From NCBI GenBank assembly GCA_038373885.1, contig JAWZYV010013132.1, forward strand, positions 248,001-312,000: a stretch of 64,000 bases of DNA, given 5' to 3'. Made by a program: the position numbers and the translations under genes. How positions within the stretch are numbered: position 1 is the first letter of the stretch; each line of letters opens with the position of its first letter. The stretch comes from Cheiracanthium punctorium. Its lineage: Eukaryota > Arthropoda > Arachnida > Araneae > Cheiracanthiidae. Under the pieces are notes generated by a model. The model was given only the letters and a program-made list of their open reading frames with translations, did not search any database and had not been told where the DNA came from. This document shows positions 1 through 64,000 of this stretch, in pieces.

Positions 1-470
1 TAAAAATCTGAAAATCCACCCGTTCCCTCCTTTTTAAGCGATTTTTTACTATTTTCAGCACCATTTTATTTCCGAGAGTCAAAAAAGTAAAGCATTTGCG
101 TGACAAAATTATCCTTTTCAAGTGAATATGACGTCAAACAATTGGGATTCAAATTCGTTTAAAAAAGCTTTTCCAGATTACACAGTTTATTATAATTTTT
201 TTTTTCACAAATAAATCGTTTGCATGGACATGAGAATAGCTGTGTAAACAAAGCGAAATCTTTCGATTGCGAAAAGATTCCGCGAGTTTCCAGAACAACA
301 TGAAATTTAATTTGGGTATCTCTCTATTCTAAAAAAAAGTAAAGGCCGCTGTCGCCGTAAAAGCTTGTTGGCCTATCTCCGAGGAACCTGATGAGCTGAC
401 TTAAATTTCGAAAATTGAATTATTTTAGAAGATATTAATAAAAAACTGAAAAAATAAACACAATGGTTGC
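1..470. other. AT-rich, no gene; weak Helitron-unit remnant
   Basis: No coding sequence seen. The first 60 bases (text around 'ccacccgttccc' followed by 'ttttttac') resemble the stretch at about 31371-31416 and 33272-33316 inside the Helitron-like units, so this is probably a decayed piece of that family. Confidence 0.35.
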
Positions 471-1562
471 CAGATTTGGCATAAAATCATTCATTCCTTT
501 GCAACAAAGCGTTTCCAAGTATGTAGTATCACGTGAAATTGTCAAACATGAAGTAGAAATACACCCATTTTACGCTAAAATGAAAACTACATGAAATTAG
601 TAACTCAAACTGTGTTACACAAAGTTGACAATTTTCAAATAGTAAGTTCGCTTAGACAACAGGAGTTTAGAATGAGCGATTATCCATTTTTCCAAAACAG
701 AATAACTAATATCTTGAAAATGAAAAATAATTAAAATGCAGATTATTTTAAAGCCGGTTCAGTCCAGCTGGATTATTTGTTACCAGTATAAATATTTGGC
801 GGCGTTAACTATGCCATTATAGCAGTTATAGTGCACTTTGGATATTTGCTAGCGCGACGAGATGGTATAATTCGTGGTGCTAAGTACGCCAATCTGCAAA
901 CGATTATGTAAATGAAAATATGGATAACGGTTTCCCGGTAACCTTAAATGAACAGTAATTATAGGTTGTGAGCATGTGTAAATCGCCACATAATGTGAAA
1001 AGTCGCCATGGGTGGCAAGCTGTCCTATCTGTTCCGTAGCTTTTATTAACTTTACATGTACGCAAGTCGCCAAATAATGAAAAATCGCCATGGGTGGCAA
1101 ATTCGCAAGGTGTCCAATAGGTTTTACATTATTAAAAATGCAGCTGAAACAGATGTTTTGATTTTATTATGCTTTAGCTCCTAATTAATATAACTTTTGA
1201 ATGGCAACATTAAATATCATTATGTTTCTGAGGAGTGCAAATAATTTTTCCAGCGATTATAAGCGGAGTCCGCACTCCAGGTGAAGTATAGCTCAGGACC
1301 CGTACAACACGGATTCCCATAACAAAATATCTTCCGTGTTATGGGGGGGGAGGGGATCTACTGTAGTGTGAAGTTTAAATTTTTATGTACCAATGAACCT
1401 GCAAGAACCAAGCCATGTGTAGCTCAGTAATATTCTATTTGATCCAATCTTCGGGTTTTGTCTGTTGAAATTATGTCTTTTTTACGAATAAGCCTTATTA
1501 GGGGCCGAATGTCTCATGCGAAAAGCGAGCGTAGCGAGTCTGGGGGCCTTGGCCCCTAGTTA
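470..1562 (+). repeat. Dispersed repeat, copy A (inverted partner at 20590-21420)
   Basis: This stretch matches the reverse complement of 20590-21420. Shared blocks include 'aatatttggcggcgtta' with 'ccattatagca' (about 797-825), a block with 'gataacggttt', and a GC-rich end with 'gaaaagcgagcgta' (about 1518) followed by 'ccttggcccct'. That end can fold ('ggggcc' against 'ggcccc'). No ORF of note. It is a transposon-type family, but I cannot assign the class; a non-LTR or non-autonomous DNA element are both possible. Confidence 0.6.
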
Positions 1563-3110
1563 AATAAAAAGAACTTTTTTTAATTCTGAAAAAGTTATTT
1601 AGCTGAAAGGTGTAATATATCTAGTTATTAAAACAGTTGTCTGTGTACTGGATATCAAGTTCCATTTATTTTGTTTATTTGAGAAAATAATTTTTACAAT
1701 GATATATCGTTGACGTCTATTTTTTAATCCGCCCCATATTTATTGGAGCGCCCCCTTTACGAAGATTGCATCGATTGTGCTTCAAACGATCAATAGATGG
1801 CGCTACCGTTCAAAATTTAAAATGATATATTTTTTGCGTTTTAGAGTGTTTTTTCAGACGCGTGACCTAGCTCAATCGTTTCAGGGGCCCAAAATCCCCA
1901 AGTTACGAAATTTAAAAAGAATCCTTGGAGCCGTTTTCGAGATCGCTCGGACTTACATTCAAACATTCCGCGTTCAATGTAGGAACGAGTAACAATTATT
2001 TCGCCAAATTATTTCATAGTCTTTTGTATGAGTTTTTGTTTTTCAAGCAAGATTACCGTGCAGACTATTTTTGTATTCTTAAATCCGCGCTGCAGACTGA
2101 TGCAGAAAATTCTGCGACTTAGCTGACAAGCGAACTTTGACTTTTGCTCGAACACGTTTTTAAGAGCTTGTACCATACAAAAGGAAATTTTACTTAATTA
2201 TGTTAATGAAAAAATTAAACCTACTTCGAGGTGTTTATGAAACATTAGGGTAAGTTTGTATTGGGTAAGTCAGTAAAATTTATTTAAAATGAAGTTTTCT
2301 TATGTGGAACATTTTTAAAACTTTAAAACATACTTTTTTAATATCTCATCAAATATTAATCATTAGTGCATTTAAATAGTTCCTTCATTATAAAGAAAAA
2401 TTTAAGTTTGTAATTAAAACAAATTATTTAATACATATCTTCCAGTTCATATTTAAAAATAATGAAAGGATCCTGAAACGCAAAATCCTGAGGATTCGCG
2501 GTTTGCGGGCGAAATGGATCAGACCTGAAAAAACTACTAACTTTAATTAAATGTCGTTTAATAATAGAGATTGATGTTATTTACAGTAGTTGATTTTTTA
2601 CTTAAGTATGTTTAAAAAAATTAAACTTTTCAATTAAAAACGAAAACCTTTTTAATTTTTTTTTCAATGTCAGTAAAGCATGTAGTAAATAGGATCAAAA
2701 GGACATATATTTATTCTCTCGAAAGGCAGGGCACTGCTAAATAAAGATTTATTTGAGTTATCAGAAAATGTTGAAAACAGGAAAGATTTACGTTAAGAGG
2801 TTTCTGTTGGTTCAATTTAAATCAGGTTTTGCTGCATAAATATTCGACTTTTGAAAAACGTCTTTAACAACAAATATACCAATATCTATCCAAAATCTTT
2901 CGTGTGACTCAGTGCAGGTTCAAAACATTTTGTACAAGTTTCATGATTCTGTGCATATTAATAAGTTGTGATTGTTAAGAATTTCTTTATACGTTATTTT
3001 TATATATTAATATATAAAAAATGTATTAATATATTAGGCATTAGCTGTTTTGTAAAGTTTAAAGAATAAAAATCCTATTCAAATTCAATTGAATGTAAAA
3101 ATTGTAATTC
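1563..3110. other. AT-rich intergenic DNA, nothing recognised
   Basis: Only short chance ORFs. No repeat partner or gene recognised by eye. Confidence 0.5.
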
Positions 3111-3560
3111 TAGAGCATGCGATTGAAAGCTCATCATGACCCATATTACACTGTGAGGTCGCAACGTCTATGCATACTGGTCATAATGTGATTTTGTGAC
3201 TTCTTATAGCAGTATGTGTAGAAAGTCGCAGAGAGGTTATGGCAACAGTCAAATAGTTGGCTGGGACAGTATCTGTGACTTTACACGATTATCACTATGG
3301 ACACCATAGTAACCTACACCATAGTAACAGTCTCTCGAACGTCATGTATTTATCACACAGTGACGTTACAACGTATCTAATTACCAACTACACTGCGGCG
3401 TCTCTCTGCAATGTCACATCTTTGACACGAAGGGGCGTCACAGAAGACATGCATTTGCATCACACATGTGATATGACGAACGTAACAAAATGTAACGTTG
3501 CTACTGCATTATTTCTGCATGAGAGGGAACACCACAAAGTGCACTCCTGAAAAGTTGTAC
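3110..3560 (+). other. GC-richer patch with an unexplained 97-codon ORF
   Basis: An ORF at 3257-3550 would give a His-, Ser-, Thr- and Asn-rich peptide with many HH and TN pairs. Its apparent start is not ATG. The DNA is rich in short repeats ('caccatagtaac' occurs twice, plus many 'gtcac' and 'gtgac' words), so the composition follows from the simple DNA pattern. I see no domain and do not regard it as a gene. Its base composition differs from the surrounding AT-rich DNA. Confidence 0.25.
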
Positions 3561-3659
3561 AGATCTACCTTTTACATGTGTATGTTATTTAAACATAAGT
3601 TATGAATGATTTTTAACAAATATATTAAAGTAATACATACAGCTGTTATTTCTCAGCAC

Positions 3660-5480
3660 AGATGTATGGATACACACACACACACATGTATACTTATTTA
3701 ATTTACTGAAAAGTATTAAAATCGAACTGCATGCAATTCTGAGTGTCACATTTGATTAATCTAAATTGGTCTGAATTATTCAGATAAGTCAAAATTTACA
3801 TGCAGAACTGAATACAATGTTTACAACGTGTTGTGAATATTTTGTTGATGGTTGCATTTACTTAGATTTATTTTTTTGTGTGGGATATAAACAACATTAT
3901 AACATTGACTTGATGCTGATCAGTAGTTGTTGATAAAAGAACAGCACATATTTTACATAGATATTTGTTTATAATTGTTGAAACTCAAAAATTACAGGAA
4001 ATAGAAATTATTTTATCTCAAAAGAAAGGAAACAAATGCACAATAAATCGAAGTATCGATGCGAGAAAAAAATATTTACCAGTTTAACATCATATATAAT
4101 TTAAAACCATAAGGAAATAATAACAATAATAAAATGAGAACACTTATAAAGTTTCGTCAGTGAATCGTCGTTTATATCTTTCCTGAATTTATATTGCCTT
4201 TTTATAAGATACATATTTGAATAGCAGCGAAGACCCGTGCTTTAAATATTTATTATCAAACTAAATCATATATTAATAGTAAAAAAATGAAAAAGTCGCA
4301 ATAATAATGTATTTTAAATATAAGTGGATAGTTTATTATACAGATTAAACTACAAGAAAGTATATAAGTTTCTTCCACTTGCAGCTTTTTCATACGAGGC
4401 AAACTCTTCAAACCCTTTGAAAAAGGCTGTCTAAGCTTTTGCACGTTTTGTAAGATCGCTTGTAAAAATATGAATACGTATGTATTATTGGAAATCGATT
4501 ACAAATTTTTGGATGGAAAAATGAGAACGTACATTGTAGCGTTACATAGACATTGATTAAATTAATGAAGTTGAGTGAAAAACATGAAAGTACTCCTAGA
4601 ATAAGACCATATGTCTGAACCTCATCAGAAAATGTATGAGGTAAATTACATTTTATGCACAATTTCAGTATCACCTATTGCGCAGCTTCTGAAGAATGAA
4701 TGTACATTGATCATTGCAGTAAATATTTTAAGATATAATTTGTTGTTTATTGTGAATTTAGTTTGAACGTCGTAACAGAGTACGCTGCAAAAAAAAAAAT
4801 CATCATCAAAAATTGATATGCGGTACACAATCAGACACTGCGGAAGTAAGTGAATGAAACTGAAAATTATATAAAGCGTACTTCGAAAATTTAGGATACG
4901 TAGTTTAGCGCAATTTCTGTGATGATTTTTATTTTCAGTAAATGAATATCGATGTAGTCTAGTTTGTCCCAGATTTAACTGTGAAATTAATATCAAACAC
5001 TATTAAATATTGTAAAGTAAAAAGGATTTCGGAAACTGAGAGATTGATAAACAGAAGTTCTATAAGTTCTTGTAAGATTTTAATTTTGAAGTCATTTCTT
5101 ATGAAAACACTGCGTAAGAGTTAGTTTAAAAAAAAGAAATAGCGAGAAATATAGCATATTTTACTATTTCAAAAACAGTTTAACTAAATTGTTTAAAATA
5201 ATAATAGCTACAAAAATGTTTAAAATAGGAAGTTTTAAAAATAATTCACTTAGTATAAATTTAAAAGAAAATTGATTTCAGTAAGTTTAATGCAATTAAC
5301 GTCAATTTAAGAATTATTAATATTTTGGAAATAAAACTGTGAATAAATGAAATTATGTTACAGTATAAAACAAAACCCTCAAATCTTCATCATTTTGATT
5401 TATGTTTTGTGAATAGCATTGTTATCAATAAATAGTATTTTTAACAAATAATCTCCTACAGACAGGTTTCAAACATAAGG
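3660..5480 (+). repeat. Duplicated upstream flank of a Gr locus (copy 1)
   Basis: This is the upstream region of the broken receptor at 5482. Its parts recur upstream of other receptor genes. 3660-3900 matches 53345-53540; 4010-5480 matches 58960-60560; about 4160-5480 matches 45517-46800; and about 4640-5480 matches the reverse complement of 37264-38097. Shared landmarks include 'tgaaaaagtcgca' (about 4289), 'cattgatcattgcag' (about 4704) and 'tttttattttcag' (about 4926). Conservation over this length means that promoter and 5' transcribed sequence were duplicated with the gene. A short (CA)n run lies at 3671-3687. Confidence 0.7.
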
Positions 5481-5481
5481 G

Positions 5482-5789
5482 ATGCTTCAACCACGCCTAA
5501 AAAATTTATTTTCACAACGAAATTGAAAAGTCATTCTTTATTCAAGGAAAAATCAAAGAAATTCAAGAAGTGCACTATGGACATATTTTCTACTATAAAC
5601 AAATACATGTGGGCACACGGAATTGGATTTGAAAAAGGTATAGATTTTTCTAGAAAGTACATAACAATGGCAATTTCATCAATTTTCTTAGCAATAATCG
5701 TTGAAGGAAATTGGGTTTATTCTATATATGATCGAATAAGCACTTTTATCGAGGCCGATTGGAAAATATTGTGTCAGAGTTGGTCTTAA
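5482..5789 (+). pseudogene. Truncated, frameshifted gustatory receptor copy
   Basis: The ATG at 5482 opens a peptide starting MLQPRLKNLF, the N-terminus of the receptors at 36070, 46819 and 60584. It stops after 14 codons. A one-base frameshift near 5521 restores the family frame through CTMDIF, INKYMWAHGIGF and the first membrane segment (DFSRKY onward). Similarity is lost after about residue 95 (EADWKI), with a stop at 5789. The other six membrane segments are missing. A likely splice acceptor ends at 5461, as in the intact copies. It could be an assembly artefact, but the combination of frameshift and truncation points to a dead copy. Closest to the gene at 46819. Confidence 0.85.
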
Positions 5790-6112
5790 AGAAAATGATG
5801 TTTGATAATTAACATGCAGAAGTTAAGGAAAAAATTACATTAGTTTAAAATAGTAGCACATTTACTATAACTATGAATATTACAAACATAACATTTTCAA
5901 AAAAGGTGATGATTAGATTACTGACAATTTATATTAATTAAGAAGTTTTTTGCAGGAGTATGATTATACGAATTGCGTATATGATTAATATAATGAAATA
6001 CAAGAAACATAACCATTTTAAGTTGTTTTATTTAGAATTTGCATATGCCACTAGTTAAAAATAAATATTTAGTGATTTTTTCAAACAAATTGCAAACAGA
6101 TAATTTTTAAGC

Positions 6113-7279
6113 ATGGATGCTGTTCATGAACACACAGAAAACTTGTTTTTATCGAGAAATTCAAAAGCGATTTCTCTTTTACGGAAAAAGCAACGTGCAA
6201 AGCGAGCCGAAACTTGCGTATACGACATATTTTCGGTGATAAACAAGTACATGTGGGCACATGGGATCGGGTTTGGAAACAGCATCCAAGTTTCCCGTAG
6301 AGTTTTATCCATTGTTTTAGCATTAATTGCTGAAGTAAATTTTTTTTACAATATGTATGGTCGATTCGACGATTACACAAGATACAGCATAAATTTGTCT
6401 CAAGCGTCTGCTACAGCGACTGCAATTCTTTGCTGTTTCATTAGAATGTTCTTGTATACAAAACGAAAGCATCTCAATAGTACATATTGCCAAATGGCTA
6501 AAATATACTCTAAAGTATGTTCAGATTCCGCACCACTGAAGAGGTTCACTTGGAAACTGATATTTGCTGTATTTATTAGAGATGCACTTTTTTATGTTAA
6601 TGAAGTGTATTCTTTTTATGAAGACGGGTATTTTTCTGCTGAGTTTTATACAAATAATGTTACGTACCACTTTGGAGTAATACCACCACCGTACTCCCTT
6701 CCTATAGTGTTCATTTCTGATATACTTATTGTGATCGGCTTTGTCGGAGCAATTGTCACAGCCTATTTCTGTTCTGTTTGCTTTGTGCTGAAGGAATCGT
6801 TGAATGCAATAAAGAAAAAGCTTCAGATGAAACTTGATCTCACTCAGGTCAACCATCTCTCTGAGGTGTACATGGAAATACGCGTCATTATTTTTAGGAC
6901 TAACCACCTTCTTCATCCCTGTCTTTTGACCACAGTTGCGATGCTATTGATCGAAGTTTTTCAACAAGCGCATTTTTTAATATTCTTTCGACCACCTAAC
7001 CCAATTAGGAGCCTTTATATGATCGTCTTGGGTTTTTCAAATTTTGCTTTAATATGTTTCTTCAGTTCATCTGTTGCAAAACTGATTTCTGAAGTTAAAA
7101 TTGAAGCTGAGACATTGTCGTTCAAGGAACCGAGAACGTCGCAGGCCATTGCACCGTTGCTTAGAGATACTGAGGGGTTCAAACTGCTTGATAGCATAAC
7201 TCTAAGTAAAGGTCTGATTTTGTCAGCAGCTGGTTCGATCATGACATATGGATTACTTATTTCTACTTTTCAGTACTGA
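6113..7279 (+). CDS. Gustatory receptor family 7-TM chemoreceptor (divergent member)
   Basis: 388 codons in one exon from a true ATG. Hydrophobic segments by eye lie near residues 60-80, 95-115, 142-165, 195-222, 258-285, 288-310 and 357-384, a seven-segment layout. The C-terminus has GSIMTYGLLISTF with T378-Y379, the family TM7 signature TYxxxxxQF with Q replaced by T. Arthropod Gr proteins are ligand-gated cation channels of sensory neurons with an intracellular N-terminus. Length (about 390) is normal. It shares INKYMWAHGIGF, the KVCSD loop, the ITAYFCSVCF-like TM4 and EGFKLLDSI with the other three receptors, but is clearly more distant. The start is supported by a likely splice acceptor CAG at 6097-6099, and by the ATG being kept in the related pseudogene at 9211. 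Ligand cannot be inferred. Confidence 0.9.
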   Translation: MDAVHEHTENLFLSRNSKAISLLRKKQRAKRAETCVYDIFSVINKYMWAHGIGFGNSIQVSRRVLSIVLALIAEVNFFYNMYGRFDDYTRYSINLSQASATATAILCCFIRMFLYTKRKHLNSTYCQMAKIYSKVCSDSAPLKRFTWKLIFAVFIRDALFYVNEVYSFYEDGYFSAEFYTNNVTYHFGVIPPPYSLPIVFISDILIVIGFVGAIVTAYFCSVCFVLKESLNAIKKKLQMKLDLTQVNHLSEVYMEIRVIIFRTNHLLHPCLLTTVAMLLIEVFQQAHFLIFFRPPNPIRSLYMIVLGFSNFALICFFSSSVAKLISEVKIEAETLSFKEPRTSQAIAPLLRDTEGFKLLDSITLSKGLILSAAGSIMTYGLLISTFQY

Positions 7280-7399
7280 CTCCGGTAGCAAGGAATTATA
7301 ATCCTGTAGACACATAATCCTGAACACTCGCTGTTTAGAGAATGACGGAAGAGAGCTGTAATGATATAATTGTTATTTGACTTTTATAGGAACTCTAAA

Positions 7400-8140
7400 A
7401 TTGAAGAAGAAAAAAATGTCTCATGTGGACACCACAGAATTCCCTTGTACGGACATCGAATTACTCATATGTGGATACACTTCATTTAAATTTATTTTAA
7501 TTGAATTACGTGCGATACATCTATAACATCTAGGTTTGGCGAGTTGTCACCAAAAATACGAGATATCAAACTTGCTTCTAAAGATCTAAATGATTATGCC
7601 AGCGGCTCTAACTTTATTTTTGTAATCTATTGTTGAAAAGTATCGGAAATAGAACATCTCGTGTAACAGAACAAATGACAAAGAAAATATGAACGCGGAG
7701 CAAACAGATGATGACTTATTTGCGATGTTGCAAGTTATTTTTCACGTATTATTTAAAATGAATAATGGATTTAAGAAATCGGATGTCGGGAATGAAAATC
7801 TCGTTGAATAAAACAGAAAACGGATGCAAAAAGATAAAATAAAGAATGTGCAAAATTAGTAAATGTAAGCTTAGATAAAAATGTTTTATGTTTTTAATAG
7901 CTTGTTATTTCAACATTGAATGACAGTGGAGATTCAAGCTTCAACTTATTTGCATCACAATAAACAAAACTGAAACGGGGGGGGGGGGGATAAAACTTAG
8001 TTGTTTGAAATGCATGGGAACGGTGAAAAAAATCTCATGTGGAGATACATGGCATTCTTGTGCGTTTATAAAATCGTAAATATTCTCGGTATACTTCATC
8101 TAAACTTATTTTGTTTGAAAGAGATACATACTGAAATGGT
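7400..8140 (+). repeat. Gr 3' flank with a direct duplication
   Basis: About 7405-7520 and about 8020-8135 are related (both carry 'aatctcatgtgg' or 'gtctcatgtgg' followed by 'acttcat' and 'aaattattttgtttgaaa'-like text). They look like two copies of the downstream flank of the 6113-type receptor, so a receptor copy may have been lost between 8.1 kb and the pseudogene at 9.2 kb. A poly-G run sits at 7977-7989. Confidence 0.45.
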
Positions 8141-8199
8141 ACTGAGGTTAATGGTACTACACTTATTAGAGGAAGCATGCAGCTTCTGCAATTAAAAAG

Positions 8200-9195
8200 T
8201 ACTTATGCAGGAATCTGTACAACACGTTATCACCCAATATAGCACTTTCATAATCTTTTTATGAAAGGAAATGCTTCCAATTATGTCTTTTCATACATTT
8301 TGCAATGTTATTACTTGGCTACGCTACCAAGATCATTGTCGGCTTTTACGGTGACACCTAAAATTTGTAGCAACCCTAACCTAAATAAGTTTAATGACAA
8401 ATACTGTTAAAACAAAGAAACATGATTTTCGTCTAAAAGAGTCCCATAATTTGGACAACTCTACACTGACTACAGTATGGTATGGGACGGTGAAGCTGGC
8501 CGTCTTCCAGGCTAGTACAAAGTATTTGAATATCACACTGGTTAAATTGATGAAGTTGCGTGGATATTCGTGAATTCACTCATATTATAAAGCACAGACA
8601 TCTGATCCTTCCCAAGTAAAATGAGAAATGCTTGGTATTATGCGTATACTTTCAACTTTTAAATTCGGAGTGTGTAATTTCAAATGATTAATTCCATAGA
8701 TTTCCTTTGAAGATATATTTTGCTATCCTTTTTTAGACTTTGAAAATGTACTCTCATTATATAATTGCGAAAATGGACACGTATCAAAGCTTTAAGCGAT
8801 GTGCAAAAGAAATCGTTGATATTAAAGGTTAATGAATCTGTACTAGCGAAAGTTATACAGAAAATCTTTTTATAATTTCTGTTCTTATGAAAATAACATG
8901 AACAGGGAACTTACGTATTTCATTTAGAAATTATTACGAAATATAAAGAAAATTGCATATAATAAAATTTTTATCAGTTTTACCAATCAAACACAAAGAA
9001 AGCCAATGTCCAGGAAATTCTAAACTAAAATTGGAACAGTTGTATGAACCAATGATTTCCTTTGTAAAACCATGAATATATGACTATGCTAAGAAAAAAC
9101 TCAAAGCTACGAAATTTTAAGCAGTTTGATATGAACTATCAAATATCATTTATTACGAATGGATGCAGCATGATTTGTTTCAAAAAATCTCAAGT
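8200..9195. other. AT-rich DNA upstream of a Gr pseudogene
   Basis: No gene seen. The last part (9150-9210) resembles 6075-6112 directly upstream of the intact gene, including a decayed acceptor (TAG instead of CAG at 9194-9196) and 'tttaagcatgg' over the ATG. Confidence 0.45.
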
Positions 9196-9210
9196 AGATA
9201 ACGTTTAAGC

Positions 9211-9475
9211 ATGGAAATAGTTCATGAAAGCATTGAATTTTTTTTTCCATCCAGAAATTCCAAAATTATTCCTTTAACCGGGAAAAAAGAAAATGCAAAG
9301 CGAGCCGAAAGTATGATGAAAAAACATATTTTCTGTGATAAACATTTACTTACGGGCCTATGGGTTTGAAAAAAGTGTTTACAAAAAAGAGTTTTATCTC
9401 TATTTTTATCAATAATAGCTGAAGAAAATTGTTTTGAATATATATATGAAATTTTAAGCAATATCGCAAAACCTA
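9211..9475 (+). pseudogene. Gustatory receptor pseudogene broken by a MITE
   Basis: The ATG at 9211 starts MEIVHESIEFFFPSRNSK, the N-terminus of the receptor at 6113. KRAES follows in the same frame. The homologue of IFSVINKYMWAHG then appears in a second frame (IFSVINIYLRAYG) and the TM1 region RVLSLFLSIIAEEN in another, so there are at least two frameshifts and a stop. At the TTAA at 9476 a 502-bp piggyBac-type MITE is inserted. Beyond it, at 9986 onward, AFTGILLIGLR may be the continuation (compare TATAILCCFIR of the intact gene), after which similarity fades. This is a dead gene of the 6113 type. Confidence 0.8.
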
Positions 9476-9479
9476 TTAA

Positions 9480-9981
9480 CCCTTTAACGCGCAGTGTTCC
9501 CGCTTCGGGAACACCAAACTCTGGCGTTTTGACTGTTGGCAGTCACGAAGAATAGATTTGATTTCTATAAAAATAGTTGCAGGGGACATAGCTCTACGAG
9601 TATCCTTTACTTTTTAGCACGTCATTTCCCTTTAAAAGATTATTTTTAACAGAACTGACATCTGCTGAAAAATGGAAGAATGCGAGAACAGCCGGGTAGA
9701 TTGCCCAATGCTGAAAAAAGGGCAGCCGTAGCCATCGCTCGACTTAACTACCAGCAAGATGGCGAACGATCGAAACGTTCATCGCGTGCCACAGATCTAG
9801 AGACCCTTTTTTTGACGACAGCTGGCTGTACGCGCACAGCCAGCTGTCTTCAAAAAAGGGTCTCTAGATTTGTGGCACGCGATGAACGTTTCGATCGTTC
9901 GCCATCTTGCTGGTAGTTAAGTCGAGCGATGGCAACGGCTGCCCTTTTTTCAGAATTGGGAAAGGGTTGCGCCTCAAAGGG
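9480..9981. mobile_element. piggyBac-type MITE with large internal palindrome (full copy)
   Basis: A 502-bp element between TTAA duplications at 9476-9479 and 9982-9985. Its ends are CCCTTTAACGCGCAG and, on the other strand, CCCTTTGAGGCGCAA. TTAA targets and CCC(T/A)TT ends are typical of the piggyBac superfamily. Inside, 9704-9829 and 9836-9960 form a near-perfect inverted repeat of about 125 bp. No transposase. Other copies: 40078-40481 (palindrome mostly lost) and 45124-45514 (3' end lost). A fragment of the palindrome centre also occurs at about 10447-10480. ORFs within it are products of the palindrome. Confidence 0.85.
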
Positions 9982-10479
9982 TTAAGAGCGTTTACTGGAA
10001 TATTACTAATTGGTTTACGTAATTAGGAAGACCTTATTGCTTGTTCACGTGAACAGGTAGGTCAGTATGGAAAAAAATATCAGAAAAACCCTATGATACG
10101 CTGTGCAGGTGGTGCCACAGTGCTAGATTAGAAGTGATTACATGACTAAATGGACTTTTTCTCTTAAGCGTTTGACTGTCGAGGCCAAATATCAAGGAAA
10201 TTAGAAGTTCGATTTCGAAAACCTATACCAAAGTTTGTTGTAGTATTTCACCAGAAAGTGCTTTTCTTTAAAGACCCAGTGCTTGCAGAATAGCCTCGTA
10301 AAGCGCAATATCTCTGGGGCAGGTATTGCTTAGGCAGTAATAATTCGAGCAGAGTTAAGCTGGACACGTTCAAGTTTCTGCAGATTTGTACAAAGCACAG
10401 CAACAAATTGGATATTCAAACTCGTGAAATTGGCCGAATAAGAGAAGTATAGCTGTGCGCGGGCACAGCCAGCTGTCGT

Positions 10480-11774
10480 CAGTATACTCTCGATTATCCG
10501 GCTTGCGGATTATCCGTGCTCATTCCGGACTCACAAAAATTTAAAGAGAAACATTTTCAAGCTTATCATGCATATAAAATCGATGTTGATCTCAATAAGA
10601 ATCTTGTCCGGTTTAGTTAATACTAGGGGCATTCAAAAAGTAAGTTACACTTGTTCCTCCACGGATGGCAACATTGCGAAATAAGACCGAAGCTTAATCA
10701 GATGATAGTTTTGTTCCACGACTTCCAACGGTAGCAATTTCATTCGGATAGCGACAATCGCTGGTGAGTACTACGAGAAGGAAATGCCGCGTAAACTGGA
10801 AGCTTATTCCAACGTTGAAGTACGCGGCACACTACGTTTTTGTGGGCAAAACGCTTCAAGCAAAGGCATAGTCGTCTTACATGACAATGCAAGACCTCAC
10901 AAGGCACGCACAACACAGAATTTGGCTCGCAGCTTTGGATGGGAGGTCCGGCAGCATCCACCGTACAGTGCCGAACTGGCACCCCTTGGAGTAAGCTTCC
11001 AGTTTACGCGGCATTTCCTTCTCGTAGTACGCACCAACGATTGTCACTATCCGAATGAAATTGCTACCGTTGGAGGCCGTGGAACTGAACTATCGTCTGA
11101 TTAAGCTTCGGTCTTGTTTCCCAATGTTGCCATCCGTGGAGGAAAAAGTGTAACTTACTTTTTGAATGCCCGTAGTAGCATTCAAATCAAGTCAAAGCGA
11201 GTCATTTAGGAGTACCTGCAGTAAAACAGTTCCCGCAAAGTGGTAACACTACTTCTTGAACATGCAAAAGAATTCGAAGGTTTCGAAAATCTGGATATTT
11301 TCAAAGTGATGCATATATAAGCCTGGCTTTCAGTATTTGACAGATGACATCATTACTGACTGTGCTGTTAAATCTAATAGTGATGTTAGTACTGGTGCAT
11401 AAGATGTACTCAATAAGGGAGATACAATTTCTCTTTCTGCTGCTCTACACTCTGTGAAAACGTTGCCAGATTATATGGGACAAACAGGGTTTGATTACGG
11501 TAAGACTACTGCGGCTCGAAAATATGTGTCAATGTCCCACAAGAAATGAACAAACAGAAGCAAAGACGCTTTACAGATTTTTTTTGAGCAGTAAATGTTG
11601 ATTCGAAAATTTCTAATTTTCATGATATACAGCATGCAAATGTAAGTAATTTTTATATTTCTGTACTGTTGTTGATTTTTTCTTGAATAAAAAGAAGTTT
11701 TCGGATTATGCGTCTTTTTCTATTATCTGTGCGACCCTTCCCGGTGATTAGCCCGGATAATCGGGCATGCACTG
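10480..11774 (+). mobile_element. pogo/Tigger-like DNA transposon remnant
   Basis: The ends are CAGTATACTCTCGATTATCCG-like at 10480 and its inverted counterpart ending at 11774 (CAGTGCATGCCCGATTATCCG-like), followed by TA. CAGT...GATTATCCG ends are characteristic of pogo/Tigger elements. Near the 3' end a degraded reading (about 11320-11560) gives AALHSVKTLPDYMGQ and similar text, compatible with the C-terminal tail of a Tigger transposase, with stops. The 5' flank lacks the expected TA. A mariner foldback element (10623-11175) is nested inside. Confidence 0.6.
10623..11175 (+). mobile_element. mariner-derived foldback element with a transposase fragment
   Basis: Flanked by TA at 10621-10622 and 11176-11177. 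Inverted arms of about 190 bp (10623-10812 and 10987-11175) start CTAGGGGCATTC and CTACGGGCATTC. The 174-bp centre carries, on the plus strand, a piece of mariner transposase: IVVLHDNARPHKA, then FGWEVRQHPPYSAELAPL, around the second catalytic Asp (HDNARPH) and the DD34D-region HPPYS block. The N-terminal DNA-binding half and the last catalytic residue are absent, so the 106-codon ORF 10784-11104, which begins inside one arm, is not a functional gene. Nested in the Tigger-like remnant. Confidence 0.8.
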
Positions 11775-12083
11775 TACTTCATCTAAATACTAGATCATAC
11801 AACGAGGCACTTCTGAAACCACTTATCCAATTTTTAGGTTCTCCGCTCTATAATCTCGTGCTTGTACCCTGATGAAAATATATGTAAATCGCTACTTACG
11901 CTAGCGGGTAGACTCACAAATGGTAATTCTAGTGCCCCAAAATCGCGCAACTTCTCCTTACACAAACTGGTCATTCTGCTGTGATTAGCCAGATTACTAC
12001 AAACTTGAAATTCTTGACCATGTAGTTAGTCTACACCAGTTGTGTGTATCACCTACACGTATCTTTCTACGATCATCTATCTA
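11775..12083. other. No gene seen
   Basis: About 300 bp between the Tigger-like remnant and the Helitron. No feature recognised. Confidence 0.5.
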
Positions 12084-13727
12084 TCTATATAAATAAAATT
12101 AGACTTTTGTCTGTACATTTCTTGGAATTCAAAAATTTTGCGATTTCTATCCGTTTCAAGCACCCGGGAATCCGATGCGACCCTCAAAAAAAGTTTGTCT
12201 GTCTGTCATTCTGTCATTCTGTCCGTGACGCTTTTTTTGTTTAAGCATCACGTAAAAACGACTGAAGCGAATGATATGAAATTTGGTGTCATAATAGGTG
12301 GTCACTCAACTTAAAACATAGGCGTCGAATTTTTAAAAAATCTTGATTAGATTTTCAGATTTTGCGAAAATCGTCTCAAACTGCGTAAATTTGTGTTCAA
12401 GCATCACGCAAAAACGACTGAAGCGAATGACATGAAATTGGGTGTCATGATAGGTGGTCACTCAGCTTAAAACATAGGCGTCTAATTTTTAGAAAATCTT
12501 GATTGGATTTTGAGATTTTGCGAAAATCCTTTCAAACTGCGTAAATTTGTGTTCAAGCATCACGCAAAAACGACTGAAGCGAATGATATGAAATTGGGTG
12601 TCATGATAGGTGGTCACTCAACTTAAAATATAGGCGTCCAATTTAAAAAAAATTCTGATTGGATTTTGAGATTTTGCGAAAATCTTTTCAAACTGCGTAA
12701 ATTTGTGTTCAAGCATCACGTAAAAACGACTGAAGCGAATGATATGAAATTGAGTGACATGATAGGTGGTCACTCAACTTAAAACTTAGGCGTCGAAAAA
12801 AATCTTGATTAGATTTTGAAATTTTGCGAAAATCATTTCAAACTGCGTAAATTTGTGTTCGCACATCACGTAATAACTGCAAAGATGAAAAAATGATATA
12901 TGGTGAAATGATAGGTGGTCACTCACCTTAAACTATAAGCATCTAATTAAAAAAAATCCATCAGATTTCGAGATTTTGTGAAAATCGTTTAAAACTGAGT
13001 GAATCTTTGTTCCCGTATTACGTAATAATGACTAAAGCGAATGACATGAAATTTGGTCACACGATAGATGGTTGCTCAACATAAACTATAGGAGTCCAAT
13101 TTTTTAAACACTTTTATTAGATTTTGAGATTTTGTGAAAATTCTCTCAAAATACGTTTATATTTCTTCAAACATCACGTAATAACGACTAATACGAATGA
13201 TACGAAATTGAGTGATATGTAGTTGCTAATATTAGCGAATAGTAGTTGCTAATCTTAATTTATAGGCTTTGAGAGAGAGAGAGAGAATTTTTAAAATATT
13301 TTGCTTACATTTTGAGATTTTTCGAAAATCGTTTTAAAATGCTGAAAATTTGTTCCAGCATCACGAAATAAAGACTGCAGGGAATGGAACGAATTTGGGT
13401 GACAGGATAGGTTGTCACTCCACTTAAATTCTAGGCTTCAAATTTTTCAAAAATGTTGATTAAATTTTGAGATTTTGCGAAAATTATTTCAATATGCGTA
13501 AATATTCGTTCGCGCATCACATAATTACGACTAAAGCGAATGAAATGATATTACTTAGTTACTCTCTAACCTGTAATATTTTAACAATACATGAAAATTA
13601 TAACTTCGCTTTCTTTACTTTGGCAACATACTACATCCATTCTGTGTACTCCTACAATGCTGACGAAAGTTCTTGCTTTTTGGAAATTTTCATTCACTAA
13701 CCCGTCGAGGACGGGTACTTCAGCTAG
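12084..13727 (+). mobile_element. Non-autonomous Helitron
   Basis: The 5' end TCTATATAAATAAAATTAG follows an A at 12083. The 3' end has a perfect 7-bp hairpin (ACCCGTC 13700-13706, loop GAG, GACGGGT 13710-13716), then seven bases and CTAG at 13724-13727, followed by T. A 5' TC, a 3' hairpin, CTRR and insertion between A and T define Helitrons, rolling-circle transposons. No Rep/helicase ORF is present. Most of the body is a 156-bp repeat array. The hairpin and 'ggtacttcagctag' end are shared with the element ending at 35178. Confidence 0.85.
12246..13670 (+). repeat. Tandem array, nine units of about 156 bp, in the Helitron
   Basis: Units begin 'catcacgtaaaaacgact' or a variant at 12246, 12402, 12558, 12714, 12864, 13016, 13172, 13359 and 13515. 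Spacing is 156 bp between several neighbours, with one longer unit near 13172 that contains a (GA)n run at about 13270. Each unit then has 'aaatt(t)ggtgtcat', 'aggtggtcactcaac' and 'ttttgcgaaaatc'. The first four units are most alike and the last are most diverged. Confidence 0.9.
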
Positions 13728-13739
13728 TATATTCTATCG

Positions 13740-14560
13740 TTCTTCTAGTTTTGGGTAACATAAAGTAGCCATCTATTCGTTCTAGAGGGGAGAGCAGTAG
13801 TTTTACTTCCCTGTATGGAGAATAAGGAAGTAAAGTGATCGTAAAAAATTTCGGTAGACAGACTTCGACTAAAAAATCGATTTTGCATACCTCTAAATTT
13901 ACATTTAAGATTTTTTGCAATGCTCTCATCGTACGTATGCATGCACGTTAGTATAAATGCATGTACAACCCATTTTAATTGATCGTAATACTATGTAGAC
14001 GAGTTTTTTCAGACGTCTGTACGTATATGTACATAACTCGCAAATCTCAAAAACCATTGGTCGTAGAATGTTGAAACTTCATATTTAGGATTGTTGTAAC
14101 ATCTAGTTTCGTTTCCCCGCTATGCATGTATGTATGTATGTAACTTGCATATCTCAAAAACTATCATTCGTAGAATGTTAAAATTTCATATATAAGATTC
14201 TTGTAACATCTAGTTCTGCATCTCGAATTTTGGTTCCAATCTACAGGAGAGTTTATTTACAGGACCACCCAAAAGAATTTCAACACATAAAGAAAATCTA
14301 GAAAGTCTAAGAAAGTCTAAGAAAATCTTCAATATATAACGTCTGTAGTCAGTGGCCAGAATCTCTCCATTTCTCATTGACCTCGGTGAGTTTTGTCGAA
14401 ATATCGCCAAAAAGATTTTTGTATTTCGCATAACTGTAAAACTTTTAACCGTAGAATGTTAAAGTTTTGTTTTTAGAACTATCGTAACATCTATAACTGT
14501 GCAACTCTGTTTTTATTGCAATCGACCTGGTAATTTATTTACAGGGTCATCCAAATCACT
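13740..14560 (-). repeat. Repeat family with terminal hairpin (minus orientation)
   Basis: Contains three related sub-repeats ('tagaatgtt(g/a)aa(a/c)ttt', 'gtaacatctag', 'aatttatttacagg' type blocks around 14065, 14170 and 14450). One end has the hairpin 'ttacttcc ... ggaagtaa' at about 13803-13835. The same family lies in plus orientation at 17720-18485. The phrase 'atctagttNtgc' and the tract of TATG/TACG words are shared. The class is not known to me; no coding capacity. Confidence 0.6.
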
Positions 14561-14569
14561 TTAAATACA

Positions 14570-15100
14570 TTAAGGTGTATGGATACGTTCAATTCATTGA
14601 AAGTCTCTGTGGTCAATTACTACGTTGGCTATTCTCAAACTATCTCGCAAGCTATCGCAAACTTGTGGGCTTTTGGCGAAATATTGCCAAATTAAGTGCC
14701 AAGAACAAATCTTTCAAATTGAACTCAGCTTGGCGATGTCTCAAATATTTTGCTAGAAATTGCTAAACCTTAATATTATTGCAGTATTGTTCCTCTTTCA
14801 AACAAATAAGTTTTGATGAAGTATGCGGGAAATATTTTTGATTCAATAGACGTGCAAGGAAGTCATGTGTTGTCCACATTAGTTTTTTTCTTTTTTTTTA
14901 ATCCGTGCATCACATGACATTTGGTGAAAAATTTCTTCTTTTCTAATGTCCTTATTCACCATACATTTAATAAACGGGTTAATCCTAAACGTATGTCAAA
15001 GTCATCGGTCAGATATCTTACTTAAGAGGCATGTTAATTAAGTAGTGGCAACCTAGATATGAATTAATTTTTAATGAACTTACAAGTGCAGTTGCATTAC
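14570..15100. other. No gene seen
   Basis: Short chance ORFs only, nothing recognised. Confidence 0.45.
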
Positions 15101-15109
15101 ATTCCTTCT

Positions 15110-15700
15110 ATGTAATCACAAACAATGTTTATGCCCTTTTGCCAAATGCCGGGAATGGCGTTGGAGACTACGGGCAAGGTGTTGATGGCAGTGACGAAGC
15201 ACTCTACTATGCAGAATACAGATATAACGTCATGAAATTGGCGGAGTCGTTCGGAAAGTATAATTTACTTTTTGTTTCTGGTACACTTGGCTAAATTACG
15301 CAAATCCAGTTGGCAAAAGTAAAAGAGTTAGTAATATCGTTGATAAAAAGATAAGTAAGTTGGTAAAAACCGATATTTGACTTGGCAGTTTATCGACATC
15401 CCCCCCCCCCTAAAAATTGTCTTAGCAATGGCTCTGGTTCCATCAGCTTCGGAAATAGATTGAAGTCACAAGGACTCATTTCAGGTGAATAGGGAGGGTG
15501 TTCCAAGTATTCCCACTGCACCCTTGCAATAGGAGAGCGACATTGTTTTCGACATGACAACGAGCATTGTGATGCAGCATGATTGTTTTACAAAAAACGT
15601 GGACGTTTGCGCCGCACAGTCGGATGCAGTTGGTGCTGCAGAGAAAAACAGCAACAGTAGTCTGCATTGACAGTTTGTCCTGCAGGCACAGCATGCCTAT
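15110..15700 (-). pseudogene. Dead mariner transposase (C-terminal half)
   Basis: Reading the minus strand, MLHHNARCHVENNVALLLQ (about 15600-15540) is followed by HPPYSPEMSPCDFNLFPKL (about 15500-15440) and, after a poly-C interrupted gap, text resembling the mariner C-terminus (AIPGIWQKGINIVCDYIEG, about 15185-15125). These are the second and third catalytic blocks of a mariner-type transposase, which cuts and joins transposon ends in the nucleus. The second catalytic Asp, normally HDNAR, reads HHNAR, and there are several frameshifts, so this copy cannot be active. Its family differs from the fragment at 10858-10990. Confidence 0.7.
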
Positions 15701-15775
15701 GACTCACTCCTTAACCCATCATGCAAATGTCCTATACGGTAATGCACTTCAGCCCGAAGGCAACCCTAGTAGTCT

Positions 15776-16471
15776 AAGAGCCAGCGGCCGCTAGACCTTC
15801 GTCATAAAAGCTGAAACTTTCTCTGCGCATACCCCACAACAGAGGTAGGAACACTATAAAGTTTGGATGATCGTGGCTTTGGCAGGTAACAGGTGGCAAA
15901 GGTGTATAAAATTACAGAATATTTTCGTCATTTCATAAAGCTTAATTTTTTTATATGTTTTTCTTCGCAGTACTAGAAATCACTTTATCCCTTGCCAGAC
16001 ACTTTTCCATCGTGGCAAACCCCCGCCAGACAATCTCAAAGTCATGGAAAACGTAATTCTATTACGAGCGCGCTGCAGCATCGCTAAGAAAGTTCAGAAG
16101 TAGCAGTATAAAATGTGCTTGGACACTTTGTGACAGCTTGACGTACTTCGTCGCGGAGTTACGAACAACAGTTTTCCATGACTCCGTTGACTTGAGATTG
16201 TCTGGCGGGGGTTTGCCACGATGGAAAAGTGTCTGCGCAAGGGATAAAGTGATTTCTAGTACAGCGAAGAAGAACATATAAAAAAATTAAGCTTTATGAA
16301 ATGACGAAAATTTTCTGCAATTTTATACACCTTTGCCACCTGTTACCTGCAAAGCCACGATCATCCAAACTTTATAGTGGCCGATTGTTCCTACCTCTGT
16401 TGGGGGGTATGCGCAGAGAAAGTTTCAGCTTTGTATACTATGAACGAAGGTTCTGGCGGCCGCTGGCTCTT
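15776..16471. mobile_element. Foldback element with inverted arms of about 280-300 bp
   Basis: Arm 15776-16051 and arm 16171-16471 are near-perfect reverse complements. They start AAGAGCCAGCGGCCGC (15776) and end with its complement at 16471. The left arm has small deletions relative to the right. The spacer, about 120 bp (16052-16170), encodes nothing. I see no clear target duplication. Class unknown; transcripts would form a hairpin close to 300 bp long. The ORF that appears here (16062-16277, minus) arises from the palindrome. Confidence 0.85.
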
Positions 16472-17719
16472 GCTCTATAGGGTACGTGTAATAAAGGGAC
16501 GCCCCCCTACAAAGGTAAAAAGATCGCCCCTTTTATGATCCAGATCAAATATTTCTCAGCTTTTGAATTCGACCATCTCGACTGTTTTGTGCACTCTGGA
16601 CATCGACAACAGCGCCACCTCACCGATAGCATGTCTTATTTATGCATGCCTGCTCTTCTGCAAGTTTCTAGGTTAAGTTGCCGCTGTTTAATTTACAACC
16701 CTCTCGTATGACTCGTCAACATGCGAGTTTATCTAAATCCTCATGTTAAGTGACTGGTGGAATAGGACCGTTAGATTATTAAACTATACCCCAGATTAAA
16801 AAATTATGAACACAATCTTACTTATTCAATATCTTTCGAGTGGCACATTAACGTCTTTGTTTGTCCCAGATATTTAATCTCACTTTCACATTCATCTTTT
16901 AGTGAATAAAAAATGAATTGAAGAAAAAAAAATACTTCCCTCTGAGTATGTAAAGAAGTCTTTGTCTAAGAGGAATGCTTTAGAATTGAGTGCTGATAAG
17001 TTTTATTAAAAGAAGGCGAACCAGACTTTTAGTTAATATGTTTTCGCGTTAAACGCGTAAAGTATTCATTCACTGAAAAGTGGGAGTTTTATTAAAAACA
17101 GTTTTTCAACAATGCAACGACAGAACTTTATACGAAGTTTTTTATTATATTTTATTTCATTTCATTATATTGTGCAGGAAATCTTATTTTTAAAATTCTG
17201 TGTTTTTTTGTAGTTATAGATAGTTTAGAATTTTAATGACAAATTCTCATGTTAATGACTTATGCTATTCTCATGTTAATGACTAATTCTCATATTACTG
17301 AAATAGCTTTTGTGAAAAATTTATCACGTTCTATGCGTGTGTTAATCTCTGTAAAGTGCATGTAAAATCTTGCTGCTCTTTTTGTATTACAGTATGACAA
17401 AACGAAGCTTAAAATAGAGATGTAACACAAGTAGAGATACCAGCTTCAAGTGCAGGCATGGTATTGCAAAAGGTGGGAGAATAGTACAACATTGCAGGTA
17501 CGAAAACATGGTCGTCATGAGTCAATGATAGTATTTTAAGAATCAAATTGTTTCAAATTGAAAAAAAAATGCTCCCTCCATACCTACCTAAAATATAATT
17601 ATTTTGTTATCACAAAATAATGCCTGAAGGTGAACTGTTTTGTTTAAAAGATACCTTTGAAAATTGAATTTTGTTGTAAGAATATGAAGCGTAATGTATT
17701 TAAAATCTTTTGGCCTGCC
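16472..17719. other. AT-rich intergenic DNA, nothing recognised
   Basis: No ORF or repeat partner worth naming. A short direct repeat 'ctcatgttaatgact' occurs at about 17246 and 17270. Confidence 0.5.
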
Positions 17720-18485
17720 CTGTACATAAACTATAAAGTCGATTGGGACCAAAAGTGGAGGTGCGAAACTAGATCTTACGAAAATCCTAAATATAAAGTT
17801 TCAACATTCTACGACCGATAGTTTTCGAGATATGTGAGTTACATTCGTACATACGTAGAAACGTCAGGGAAAACTGGCCAAAATGGACTCGCGGTCGGTC
17901 AAAATGGGTTCCACATGCATTTATATGAACGTAGATGCGTGCGCACGATCAGATGCATCGCAAAAATCCTTAAAAGTAAATTTAGCGGTAGTCTAAATCG
18001 GTTTTTTCGTTGAAATCTGGCTACCTGCAGATAAACTATGAACTATGTAGATAAACTATGGTCCTGTAGATAAACTATGCAGTCGAATGGAACCGAAAGG
18101 GGAGGTGCACAACTAGATGTAACAGCAATCCAAAATATAAAGTTTCAGCATTCTACGCCTAATAGTTTTTGAGATATGCGAGTTACATACATACGTACGT
18201 ACACACCTACGTACGTATGTAACTCGCATACAGACGACATGGAAAAGTACAGACGCGTACAGACGACATGGAAAAACTGGCCAAAATAGACTCGCCGCTG
18301 GTGAAAATGAGTTGCAGACGAGTTTATATGATCTTGCATTCTAGCTTACGATGAGAAGCATGGAAAATGTTCTTGAAAGTAAATTTAGCGGTAGTCTAAA
18401 TCGGTTTTTTCGTCGAAATCTGGCTACCGAAATTTTTCGCGATCGCATTACTTCCTTATACTTCGCACGAGGAAGTAATAAACTG
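17720..18485 (+). repeat. Repeat family with terminal hairpin (two tandem units)
   Basis: Two direct units (about 17725-18030 and 18060-18485) share 'ataaactat(a/g)(a/c)agtcga', 'tataaagtttcaNcattctacg' in part, and 'aaatttagcggtagtc' with 'aaatcggttttttcg'. The second unit continues to a hairpin 'attacttcc ... ggaagtaat' at about 18448-18481. Same family as 13740-14560, opposite orientation. Confidence 0.65.
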
Positions 18486-19260
18486 CAGAAAAAGTTTCTC
18501 ATGTTAAGAAATTCACCCAGAAAATTCATCCAATTCTACTGCTGTTTTAAAACACAAATGTTAAATGGGGGATGATATCACTAAAATACACACATGCAAA
18601 ATTAACTGCAGAGAAATATAGGTATGTAAATGCCAAAGTACTTTCCCAGTCTACGAAATATGTCTTTCCCGATAAATATGTGTACATATTCTTTTCTTCT
18701 CACAGCCAGAAACAACCATTAAAAGTTTTGTCATTGATCGTCGGTCATTGGTTGAAGGAGAACTCATCGTGTTTTCCGTTGAAAGGAAATATTCCGATAA
18801 TGCCGGTTTATGAACCCAGAAGATGGCAATGTGCTCAATTTTGACGAATATCTTGAATCTGGGAAGGACGATCCCAAGAAATGAATGGAATTTAACTATT
18901 GGGATGTTCCGAAAGTAATTTTGTTTTTGCCCCAACAGAGTACTTAATTGCTTTCTCAATCAGTAAATTGAACATTGCAGTAGGCTTGTTACATGTTTCC
19001 TAATAAATAACTCCATGATGTCGCACGAGGCAAGAATTAAATATTACTTTTGCTTAGCAGATATCATTGTGGCGTCAAGGGTATAAGCATGGTCGGTCTA
19101 AGCGCAAAATTCAGTGTGTGCAAGAATGAGTTTTGGTGCTCTTTATAATGAATATGGGCACAGACACTAAAGTAATAAGTAAACCCATCTAAATACATCT
19201 TAATATCAGTAAATTATTAAACAGAGAACTAATAACAGTAGACCATACTTATCATGAAAT
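18486..19260. other. No gene seen
   Basis: Only short ORFs without recognisable domains. Confidence 0.45.
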
Positions 19261-19430
19261 CCTACTAATATTATAAATGTCAATGCTTGTATGTATGTTT
19301 GTTACTCTTTCACGCTGAAATAGTTTGACGGATTTGGATGAAATTTGGAATAAGACAATTAAAGACCTGGGTTAACAAACAGGGTATTTTTTATCGCACG
19401 AAAAAAAACACTGTTCCTATAATATACAAA
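19261..19430 (+). repeat. Fragment of a widespread arthropod repeat head
   Basis: 'cctactaatattataaatg' followed by 'tgtatgtttgttactc', 'cacgctgaaat' and 'gatgaaatttggaat' is a pattern I know from abundant Helitron-like non-autonomous repeats of arthropods. No 3' end identified. Confidence 0.45.
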
Positions 19431-19649
19431 AAACTATCTTTTATCAAAAAAATACAATTGAGTTTTATTTTACAAAGCCGACTAAATGATGATGGTGACA
19501 GATGTTGAAAACTTATACAATACTCAGTTTTTAATAAATAAAATCACCTGAATAAGTTTTTCTTTCACACGTGGATATATAAGCGGATTTTTTGGCCAAG
19601 CACACAAATCCGAAATACATGTTACACAAACAAACAAACAAAAAATAAG

Positions 19650-19903
19650 TTTTTGAAACTTCCATACAGTTTGATTGTGCTTTTTCCCCATCTATTTCTA
19701 ATGTATTACATTCAGAAAAAGGATGTTAAAAATAGCAATTTTAATTTTGTTTAATTACACTCATGAATAATGATACATTTTTCAACTTCAGTCAATAAGG
19801 AAAGAAAACAGGAAAGACACATGGATTATTTTAATACATAGCACTTTAGTGCATATTTAAAATCTGAAAGTGTTTCACATTTTCTTCCTCCCCCCCCCCC
19901 CCC
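19650..19903 (+). repeat. Dispersed repeat of about 250 bp (copy 1 of 3)
   Basis: Text from 'ttctaatgtattacattcag' through 'cactcatgaataatgatac' to 'tctgaaagtgtttca' recurs at 32820-33068 and, in part, at 24287-24440. It ends here in a poly-C run at 19890-19903. Confidence 0.65.
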
Positions 19904-20590
19904 TTTTCCCGTTTTTTTGATAACGGCCGATAATCTAGAAGCTCTTCAGAATTCATATAGGACGGAAATAATTTGTACCTTTTTGTGGTTTTTATCACTA
20001 AACCATCTTATTTTTGTAAATAGGGGCGACCCGACACGGTAAGCAAGGTAATCATCGCATCGGGGCGCCGGCTTCGATAGGCGTCATGTCGAACTCAAGA
20101 ACTAAGTAGAGCATCTTTTTAATGTTAGCAGGTCACCACTTACCATAGGTCCACTCCTGTTTATAACCATCTTAATTTTAAATTCCATTCAGAATCTGAC
20201 ATATTTCAGTGCCAGAGAAGCCGGTGAGAAACACAAGATTTATTAAGATGGCGAACCAACTCGTAGCCGGAGGCGGCAAGTAATAAATAATTTTTAAGTA
20301 TAAGCTATTTTAGAAAAAGAGAAAGAACTTTCTTTTTAAGCAAATTTTTATGGATCTCCCTCTGGTGGGAAAGTGGTTAGTCGCAAGAAATTGAAAAGTT
20401 TGTGAGCTTCTCAAGATAACTATAATTCTATCTATTGACACCACCTAAAATTACGTAATGTAAATGCTTTTTCAGATACTGCTAGGGGTCCATAGAACCC
20501 CCATGTTCGTTCATTTCTATGCAGATGTTCTATCCTTGCTTCATAAGTTTCGCTAAATATTTTGTGTTGTTCATTATTGCTATTAATTTT
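19904..20590. other. No gene seen; GC-rich patch at 20024-20090
   Basis: A GC-rich patch with 'gggcgacccgacacgg' may be the end of another transposon, but no partner end was found. Confidence 0.35.
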
Positions 20591-21420
20591 TGAGCGACTA
20601 GGGCCAAGGCCCTTAGACTCCCTACGCTCGCTTTTCGTATGATACATTCGGCCCCTATTATGTCTTATACGCAAAAAAGCCATAATTTCCACACACAAAA
20701 CCCAAAGACTGGATCAGATAGAATGCTACACATTCCTTGGTTCTTGCATGTTTCTTGGAACAGAAAAATTTAAACTTTACACTATTTTTAATTGTGTAAA
20801 ACCTATGGAATACCCTGCGGAACATCTTGCGTATATTTACACATGCTCATAACCGATAATCATTGCTCATGTAAGGTTGCCATGAAAACAGTTATCCATA
20901 CATCCATATACACAATATTTTGCAGATTGCCTTATTTAGCAAATAATTCGGAGGATGAAATATGCGCAGCAAGTGCATATTTCATCTCGCCGCTCGGGAA
21001 AATATCCAAGCTCTACTTGCTATAATGGTATAATTAACGCCGCCAAATATTTCTACGGGTGACAAATACCCAAGATGAACGTAACCGGCATTACTATATT
21101 ATGCATTTGAAATACTTTTCATTTTCAAAACACTGGGTGCTAACATTTTGGAACACACGCAGTATTTAGATTCACCCTGCTTGAGATAGCGTTTTTCCAG
21201 ATCGTACCTGATAATAGCGCTTTTTAAGTCAGTTACAATTATTATTAGAAAAAGTATTAGAAAAATTGAATTAGCGTCAATTTTAAACTCCTGTTATCCA
21301 AGAGAATTTACTATTTGTAAATAGTGAATTTTGTGCAACACACTTATTTATTTCCCTTACTTTTTAATTTGGAAGAAAATAGGTGTAATTCTACTTACCT
21401 TACTGTTCTTTATACTCAGT
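20590..21420 (-). repeat. Dispersed repeat, copy B (partner of 470-1562)
   Basis: The reverse complement matches 470-1562, including 'aaatatttggcggcgttaa' (about 21036-21054), the 'gagcgtagg' GC-rich end (about 20622-20640) and 'taacaggagttta'. The copies have diverged by many indels. Confidence 0.6.
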
Positions 21421-21429
21421 GCAGTGTTG

Positions 21430-21735
21430 GCCAAATTATTGGACTCTTTTTAACAAAAATCATTTTTCTTCCTTTTAACACATTTTGTCATTAAATTTAT
21501 TTAGGTTAGAGTTGCTACACATTTTCGGTGTCATCATAAAAGCCGATGTTGACACAGCAAATGGCTAAAATGTGCTTTAGCCCGATGCATCGTGGCATTT
21601 TTCAGATGGGCGATGAATGCTCCAAATATCGTAAATTCAATATTTCAAAGCTGCGAAAATCCGAAAGATCTTGCATTTTTGTATATCCATTATTAGCACT
21701 AGGTTGCTATTTCGTTCAAGCCAAGATTTTTGCCT
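21430..21735 (+). repeat. Dispersed repeat shared with 39180-39600
   Basis: 'cagcaaatggctaaa(a/g)tgt', 'tttagccc(g/a)atgcat' and 'agatgggcgat(g/t)aatgc' occur here and at about 39255-39330, followed in both by 'gtaaattcaatatt' and 'aaagctg'. A continuation of the same family flanks the hAT element at 24440-25865. Confidence 0.65.
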
Positions 21736-21876
21736 ATGCGACTTTGTAGACATGATTTGTAGACAGATTTTGTAGACATGAACTGTCACGGTGAGGATCT
21801 TTTAAAGTGTCTTTGCCAGATAAAGCAGTGGGGGGAGAGAATGAATGTTGAAATCGTACAAGGTTATAGATTTAAA

Positions 21877-23377
21877 TCTATAATAATAAAAATGAATGTT
21901 TGTAAATCTGTCTGTCTGTATGTGTGCGGTCTCCAGACAAACCTACTGCACGCAGAACTCTGAAAATTATAAGCCCATGAGTCCGATAATGTGCACCTGA
22001 GAATCAGAATTTTAAAATTTTAATTACTTTTTTAATTATTAATTAAAAACCGTTTTCAGGATGCCATGCTCGGCGAGTTCCGCCAGCATGATACTGTGAA
22101 ACAAAATCGCATGCATTGGAAAACATGAAATGGCACGGAAATTTAGTCAGTTTTGCGCCAATCTATATCAATAAAAATGAATGTCTGAAAATCTGCATGC
22201 GTGCGATGTCCAGAAAAAACTACTGGACGCAGAACTCTGAAAATTCGAACATATGAGCCCATTCCTTCGGTAATGTACACCTGAGGCTCAGAATTTTGAA
22301 ATTTTAATTACTTTTTAAATTATTAATTAAAAACCGATTTTAGATCGTCATGTTTGGCGAACTTTGGCCTCATGAAAAGATTTATGCTTGAAGTGAGTGG
22401 TAACCGCAAAAGTAAAAAACCGTTTTTTACGTTGCCATGCTTGGCGAGTTTCGCCCGAATGCTACTATAAAACAAATCGTTTGCATTTGAGAAGCATGAA
22501 ATGGCACGAAAATTTCATCAGGTTTACGCCAAATCTATCTATCTCTATAATAATAAAAATGAATGTTTGTAAATCTGTCTGTGTGCGGTCTCCAGACAAA
22601 TCTACTGCACACAGAACTCTGAAAATTTGAATATATAAGCCCATGAATGCCGATAATGTGCACCTGAGAATCAGAATTTTAAAATTTTAATTACTTTTTT
22701 TAATTATTAATTAAAAACCGTTCTAAAACGGAAATTTTCTTACCCTGTGTTACGAATTTTGGGAGCAACCCGCTGTTCTGGGGTTTAAAATAGTTTAAAA
22801 TTCGTATTCTATGCGTTAAATAGTTAAATTTTGCTTTTTGTTGCATCAATATGGAATGTTCTGGAAATCTCGGGTTCTATGGGTCGTAGGTCTTCGAAAA
22901 CCTAATTTTTGGGGACTTATTTTTGGCGCCAATTTTGGCGATATTTCGCCAAAACTCGCCAAGTTTGACGATTTTTCTGTCATTTGGCGCGTTTTTCCTA
23001 ATGGGACCTTTTCATGAAATTTTTTATGGTACTTTTTATGGTATTTAATACGTTTAATGACCTAACATTTCCTAATTTTAAGAAATTTAAATCGAAAATT
23101 GTGGATTTTACAAGATAATTTGCTTAATTGGATGAAATATTTAATAACTCCAGCAAATTACACGATATTTCTAGGGGAAATATGTGACGGCCACGGCAGT
23201 GAGTTGTCTTTAGTGGTGCGTTTGTAAGTACGTACCTGAAACTCTGGAACCATTATCTGCACATTCTGTTATACAATTGCGGCCTAGAGTACTAATCTGG
23301 AGTTGCAGTTCACATGTCAGATTTTGTAAATCGCATAATTTAAGGGGTTCACGGGAAACGCCGTGCGGGACTGCTAG
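21877..23377 (+). mobile_element. Helitron with three tandem 5' heads
   Basis: Heads starting TCTATA(A/T)... and 'aataaaaatgaatgt' occur at 21877, 22162 and 22544. Each is followed by 'tgcgNtgtcNccag'-type text, 'ctgcacNcagaactctgaaaa', 'tgtNcacctgag' and 'aattattaattaaaaacc'. Only the last unit runs on to a Helitron 3' end: stem CACGG/CCGTG at 23350-23365, eight bases, then CTAG at 23374-23377 and T. No Rep/helicase coding region, so it is non-autonomous. Confidence 0.75.
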
Positions 23378-23379
23378 TC

Positions 23380-24440
23380 CCAAATATGTGTTTTATGGAA
23401 GAGAAAAAGAAACACGGCACACTCATGGATTATGATGCCCCTTCCAAACAGTATTTAAAATTTTGAAGTATAATTGGAATATGCTTGGTGAAGATTGTAA
23501 AACAGTTTCAGTAAGCGATTTTAAGATATATTTCGATTCCAAAGATGTGTTTAATAAAACAAGAAAGACAAACACGGCACACACATGGGTTATGATGCCC
23601 ATTACAAACAGTATTTAAAATGGTGAAATATAGTTGGGATATGCTTGGCGGAGATTGTAAAACAGTTTAGTAAACGATTTTAAGACAGTTAAGTAGGCGA
23701 TTCCAAAGATGTGGAACAAGAAAGTGTTGATTCCTATTTTAACGCCCCCAGTCTCACTAACGTAAAAAAAAAAAAAATTGCCGCACCTTGGCGAGCTTTG
23801 TAGTAATGTGTCTGTAAGAGTTATGCACAAGTTTGAACGCTCCCAAAAGAACAAGATGAAAAAGAAACTGTACAAATTAGCGTTAAACGCACCAGTTAAG
23901 GAATTTTAAGACAATTGTTAAGTAAAATTACATTAATTGGCAACCCAAAATAAATAAATAAGTAATGGAATACTGTACTTACATGTTGTTCCAAGTCGCC
24001 CTTTTAATTCAAAATTACGGTCGCCATATAAAAAAAAAATAAAAAAAATCGTCGTGGAAACTGCAAGTGTTACTACTTTGGCGAGAGTCGGGGCGTTAAA
24101 ATAGACATCAACTCAAGAAATACAAACATGGCACTTTCATGGATTATAGCTATTCCAAGCCGTATTTAAAGTGGTAAAGTATAGTTGGAATATACATGGC
24201 GAAGATTGTAAAACAGTCTCAGTAGGAGATTTTAAGATAGATTTCCATTCCAAAGGTGTGTTTTATAGAACAAGGGAGAAAAATTCGGCACACTCATAAA
24301 TAATGATACACTTTCCATCTTAATGGAATAAGGAAAGAAAATAAGGAAGACGCATGGATTATGATACACTTTTAATAATAGCACTTCAGTGAGTACTAGT
24401 GCGTATATCTGAAAGTGTTTCAGATTTTCTTACTTTTTTT
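23380..24440 (+). repeat. Diverged tandem repeat, units of about 190 bp
   Basis: At least three units share 'cacggcacac(t/a)catgg(a/g)ttatgatgcc' in part, 'cagtatttaaaat', 'gaagattgtaaaacagt' and 'gattttaaga' (starting near 23400, 23570 and 24125). The last unit runs into a partial copy of the dispersed repeat at 24287-24440. A small TIR element interrupts the array at 23727-24112. Confidence 0.6.
23727..24112. mobile_element. Small TIR element (MITE-like) inside the tandem repeat
   Basis: The ends are TTGATTCCTATTTTAACGCC at 23727 and its imperfect inverted copy (TTGATGTCTATTTTAACGCC) ending at 24112. The inside has poly-A tracts and 'gccgcaccttggcgagc', with no coding capacity. Superfamily not assigned. 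Confidence 0.5.
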
Positions 24441-24532
24441 GTTATTTTGTAATCTAGCTACTGCGCGACATATGCTTGCTCCATTTGACGTCATTTAACT
24501 GTTAATTTGGATTTTTGCACATGTGTTATTAT

Positions 24533-25754
24533 TAGACCGCGGATTATATGCACTTAAAAAGGGACAAAATAAGCATAAAAAAATCTAAAAATATGCACTA
24601 AAAATCTAAAAATATGCACTAAAAATCTAATAATATGCACTAAAAATCTAAAAAAATAAGAACCAAATAACAAAAAAATATTCAAATATTAACAGAAAAT
24701 AAAACGTATTTACTTGTAAAAGTATTTTCTATCACTTACCTTGCAATTATGACACATTTTTTCTCTTTGAAACTTCAAAACATAATGAAAGACAGAATGA
24801 GAAATTTTTATTCTGTGATATGAAATATGAATTAAAACTACTTTCAGTAATTTTTGTTGCAATACACAGCTAAGTGTTTTTCTAAATTTTCAATAGTAAG
24901 GCTATGTCTTTTATCATCTAAAATCATTTTATATGCTGAAAATGCTCTTTCAACATCAACGAATGTCACTGGACAGTACTTATAATATTTCGCTTTGGAT
25001 GATTCTACTTTTTCCGGGGATTCACTCCCCTCACCATTAATAAAATTATTTATTTTATTCACTGCCAAAAATCCTGAATTTTTATTTAAAATAAAATTGA
25101 GTTTCTCGCTGATTTCTTCTCCTAATGACTCTGGAATCTTACCAACGCATTCCTGTACTGTTACAACTTGACTCATTACATCACTCAGAAGGAGATTTTG
25201 ATATTCTAGTTTTGTGATGTCCGATGTTAAGATGATAAAATGTGTTTCGATTATCGATAGACCTTTTCAGATGGACATATCGCTAAGCATTTCTTCTGCA
25301 ATGGAAAAAGAAGAATCGACACTGTCCAAAGCATTAACTACATCTTTTATGGAGTTAGGTCTTGTCCATAATCTGAAATCCCCGTCTTATCAGGGTTGGC
25401 ATGCTTGCTTTCATTCTAGCCATTTCTGAAATTTTAATATATAGGCTGACTTAATTTAAATTGTTGCAAATGCACACGAAAAAAATTGAAAGCGTATATG
25501 CTATTTTGGTGCGAACCTGAGGTTATATAAATTTTTCACAGCGTGGGACTTAAGAGTTAAACAAACAAACAAAACAAAACAAACAAAAAAAAAAAAAAAC
25601 TGAAAGGAAGGTAAAAAAGTTACAAATTCAAAGCTAAAGAGATTGAAATATGCATCCAACAGAGAAAATGCGTCGTTTTATGCAAAATTATAAAAAACAC
25701 CTGAAATATGCAATTGCATATACAAATATGCGATTGCATATAGTCGGCGGTCTA
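24533..25754 (-). mobile_element. hAT transposon, internally deleted, with perfect 8-bp target duplication
   Basis: Flanked by GTTATTAT at 24525-24532 and 25755-25762. The ends are TAGACCGCGGATTATATGC and, inverted, TAGACCGCCGACTATATGC. Eight-base duplications and this domain content place it in hAT. Just inside the first end, a 20-bp motif (aaaatctaaaaatatgcact) is repeated about four times (24580-24650), probable transposase-binding repeats. The coding region keeps only the C-terminal part. A related repeat at 39400-39600 lacks the insertion (compare around 39475-39520), giving an empty-site comparison. Confidence 0.9.
24844..25176 (-). pseudogene. hAT transposase C-terminal (hATC dimerisation) fragment
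   Basis: 110 codons from the last available ATG; the frame continues upstream with recognisable residues (for example IKDVVNALDSVDSSFS at about 25370-25320) but meets stop codons. The C-terminus has PVTFVDVERAFSAYKMI and ENLEKHLAVYCNK, the hAT dimerisation block (usually V-x-x-V-E-R-x-F-S). In intact transposases of 600 or more residues, this block supports dimer formation and the last catalytic residue. The zinc-finger DNA-binding domain and most of the RNase-H-like core are missing. It is a relic in a non-autonomous element. Confidence 0.8.
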
Positions 25755-25929
25755 GTTATTATTATTGCACTAATTTTTACATCTAGCTGTTACATGCAAA
25801 TATCTTCGCAGTATGGAAATATCGTCGATTTTGGTACAGCATACGTTAGCATAATATATAAGTAGATTAGTTTATTTCTCCGATAAATCACTTTTTAAAC
25901 TCTGTTTACAGGGAGTATGTTCAATAAAT

Positions 25930-26570
25930 AAATGTGAAAGATGCACGATTTTACGGATTAAAAAGTAAAGAGGCACAATTATTATGTTACAGTAGTTCTA
26001 AATACTAAATCTTAGCTGTTAAAAGATTTACAGTTAAGCCAAATACGTCATTATACTTGGCGCCTAATTTGGCGACATTACTTCTTTAACCCTTTATAAG
26101 GCGAGGGTATGTGCAGAGAGTCGAAATTACTTGGAATTTTTCTGGCCCATTTTTTAGTTTTGTAGGAGAATACATTAATTATGCACAAAATCAAAGTCGG
26201 AAAACTACCTGCTGCTTGTACACGGAATTAAACGCAAAAATATATAATTAAAAGCGATGATTCTTATGCTCAATTTTCGAGTAATTATTCGATTTTTCCT
26301 TAAAATAACGGATGAAAGGAAAGTTCATAAGCCAAATATTATTTAGAATTTAGACGTATGGAAAAAAATATACATCCAATATAACTGAACAAACTCAGAA
26401 AATTCACTCATGACAATTGATTTCTGTATTTAATAGACCGTAGGTGGTAAGTATTTTACTACTGCCTGATAAAGGGTTAAAACTGGAACTGTCACCATAG
26501 AATACAGTCACATTGCAAAGTGGTCTAAGCATTATGGCGGATCGCTTACAGTTTCAGCTTCGCTATCAGA
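25930..26570 (+). repeat. Tandem duplicate unit, copy 1 (hit by two transposons)
   Basis: Shares with 29310-29565 the blocks 'gattttacggattaaaaagt', 'ttacagtagttctaaata', 'cagttaagccaaatacgtca' and 'ggcttacagtttcag'-type text. Here the unit is interrupted at its TTAA by the MITE 26090-26476 and cut at 26570 by the 2.7-kb TIR element. The second copy is uninterrupted at the MITE site and serves as an empty site for both. Confidence 0.75.
26090..26476. mobile_element. piggyBac-type MITE, second family
   Basis: 387 bp between TTAA at 26086-26089 and 26477-26480. The ends are CCCTTTATAAGGCG and, inverted, CCCTTTATCAGGCAG. The paralogous unit near 29466 has a single TTAA (cttccTTAAaattgg), confirming the duplication. 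No coding capacity. The end sequence differs from the 9480 family. Confidence 0.85.
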
Positions 26571-26657
26571 CATGGGCGCCGCCAGGATTTTTTGCAAGGG
26601 TGGGCAAAATTGAGGAGTGAGACACGCGTGCATACACATGCATTATATTATATTCGT

Positions 26658-26693
<36 letters not shown>

Positions 26694-29272
26694 TGTTTAT
26701 ATACAATACATATATGTACGCTTTACGGCCTCTTTGGAAAATTATAATCGATTAAAAAAGCCCCTTCACAAAAATACAGTCGATTAAAACGACCCTTTGT
26801 TGGCACTTTAACCGTATACTTTAATTTGCTTTGTAAATTACTTTTAAGCAAAACAGTGGCTTTTACAAAAACTGCAATGAAAATTTAAAAAAAACAGATA
26901 TTGAAATTTACAAAAATAAACAGTTTTCAGTAATAAGCGAATAATGGCGTATCAATTGTGCTGTGCATTTACCTCGCCCAAGTTCATCCTAGCAATATGA
27001 ATTATAGCACTGCTCTTCATACATAGAGCCTGTAGCACACACTCTGCGCTGCAGTCTGTTGACATCTATTTGCTTTCTGTTAGGGAGAATACTAATAAAT
27101 TTAAAAAATATGCATATTTAATCGCAGTAGCCCTGAAATTACATTCAAAATTAATTGTTGCGGGAAAACTCTGCTTTGTTTCCGGGTTTGAAGCTTAAAA
27201 GTGCAGTGTGATGTAAATTTCTAGTAAACTGTCCAGTTGACAGGACGAAACACAAATTTTATTAGAAATTTGATGAACAATCTGCTATACCTAAATCACA
27301 ATAAATAAGCAATAACACGTTTTACAACAGCCAGCTGAACATAGAACTGCCCCTTCACAAAAAAATACAATCGATTGAAACGGCCCTTCACTGGCATTTT
27401 GACCTATATATTTTAATGTGTTTTATCAATTATTTTAAGAAAAAAAATTGACTTTTTATAAATTATAGTCTGTTCGCGGAAACGACAGAACGAAAGTAAA
27501 CAAACGGGTTACCAAAGAATTGCATTTTTTGGCACCAATCCCTAGTTTGGAATTAAGGAAGGTTAAATTCGCCTAACAGCGTAAATGGAAGAAAGCAGAA
27601 ATTTATACTGTGTTTGGCGCTTTGGCAAAATGCCAGTTCTTTACTTTTCGCCAGTTTGCACGTGCAATTATTTACTTTCGTCCTCTCGACTCGGCGAACA
27701 GACTATAGTATGCAAATTCACAAAAATAAGCAATTTTCCCAAATGCGGGACCCTGGAAAAAATTCCTGGATCGACCCTTGGGAACGATCCTAATCTTTAA
27801 TACCTCATGCCGACGTTCCTTAGACGAACATTCCTTATTATCCTTATACATTCCTTATTATCCTTGAGATTTTATCCTTAGGGAAATCTCAATCAATCGC
27901 GAAATTTGATTACTTAATAGAAACGCAATCGAGTAATGCATAATGCATTATCCTAATACAGGGAAGCAAACATTACAGACCACATTAATAAAGAAATGTC
28001 ACTAGAATTGGCGAGATTTTGAAGAAAAATCTTCAAATTTGGCTCCAAAGATAAGTTTCCAAAACTGAAGTAAACTAAACGATAGTGACTATATTTTTAG
28101 AGAATTCGAGAAAACCCTATGTTAAAAAAAAGGACTATGTTAAAAACATCCAAAACTTCCTATTTCGTGTTCTAGATAACTGATTTTCATGCAACAAAAT
28201 GCAAAATTTAATTATTTGATGTGTAGTATGTGAATTTTATAGACTAGTTTAATCCCCAGAAGAGAGGGTCACATCCAAAACTTGTCACACTCTTTATATC
28301 TTCTAAAGAAATAGCAGAAGCTCGATATTGAACTGAGGTGTGCCTCTACAGTTAATCATTAAGTCTGCAAATCTAATGCAGAAATTAACACAGAAACAGA
28401 AGAAAGCTTTAGAATATCAATTATTTGGATGCATTAACGACGCCGTTTGGCCATGAAGACAAGTTGGCTGCGTCTTGTTTACGCTTTGCCCAACAAGGAT
28501 GAAAAAAATTGGTGCAAAAGACTGCATTGAGAAAATGAAACACGTCAGAACTTCCTATGGAGACTTTTTACAAAATATTTTGTCTCAAGTCGAAGCATGT
28601 TATAAACTGTGGCAGATTTCTCCTCCAATAATTATAAAGTTTGATACAAGAACTGGTTCATTAAACTATCATGCTAAATTCTTCCCTGCAGTGTCTAAAG
28701 GCTTGCAAAGCTCTAGCATTTGCAGATACTATCTGCACAAAAGAAATACTTTTCAGTACTCTAGTAGATAGTACAGTCCTTGATAAGATCAACAATGACC
28801 TTATCAGGACTTTGCATGCTGAGCATTCATGGAGAAAAAGTTAATGGTGATTTGGGACACTTCATGCAAAAGATTTTGGACGAGTGCTTGGTACACTGTA
28901 ATCTCGTAGGCTACAATTATTATTCAGTTCGTTATATTGTCTTTTTGTATTCCATTTTTTAAAATTTATTTTACAAAGATATTCACAAAAAAGTTAACGG
29001 AAAGTCACAAATTACCTTTTTCTATTTTTTTCTTTTTTTTTTTTTTTTTGGAATTTATTTTACAAAGATATTCACCAAAAGTTATTTTAAGATTGTCAAT
29101 TTTGTACATTTTCCCTCCGTGACATATTTAAGTAAAATTAATGGTTTGCTTAGCATCCGATTTAAAAGAATGACGAGATTGCAGAACTTTTATATCTATT
29201 AATTGTGCGATTTTCTTGCGACTTCCAAGGGGGACATTTACCCACCCTTGCCCATAGCTGGCGGCGCCCATG
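26571..29272. mobile_element. Unclassified 2.7-kb TIR element
   Basis: The ends are CATGGGCGCCGCCAGG (26571) and, inverted, CATGGGCGCCGCCAGC (ending 29272). Each is followed by a second shared block with 'caagggtggg'. The paralogous sequence near 29555 ('ctatcagatagcc') shows where it inserted. An internal block with 'gccccttcacaaaaa' and 'tcgatt' recurs (about 26760 and 27350), as does 'atttattttacaaagatattcac' in part (28963 and 29053). (CA)n(TA)n lies at 26656-26695. Short ORFs (for example 28475-28771) have no domain I recognise, so the superfamily stays open. I see no clean target duplication. The GC-rich ends resemble hAT-type termini, but I would not rely on that. Confidence 0.65.
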
Positions 29273-29309
29273 CCATTAAATAGCTGATGTCGTCTCTTTG
29301 TATTCCAAA

Positions 29310-29565
29310 TAGCAGTGAAAGATGCTTGATTTTACGGATTAAAAAGTAAAGATGCTCAATCATATGTTACAGTAGTTCTAAATACAAAATCTCAGCAGTT
29401 AAATGTTTTACAGTTAAGCCAAATACGTCATTATTCTTGACACAATTTGGCGATATTTCTTCCTTAAAATTGGAATGGTCAGTACAGAATACAGTCATAT
29501 TGCAATGTGGTCTACGCAATAGGGCGGATGGCTTACAGTTTCAGATTCACTATCAGATAGCCAAT
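29310..29565 (+). repeat. Tandem duplicate unit, copy 2 (uninterrupted)
   Basis: Partner of 25930-26570. It continues directly into the inverted Helitron-like unit at 29565 onward. Confidence 0.7.
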
Positions 29566-30781
29566 GTCATCTCCTCCTCCGGAATAGAATTCGACGTTCT
29601 GCTGCGCCATCTAGTGGCAAGTTAGAGGAAAACGGATAGCATAGAAACCTTCTCCATGATAAAAGACTTAGGTCAACCAAATTTCATGGTGATCGGTCAA
29701 ACGGTGCTGGAGTTTTTCAACCTCATACACACATACCAACATTCATTTTTATCTATAACCAGTGTTATTATATATACCAGTCTCAAATCCAGTTTCAAAT
29801 CTAAGTATCGCCAAAGTGCCAACATACGCCATTTTGCAAGAGTTCTTTCAGGAAATCATGCGAAGCATTGACTTAGCAGCAATCAATATGGGAAATGGTT
29901 CGGCCGCCAAAAAGTAAAGCACACATTTATTTGAAAAGGGGAATCCCTTAATACAACAGAATTTTTTTTAATTATCAACTATAACGTGTTTTATTCATCG
30001 TTACTCCGATGTACTAAATGAGAAGATTTCAATTTTCTGAAATTTGGCGGAATTTCCCCAACTTAAATCAATGTACTCAATTGGCGAGAATTCTGAAGAT
30101 AGATCGTTTGAAATCCCTTAACAACTGCATTATTTCTTCATGGATCATTAAAATTTAACGCTGTATTCTAATAAAACCTTTTCACTTGCTTTCAAAAATC
30201 TATTTCCTTAAGCTCTCAATAAATTGCGCCAAGCCGAAAACTGTGCAAACCGCTAGAACTCATTTTCTCAGAATCAGCATTTGAACCATTTTATTTTTTC
30301 GCCAAACTAAAAAAAAATTACATATTAGCCTCGGATATCTTCAATTCTTATTGTTTTGCGTATAAAACATTTCATTCCTGCTCCGATTTCCCATGCACAC
30401 GATATTATAATAAAAAATTAATAATCTTACAAATATAAACTAACAAAAAAAAATCATTATTATTCTTTTATTTTTACTTTGAGAATTTAAAACATCTTAT
30501 TCGGCAAAATCGCCACACATGGCAAGCACGATTCTTATTTCACACTTTTTTCACTACAGGGGTTACAATTACGGAAAGGTTTTTGCATGGAGAACATAAA
30601 AAATCTCTTAAATTCCGGGAACGGATGGACTTTCAAAGTTTTAAAGTGGACTATGATTTATTCTATATTATTTTACATATCTGTGCCAAATTTCAGGCTG
30701 AGAGGTCAATTTTTGTGGATTTGTATACAACTCAAATCCACAAACAAACAAACAAACAGAATTCCATTTTTATTTATAAGA
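29565..30781 (-). repeat. Helitron-like unit in minus orientation
   Basis: The reverse complement matches 31187-32211 and 33128-34310 almost throughout. Landmarks on the plus strand are 'ctagtggcaagttagag' (about 29610), 'cattgacttagcagcaatca' (about 29866), 'ggcaagcacgattcttattt' (about 30520) and 'tccacaaacaaacaaac' (about 30738). Together with 31187 onward it forms an inverted repeat with arms of about 1 kb and a spacer of about 400 bp. No coding capacity; the ORFs in this interval are chance. Confidence 0.75.
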
Positions 30782-30824
30782 TTGGATTCCTTTAGCTTTT
30801 TTCAGCCTTTGAAAGGACAACTTA

Positions 30825-31165
30825 TTTTTGTTTACTCGAGCGTTATTTAAATACATTTACTTAAACATTAAACCAACGCCTTGATTTTAACATTGTGCTT
30901 GAATTCTGTATCACAATGTGGTGGCGTTTTGTACCTTCGCCTTGCATTTTAATAACTTTTTTCAGTATGACTAACACAAAAGTCGTGTTTTGAATGAAGC
31001 ACGAATACTCCACATGATTTACTCAAAAGGATGTCGATAGCTGTGCTGACACGATCGAAACTAAACGTATCCTATTTCATTCATCGGGTTGAGGCTTTCA
31101 TCAAAAAACAACTAGTTTTCAAGTTTGCCAAGAAATGACGTTTCGGGGCTAAAACCTTATGCAAG
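30825..31165 (-). repeat. Remnant of a Gr locus 3' flank
   Basis: Blocks such as 'tttactNNagcgttatt' with 'acatttacttaaac' and 'gactaacacaaa' (about 30967) match 35515-35665, the downstream flank of the receptor at 36070, and in inverted form 48085-48235. The stretch near 31080-31160 ('gggttgaggct', 'ggggctaaa') matches the reverse complement of about 49460-49545. No receptor coding sequence remains, and the order is rearranged. It is probably the debris of another duplicated locus, or a shared mobile sequence. Confidence 0.5.
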
Positions 31166-31186
31166 TGAGTATGAAGTGTATTTTAT

Positions 31187-32211
31187 GTTATCCTTATAAA
31201 TAAAAATGAAATTCTGTTTGTTTGTTTGTTTGTTTGTTTGTTTGTTTATTTGTTTGTTTGTTTGTTTGTGGATTTGATTCGTATACAAATCCACAAAAAT
31301 GGACCTATCAGCCTGAAATTTTGCACAGATATGTAAAATAATATAGAATAAATGATAGTCCATTTTAAAACTTTGAAAGTCCACCCGTTCCCGGAATTTA
31401 AGAGATTTTTTATGTTCTCCACGCAAAAAGCTTTCCGTAATTGTAACCCCTGTAGTGAAAAAAGTGTGAAATAAGGATCGTGGTTGCCATGTGTGGCGAT
31501 TTTGCCGAATAAAATGTTTTTAATTCTCAAAGTAAAAATAAAAGAATAATAATGATTTTTTTTGTTAGTTTATATTCGTAAGGTTATTTTTTTTAAATTA
31601 TAATATCGTGTGCATGAGAAATCGGAGCAGGAATGAAATGTTTTATACGCAAAGCTATAAGAATTGAAGATTTCCGAGGCTAATATGTTAAAATTTTTTA
31701 GTTTGGCGAAAAAATAAAATGGCTCAAATGCCGAGAAAGTGAGTTCTAGCGGTTTGCACTGTTTCCGGCTTGGAATTTACTGAGAGCTTAAGGAAACGGA
31801 TTTTTGAAAACAAGTGCAAAGGTTTTATTAGAATACAGCATTAAATTTTAATGATCCGTGCGGAAATAATGCAGTTATTAAGGGATTTCAAGCGATTTAT
31901 CTTCAGCATTCTCGCCAATTGAGTGCATTGATTTTAGTTGGGGGAATTCCGCCAAATTTCAGATAATTGAAATCTTCGCATATAGTACATCGGAGTAACG
32001 ATGAATAAAACATGTTATAGTTGATAATTTAAAAAATGAGGCTGTATTAAGGGATTCCACTTTTCAAAAAAATGCCTGGCGGTCGCACCATTTCCCATTT
32101 TGATTGCTGCTAAGTCAATGCTTCGAATGATTCGCTGAAAAAACTCTTGCAAAATGGCGTATATTGGCACTTTGGCGAGGCTTAGATTTGAAACTGGATT
32201 TTATTTGAGAC
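31187..32211 (+). repeat. Helitron-like unit 1 (head-to-tail series)
   Basis: Starts TCCTTATAAATAAAAATG and contains a (GTTT)n microsatellite at about 31214-31268, then 'ccacaaaaatggacct', 'ccacccgttcccgga', 'gttgccatgtgtggcga' and 'ttgattgctgctaagtc'. It ends 'gagactggta' where the next head begins. Near-identical in inverted form to 29565-30781. Confidence 0.75.
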
Positions 32212-33127
32212 TGGTATCTATATTAATAAAACAATGTGTGTAAACTGTTTGTTTGTCTGTGTCTCGCGTAGCTCGCAAACGGGTGATCGTAGACCTACCA
32301 ATTTTTGAACGGAAATTCTCCATGACAGGTCCCGACACACCTCGAAGCGATTATTTCAAAATTCGAACTATTTTAAGAAATATCGATAAAAACGTATCGC
32401 CAAAGGCTAATTTTTGCTTTCCGCCATTTCGTAATTGTAACCCCACAGTGCATTAAGCGACAATTAAGCTTATCTAGGTTGCCACATTCGGCAGTTCATT
32501 AAATGATTCAGACTCTTGAAGTAAAAATAAAAGAATAACGATTTTTTTTTTTTTTTGACTAGATTATTTGTAAGGTTGTTTTTAAATTACTATACCGTGT
32601 GCATGTGAAATCAGAGCGGGAATGAAATGATTTATACTCAAAAGAAAAATAGAATTTGGAAATTTTCCGAAAATAAATGTGCAACTTTTTAATTGGGCGA
32701 AAAATAAAAGGGGTGGATGTGCGATTTTGAGGAGGATTCTAACGCTTGGCGCTATTTATAGTAATTTAATAGTCTGCTATTTGGGTTATGAATACACCTG
32801 CGTATAAGTTGTTGAAATTTTCATTCAGTTGGAATTGTGCATTTTTCTGAGCAGCTTTATTGCATCTATTTCTAATATATTACATCCAGAAAAAAGGATG
32901 TTAGAAATATCAATTTTAATTTTGTTTAATCACACTCATGAATAATGATACACTTTCCAACTTAATAAAATAAGGAACGAAAATAGGGAAGACCTATGGA
33001 TTATAACTCTTTTTATATATAGCACTTTAGTGCGTATTTAAAATCTGAAAGTGTGTCAGATTTTCTATGATTCTAGCGCTTGGCGCAATTTAATGAGAGG
33101 GTATTTTTAAAAACAAGCGTAGGTTAT
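32212..33127 (+). repeat. Helitron-like unit 2, diverged, with an insertion
   Basis: The head TCTATATTAATAAAACAATG is followed by a diverged version of the same unit. A 17-bp direct repeat (GATTCTA(A/G)CGCTTGGCG at 32736-32752 and 33069-33085) flanks the segment that carries the dispersed repeat also seen at 19650, so that repeat may have entered by insertion with target duplication. Confidence 0.6.
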
Positions 33128-34125
33128 CTTATAAATAAAAATGAAATTCTGTTTGTCAATTTGTTGATTTGGGTAGTATACAATTCCACAAAAATGGACC
33201 TGTCAGCCTGAAATTTTACACAGATATATGTGAAATAATATAGAATAAATGATAGTCCACTTTAAAACTTTGAAAGTCCACCCGTTCCCGGAATTTAAGA
33301 GATTTTTTATGTTCTCCACGCAGAAAGCTTTATGTAATTGTAACCCCTGTAGTGAAAGTGTGAAATAAGCATCTTGGTTGCCATGTGTGGCGATTTTGCC
33401 GAATAAAATGTTTTAAATTCTTAAAGTGAAAATAAAAGGATAATAATGATTTTTTTAGTTTATATTTGTAAGGTTATTTTTTTAATTATAATATCGTGTG
33501 CGCATAAGAAATGAGAGCAGGAATGAAATGTTTTATACGCAAAACAATGAGGATCGAAGATTTCCGAGACTAATATGTAAATTTTTTTAGTTTGGCGAAA
33601 AATAAAATGGCTGATAGGCCGATTTTTAGAAAGTGAGTTCTAGCGGTTTGCACAGTTTTAGGCGTTTTGGCGCAATTTACTGAGAGCTTAAGGGAATAGC
33701 ATTTTTGAAAACAAGTGTATAGGTTTTCTTAGAATACAGCATTAAATTTTAACTATCCGTGCAGAAATAATGCAGTTATTAGGGCATTTCAAGCGATGTA
33801 GCTTCAGAATTCTCGCCAATTGAGTACATTGATTTAACTTGGGGGAAATCCGTCAAATTTCAGATAATTGAAATCTTCGCATTTAGTACATCGAGGTAAC
33901 GATGAATAATACATGTTATAGTTGATAATTTAAAAAATGAGGCTGTATTAATGGATTCCACTTTTCAAAAAAATGTCTGGCAATCGAAGCATTTCCCATT
34001 TTGATTGCTGCTAAGTCAATGCTTCGAATGATTCCCTGAAAAAACTCTTGCAAAATGGCGTATGCTGGCACTTTGGCGAGGCTTAGATTTGAAACTGGAT
34101 TTTACTTGAGACTGGTATATATAAT
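33128..34125 (+). repeat. Helitron-like unit 3
   Basis: The head TCTTATAAATAAAAATGAAA begins a unit matching unit 1 throughout, without the long (GTTT)n tract. It ends 'gagactggtatata' before the terminal unit. Confidence 0.75.
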
Positions 34126-35178
34126 AAGACTGGTGATAGATGAAAATGAATGTTGGTATGTGTGTAGGAGGTTGAAAAACTCAGCACCGTTTCACCGATT
34201 ACCATGAAATTTGATTCACCTAAGTCTTTTATGATGGAGAAGGTTTTTATGCTATCCGTTTTTCTCTAACTTGCCACTAGATGGCGCAGCAGAACGTCGA
34301 ATTCTATTCCGTTTAGCCGTTTGCTATGCGAATATCGTCCAACCCATTTCGATGAAATTTGGTACACGCGGATATTAGAACACGGAGAATATTTTTCACT
34401 ATCCATTTTGCTGTAACTTGCCGTTAAATGGCACTGCCACGCATCAACCTCTATACCGTTCGACTGATCGGCATAAAATTTTTTATACTTACACATTTGA
34501 GCACAAAAAATATATTCTAACTGTGTTCCTTTTGATGTTACTCACCATTAGATGGCACTGCAATGCATTATTGTTTTAACTCGGCACTAGATGACCCTGC
34601 AGCAGGCCAAATTTCTGACCATTCAAACGGTCGCTATGAAAATCAGTATACATAGCTATTTCAACAATGAGAATATTTTGGCGTTATCTATTTTGCTACA
34701 GCTCGCCACTTGACGGCGCTGTAGCAAATCATTACTTTAATTAATCTCTAGATGGTTAACTGACCACTAGATGGTAACTGATTGCTATGAAAATAGGTAT
34801 ACATAGATATTTGAACACGGGGATGAGTTTGGCGCTATCCATTTTCCTATAACTTGCCACTCGATGTTGCGTCCACACATGAACTTCAGGACTATTCAGC
34901 CGATCGTCATGAAAATTCGTATACATCGATATCTGAATGCGAAGAATATTTTCGTCGTATCCGTTTTGCTAAAACTCGCCACTAGATTGCGCTACGTCGC
35001 ATCGCCTTCTGCACCGTACAAACGATTGCCTTGAAATTCGGTATGCATGATTATTGAACACAATATAACGCGATATCAATTTTGCTATATCTGTTTATTA
35101 CAATGAATAGTAATCACCACAAATCGTAATATCAAAAAGTCCATTCATTCCCGTGCGAAGAACGGGTACTTCAGCTAG
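34126..35178 (+). mobile_element. Helitron terminal unit with minisatellite and 3' end
   Basis: Follows unit 3 and begins near 'agatgaaaatgaatgttgg'. The body is a degenerate array of about six units of 150-170 bp, each with 'actagatggc(g/a)ctgc'-type text, 'atgaaa(a/t)t(c/t)ggtatac' and 'atccattttgct'. The 3' end has a stem CCCGT (35150-35154) and ACGGG (35162-35166), then CTAG at 35175-35178 and T. Its final 14 bases equal those of the Helitron at 12084-13727. Confidence 0.75.
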
Positions 35179-35199
35179 TAATAGTATAAACTTGAAGAA

Positions 35200-35740
35200 A
35201 CTTTGCCGCTAGACCAAGGAACACGCATTCATTGTAGAACTGGTTTAACAATGTGCCGATATTTCTGCCGCAGTTTTTCGTAAATATCGGCGAAAAAATA
35301 CTAAAGAGTCATACACAGGAAACAAAATCTGCCACACTGTCTTGGTACACAAAGTGAACTATTTGCGCTAGAAACTCGAAAAAATTCGCAGATTTTCATT
35401 CAATTTCTTCGTAACTTTTTTTTTCTTTTTTGCTGTCACAAAGCGACTGGAAAAGATTTCATTAAAACAATATGACATCTTCCGATTTTTGTAGAATTTG
35501 ATAAGGAAAGCTTATGCTTGTTTACTTCAGCGTTACTAAAATATATTTACTTAAACATTAGAAAAAGGACTTGCTTTTAACATCGCGTACGCAACTGTAT
35601 TAGACTGAGCTGGCGTTTTTTTACAAGTACGTTGTGTTTTAATTGCTTTTTTCACTGTGACTAACACAAACACAGTGTTACAAATGACACGCATGCTCAC
35701 TTCTAGTGATTGTCAAAGTGTTTTAACAAGTGCCATGGCT
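35200..35740 (-). repeat. Downstream flank of the inverted Gr locus
   Basis: Matches in inverted form the flanks downstream of the receptors at 46819 and 60584. Examples are 'ctggtttaac' with 'atttctg' (about 35238-35275 against 49340-49375 and 62233-62270) and 'tgactaacacaaac' (about 35658 against 48083 and 61840). No coding sequence. Confidence 0.6.
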
Positions 35741-35789
35741 AAAATAAATAAAAACTTTGTGAAAAAAAAACACACATAAAAGGTTACTT

Positions 35790-35850
35790 CAAGGCGTAAC
35801 GATCGTTTCGACCGAAAATTCATTCGGTCTTCGTCAGACAAACCCTTCCG
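35790..35850 (-). ncRNA. Hammerhead-like ribozyme motif (minus strand)
   Basis: On the minus strand, CTGACGA (35837-35831) and GAAA (35809-35806) enclose stem II GACCGAA/TTCGGTC. The palindrome ACGATCGT follows as a loopless stem III. The same strand as the receptor at 36070, about 230 bp beyond its stop codon. One extra A stands between CUGANGA and stem II, as in the other copies in this window. Confidence 0.65.
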
Positions 35851-35916
35851 TCATACAGAGCAGAGGGAACTGAAAAAGATAAGTAGATCTTTTTCAGTTC
35901 CCTCTGCTCTGTATGA

Positions 35917-35982
35917 CGGAAGGGTTTGTCTGACGAAGACCGAATGAATTTTCGGTCGAAACGATCGTTGCGCCTTGAAGTA
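35917..35982 (+). ncRNA. Hammerhead-like ribozyme motif (plus strand)
   Basis: Core CTGACGA at 35930-35936; stem II GACCGAA (35938-35944) and TTCGGTC (35951-35957); GAAA at 35958-35961. Stem III is the palindrome ACGATCGT (35961-35968), which suits dimer formation; predicted cleavage follows GTT, after 35969. Flanking AAGG (about 35920) can pair with CCTT (35973-35976) as outer stem I. Matches the minimal hammerhead form reported for Penelope-like elements. Activity is not shown, and GUU is a weaker cleavage triplet than GUC or GUA. Confidence 0.7.
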
Positions 35983-36069
35983 ACCTTTTATGTGTGTTTT
36001 CTTCACAAAGTTTTTATTTATTTTATCTTTTAACACCAGTTTTTTGAGTGGTTATTTTCAGTGCCATGA

Positions 36070-37263
36070 CTATTTACCGTCAGATGGAACAGCATTAGCA
36101 CTGAAAGTGGCAATAAGTATGCCATACGTAAGTAGATTTCCGATTACTGACAGAATCAGTCCTTTACTCAGGGCAATAGAATCAAGCAGCTTGAATCCTT
36201 CCATATCCTCCTTTAGCGGGACGATGATATGTGACAGATTTGGATGCCTCATAGAGAGCTTTTGAGCCGTGATTTTAATATCAGAGGCAGCATTTAAAAT
36301 GGACGAATTATACGAACACATGCAGACAAATTCTAAAAACGTAGAGGATATGAGATAAATGTATGTTATGGGTGAGTAACTAAAGTCTGCGTATACCGCA
36401 TTATACAATTGTTCAAAAACTGTGCTCAGTAATTGTGTAATTGTTATGAGAAGACACGGATGGATCTCACGGTTAATGTTTACGATACTGGTGCGAAGTT
36501 CCAAGTATACCTCGGAGACATGCTTCAGATCTTCAGAACTGATGTGCTGGAGTTTTACGTTTATTTCCCTGAGGGATTCTGTCATCACAAAGCAAACGGA
36601 ACAGAAGTAAGCAGTGATAGACGCATCGACAAGGCCGACATGATAAATTAGAACTGAAATAGGAAGAGAATAATAAGAGAATGGCGGAGGTATTTGCCAA
36701 TGATAATATACTTTATAAGTTCGCGTAAACATACATGAGTCATAAGTGCGATATCCTGCATAAGCATAAAAAGATACCTGTTGTACAAACAGTACAAGCA
36801 TCAGTTTCCACCTAAATTTCTTCATGGAATTTTCATCCGAACATACTTTAGCATACGTTTCAGATAGATGGCATGAGATATTCTTAAGATTTTTTCTTTT
36901 GCAGTAGAGTGCTATTCTATTCAAAAAGCATAGAGATTGAATTGAAATAATTGCTAGTTGAACCTTAAGAATTACTAAATTTGCCTTCACAGAAGCGAGA
37001 TCACATATAATATAAATAGAATTTCCTTCCGCGATCGCTGCTAAGATAAGGGACAGAATTGTCATTGTTATGTACTTTCTAGAAAAATCAATACCTCTTT
37101 CAAATCCAATTCCATGTGCCCACATGTACTTGTTTATGAAGGAAAATATGCTCATTGTGCAGTTTTTTACTTTCTTTACTTTTTTTTCCTGGAATGAAAT
37201 CGGGATGATTTTAGAATTTCGTGATGAAAATAATTTTTCAAAGCGTGGTCGAAGCATTTCCAT
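36070..37263 (-). CDS. Gustatory receptor family 7-TM chemoreceptor
   Basis: 397 codons in one exon. Seven hydrophobic segments by eye lie near residues 62-83, 103-121, 151-172, 199-226, 268-292, 298-320 and 366-388. TM7 has LLTYGILIATF with T379-Y380 (the TYxxxxxQF signature, Q replaced by T). Expected to be a ligand-gated channel of gustatory or contact-chemosensory neurons. A close paralogue of 46819 and 60584: N-terminal INKYMWAHGIGFE and the last 70 residues are nearly the same, while the TM1-TM2 and TM3-TM4 loops differ. The start could be the ATG at 37263 or the one at 37257, which gives the family-standard MLRPRF. A likely acceptor CAG lies at 37279-37277. A Penelope-like palindrome begins about 45 bp after the stop and brings an AATAAA. 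No frameshift seen. Confidence 0.92.
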   Translation of the reverse strand: MEMLRPRFEKLFSSRNSKIIPISFQEKKVKKVKNCTMSIFSFINKYMWAHGIGFERGIDFSRKYITMTILSLILAAIAEGNSIYIICDLASVKANLVILKVQLAIISIQSLCFLNRIALYCKRKNLKNISCHLSETYAKVCSDENSMKKFRWKLMLVLFVQQVSFYAYAGYRTYDSCMFTRTYKVYYHWQIPPPFSYYSLPISVLIYHVGLVDASITAYFCSVCFVMTESLREINVKLQHISSEDLKHVSEVYLELRTSIVNINREIHPCLLITITQLLSTVFEQLYNAVYADFSYSPITYIYLISSTFLEFVCMCSYNSSILNAASDIKITAQKLSMRHPNLSHIIVPLKEDMEGFKLLDSIALSKGLILSVIGNLLTYGILIATFSANAVPSDGK

Positions 37264-38097
37264 GTTTTAAGCTTATCTGCTTGAGATTATTTCTCACAAA
37301 TTACACAGTGTTTACACAGAAATGTAAATCAAAACCCTTAAGATTTGAGAGTTGATTTTTTGTGTAACATAATTCCATGTATTCATAGTTTTATTTTTAA
37401 AATATTAATAACTATAGTGATATTAACCGCATACGCGAATTAAAATCAATCTTCTCTTAAAGATATACATACTGTGTTAAATATCTAAATTTATATTTTA
37501 AATAATTATAGCTATTATTATTTCAAACTACATAGCTCAGCTACTTTAGAAATAGTTGATTGTGTTATATTCCTCATTATTTCTTCTTTTAAAATAACTC
37601 TCAGTTAGTATTAAAATAAAAGATGTTTTCAAAATGAAAAGGTTACAAAAATTCGGTACTTTTTTATTTGTCCATCTTTTAGTTTCGAAAATAATTTTTA
37701 CTTAAAGAATTTTCAATGACGTTTGTTATTAATTTCAATGTTAAATTTGGGACGATCCTACAAATACATCTATGCTCATGCAGTGAAAATAAAAATCATC
37801 AGAGAAATTGCACGCAAATGATGTGCTCTAAAATTTCAAAGTACGTTACATCTAATTTTATATTTCAGCAATTTATTCCCACAGAATATGGTTACTAACC
37901 ACATATCAATTCTTTATGACGCACTTTCTTCTGGTATAACTCTTTTGCAATGTTGAAGCTAGCAACAACACATAAACAACAAATTATGTCTTTAATAAAA
38001 CATTTTACTGTAATGATCAATGCACGTTCATTCATTGGAAACAGATGATAAATGATTTTTAAAATTCTGCATAAAATACAACCTGCCTCATACCTTG
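37264..38097 (-). repeat. Duplicated upstream flank of the inverted Gr locus
   Basis: The reverse complement matches about 4640-5480 and 46010-46800, for example 'cattgatcattacag' (plus-strand complement at about 38010) and 'gatgatttttattttcac' at about 37790. Homology ends near 38097, which marks one duplication breakpoint. Confidence 0.65.
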
Positions 38098-38855
38098 TGT
38101 AACGGGTTCATGTAGGAGCGTCTTTCACGAGTGCACCGTGTTTTGAACTAAACTTTGTAAATTTAATCAATATCTATACAATATTCCAATGGTGTGCGTG
38201 TCCATTCTTAATTAAAATTTGTAATCGTTTTCTATTATCGTTTTTGTCTCGTAATACACACACACACACAGACATACACATACACACACATATATATATT
38301 CTTTCAGGCAATCTAACAAAAAGTCCAAATGTATTGATTGCGCTTATCAAAGGATCTGTCAATTTATTTCGCTGATGGAAGAAAATTACATTTTTTTATG
38401 TAATTTAATGAGCTCACTTATAGTTAAAAAATATTTTTGTTGCGACTTTTTCTCCTATTCGTTTGCCTTAACCCTAAAACCTATTATTCTCTTTTCCGTT
38501 CTAAGTATATTATTGATTTTGATACAAAATATTTAAAACATGGATCTTCATTTCTATTCAAATATATATAGGGTAAACAGCAAGTATGAATTGAAAGAAG
38601 AACTAAACAAAAAAAAAATCATAATGCATTTTAATCATATTTGAATTCACCAACAAAAATAACTTAAATAGTTTTTTTCATTTTATTATTATTATTTCAT
38701 TATAATTTTAACTTATATGCAATGCTAAACTGGCAAATATCTGATTTTTACGCATTCATACTTCGATATATTGTGCCGTTATTCCTTTTTTTTGTGAGAT
38801 ATTTTAAACAAATATATATGTAAATATTACGAGCTGTTGGAAAAAACACTCAAAT
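38098..38855. other. AT-rich DNA with (CA)n microsatellite
   Basis: A (CA)n tract with interruptions lies at about 38256-38292. No gene seen. Confidence 0.5.
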
Positions 38856-38996
38856 TACTTCTCAGTTCCCTGTGTTCCTTGTGACGAAGGGCTTGGACTG
38901 AGGAAGGCCAAAACAATTTTTGGCCGAAACGTACGTATCTTCTTACCTATAACATCTTATGTGTGTTTTTTACAAAGTTTTTTATTTACTTTATTA
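38856..38996 (+). mobile_element. Penelope-like terminal repeat fragment
   Basis: Shares with 35895-36020 the order 'cagttccct(g/c)tg(t/c)tc', 'tgacg(a/g)aggg', the hammerhead-like core, and the tail 'tatgtgtgttttNtNacaaagtt' followed by 'tttattta'. Single orientation, no inverted partner. Confidence 0.65.
38885..38945 (+). ncRNA. Hammerhead-like ribozyme motif
   Basis: Core CTGAGGA at 38898-38904; stem II GGCCAAAA (38906-38913), loop, TTTTGGCC (38918-38925); GAAA at 38926-38929. Stem III is the palindrome ACGTACGT (38929-38936), with cleavage triplet GTA predicted to break after 38937. Stem I can form from GGA before the core with TCT after the site, then AAGG with TCTT. Best-formed of the copies in this window. 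Confidence 0.7.
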
Positions 38997-39179
38997 TGAG
39001 CTGTTCTTTTAAGAACAGCTACCGATCAGCACCAAGCCAATGTTATACTGTTGTTTATCCCAATAAAAATAAATAAATCTCTGCATATCCAACCATCAGC
39101 AAAATAAAGATAACTAACCGCCAAGGCGGCCTGCTCAGCCCACTGCAAGGCCTATTTTTTTTCTTTCTTTTTTTTGGAT

Positions 39180-39600
39180 ATACGATAAACTCGCCAAGTA
39201 TTTTAAAGCTGCGAAAAGATCCGAATGATCTTGCATTTTCACGAAAAGCCGATGATACCACAGCAAATGGCTAAAGTGTACTTTAGCCCAATGCATGGTG
39301 GCAATTTTTAGATGGGCGATTAATGCGCCAAGTATTGTAAATTCAATATTTTAAAGCTGTGAAAAAGTCCGAGGGATGTTACATTTTCGTGCATCCATTA
39401 TTGGTATTTTGTAATCTAGCTACAGCGTCACATATGCTTGCTCCATTAAGCTGTTAATTTGGGTTTTCCACCTGCGTTTATGTTTTTGCAGTAATGTTTA
39501 CATCTAAATGTTGCCATTCGCAGCGTGGATATATCGCCGATTTTGGTACCGCATACGTTAACGTATTATATAAATAGATACAATGTAAATATAGTTTTCA
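39180..39600 (+). repeat. Dispersed repeat; empty-site paralogue of the hAT insertion
   Basis: The first part matches 21550-21700. The second part ('tttgtaatctagctac', 'catatgcttgctccatt', 'gttaatttggN') matches 24445-24520, then resumes as 25780-25865 ('cagNgtggaNatatcg', 'gattttggtac', 'gcatacgtta'). It thus spans the hAT insertion point without the element. Confidence 0.7.
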
Positions 39601-40039
39601 GTTCTTTTTCAGTTCACCTTTTGAATTCTCTATAATTTAGAGTCATTTTTGATATTAATTCTGCGAGTGCTCATTCTCGCAGAAGTGCACGCAACTTATC
39701 TTTCGTACTTTTCAGCAAATTAATTTGATTCCAAATCTCGGAGACAATAGCAATCAGAATACATTGCTGCATACGCCATGCCTAAATGATAAGTTTGCGC
39801 TAAATAATTAACTGAGAGTATTTCGTTTAGCTAAAAAGAAGGTTTAAATGTAATGCTAACAATTTGAAAAAGTAACAGAGTAATTATTATTACTATTATG
39901 TTTCAAGAAATTAATTTTTCTGTCACTTATTTCAAATTCAAATCGAAATTTCAAAATTTTTAAACTTAAAGGGTAATTTGGAGGCCCTCTTTTTGATGGG
40001 GGCCCGGCTGCTTGCCGCGAATGCCCTGACGGAAATCGT

Positions 40040-40077
40040 CCCTGATGCTAATCTTTGATTTTTGGCATAATGGTTAA
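40040..40077 (+). repeat. Tandem unit, copy A, left part
   Basis: 'ttttggcataatggttaa' here recurs at about 40574-40591. Copy A resumes after the MITE at 40486 ('aactcgttcaaactcgacc' to 'cagtcaatgcctggtta', 40560) and copy B resumes after the hAT element at 43914 ('tcattcaaaactcaacc' to 'cagtcaatcgctagtta'). A pre-existing tandem duplication was thus hit by two different transposons. Confidence 0.7.
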
Positions 40078-40481
40078 CCCTTTCAGGCGCAGTGATCCCG
40101 CTCTGGGAACACGAAACTCTGACGTTTTGTCTGTTGCCAGTCACGAAGAATAGGTTGGATATCTATAAAGATAGTTGCGGATGACATAGCTCCATGAGAA
40201 TCTTTTACTTTTTAGCACGTCCTTTCCCGTCAAAAAATGGTCACGATTATTTTTAACAGCACTGACATCTGCTGAAAAATGGAAGAATGCGAAAACAGCT
40301 GGATAGATTGCCCAATGCTGAAAAACGGGCAGCCGTTTTTCAGCTGCCGTCAAAAAAGGGTCTCTGGATCTGTGGCACGCGATGAACGTTTCGATCGCCC
40401 GCCATCTTGCTGGTAGTTAAGTCAAGCGATGGCAACGGCTGCCCTTTTTTCAGCATTGGGAAAGGGTTGCGCCTCAAAGGG
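40078..40481. mobile_element. piggyBac-type MITE, 9480 family (palindrome partly deleted)
   Basis: 404 bp between TTAA at 40074-40077 and 40482-40485. The ends are CCCTTTCAGGCGCAG and, inverted, CCCTTTGAGGCGCAA. Most of the left palindrome arm is missing (about 40320-40350), so it no longer folds into the long hairpin. Confidence 0.85.
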
Positions 40482-42464
40482 TTAATAACTCGTTCAAACT
40501 CGACCTGTTCACATCATTTTACAGTCTACGTATTATATACTAATGTTCAGTCAATGCCTGGTTAATCTTTTTTTTTTGGCATAATGGTTAATACCCAGTG
40601 ATGCTACAGCGGCTTAGGCCTTTCGTATCACTTTTCGTATCAGAAAAAATCGACTTTTGTATCAGTTTTCAGGCTTTCGTATCAGGAAAAATCTAATTTT
40701 GTATCAGTTTTACAGACTTTCGTATCAGGAAAAAATCTAATTTCGTATCAATTTTACAGATTTTCGTTTCACAAAATTACTTTAGTATCAGTTTTGCAGA
40801 CTTTTGCATCAAAGATTTCTGCTTTTGCATCAGTTTCACAAATTTTTGTGCTTAAAAAGAAAACTCTATACTTATCAATTTTGCAAGCTTTTGTATCGCT
40901 TACATATTATGTATAATGCCCCCTCTTACCACCCCTCAAAAAAGGTAAAAAGAAAAATATTGTTATCAGTAAAGCTGATTATTATATATATATATATATA
41001 TTATTTTTTTAAGTGGACAATTTCAAATCGGTTATACTGGTGTTTAAATTTGTTTGATTATTGGGCTGTATTTTAAAGTATTGACATTAGCATTATACTA
41101 CCATATTTTTTTTAACAAACAATTACATGACAGGAGCTATTTACAAGTAATTTAACAAATAACTTAATAATATTATATTTTAAGAAAATTTTTTCAGGCT
41201 ACAGCTTTTCAAAAAGGTTTTTTTTTTTTGTGAAGGCAGCAATTTTCAAAGAAAGTAAAATCCTTTGTCCATAATACTGAAAAATCAAATTTCCGGAATA
41301 TTGGCGAACCCAGGAGGCGGAGGGGGGGGGGAGGTGCACTCCCAAAATCTGACACTCGGGAATCTTTAGTTTATGCTAGCATTATAGTTATTTATAAATT
41401 TATGTAACTAAAAATTGTAATTAAAATGATTATTGTATCATAAGTATAATCTAATTAGGATTAATAAACATTTTGTTTAATTTACCTATTATTGTGATGA
41501 TAACCGACCCCCATACCCGGGGGGGGGGGAGGAAAAAGAAAGAAACTGTTGCTTGAGCCTTTGTCTCGGAATCGCTAAGTCAGAACGATTCCCCTCTCCC
41601 TTGTCACGTGTCACGTGATGCTACGCATACTCCCGTGCGCCCGCGTGAGGGTGTGAGCTAGACAATCCGTTGGTCCATACATTCCCAAGCGCTTGCAAAT
41701 AAATAAAATTAAATGAGTTTTTTAACAAATAGAAACAAAATAAGTACTTTCTATGAACTCTACATTCGAAATTAGCAAATGGTGAAGTCCTTAAAAAAAT
41801 TCTATTCAATATCATAATCTAGTCTTCGAGTTAGAATGATTTTAACATATTAAATGTTAATACTGAATTTTAATAATAACTTTATAACATAAGTTTAAAG
41901 TCTAGGTTTTTTTGATGCGATAGTTAAATATGGTTTAAAATGTCATGCATCGAAAATCCGCCAACCATGCATCTAACCAACGCCACACTGAATGCATACA
42001 AGAATTTAAAATTTTGAAAAGCAAAAATATTTTTTAACTGTGCAATTTTTTGTTTCCTTCGAAGGCTCTGAACGCAAGTCATAACGAACACAGTGATGGC
42101 GTTGTAGGTTTGCTATCACTAGGTTAATTTAAGTTTATGGAATTGCCGGTTTTTTAAATAGCTGTTAAATTCTTTCCTTAGTTAACGGCGTAAGCGACAA
42201 AAAAAAAAAAAAAAAAAAACTACTTTCACTGAGCTTTCTGTATATTCATGTGTTGAACTTAAAGAAAAAAAAATGCATTAGTTTGCGGTGTTTTGTTCAT
42301 TGTTTGGATCATTCTTTTTCTTTCAGTTGATTAACTGTAAAAAGTCTTTTCGCGGTAGCAACTGGGTTTTTCTGCCAATCGAGGGCGCCGTGGCAAGAGC
42401 TGCAAATTCTTGACTTGCTTTAAAATGTAAAATAATATAAAACTTTGTAAAATAACACCTATTT

Positions 42465-42530
42465 TTACTGCCATACAGCTGTTTCGAGCAAAAACTTTTT
42501 GCCCTTCCTCAGTGACAATAGTTAGGATTA
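42465..42530 (-). ncRNA. Hammerhead-like ribozyme motif (intact core)
   Basis: On the minus strand, CTGAGGA (42512-42506), stem II GGGCAAAA/TTTTGCTC, GAAA (42485-42482), stem III palindrome ACAGCTGT (42482-42475) and cleavage triplet GTA. The A-C-T before the core can pair with T-G-G after the cleavage site. Confidence 0.65.
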
Positions 42531-42830
42531 TCACTGAGGAAAGGGCAAAAAGTTTTGTTGTTGTTGTAGGATTAAGGCCAATTATCTACACGAGGGATCT
42601 AGGACTGGGTGGGGTGCCCTCCGTTGTAGCCTTTCTAAGGGGTCCTAACCTATTTTGAGGCTGTTTTGGAGAAAACCACGGAAAACTCCGAACGGTTTGG
42701 TCGGCAGACGCGACCTGGCACGAACCAGGTGCCTGGTTTCAAACCAGGCGCCTTCCATCTCCCAGTTCAGTGCTCAATGCACTCTGCCACTGGTGGGGCG
42801 CAAAATTTTTTGCTCGAATAGCTGTATGGC
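42528..42830 (+). ncRNA. Hammerhead-like ribozyme motif, broken
   Basis: CTGAGGA at 42534-42540 and the first half of stem II are separated from 'ttttttgctc' and the remaining core by the SINE. The GAAA core reads GAAT and a base is missing before AGCTGT. Non-functional as it stands. Confidence 0.6.
42558..42799 (-). mobile_element. tRNA-derived SINE
   Basis: Minus strand, 5' end at 42799. An A-box-like AGTGGCAGAGTGCA and a B-box-like GGTTTGAAACC (complement at 42735-42745) form a Pol III promoter. The 3' tail is (CAA)n, seen as 'ttgttgttgttg' at 42557-42566. It is flanked by GCAAAAAGTTTTG (42545-42557) and GCAAAATTTTTTG (42800-42812), an imperfect 13-bp target duplication. SINEs are copied by LINE machinery. 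Shares the tail type with the repeat at 54765. Confidence 0.75.
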
Positions 42831-43913
42831 GTCTAAGTAAACTTTATGGTGTTATTTTATAATTAAAAAAAATATTTTATGTTTTAAACACCCGTTGCTT
42901 TGAGTGATTTTATTGGTTTAAAATAGTTCATTTAATGATTTTACTTTTTTTTCTTATTAGAGCTTTCATTTACTTTCCGTTTTGCGTATAGTGGATTATT
43001 TTTTGAGGTTATTCAAAATACAAACAGAAAAAAAATTATTTCTTTCTTGGTTTTAAAAAGGAGAAATTTATTTTGAAAACCATTCATTTAAAGCGTTCTT
43101 TTGAACCTTGAAAAAAACTGCTAATTTAACTATTACATATATTATCTAGCCGCCTCCCCCCTCCCCCAATTTCTTTTGCGCACTACCCTTATTGTCGCAC
43201 AAAAAATGCTTAATAAGAAAAAAAAAAAGGTTTAAAAGCATATATAGCATTTAGAGCTATTCAGCAATACAGGAGTGTTTAGATACATTAGTGATTTTAT
43301 TTTTGTTGTTTGATTTATATCAGCCCTAAACTATGTTTACTTTAACCTATGGGATAAGTTTTCTCTGTTTATTCTTTTGATGGAACATCTGCCCCATTCT
43401 GAATGCATATCATTTACCAAACAGGGTAAAGAGGCAGGATGTTTTGACGGCCTTTGATAAGTTATTTACAAGAATCTATTAAATAAAGTGCTTTGTAGAG
43501 GAAAAATTTTCTAAAACCATTGTCTTTTTTTTTTGTTAATTGTTTTACTATTATTAATTCTATCCTTGATTTTAAAGTGATGAAATATATTGTTTGGATT
43601 TGTTGATTTTGGGGGAGATCAGTTTGGAACTGTACGCACTTTCTGATATGAAAAATCGAACAGTGTTCTGGTGAAAACGGGAAAGTGATACATTAGTATG
43701 TATTTTTTGGTTTATTTACTTTTTTGGACCTTGGGACAGCACGGATTTGGAGCAGAATTTGTTTAAAATTATACTTTTTGTATCAGGAAATACCAAGAAA
43801 TTCTTTTGGCGCAGAAACCTTCAAAAATAAGCTTTTTGTATCAGGATGTATCAAGAGATTCCATTTGGCGCAGTTTGGCGCAATTGGCGCAGCCGTAGCA
43901 TCCCTGTAATACC

Positions 43914-45119
43914 TCATTCAAAACTCAACCAATTAACATCAGTTTACGTTCTACGTATATACTATTGTTCAGTCAATCGCTAGTTAAATGATATTGTCTT
44001 CTGTATTTCGCTCTGCAAATCAAAGTGGGCGGAAAGCACAGCAATGTTCCCAAAGTGGTAACTTGCTAGATACAGGCAGAGAAAGTTCGACAGGAAACCA
44101 CTAGGCGCCAGCACACATGACACCAACCCTTGGTGGTGGGAATTTCCTGTTTCGCAGTAGGTTCCCGACGGGAAATTTGAGAAAAATCGACTGCGCGTAC
44201 CAAAGACACCTTACTAGTCCCAAAGTGGCGGCTTGCGGTTTTCTCATAATTTTTTCGAACTTCACTAGTATATTAGATACGACATTGTTTTAATTAAGGT
44301 ACATTCCCAAAACCTGCTTTTAATATCTTCGAGGCAGTTGTATTTCAGAAAATTCAATTAGAAATCTATTTTTCAAAATTGCATCATATGTCATCATATA
44401 TAATAGTCAATGTTGGTGAAGTCTATGGCACTAACTGCCGTAGTTTTGTCAAGGGTAAATAATTTGCACACTTAAAAACGTCATTACTTTCCAGTCCTCC
44501 ATTGTGACCAGCTTACTGACAATTATTTATTTTTTTCTAAAAACTCTCATTAATCGATCTTCAGCAGTTTTATTTCTCTTGTGATACGAGAATATTGCTT
44601 TCGGTAATCTTTCGAGTCAAATTTTTACAAACGAATAACGAGGTAAACCTTTATACTATAATTATATGAGTAATTATGACTGATCAGCAACAGTTCAATG
44701 TCATAACTTTGTTTGTCTCCAACGGAAACGAACGAAATAAACCTGATCCGTATGATATTAGTGAGAACAGGTGCGACGTTCCCGGTCACACATGTGCAAT
44801 TTTGCGAGAGGCGCCGAAAATGGAGGGGCTTAGCTGTATAAGTACAGATTATATACGCTTGTTGACCTTACGAATATTATCTATGAACCTTTTAGTTGAA
44901 AAAGGTAGAAAATTGCATAACACATACAGGAAAGAAACTCACTAAAAAAGGTAGTCTAGTAATGACCAAATTTCCGATTTAACAACTAATCAGTTTTTAG
45001 AATAACACAATATTAGAAAGAAATATGAGATATTATTATTATGTATGGCATGATTGACCTGTACGGAGAAAAATATTTTAACTATACTGACATTTGACTT
45101 TCGCTCGAATACCACTTTT
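43914..45119. other. No recognised gene; an 89-codon ORF at 44676-44945
   Basis: The ORF starts with ATG and gives a hydrophilic peptide (MTDQQQFNVITLFVSNG...) with no domain I know. It may be chance. The text 'ggcgcaattggcgcag' before 43906 belongs to the hAT end. Confidence 0.3.
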
Positions 45120-45123
45120 TTAA

Positions 45124-45514
45124 CCCTTTAGCACGCAGTGTTCCCGCTCTGGGAACACCAAATTCTGACGTTTTGACTGTTGCCAGTCACAAAGAATAGA
45201 TTTGATTTCTATAAAAATAGTTGCCGGTGACATAGCTCCACGAGAATCCTTTACTTTTTAGCGCGTCATTTCCCGTAAAAAAATGGTCACGATTATTTTT
45301 AACAGCACTGACACCTGCTGAAAAATGGAAGAATGCGAGAAGAGCCGGATAGATTGCCCAATGCTGAAAAAAGGGCAGCCGTTGCCATCGCTCGACTTAA
45401 CTACCAGCAAGATAGCGGACGATCGAAACATTCATCGCGTGCCACAGATCTAGAGACCCTTTTTTGACGACAACTGGCTGTGCCGGGCACAGCCAGCTGC
45501 GTCAGAAAAGGGTC
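45124..45514. mobile_element. piggyBac-type MITE, 9480 family, 3' end lost
   Basis: Starts CCCTTTAGCACGCAG after TTAA at 45120-45123 and follows the 9480 copy through the left palindrome arm and the centre, then stops at 'agaaaagggtct' and joins Gr upstream flank at about 45517. The truncation coincides with the start of homology between Gr flanks. Confidence 0.8.
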
Positions 45515-45516
45515 TA

Positions 45517-46800
45517 ATTTTTCTCGTTTAGATCTTTTCTGAATTTATATTTCCTTTTTCTGTAAGATGCATACTTGAATAGCAGCGAACATCTATGTTT
45601 TAAATATTTTGTGCCAAAATAAATAATATATTTATAATTAAAAATGAAAAAGTCGCAAAAATAATGTATTTTAAATATAAGTAGAGAGTTTATTGGATAA
45701 AACTACAAGAAAATAGGTAATTTTCTTCCACCAGAAGTTTTTTTAATACGAAGCAAACTCTCGGAACCATTGATAAAGGCTGTTATTGCTTTTAAACTTT
45801 TTGTAAGATCGCTTGTAAGTTTATGAATACGTATATATTATCGGAAATCGATTGCAAATTTTTGAAGGGAAAATGACCACGTACAACATTGTAATATTAA
45901 ATAGGCATTAATTAAATTTATGAGGTTGAACGGAAAACATGAAGGTACTTCTAGAATAAGCCGATACGTCTGAACCTCTGACACAATGTATGAGGAAAAT
46001 TACATTTTATGTACAATTTTAAGTATCACTTTTTGCGCACCTTCTGAAGAATGAATGTACATGGACCATTACAGCAAATATTTTTATTTTAAGATATAGT
46101 TTGTATTTTATTTTGAATTTAGTGTGAACATTGCACGAGAGTTCGCAGCAAAAAAAATCATTATCGAAAATTGATATGCGGTAAACAATCAGGCACTATA
46201 GAAGTAAGTGGTTGAAATTGAAAATTATATGAAACGTACTTCGAAAATTTAGGATACATAATTTCCGTATATTCTGTGATGATTTTTATTTTCAGTATTT
46301 GAACATCGACGTAGCTTAGATTGTCCCAGATTTGACGGTGAAATTTATATCAAATATTATTAAAAATTCTAGAAGTAAAAAGGAATTTAGAAACTGAAGG
46401 ACTGATAAACAAAAATTCTATAAGTTCCTGCAAGATTTTAATTTTTAAGTCATTTTTTTATGAAAACGCTGCAGTTGGTTTTAAAAGAAGAAATAGTGAT
46501 AAATATAACATACTTTACTATTTAACAGGTAAACTATAATTCGATGGAAATAATAATAGCTACACGTATTTAAAATATGAACTTTTAAAAATATTTAACT
46601 TAGTATAAATTTAAAAGTAAATTGTTTTCAGTCAGTGTAATGCAATTATTTTCAATGTAAGAATTATTATTATTTTGGCAATAAAACTATGAATAAATGA
46701 AATTATGTTACACTATAAAACAAAACTCTCAAACCTGAAGCATTTTGATTTATGTTTTGTGAATAGCATTGTTAAGAATAAATAGTGATTTTTAACACAT
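45517..46800 (+). repeat. Duplicated upstream flank of a Gr locus (copy 2)
   Basis: Matches 4160-5480 along its length: 'cctgaatttatatt'-type start, 'aatgaaaaagtcgcaa' (about 45642), 'tctgaagaatgaatgtaca' (about 46040), 'gatgatttttattttcag' (about 46276) and 'gtgaatagcattgtta' (about 46760). Probably holds promoter and 5' exon, not identifiable by eye. Confidence 0.7.
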
Positions 46801-46812
46801 AATCTCCTGCAG
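46797..46812 (+). promoter_or_regulatory. Likely 3' splice site before the Gr start codon
   Basis: 'cataatctcctgcag' followed by AT, seven bases before the ATG. Equivalent sites: 5461 (ctcctacag), 6099 (ttgcaaacag), 60564 (gagcgcag) and, minus strand, 37277 (tctcaagcag). The pyrimidine content is modest, but the position and the AG are conserved. Confidence 0.5.
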
Positions 46813-46818
46813 ATAGGG

Positions 46819-48012
46819 ATGTTTCGACCACGCCTAGAAAATTTTTTTTCACACATAAAGTCAAAAGTCATTCTTTATTCAAGGCAAAAGCAAAAATCAA
46901 AGAGAGTCAAAAATTGCACTATGGACATATTTTCCATTATAAACAAGTACATGTGGGCACATGGAATTGGATTTGAAAAAGGTATAGATTTTTCTAGAAA
47001 GTACATAGCAATGACAATTTTATCCATTTTCTTAGTAATAATCGTTGAAGGCAATTCTGTTTATTCTATATGTGATCGACTAAGCGTTTTTATGGAGTCC
47101 AATTTGGTATTTCGTAAAATTCACTTGGCAGCTATTTCAATTCAAATTATATGCGTTTTGAATAGAATAACCCTCTATTGGAAAAGAAGAAATCTGAAAA
47201 ATATATCATGCCATTTGTCTAAAACATATGCTAAAGTATGTTCAGATAGAGATCCTTTGAAGAAGTTTAGATGGAAACTGATACTTATCCTTTTTATAAG
47301 AGATGTATCTTTTTATGCTTTCGTCGTAGATCGTATTTATCAGACATATGCGTTTGCAAGAACTGAAAAGGTATTTTATCACTGGTGCATACCCCCTCCG
47401 TTGTCTTATTATTCTGTTTCTGTTTCTCAACTACTTTATCATGTCGGCTTTGTCGAAACATCTATCACTGCTTACTTCTGTTTAGTTTGCTTTCGACTGA
47501 GAGAATCCCTGAGAGCAATAAACAAAAAGCTCCAGCAGATCAGTTCTGAAGATCTGAAATATGTCTCTGCAGAGTACGTGGAAATGCGCACCACTCTTAT
47601 AAAGATTAACAGTGAGATCCATCCGTGCCTACTCATGACTGTTGCGCAAATACTCTGCACAGTTTTTGAACAATTCTATATCGCAGTTTACACAGACTTT
47701 AGTTTCTCACCCATAACATACATTTATGTTATATCCTCTACGTTTTTAGAATTTGTCTGCATGTGTTCGAATAATTCGTCCATTTTAAATGCTGCCTCTG
47801 ATATTAAAATCACGGCTCAAAAGCTCTCTATGAGGCTTCCAAATCTGTCACACTTCATCGTCCCGCTAAAGGAGGATATTGAAGGATTCAAGCTGCTTGA
47901 TTCCATTGTCCTGAGTAAAGGACTGATTCTGTCAGTTACCGGAAATCTACTTACCTATGGGATACTCATTGCCACTTTCAGTGCTAATTCTGTTCCATTT
48001 GACGGTAAATAG
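46819..48012 (+). CDS. Gustatory receptor family 7-TM chemoreceptor
   Basis: 397 codons from ATG, one exon. N-terminus MFRPRLENFF; conserved DIFSIINKYMWAHGIGFE at about 36-53; membrane segments near 62-83, 103-121, 151-172, 199-226, 268-292, 298-320 and 366-388. The TM7 signature LLTYGILIATF has T379-Y380, and after it comes the short tail SANSVPFDGK. Predicted chemosensory ion-channel subunit in the sensory-neuron membrane, N-terminus inside. Closest relatives in the window are 36070 and 60584. The upstream flank is shared with the broken copy at 5482, so these two come from the same duplication. Downstream blocks (48060-48110, 49330-49545) recur at the other loci. A possible AATAAA occurs at about 48347. 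Confidence 0.92.
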   Translation: MFRPRLENFFSHIKSKVILYSRQKQKSKRVKNCTMDIFSIINKYMWAHGIGFEKGIDFSRKYIAMTILSIFLVIIVEGNSVYSICDRLSVFMESNLVFRKIHLAAISIQIICVLNRITLYWKRRNLKNISCHLSKTYAKVCSDRDPLKKFRWKLILILFIRDVSFYAFVVDRIYQTYAFARTEKVFYHWCIPPPLSYYSVSVSQLLYHVGFVETSITAYFCLVCFRLRESLRAINKKLQQISSEDLKYVSAEYVEMRTTLIKINSEIHPCLLMTVAQILCTVFEQFYIAVYTDFSFSPITYIYVISSTFLEFVCMCSNNSSILNAASDIKITAQKLSMRLPNLSHFIVPLKEDIEGFKLLDSIVLSKGLILSVTGNLLTYGILIATFSANSVPFDGK

Positions 48013-48890
48013 TTATGGCACTTGGTAAGACACTTTGCAATCTCCATGAATGAACATGCGAATGTTTGAAACACTGCTTTTGTGTTAGTCACAGTGGAAA
48101 AAGCAATTAAACTCAGCACAGTTCTAAAAAAACGACAGCACATTCTGATACTGTTTTCATACATAATACTTAAAGAGATGCTTTATTCGTATGCTTAAGT
48201 AAATATTGTTAAATAACACTGAAGTAATCAAAAATAAGTTTTCCTGATGAAATTCTGAAAAAGAAAAAGGAATCCACATTTGCCATATTGTTTCAATGAA
48301 GCCTGTTTCAGCTGCTTCAAGAAAAACCGCCAGTGTTACGAAGAAAGTGAATAAAAATCTGCGGTTTTTTCGAGTCCCTGGTCAGAGGCGCTATAGCAGG
48401 ATTTTTTTCCAAGGAATTGCACACAAGATATGCATATGCAGGGTGTACCTGAATTCATGCCAAAAATAAGTAAAATACATATAAAGTAGCCTTTTTTATA
48501 TATCTGTGTGGGGTTAGAAATAAAAAGCGAAGGGGGAAATACAGCAAACGAAAAGGAAATGAAAAAAAGCTCTCCTGTAAATGTTCAAATGTGCCATGAC
48601 CAACATTGACACTGTATTGGTAGCGTCTAGCAAGTGATTGGAGTACCCTTTAGAAGATGCCAAGTGTTTCACAAACTGTTCTAGAGGTTTCCCGAAAAAG
48701 AAAAACTCGATGCTAGATTAATCTAGTGAACGTGTTGGCTAATCAAAGTGGTGGAACCAAAGATGGCCATGAGGCAATTACGCACATTATTTGCACCCCC
48801 CTCCGGGCGCCCATGTACCTGGTGAAAATACTTTAATACGTGTTTCAAGATTACACAAAAGAGAGGAGCAGATTTGTTTCTCTTACACAA
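48013..48890 (+). repeat. Gr 3' flank
   Basis: 'aagacactttgcaatc' and 'gtttgaa(a/g)cactgctttt' at 48030-48080 match 61790-61835, and 'taagtaaatattgttaaataac' in part (48196) matches 61968-61988. Beyond about 48360, no match seen and no gene. Confidence 0.55.
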
Positions 48891-48898
48891 CTTTTAAG

Positions 48899-49298
48899 CA
48901 GGGTTTCGAACCGGAAACTAAAAACCGGAAAAAAATGTTATTTTGGTCGGAACGAAAACCGGAACTGAACCTAAAAAAAGTGTCGGTTTATTTGGGTTCG
49001 ATACATCTTCAGTCATTTTGTTGCTGTAACCAACTTATCAATACTGTATACTGTAACAAACATACGATGATCAACTTACAAATTAAAGAAATAATAAAAT
49101 CTTTTAAATTTTGATAGAATTATATGTTTTGTTCATTATATAATTATATTTTTGTGCAAATAAGAATAGACAAAAAATAAATTATTCATTCGGAACTCAA
49201 CCGAAAACCGTTATTTTTGGCTGAACAAAAACTGGAACAGAATCTATACATTTATTTTTAGTTGAACCGGAACGAAAAAAATTACGGTTTTAAGCCTG
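48899..49298. mobile_element. hAT-type MITE in the Gr 3' flank
   Basis: 400 bp flanked by CTTTTAAG (48891-48898) and CTTTTTAG (49299-49306), an 8-bp duplication with one mismatch. The ends are CAGGGTTTCGAACCG and, inverted, CAGGCTTAAAACCG. The interior repeats 'aaccggaac' words on both sides. The ORF 48791-49114 crosses its boundary and is not a gene. Confidence 0.75.
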
Positions 49299-49306
49299 CT
49301 TTTTAG

Positions 49307-49550
49307 TGCTTAATCCGCTGATAAGCACGGAGAGCTGCTACAGAAATTTCGGCATTTTGTTAAACCAGTTCTGCAGTTAATTTCCATTAATTCGTTTAGC
49401 AGCCATGTTTCTTCAAGTGTATTTTACAGAGTAAAATTACACGTCTTACTCATTTGCATAAGGATTTAGCCCCAAAACGTCATCAGTTAGCAAAATAGAA
49501 AACTGATAGTTTGTTTCTTATGTAAGCCTCAACCCCATGATTTAAAATGC
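49307..49550 (+). repeat. Distal Gr 3' flank
   Basis: 'gagctgctacagaaatttcgg', in part, with 'ttgttaaaccagttctg' (about 49330-49372) matches 62230-62275 and, inverted, 35238-35280. 'tcatttgcataaggattta' (about 49450) matches 62348. Confidence 0.6.
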
Positions 49551-49984
49551 ATATGTTTAGTTTCATTTGTATCTGCATAGCTATCATACATCATTCTTAA
49601 CAAGACTACATCATACGGAGTTTAAATTTGTGTTTTTTTTTAAAGAAATGTTTAAAATTTGTAGATGTAATGAAGAATGTACTACATAAAATTTAACCGA
49701 GACCCTGCGTCCATAATTGAGGACACAAAACTTACATATAAAATCATACAAGATGGACTTCCTAATTTGTGCACGTAAAAAAAGAAATAATTTCCCTCGA
49801 CTATTTAATAATCAGGACTTTTTTTTTACTATAAATTGAGTGTTTTATAAAAAACAAAATTATTTAATTCAAAGAGGATTTATTTATTCAGGTCTGGAAA
49901 GACTAAATATAGACAATACGAGAAAAGCAAAGTACTGTCATTAACCGTGTTTACATAGGATCTACTTTTTATCTTAAAAAAACA

Positions 49985-50047
49985 TGTCGGGGACCTTCTT
50001 TCTGCATGCGAGTGATGAGGTCTCGGGTTCGAATCCCGTTAGTCCAT
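49985..50047 (+). other. tRNA-like 3' half (B box only)
   Basis: A perfect B box GGTTCGAATCC at 50026-50036 within a T-arm-like hairpin (cggg/cccg). No matching acceptor strand or A box upstream, so it is a tRNA relic or SINE fragment, not a functional tRNA. Confidence 0.35.
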
Positions 50048-50049
50048 CG

Positions 50050-51255
50050 TTGTCATTTTCCTCCTCTTCTGTGTTTGTACTTCTGTAGCGTTATTCTACT
50101 TCTTGTAAATGCTAATGACAGTCTTTGAAATAAAAGTGCACTTGTATGTCCGGAACAACAGAGATGAAAGGCCTATCACATAGCGGCCATGTGTCTCTGT
50201 GAACTTTCACTATTAAACAAAATGTGTCACGATCGATTTATTGTCACAGGCGTACTCCAAGTGAGAGGGGGAATTGTGAGATATTACTTGGTTTACAAAC
50301 TGCATTTCTATGAGATGCCCTCTTGGGAGCTATAGGTAGATAAACAAAGTGTATGTTCGAATTTGACGTATATACCTACATGAAAAACAAAATCATTTAA
50401 CTAGCCGAAAAAAGTCACGTCCAGGGAATTTAAAACAGCTTGAGTTATCAGTGTCAAAATTAACTATAGATAAAGATAGAGTTAGAATTATTTTTAAAAA
50501 TAATGATAATGAGTTTGAATGTTTCTAATCAAGGTATCATGATTGGGTGTAAATCCTGACATAGATTATGATGACGACCCTGACAATGGTCCTAAATTTG
50601 TGCTGCATTACTAGTAGTCTAGGTGGTTTCTAAGTGAAGGCATTGCAAGCGAGCAACATAATTGGCCTTGAGATCGACTTGATAGCCACCGCTGTTTTAT
50701 GTATTCATCTTTTTGATCAATTTAGAGAAAATCGTTAGCATTCTAATATTTGAGCTAGCTATTTTATCATTTTAACATTTCGATCAACGAATTAATGAAT
50801 ACACTGATCGTTTGAAATGAATACTCGAAAGCTTTTATACACTTTAGTAGTAATGTAACTTTACCAGAATATCAGTCTATATATTTATAAAGGGGTTTAT
50901 TTAATTAATAATTTCTTCTTTGCTTAACAATAAGAAAACATTGGAAATATAATTTAATTAGTTTAGTTTTAATACATATCTTCTTAAATTACAGAACAGC
51001 ACACAAAAGAAAAAATAATAATACTTTACTTTACTTCTATTTATAGGCAAAACTTTAAAACAACAATGCCAAACTCAAAAAAAATCTGTAGCTTTCTACT
51101 GTAAAATTTTAATGCAATCGGCTGTTACTGCTCCTAAGTAATTTATGATCTTTCCCGTGAAAATATTAATTTAAATCTATTACACAGAAATTCATTTAAT
51201 ATTTGAAACATATTATCGTAGTAGGCATCTATAGAACATTGATCATTATGAGCTT
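50050..51255. other. No gene seen
   Basis: AT-rich, only short ORFs, no repeat partner noticed. Confidence 0.5.
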
Positions 51256-51260
51256 CAGAA

Positions 51261-52279
51261 GTGTGTCATGTCATTACAACGTAACGCCATCTGGGCCATC
51301 CGAAATATTTTATTCTTTTCATCTCAGACTATAACAAGACACCGCTAATCGTATCAGGTTTGATAATATTTGGCCAATCAAGTATCAAGGATATCAAGTT
51401 TATAGAGTACTGTCGTTCTACTTATTTAGATCGCTGAAACAAGATATACAATGTGACCCACCTAAATATAGCCACCATGACTGTGTGCTGAAACTGAAAA
51501 CGACACAGACTAATAAGAACGAAACCTAGAAAATATACACACAAATACGTAGTTACAATGAAAACCGCACTCTCTGTACCACCGGGGTAGGAATGAAAAG
51601 TGTGTAAAAAAAGATCGATAAAAGTGTTCTGCCGAAATAAAACTAGTGCTGTTAATAGCCAATATTCTCGTCATGTTTATACATGACTGTGAATACTCGA
51701 TGTACATATCATTTACCAATTCCTGGAGGACAGTGACATCAATATTATCCCAGTGTTCAATAATGCCGGCCTTCAATTCTGTAACAGAATGAAACTGTCT
51801 GACCTCTGCATACCCATCCATCCCTATTGAGGATACCCCACGCATTTTCTTGCCGATTGAGATCAAGCGAAAAAAGCAGGACATTTCAGGACATGCAGCC
51901 CATTATTGAAAAACCATTCTTAGGGGGATTTTACAACGTGAATGGGTAGCCTATTCTGATGGGAAATCAAACTTTGGACTTCCGTTCTCCCTGAAAATGG
52001 CAGTAAATAGGTTCACAGCATTTCTTGGTAATCAGAAGCTTTTATATGGCCTGAAAGAAAAGCCAAGTAAAGTTTATCTCTAGGTAAAGTCTCTCCACAT
52101 TGCATGTTGTCTTTTGGAAAAGAAACAATAGTTCATGAACATTAACCTCAAGCAAAGAGTAGATTTGACTATATATCATCAAACCTGGTAGGATTAGTGG
52201 TGTCTTGTTATAGTCTCAGATCAAAAGAAAAAAAAATTGAATGGTCCAGATGGCGTTACGTTCCATTGACATGACACAC
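51261..52279 (-). mobile_element. Tc1-like transposon, internally deleted
   Basis: Inverted ends of about 100 bp: GTGTGTCATGTCA ... GTAACGCCATCTGG ... 'actataacaagacacc' at 51261-51345, and the complement at 52190-52279. On the minus strand the peptide SVTELKAGIIEHWDNID (about 51785-51735) followed by VLQELVNDM is the C-terminal end of a Tc1 transposase (LKAxIIExWxNI). The ORF 51510-51884 begins in unrelated frame text. The catalytic core is absent. Confidence 0.75.
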
Positions 52280-52284
52280 GAGTA

Positions 52285-53340
52285 AATCCTCTCCACAAGA
52301 CAAGATGGAGGATCATTATACGGCGTGGAGAAGCTTTAACTGGTGATAAACTTAACTAAGCTTTCCCTTCAAGATATATAGAGCTACTGGTCACCAAGAA
52401 ATTCTGAGTACCCGTTCTTCGTACGGGAGAAAGCAGACTTTTTTCTATCACACATAATTGGGGTTTATTTATTCGAACAAAACTACCAAACGGTTCCACT
52501 CGTAACTTGACATTAAAATAGCTAATTTAAATTGAAATAAATAAGTAAATAAAAATTAATCTTTTGTTCTCGAACTTTTAACAGCTTGTTTCTCAAACGG
52601 TTTAGAGTTCTACGCATGCATACGAAACTATTTGCATACTAGCTCGTCGACCATTCGGTTATATTTTTTATCCCAAACTGTGCGGTTTAGTGCCAGTATG
52701 GATGGAAACTTATTTTTGGTTGTCAGATTAGAACCAAATATACATATGTGTATGGGTATTGGTGTGTGCGCGCGGAACAAAAGTAACATATAACGTGAAA
52801 ATTTCCTGCACACAATATTTTGGCGCTGCCTGCCGAACTCCTGGGAGAATAACTCTACTAAGTTTATTTTCTCTCCGTAAAAGAACTGGAGAAATTTTAA
52901 ATTTAAAAGTGAAATTTGAAATTTAAAAGTGAATTATTTTCAATCATGCATTAATATTGAAGGACAGGCATCATCTACAAAGATAAAACTCTCAAAACGG
53001 TTCCGATTTTTCCGATAGTAGACATCCGCTCCCCTGCAATACATCAAAAGCATATACGGCTCCGAATGATCTTGCAAGCATTTCTCTGATGGTGCTTAGG
53101 ATTGTTGCAACACTTGCGAACTTAGGAAATTGCTTCTTAGGATTGTTGGAAGATATGCGAAGGAAATAAAATGCATAATATCAAATCCGAATCCTTTTAA
53201 AGGGCCATTAAGTCAATGCTATATTTATTTCAAATTTATGTTATCTATATTTCCATTTTCCAATAAATAATACTGAACTCTGGGAACTAATAATTAGAAC
53301 TCTGGGTATTCCCAAAAAATCTGAATCCGGAATCCAAAGC
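52285..53340. other. No gene; possible Helitron 3' hairpin remnant at 52405-52430
   Basis: On the minus strand, CCCGTACGAAGAACGGGTACT resembles the hairpin and 'ggtact' of the Helitron ends at 13727 and 35178, but no CTAG follows. Nothing else recognised. Confidence 0.35.
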
Positions 53341-53344
53341 ATTC

Positions 53345-53540
53345 CAAATGCACATATATTTATTTAATTTACTGAAAAGTATGAACAATGATTTGCATGC
53401 AATAATGCATGTCAATTGTGAAAATCTAAATTACTGAGAAAAGTCAAAATTCATATCCAGAATTACGTACACTACATTAGGTTTATTTTGACGATGGTTA
53501 ATTTTGCATAGGTTTCTTTCCTTTATAAGGATCAAAAACA
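53345..53540 (+). repeat. Distal Gr upstream flank (match to 3660-3900)
   Basis: 'atttaatttactgaaaagta' (53362), 'catgcaat', 'agtcaaaattNatatNcag' and 'gatggttNattttgca' line up with 3690-3865. At the first locus this block lies directly before the 4010 block; here the partner block starts only at 58960, so about 5.4 kb have been inserted or rearranged between. Confidence 0.6.
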
Positions 53541-53608
53541 ACATTCGAATATTCCATGTCCTTCTGGAATATGAGTCACATGGATTTCCGCTTTCTAATG
53601 GGGTAGCC

Positions 53609-53766
53609 AGTGGCGTACACAGACTTCCCTTTAGATGTGGAGGCTATGGACGTAATGTTAAAAGTCTAAATTTTTTTGTTGAAAAAAAAATATAGACGTT
53701 ATGTTATTAAAAGTTCTTCTAGAAAGAGAGGAAGTTTGACCCTCCCCCCACTTGCGTAGGCCACTG
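53609..53766. mobile_element. Short hAT-like MITE
   Basis: The ends are CAGTGGCGTACACAGAC and, inverted, CAGTGGCCTACGCAAG, enclosing about 158 bp with a poly-C tract. No clear target duplication. Confidence 0.5.
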
Positions 53767-53769
53767 GAG

Positions 53770-54760
53770 ATAGAGATAGTCATATATTATTCTATATCCT
53801 TATTATTTTTATCGTATCTTTAACGGATATTTTAATGATTTGAAATTTAAAAAATTAAAAAATTAAATCTCGTTATAAATTTTATTTATTTCAACCTGAA
53901 CATCAATATTTATAAGAAATATTCATTTTGCTTCTTCATAATTTGAATCTTTTCTTGAATCGAACAATCTAAAATACAAGCCGTACTTGTTTAAATCAGT
54001 ATTATTTATTGAGAGCTAAGCATATATATTAGAAGAATGATATCTAATATTTAATATTTTCACGAATTATGCGGCTATCATCAAATTACCGTACTAAAAT
54101 TTTTAGTTATTAAATACCTCTAAGTTCAATTCAATACCTATTTTGAAATGATTAATTATTACAAGGAGTTAGAACCAATAAACATTAATAAAGCAATCAA
54201 TCTATCAGTTAACAAAAAATTACATAAAAACGATACAATTTTAAATTTCGAAGTAAACTAAATTTTAATGAAAATAATAAAATGTAAAAATAATTTCACG
54301 TGAAATCTACCTTTAATTTTTTTTCCTTTATAAGCAAAACGGTTTGAAAAATAAAATATTCACTCTAGAAGACTCACTTGGTCAAATTAAAGAGAAATTA
54401 GACAAATAAAAATGGATGTCTTCAAATGATTAAAGCTTGAACCTTACACAACCATCCCATTGTAGAATCACAATTACGATGAATAAATTGGAGGATTATT
54501 AGTTATTAGCATTTAAATAAATCGATTTATTTCACAAACGAAAGTATCGTAGTGAAAATTATCTCCGTCAATATTCTTGGCGAGTCTGGGAATATTTTTG
54601 TAATACAGCAAGTCTATAAGGGAATGTGTCATCAACAAAAAATTGCAAGAATTAGTACAAATAGCATTGAAAATACTTTCTCTATATTTTAAACCTTCAC
54701 AGCTTAGTATTTTTTCCGATTTTAAAAAGATTACAAAGTAATTCTGTCCGAATGGAGATG
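53770..54760. other. Very AT-rich, no gene seen
   Basis: No feature recognised. Confidence 0.5.
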
Positions 54761-54764
54761 ATTA

Positions 54765-54992
54765 TGTTGTTGTTGTTGTCAATCTCGGAATTATCTATCA
54801 GGGTTAGACAATCCCCATGAATCCAAAAACTCATGGTAAAGAAGAATGAGCAGCTTCAACTAACTCGAAGGCCTTGGGTACCAGAGGGAGAAGACTGACT
54901 TAGCCCTGAGCACCGATTTTATCTGCCTTTTACGACACGCAGTGTCTACGTCTGGACAACACTTACCCCGGTCACCGCTCGAGGCAGAGTGG
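54765..54992 (-). mobile_element. SINE-like repeat
   Basis: A (GTT)n tract at 54765-54779 is the tail of a minus-strand retroposon. Next to it 'cggaattatctatc' resembles 'ccaattatctacac' beside the tail of the SINE at 42558. The body is GC-richer than the surroundings and has no coding capacity. I do not see a convincing B box, so tRNA origin is unproven. Confidence 0.45.
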
Positions 54993-55027
54993 ATTATACT
55001 AAACATTAAAGAATAAAAAAGAAAAAA

Positions 55028-56615
55028 CAGCCTGAGTAAAACTTTTAAGGCCAATAAAAATTTTTGAGAAATGGAAAAATCTTTCACTGAGTACAAAAAT
55101 ATGATTTGATCGATAATTATTATCCTTAAATACAAGTAAAAAATGCAGCAAAATTCATTTGTAAATATTTTATCATCAGAAAGTATTATATAACAGAGGT
55201 AAGATTCCAGCCTGAGTAAAAACTTTAAGGCCAGCGTATAAAATAGCATAAAAGACAGACAGCAACGAACTTTCAGAAGCTTGTGTAGGAGCCATTCATT
55301 CTAATTACTTCAAATATTCCTTTTTTCATGGATGAAATTTGTTTTCGTAAAGGTTCAGGGTCGTTTTAGACCATTCGTCTTCAATAGTAGATTTCAGTTC
55401 AACTGATGATGTAAAATGTCTCCCATTTGCATAAACTCTTCTTACAAATTAACCCCTAAGTTCTCAGTTGGGTTGACATCTGGAGATTTAGCTGGCCATT
55501 TCAAAGTTTCAACATTGTTGATATGGAATCTGTTTTTTGTACTGTTACTCGAATGGATAGGTGCATTATCTTGCTGATATTTTCAATTTTCTCCTGCAAC
55601 AGATTCAGCATTTGTAAAAGATGTCTTGCTTCTGCACATAGATATGATTGTGATTTCATTTCACACAAAACAAACACAGTTGAACCGACACCATTGTAAG
55701 CAAAACATCTACAGGTCATCACAGAGCCTTCACCTAACATCCTAATTGGCGCTTAGAGAATACTTCTTTTCCTTTTCTTAAATCATGCTATTAGTACTTC
55801 GTGCTGTCTGGTCCATTCAAATTCCTTCTTTTTTAATTAGAAAAAATTATTTCTATCTAACGGTTATTCCAGGCCATTACATGCTGGCTAAGGTTCAAAC
55901 GATCTATTTTGTGCTTCTGCAGCAACTGAGCCTTTGCGAATTTGGCTGTAAAAATATAACTTCCAGAGCTTCCAATTGTGTTATACTCCATTTTTTGACA
56001 AACATTTAAGCGTGTCACCGGAAAAAGTTTTCTGGCTGAGTCCTTTCCAGTAGATGCAAGTTTGCAAACTCTTTTTCAACACGCGAAGACGAAGCTTTAG
56101 GTATTTCCCCGGTATTCTTTTTGCCATAATTGTCTTTCAAACCTCAAAAATTGTTGACTACAGTCTTTGATCTTCGTATCCTTATTGCAATAGTACAGCT
56201 ATTCATTCCTGCTGAAGGAAGAGTTCCAATCTGCCCTCTTTCATGATCAGTTAACTTCGTGCCCTTCACCATCTTCACAAAGAGCTCCAAAAGCTTCGAA
56301 GAAATGTAGGACAAATTTGCAAAGACGTGTCACAATCAAAGCAATTTCATTAATATTTGAGCCAGCATTTGTACATTTATTTTTAAAAAAATTACTGGTG
56401 GCCTTAAATATTTACTCAAGCTGAATATACCAGTTTTGTATATGCGAAATTTTCAGATAATTATACAATTTATAAATTCTGTTTGTTGTGTGCGTTATTT
56501 GTTAACAATGAACTGCAGCAATCATTAATGTAATAGTACTCGAATCCGTTTTATTTATTTCATTTTTCCATTTTCTCAAACATTTTTACTGGCCCTAAAG
56601 TTGTTACTAAGACTG
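55028..56615 (-). mobile_element. Tc1-like transposon with IR/DR ends
   Basis: The outer ends are CAGCCTGAGTAAAACTT (55028) and, inverted, CAGTCTTAGTAACAACTT (ending 56615, then TA). A second copy of the end motif lies inside on each side (55208 and about 56424). Two direct repeats within each inverted end is the IR/DR design of many Tc1 elements. It holds a broken transposase gene. Confidence 0.8.
55270..56272 (-). pseudogene. Tc1 transposase, disabled
   Basis: The minus-strand ATG at 56272 starts MVKGTKLTDHERGQIGTL, then IAIRIRRSKTVVNNF: the paired-like helix-turn-helix. Near the other end, QQDNAPIHSSNSTKNRFHI (about 55580-55525) and WPAKSPDVNPTENL (about 55500-55458) are the second Asp block and the DxNPxEN block of the DDE catalytic core. 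It ends in GRVYANGR and ELKSTIEDEW (about 55430-55360). Stops after VVNNF, after NPTENLGVNL and elsewhere disable it. Intact Tc1 transposases are about 340 residues, and the spacing here fits. Confidence 0.8.
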
Positions 56616-56619
56616 TACA

Positions 56620-57960
56620 CCAACATTTAGAATGAGTGCAAGTTAGTATCCGAAAAACTCTAAAAATCTTCGAGTAAAAATGTCATTGGACAAACTAAGT
56701 GTTATCACTCTTCCATTTAAGATATTTTACGTAATTTCTTACTTTCAAATTAATTCTTATTCTAAAAGGAAGTACTAAAATAAGACGGTAATACTAGCAT
56801 ATTTTTCATACATTTTTCTAGCAAGGGTCTATATATTGCAACACTTTATCAAAATTTCTTTCTTTTTATTGATAGAGGAACTATGCCATTTTCAATCAGA
56901 CTTGGATAGTGATTTAATTTTTTTAATTGCTCTCTAATCGAATTAGCAGAGTCAAAATACTGACACATAGAAAGGTTTTTGAATATTTGAGCATATCCAT
57001 GTTAAATTGTCACAATATATTTATTTAAACTTTTAAAATTGCAAACAGAAATATAAATTGAATATATTAATATTTCAAGTGTCTTTTTCATCCTATATTG
57101 ATTCATCTCAGATTATTGCTAAAGAAATTAATTTAAAAATATAATTTACTGTTACCATTTAATTATTTTATTGCTATATCTTAGTACTTGATCTGGAAAA
57201 GTTCATAGTGGTTGAAAATATGTTTACAGTGTGCCCGCTAAAATTTGTTGCCAGTTAAATAATTTCTGAATGACAGGATAAGTAATATAAGTGGACAGGA
57301 CAGGATGCTAGTAATAAAAGTGGGGTCCAGGTATTATAAAGCTACCATGCGCTACACAAGAAAACTGCTTGCAGAGTCATGTGGATTTCGCTTTTCCTTT
57401 AAATCTCAAAAACATTGCGAGATACGCTAAAAAAAGCCAATTACAAAGTTGTTCATGATAATTTTACTATACCTGGATCAACTTTTATGATTATAGCTTT
57501 GCCATTCAGAAATTATTTGGGAGACAATAGACTTTGGCGGGCATAGTGCTTACAGAAAACATTTTGTGGAAAGAAAAGAAAAAAAAAATGAAAAATTAGA
57601 GAATTTATTTTGTATATAACTGGCAAATGAAGGAATATCATCCTCTCTAGTAGAAAGTATAAATCCATATGACTCAAATTCCATAAGGACAGAGTCATAG
57701 AGACGATCTCGTGATGTTCTTGCTTCCTGTATAGGTGGAGACTTTTCGTAGGTGGTCAAAGACAACCATCTGTCAACAGCGTTGGATTTCTGGCATTCAA
57801 AGGATCTTGGCAAGTGTTCCTCCGATTGCAAAAGGAGTAAAATGCAGGGTTTAAGAAAAGTCCTTGCCACATTTAAAAAAATCATAGAAAAGCAATAAAT
57901 TGTCGCATGAATATGCGGTTTGCACAGTACTACTTCTCAAGTTCTCGAATTTTTTTTTCA
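56620..57960. other. AT-rich, no gene seen
   Basis: Short ORFs near 57513-57885 lack recognisable domains. Confidence 0.45.
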
Positions 57961-57963
57961 CAT

Positions 57964-58640
57964 TGTAAAAGAATTACTTCCAAATTGTGTTCATAGGTGA
58001 CGCTGTACCGTCACAGTAAGAAAAACAAACGTAATGCGAGTTGTAGAATCATTTTATTAAGCAGAAAGCAATACCTTTCGTTACTAGAATTCAATGTGTG
58101 CACCTTTCGTTGCTCAAGCCACATCTAGGCGGTACTCAAATTATTCCCATGCACTCAAGTCATCCATGTCCATGTCTTGTACAGTCTCATGCGATCTTCG
58201 TGGCCGACCACTTCTTTTCCTAATTAAAACGCTTCCAGTCTCTAAAAACTTTAGATGACAGGCCAAAATGCTGTTTCGACTCGAAGGGTTTTTCTTAAAC
58301 ATATTACGAAACTTTCTCTGCACTGTAGTTATGGATTTTGATTAGAAATACCGACCTACGCAATGCGCTTTCTCAGTCGCTGTCATCAAAGCTAGAATGA
58401 ATATTCCCTCACCATAATGCTGTTTGAAACTCACGAAAAATTCCCATTGGCTCTCTCTGCTGAAAACTGGAGATGCAGCGCCATCTATGAACACAATTTG
58501 GTAGTAATTCGTTTTAAGATGGAAAAATAAATTCTTGATTCTGTGAAGTATTATTTTACGAGCCGCATACTCATACAACGATTTGTTGCTTTTCTGTGAA
58601 TTTTTGAAATGTAGAAGGCTTTTTCGGACATCCTGTATTG
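57964..58640 (-). mobile_element. mariner relic with internal deletion
   Basis: Inverted segments GAATTACTNCCAAATTGTG and 'ttcataG(G/A)tg(a/g)cgctg' occur at about 57970-58003 and 58480-58520. Beyond the latter, the element seems to run to 'cggacatcctgta' (58626-58638). Minus strand: RKFRNMFKKNPSSRNSIL (about 58315-58260) and GSVLIRKRSGRPRRSHETV (about 58235-58180) are the N-terminal helix-turn-helix and linker of a mariner-group transposase. Directly after it, YRLDV-type and KGAHIE-type C-terminal text appears (about 58125-58090), so the catalytic domain is deleted. Confidence 0.65.
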
Positions 58641-58959
58641 TAAATGCGTACTCATTTTAAGCAGAATTTAAAGTTCTTCAACTTTTGCACTGTATATCTG
58701 CTCATATTTTTTTGGCTCAGTTTTCGAAACATTTCAGAAAAACCGCAAAAACACCCCATTTTTGGTCACATTTTTCAACGTAGGAGCTGACGCTCACCTC
58801 GGCGGAGGGGAAAACCTAGCATAGTCATACTGGGACATAACTGAAGCTATGATATGAAGCTATGATTAAAACAATAAAACCTTTGCCAACAATTCTTTCC
58901 GCCTAAAACTATCAAACTACTGGATTAGATGTTGTGACTCAGAAATTATACTTTTAAAA

Positions 58960-60560
58960 AAAATCACAAAAGAAAGGAAATAAATGCACAGTAAATCGAA
59001 ATATAGATTTAAAAAAATAGATTTTACCAGTAAAACATCATATATAATTTAAAACCATAATGAAATCATAATAATAAAATATAAAAAATCTATATATTCT
59101 GTCAGGGAATTAAAGCTTTGATAAAAATACGTTATGATTTTTATTTATTAAGGTCTTCTCCAAATTTATATTTTATACTTTCCAGTTACATATTGAACTA
59201 TCAGCAAAGATGCATATTTTATTCTTTTCTACCAAAATAAATAATATATTTGTGATTTTTATTCGTTTAAACTCTTTGAATTCACGTTTGCAGTTTACCA
59301 AATACATATTTGAAAAGCAGAGAAGATCGATCCATGCTAAGAATTTTTTGTATCAAAATAAATTATATATATAGAGTGAACATAGGATTTAGATTTCTAA
59401 GGCACTTATATCATAAACATTTAGATTAATAATAGATTTTATCTCTGAACGGACTAGTTTAAAGTTAACTACAAAAATATATAATTTTATTCCACTAACA
59501 GTCTCTATACAAGGCAAATTCTCAAAACATTTCATAAACGCTCACAACAATGCTCTTAAAATTTTTGGGAGATTACCTGTATAGAAATAATAGGTAAATA
59601 AAAATAGATCTATTTTATTGGAAAACGATTATAAATTTGAAGGACATAGAAACATGTACAACACTGAAATACTTCAGATATATTCAGTACAAAACACGAA
59701 GATCTTGCACAATAAGCCCATACATGATATGAGATAAATTACGTTTTATGAACAATTTTAAACATTAATTTCTGCGCAGTTTCAAGAGAAAGTTTGTACA
59801 TTGACCATTCAGTCAAACATTTTTTGATGTGTTTTTTAAATTTGATTTTAGTTTGAACTTTGTAAGAGAGTGGCTCAGCAAAAAAAAAATAAAATAAAAT
59901 TATCTTCGAAAATTAATATGCATCGAACAGGAACCATAAATAAGTGTTTGAAGTGAAAATAAATAGCAGAAATATATTTGGAAAGTTAAGAGTATAAAAT
60001 TAGTATCATTTCTGTGAATATTTTTACTTTCATGAAATGAAATCCTTTGAGATACCATCGTTTTAGTTTTGACTGTGAAATTCACTACAAACATTGTTCA
60101 AAATTCCAAAAGTAAAATCGTCTTCTAAGACACAGATAATCAAAACATTCTACCAGTTGTTGTAACATTTTAGTTTTGAAGCGATTTTTTATGGAACTAT
60201 TACCTGAAAGTTAGTTTTAAAAAAGAAGAAATAAAGATGAGTGTAGCATAATTTACTCCTTTCAAAATAGGTAACCTTGTTCGAATAATAATACCTGCAG
60301 ATGTTAAAAGTTTGAGTTTCTAAAATTATTTAACGTAATATATAATTTAATTGTAATATATTATATAATTGTAATATATAATATAAATAACATTGATTTA
60401 ATTCAGTGTAACGTAAGCAATATTTTGGCAATCAACTTATGAATAAACGAATTTTATATTAAGCAATAAAACTACTCTCATACTTTAAGCATTTTGATTT
60501 ACAAATTGTGACCATTTTTATTAATACAGATTAAGTGCTTTTTAACAAGCAATCTCGAGC
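58960..60560 (+). repeat. Duplicated upstream flank of a Gr locus (copy 3)
   Basis: Matches 4010-5480: 'gaaaggaaNtaaatgcaca', 'accagtNNaacatcatatat' and 'aatttaaaaccataa' at 58975-59062, then 'gcaatattttggcaatNaa' (about 60416) and 'cattttgatttaNNNNttgtga' (60490). More diverged than copies 1 and 2 are from each other. Confidence 0.65.
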
Positions 60561-60583
60561 GCAGATCAGCTTTAAATTTGGAC

Positions 60584-61777
60584 ATGCTTCGACCGCGCTT
60601 CAAAAATTTATTTTCTCTCCGAAATTCGAAAATCATTCCTCTTTCAAGGCAAAAGCAAAATGTAAAGAAAGTCGAAAATTGTGCTATGGACATATTTTCC
60701 ATTATAAACAAACACATGTGGGCACATGGAATTGGATTTGAAAAAGGTTTCGACTTTTCTAGAAAGTACATAGCAATGACAATTTTATCCCTTTTATTAG
60801 CAATAATCGCTGAAGGAAATTCTGTTTATTCTATATGTGATCGACTAAATATTTCTATGAAGGCAAACTTGGTAACGCGTAAAGTTCACCTGGCAGGTAT
60901 TTCAATTCAAATTCTATGCGTTTTGAACAGAATAATACTCTACAGGAAAAGAAGAAATCTAAAGAATATCTCCCGCTATTTGTCTAAAACATATGCTAAA
61001 GTGTGCTCAGACAAAATGTCTTTGAAGAAATTTAGATGGAAATTGATACTTATACTTTTTATAAGAGAGGTATCTTTTTACGCTTTCGTAGGAGTGCGTA
61101 TGTATCACATGTATATGTCTATGAGAACTAGTAAGGCATATCACGGGTTCATACCACCGCCGTTCTCTTATTATTCTCTTGCTGTTAGCGCAATGCTTAA
61201 CCATGCCGGTTATGTCGATACGTCTATCGCTGCTTACTTTTGTTCTGTTTGCTTTGTGATGACCGAATCCCTGAGAGCATTATACGAAAAGCTCCAGCAC
61301 ATCAGTTCTGAAGATATCAGACATGTCTCTGAGGCTTTCGTGGAAGTGCGCGCAAATATTTTAAAAATTAACCGTGAGATCCATCCATGCTTACTCATAA
61401 CTGTTGCGCAAACACTGGCCATAGTTTTCCAAGAATTCTATTACGCAGTATATGCTAACTTTAGTTTGTCACCCATAGCACACACATATCTCATATCCTC
61501 TATGTTTTCACAATTTGTCTGCATGTGCTTGTATAATTCATATATTTCAAATGCTGCTTCTGATATTAAAAACACGGCACTAAAGTTCTCTATGAGGGAG
61601 CCAAAACTGTCACACTTCATCGCCCCGCTGAAGGAGGCGGACATTGAAGGATTCAAACTGCTTGATTCCATTGTCCTGAGTAAAAGTCTAATACTGTCAG
61701 TAATCGGAAATCTACTTACGTATGGCATACTTATTGCCACTTTCAGTTCTAATTCTGTTGCATCTGACAGCAAATAG
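60584..61777 (+). CDS. Gustatory receptor family 7-TM chemoreceptor
   Basis: 397 codons from the ATG at 60584 (MLRPRFKNLF). Two codons further up is only a TTG, so 60584 is the real start and agrees with the paralogues. Conserved DIFSIINKHMWAHGIGFE, seven hydrophobic segments at the same places as in 46819, and LLTYGILIATF with T379-Y380 in TM7. Expected chemosensory cation channel. Differences from the paralogues lie mainly in the loops after TM1 and TM3, plus an extra residue in PLKEADIEGF and SLILS instead of GLILS at the start of TM7. A likely acceptor is CAG at 60562-60564. Downstream AATAAA occurs near 62020 and 62042. No damage seen. Confidence 0.92.
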   Translation: MLRPRFKNLFSLRNSKIIPLSRQKQNVKKVENCAMDIFSIINKHMWAHGIGFEKGFDFSRKYIAMTILSLLLAIIAEGNSVYSICDRLNISMKANLVTRKVHLAGISIQILCVLNRIILYRKRRNLKNISRYLSKTYAKVCSDKMSLKKFRWKLILILFIREVSFYAFVGVRMYHMYMSMRTSKAYHGFIPPPFSYYSLAVSAMLNHAGYVDTSIAAYFCSVCFVMTESLRALYEKLQHISSEDIRHVSEAFVEVRANILKINREIHPCLLITVAQTLAIVFQEFYYAVYANFSLSPIAHTYLISSMFSQFVCMCLYNSYISNAASDIKNTALKFSMREPKLSHFIAPLKEADIEGFKLLDSIVLSKSLILSVIGNLLTYGILIATFSSNSVASDSK

Positions 61778-62457
61778 TGGATAAGACACTTTGACAATCG
61801 CCACATACGAACATGCGTATTGTTTGAAGCATTGCTTTTGTGTTAACCAACTGAAAAAAAATAATTAACACACAGCGCGAGGGTTAAGAAATGCCAGAAG
61901 GTTAAGAAGCGGTAATCTGATACAATTTCATAAGCAATGTTAAAAGCAAGGCCTTACTCTAATGTTTAAGTAAATATATTTAAATAACGCTCAAGTAAGC
62001 AAACACGAGATTTCCTTAATAAATTCTGGGAAAAAGATAGAGGAATAAAAATTATGAAATCCGCTACATCTTCTTTGTGACAGAAAAAAAAATCACGCCA
62101 GAGATACGAAGAAAGTATGAAAATCAATCTGTAAATGTTTTCGATCCCCTGGTGCAAATAGTTTATTTTGTGTAACAAGACAATGAGGCACATTTTGTTT
62201 CTTGGACATAGCTCTTTAAATGCAATTACGAAGAACTGTTGCAGAAATTTCGGTATTTCGTTAAACCAGTTCTATGATTAATGAGCGTTCCTTCGTCTAT
62301 CGGCAATTTCTTCAATTGCATAGTATAGCATAAAATGACTCTTCTTGCTCATTTGCATAAGGATTTATTATTATCTGTAGTGCCTGCTATAGGTAAAACT
62401 GTTTAAAATTTCTGGTGAATGCTTCAAATATTTGAAAGTATCTTAAGTTAAAGATAA
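61778..62457 (+). repeat. Gr 3' flank
   Basis: Shares blocks with 48013-48240 and 49330-49470 (for example 'gcttttgtgtta', 'gttaaaccagttct', 'catttgcataaggatt'). No gene. Confidence 0.6.
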
Positions 62458-62461
62458 TTAA

Positions 62462-62737
62462 CCCATTTATGCCTAGTGTTCCTTTTTTGGGACGGCAATT
62501 TCACTATCAGTCGAAAACGATATTTATTTTGCCTTGGCTTTATTCACGAGTATTGATCTTCAACTCTAGAAAATATTTTAATATGACCGAGTAAGGTGTT
62601 GAATTTTCAGTTTTTATGAATAAAAATTTTAAAAGAAATCATCCCTTGTTCAAGTAGTTGATTTCCGAAATTTATCTATTGTTGCTGGCAATAACAAAAA
62701 CCGAAGAAAGTCGAAAATGTATCTGGGAACAAATGGG
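62462..62737. mobile_element. piggyBac-type MITE, third family
   Basis: 276 bp between TTAA at 62458-62461 and 62738-62741, with ends CCCATTTATGCC and, inverted, CCCATTTGTTCC. Near the left end 'agtgttcc' followed by a short GGGA palindrome recalls the 9480 family. No coding capacity. Confidence 0.8.
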
Positions 62738-62759
62738 TTAAAATAACTGTTTCATACAA

Positions 62760-64000
62760 AATATTTCATTATGATCTATTTCCGTATGGTTGGTTGGTGT
62801 CGTGTCCATGGGGAGATCTACAGATGACCATGAGTGTACAGAACACAGCTGGCTATCTCCTTGAAGTTATCGGAGTATAGACTCTTTTCGATGTCCAAGG
62901 GGAAGAATCCCCCGAGCCGAGCCAGAGATCTTAAAATGGCAGGGCAGTCAAATATGTGTTTTGGAGTCAGTAGAATATTATCGCAATTATTGCAGGGACG
63001 GTAGATTCTATTGCCATCTGTTTGGATCTTCATGTCTCGATAGTGGCCTGTTCTAAGGCGAGTAATAGTTTTAGTGAGGTCCCTATTAGCGTTTATTTCA
63101 CAAATCTGTGAGTCTTTTTTAAGGGTGTTTTCTCTTAGACGGTACCTTGCAATCGCATTCACATCGTCAAGAGTGACTCTGTTGATATTTCCATCATTGA
63201 GATTTCTCCCTTCCTTGGCAAGTTGATCTGCCTCCTCATTTCCAGGGATGCCAACGTGCGCAGGCATCCACTGCAGAATACATATCTTGTTTAATTTGTC
63301 AATTTCATTCAATTGGTGTATGATATCATGGGTTAGCCTTGATTGACCGTTATTTATTGCTTCTAAGGCAGCTTTGGAGTCACAAAAGATGACAAGCCCA
63401 TTAGCTTTGTTAGTATTGATGAGTAAGATGTATTCATGCAATGCATAATTTATTGCTCTAAGTTCACTGGTGAAATTTGAAGCAATGGATCCAGTGCCCA
63501 ATGAATGGTTCGTAGTTAAGCCGTTGGGCAATACAAAGTGTACACCCGCTCCTCCTTTTTGAATAGTTTTGTCAGCTGAGCCATCAGTATATGCATGGAC
63601 AAGGTTACTTTCCGACATTGCATTGATAGTCTGCATATCCTTTTCAAAAATATCTGATGCAAATTCCTTTTTGGAGCATGGAACAATGAGATTGGTGTTG
63701 ACAGTAGTATTCCTGGGTAAGCACTTACAGACTGTGGGCTTCTCCAGGAAAACAAGGGTGCTGTGCTCGTGACCGATCTCTCGTCTTATGTCGGAATCAA
63801 ACTGTAAAGTAGATGATATTTTAATTCTGGTTTTCTTGGATCAATTTTCAAAGGTTCATCTTGAAATGTGGTCTGGGTCACGACATCGTATTTTGTTAGT
63901 AAAGTTTATGGTTTGGTACTTACTTCTGTTTTTGAGTGAGGTGAGGCCACAATCTCGTATCACTTTTTCAATGTTTGTAGAGGAAACAGCGCCACAGAAA
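62760..64000 (-). mobile_element. 3' part of a LINE (RNase H-bearing), continues beyond the window
   Basis: The minus-strand pol region runs off the right edge. Upstream of the RNase H frame, a stop (TGA at 63841-63843) and at least one frameshift lie between 63840 and 63960 (conceptual CGAVSSTNIEKVIRDCGLTS in another frame), so this copy looks dead. The 3' end is probably a little below 62818; no poly-A seen. Confidence 0.7.
62818..63636 (-). CDS. LINE ORF2 C-terminus: RNase H and zinc knuckle
   Basis: 272 codons from the ATG at 63636; the frame is open further up to 63840, so the ATG is probably internal to a longer pol protein. The RNase H domain has YTDGSADK (first Asp), TSELRAINYAL (Glu), VIFCDSKAALEAI (Asp) and MPAHVGIPGNEEADQLAKEG (His and last Asp), a full catalytic set for cutting RNA in RNA-DNA hybrids. 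After it comes a C-x2-C-x8-H-x4-C-like knuckle (CNNCDNILLTPKHIFDC). Non-LTR elements of the I/LOA/R1-related groups have this order. The reverse transcriptase and endonuclease would lie to the right. Apparently intact in this stretch although the wider copy is broken. Confidence 0.85.
   Translation of the reverse strand: MQTINAMSESNLVHAYTDGSADKTIQKGGAGVHFVLPNGLTTNHSLGTGSIASNFTSELRAINYALHEYILLINTNKANGLVIFCDSKAALEAINNGQSRLTHDIIHQLNEIDKLNKICILQWMPAHVGIPGNEEADQLAKEGRNLNDGNINRVTLDDVNAIARYRLRENTLKKDSQICEINANRDLTKTITRLRTGHYRDMKIQTDGNRIYRPCNNCDNILLTPKHIFDCPAILRSLARLGGFFPLDIEKSLYSDNFKEIASCVLYTHGHL

Follow-up and report, generated by a model that had tools for sequence, protein, structure and literature searches.

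The window, i.e., the whole stretch of 64,000 nucleotides of Cheiracanthium punctorium DNA analysed here, harbours a palindromic insertion which starts about 45 bp beyond the stop codon of an open reading frame for a Gr-like chemoreceptor. This frame of 397 amino acids has no Pfam hit of its own; its 8 homologues share 26-30% identity with it and include 2 that carry PF08395 (7tm_7), and its C-terminal TYGILIATF resembles the insect Gr signature; the label "Gr-like" seems a fair one. An earlier note on this DNA had described a near-perfect palindrome past the stop codon, flanked by repeats held to be a target duplication, and both features are real. The inverted repeat consists of two arms of 138 nt each (35743-35880 and 35887-36024), 91% complementary in an ungapped comparison and separated by a gap of 6 nt, a structure which is repeated across a family of dispersed copies. 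The flanking direct repeat is a duplication of 13 bp, with 12/13 positions identical between 35729-35741 and 36060-36072. The duplication overlaps the stop codon, and TAG occurs in both copies, so that the stop codon is independent of the insertion. This part of the anatomy stands as first described, but a one-sided tail of 34 nt at 36026-36059, which separates the palindrome from the right copy of the duplication, had been overlooked. In the family sequence, the tail forms a stem-loop of the AACAC...GTGTT type, as judged by eye. The features are the following, the arms being numbered according to the family positions q1 to q138:

35729-35741, no strand: left copy of the target-site duplication, AGTGCCATGGCTA, from a direct-repeat comparison
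35742-36059, plus strand: entire insertion, made up of the left arm, a join of 8 nt, the right arm and the tail; it abuts the duplication directly and its limits recur in the remaining scored copies; the TA at 35740-35741 is attributable to either the insertion or the target
35740-35879, minus strand: left arm, a cDNA beginning at site A, devoid of a tail and running from q138 to q1, 96% identical to the family arm
35788-35837, minus strand: minimal hammerhead motif of the left arm, with a predicted cut between 35798 and 35797
35880-35887, no strand: join between the arms, TAAGTAGA, unique among the 36 independent first-set copies
35888-36025, plus strand: right arm, from q1 to q138 and running on into the tail, 96% identical to the family arm
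35894-35899, plus strand: initiator-like TCAGTT, in which the A (35896, q9) is the position where cDNAs of the tail set end most often
35930-35979, plus strand: minimal hammerhead motif of the right arm, with CTGACGA at 35930, an extra A, stem II, GAAA at 35958 and a predicted cut between 35969 and 35970
36013-36022, minus strand: two overlapping AATAAA signals (36022 and 36018) in the sense of the Gr-like gene, on the outer margin of the arm that its transcript meets first
36026-36059, plus strand: one-sided, non-palindromic tail of 34 nt, ending at start site B
36060-36072, no strand: right copy of the target-site duplication, AGTGCCATGACTA, overlapping the stop codon
36070-37263, minus strand: Gr-like open reading frame, stop codon at 36070-36072

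A dispersed family with a minimal hammerhead

The element belongs to a large family. With the whole element as query, 40 of 1,996 first-look candidates from the 2.53-Gb genome were scored and all turned out to be copies of the element, which cannot be due to chance. The 39 copies of this first set other than that of the window were retrieved and all of them, except for L026 and L029 which were left out of the consensus alignment, align across nearly the entire unit. The majority sequence of 38 copies is a palindrome of 277 nt with one mismatch, followed by the tail. Searched alone at up to 2 mismatches, the tail occurs at 1,420 genome sites, versus 0 for a reversed-pattern control. A second set, the tail set, was assembled from the first 100 exact tail sites of the listing, regardless of palindromes; 97 of these fall in 96 newly retrieved stretches, the remaining three having been retrieved before, and 93 distinct loci were left after 3 same-flank loci had been dropped. 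Duplications at a score of at least 8 occur in 64/93 of these loci, 59 of which have both arms mapped within a single duplication of 9-15 bp, and are lacking from 29/93, 21 of which show no clear partner arm. All the copies compared belong to one family in one genome.

Two characters of Penelope-like elements (PLEs) are found in this material, inverted pLTR-like arms with a tail of 30-40 bp at one end, and short target-site duplications of variable length (9-15 bp), which occur at a score of at least 8 in 34/40 copies of the first set versus 0.6% of 2,000 mismatched flank pairs. The family is best explained as a short non-autonomous PLE. Direct tandem monomers, as expected from a retrozyme, were not found, the two-armed insertions being inverted. 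In some longer members (L144-L147), q1 is preceded by a TC-rich region a few hundred nt long, and the inverted arms of L144 measure about 410 nt; in the 6 kb upstream of these four copies, no long open reading frame for a PLE reverse transcriptase or GIY-YIG domain was recognised.

Each arm of the window insertion contains CTGACGA, an extra A, a stem II of 7 bp, GAAA and a self-complementary CGATCG. The Penelope-type minimal hammerhead expected in each arm by the earlier note was thus recovered, its layout (CUGANGA - stem II - GAAA - self-complementary stem III - UH) being matched apart from the extra A. When the family arm was dinucleotide-shuffled 100,000 times, the motif arose by chance in 11 of the shuffled sequences. 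A search with hammerhead models had also been proposed, and on this point the result was negative as far as Rfam is concerned: there were 0 gathering hits in the window, and none of 21 matches at E<=10 in 35600-36200 was a hammerhead, perhaps because stem III is almost absent. The miRNA matches obtained in the same search were rejected, reflecting only the long hairpin. Folded as a dimer with its core held open, the motif reaches -38.4 kcal/mol versus -41.4 kcal/mol in the unconstrained fold, i.e., a cost of 3 kcal/mol, and the hammerhead probably acts as a dimer. The extra A following CUGANGA also occurs in two diverged relatives located within the window and looks therefore like a family trait rather than damage; an extra A in a hammerhead core has a viroid precedent in CChMVd. 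One of these relatives is a single arm of 74% identity (38859-38993, plus strand), which starts with TCAGTT, ends at site A and possesses a CTGAGGA core with the extra A. The other consists of inverted arms (42428-42512, minus strand, and 42785-42888, plus strand), 67% identical to the family arm and 72% to each other, which lie about 270 nt apart on both sides of a stretch that looks tRNA-like, possibly a SINE, by eye.

Probable start sites and ends of the cDNAs

The outer ends of the insertions are of two kinds, site A, devoid of the tail, and site B, with the tail, 34 nt apart from each other. A partner arm beginning at A accompanies the tailed end in 68 of the 93 tail loci, and no locus showed a second tail. 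These 68 partners comprise 49 flush scored cases, 9 other flush cases (L049, L054, L071, L084, L121, L122, L124, L131, L136) and 10 further ones, of which 5 are without a scored duplication and 5 were assigned by reading the flanks (L051, L095, L097, L109, L137). As for the remaining loci, the partner in L123 starts at neither A nor B, L101 is ambiguous, and 23 have no partner or a partial one. An apparent second tail in L051, L095 and L137 was ruled out upon reading of the flanks, and in L089 and L097 the tailed end extends 8 nt or more further downstream. The same distribution was found in 20 loci picked for a break at q83, with 16 associations of one A with one B, 0 AA, 0 BB, 2 single B and 2 complex cases, L159, made of several parts, being scored by its outermost ends and L148 and L157 looking like one insertion.

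Approached from the other side, the A-end anchor has 4,666 occurrences in the genome, 901 of which continue into TCT. The first 100 anchor sites listed contain 15 opposed pairs by eye, 10 of them without a side in the TCT listing. The idea of frequent AA pairs was nevertheless rejected, since 10/10 of these non-TCT pairs, once fetched, bear a diverged tail on exactly one side; the number of independent cases among the ten is about 5, as a single insertion lying in another repeat accounts for several of them. Ten more A-end sites, none with an exact anchor facing it, were also fetched: the partner is of the other type in L183, L184 and L185 and probably in L179, and is absent from the fetched stretch in 6. 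Two-armed insertions seem, from these counts, to use A once and B once. As a separate observation, L169, L173, L176, L177 and L185, together with L171 and L175 in the opposite orientation, apparently derive from one PLE insertion copied within another dispersed repeat, and a foreign sequence separates the arms of L169.

At their inner side, the cDNAs end at preferred positions. In the tail set, 152 ends were mapped, 141 of them within q1-138, and 15 fall exactly at q9 against a background of 0.92 per position. This position is the A of TCAGTT, which resembles the initiator consensus, and q9 looks like a transcription start. A second accumulation occurs at q82-85 (11 ends versus 3.7 expected), where frequent decay of the CpG at q84-85 makes gapped extension miss part of the q83 ends. 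Genome-wide, equal-length patterns which require both bases before the position to differ from the family sequence retrieve 56 arms broken at q83, as compared to 8 for q88 and 5 for q90, although the q83 pattern has two degenerate positions for the decayed CpG which the control patterns do not have, and the 56 sites may count some insertions more than once (C9578 contains four sites, three of which are near one another, and L148 and L157 look like a single insertion). Twenty of the 56 sites were retrieved, i.e., the first 24 listed minus L089, L102 and L106, already seen, and C7026; all 20 proved to be genuine ends, preceded either by unrelated DNA or by the partner arm.

The q83 position is the first base past the predicted GUU cut. 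In L122 and L159, which are among the few loci with direct pieces, sequence from downstream of the tail is fused directly to q83, as if the polymerase had jumped from the cut RNA end to another RNA. Altogether, these ends point indirectly to a minimal hammerhead that cuts in vivo and to a cut RNA that serves as a template. A pause of the reverse transcriptase or a cut by the host, instead of self-cleavage, is an unlikely source of the q83 excess: ends also accumulate at q91-95 and at q41-43, perhaps through structural stops, which lends it some weight, but q83 lies exactly after the predicted cut, controls placed 5 and 7 nt off are 7 to 11 times lower, and a polymerase halted by structure should stop at the foot of stem I, not beyond it.

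Joins, arms and alternative origins

The junctions between the two arms are mostly private to each insertion. The 36 independent copies of the first set, defined by their different flanks, exhibit 30 distinct joins with fillers of 0 to 20 nt, and 7/36 have in common the simplest join, in which the arms meet at q1 without filler; 58 distinct joins occur among the 59 two-armed loci of the tail set. Copies with the same flanks (L020/L022/L045 and L023/L039) carry the same join. In the tail set, the arms are shortened to differing extents and are often unequal. By gapped extension (n=59), the two ends differ by >20 nt in 22 loci and by >40 nt in 17, and lie within 10 nt in 28 and within 5 nt in 18, the latter value being compared to a permutation mean of 6.7 and a maximum of 17 in 5,000 permutations. 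BLAST, which found both arms in 57 loci, gives 19, 11, 33 and 22 for the same classes, with a permutation mean of 7.0 and a maximum of 18 for ends within 5 nt. End mapping is imperfect, the two methods disagreeing by >12 nt at 10/57 loci, and a difference of >20 nt is obtained with both of them in 16 copies. In seven loci (L073, L091, L100, L108, L121, L124, L136), the arms defined by BLAST overlap inside the stems II/III of the ribozyme, as if cDNA ends had been joined through these internal palindromes.

Arm similarity is higher within a copy than between copies (96.6% versus 95.3%; 0/2,001 permutations, 36 independent copies, four same-flank copies being left out). A given arm has its own partner as best match in only 19/72 cases, which is expected if most differences arose after insertion. 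Among the 36 independent copies, A at q26 is in both arms in 10/10 copies which carry it, and C at q47, the free N of CUGANGA, in 13/14. Arm agreement in the tail set amounts to 19/20 at q26 and 29/29 at q47 with T counted as a decayed C, one more copy being gapped. Both arms of a copy would derive from the same source. Judging from the joins and the unequal arms, the palindrome is apparently made anew at each insertion.

Such palindromes could also arise if a cDNA, or a cDNA made on antisense RNA, folded back and primed its own inverted copy, as proposed for the palindromic junctions of bdelloid Penelope elements (in the part of PMC3846280 consulted). The excess of ends within 5 nt (18/59 or 22/57 versus about 7 expected) would agree with self-priming, which is nevertheless quite improbable in view of the 16 copies with ends >20 nt apart by both methods, and of a second arm that begins at A, flush with the duplication and not through the tail, the tail being present once per copy. 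There is very little probability that a foldback or MITE-like palindrome moves as a whole, its arms being kept alike by gene conversion: the likeness of the arms within a copy and the 7/36 simplest joins are also expected from unit-wise copying, but the distinct joins (30/36 and 58/59), the unequal truncation and the single-sided tail speak against it, and instead of the fixed-length duplication and symmetric ends of such elements, duplications of varying length are observed.

With respect to the neighbouring gene, the earlier note had surmised that the insert supplies AATAAA and could shorten, cleave or silence the receptor mRNA. The first point is correct, two signals being present on the Gr strand at 36022 and 36018; the second found no support. 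A minus-strand transcript of the Gr-like gene meets AATAAA first, and most of the hairpin and the sense ribozyme (35837-35797) only afterwards, and in a longer transcript the ribozyme sits behind 138 nt of its own complement, by which it is masked. Despite the distance of about 45 bp, the ribozyme in sense on the Gr strand and the 138-bp hairpin, a regulation of the receptor by self-cleavage or double-stranded RNA is thus highly improbable, all the more as the insert is a single copy of a large family and the stop codon occurs in both copies of the duplication. An assembly artefact has a negligible probability, since, even if long palindromes assemble poorly, the same structure is found at dozens of loci, each with its own duplication and join. 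L040 and L042, which could be cited in its favour, have identical flanks and a flipped palindrome centre, corresponding either to an inversion between the arms or to a choice made during assembly.

Proposed insertion from two start sites and the known elements

The most probable origin of these copies is the insertion of a non-autonomous PLE by reverse transcription primed from both sides of a break, often on a ribozyme-cut RNA. A small RNA would begin at the TCAGTT initiator (q9) or further upstream, and pass through the minimal, probably dimer-acting hammerhead and then through the AC-rich stem-loop. A PLE protein acting in trans would make a staggered break, both ends of which would prime reverse transcription on the element RNA. 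One end would prime at the internal site B, giving the 34-nt tail, and the other at site A, 34 nt closer to the 5' end of the RNA. Each cDNA would extend to that 5' end, either q9 or the ribozyme cut at q83, or halt earlier, and the two cDNA ends would be joined, sometimes with filler, into an inverted pair with one tail and one target duplication. The anatomy of the arms, the single tail of two-armed copies, the often unequal truncation, the mostly private joins, the duplications and the surplus of ends at q9 and q83 can be read directly from the sequences, whereas the protein, the order of the steps and the part of the ribozyme itself in the cleavage are inferred.

A more specific proposal is that one RNA molecule, often cut by the hammerhead, is copied twice per insertion by an asymmetric PLE complex obliged to use A on one side and B on the other. 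This suggestion, offered tentatively and somewhat less probable than its opposite, is derived from the single tail per copy, the near-equal ends in 18/59 or 22/57 copies versus about 7, and the agreement of the arms at q47 and q26, which could be explained as well by one subfamily active at a time. The ribozyme would then make a clean 5' end, and there the cDNA would terminate, be joined or switch to another RNA.

Various known elements share some of these properties. In the twin priming of L1, both target strands prime on the element RNA and an inversion results. The family resembles L1 in the proposed priming by both strands and in the inversion, and differs from it in that the two L1 parts come from different regions of the RNA, whereas the two parts found here cover the same region from two starts. 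Minimal type I PLE hammerheads acting as dimers were reportedly characterized by Cervera & de la Pena in 2014 and Lunse in 2017. In the part of PMC7761336 available, such dimeric hammerheads are described, and the family shares with them the near-absent stem III with its self-complementary loop, while the A that follows CUGANGA, in the family and in both relatives within the window, sets it apart. Metazoan retrozymes, from a partial view of PMC7229834, are also short, non-autonomous and hammerhead-bearing, and a movement driven by PLEs has been suggested for them; however, they consist of direct tandem repeats with canonical type I hammerheads, whereas the arms of the family are inverted and its hammerhead is minimal.

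The closest resemblance is to the Penelope/Poseidon PLEs, e.g., PAc from Anolis (PMC11167929) and Penelope from Adineta (PMC3846280), both sources being accessible in part. Inverted pLTR-like arms with a tail of 30-40 bp at one end, target duplications (8-10 bp in Adineta), a minimal hammerhead, an AC-rich stem-loop and a start of reverse transcription some 85-92 nt after the cut are common to these elements and the family. In contrast, the family has no open reading frame found to date, a unit of only a few hundred bases and an extra A in the core. In the same sections of these two papers, the tail is described as optional in PLEs, whereas it occurs once in the two-armed insertions examined here. 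The predicted cut lies 90 nt from the end of the tail (35970-36059), as compared to 85-92 nt between the cut (+26) and the start (+111-118) in Anolis, the single species available for comparison, according to the accessible part of PMC11167929. The sections of this 2024 in vitro study at hand indicate that both DNA strands are cut and extended and that the tail corresponds to the stretch between two adjacent reverse-transcription starts, no difference in start site between the strands having been seen in vitro; the Anolis ribozyme required the help of the protein and no RNA-seq ends were found at the cut. In the accessible portions of the literature, mostly outside subscription journals, there is no report of one A and one B start per insertion, nor of insertion ends accumulating where the ribozyme cuts.

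Owing to the short size and the large number of copies of the family, two cDNA starts, two stops and one join can be read from each insertion, and the family offers a genome-scale test of dual-primed insertion. In this respect, the q83 data add indirect genomic evidence that the ribozyme cuts inside the cell.
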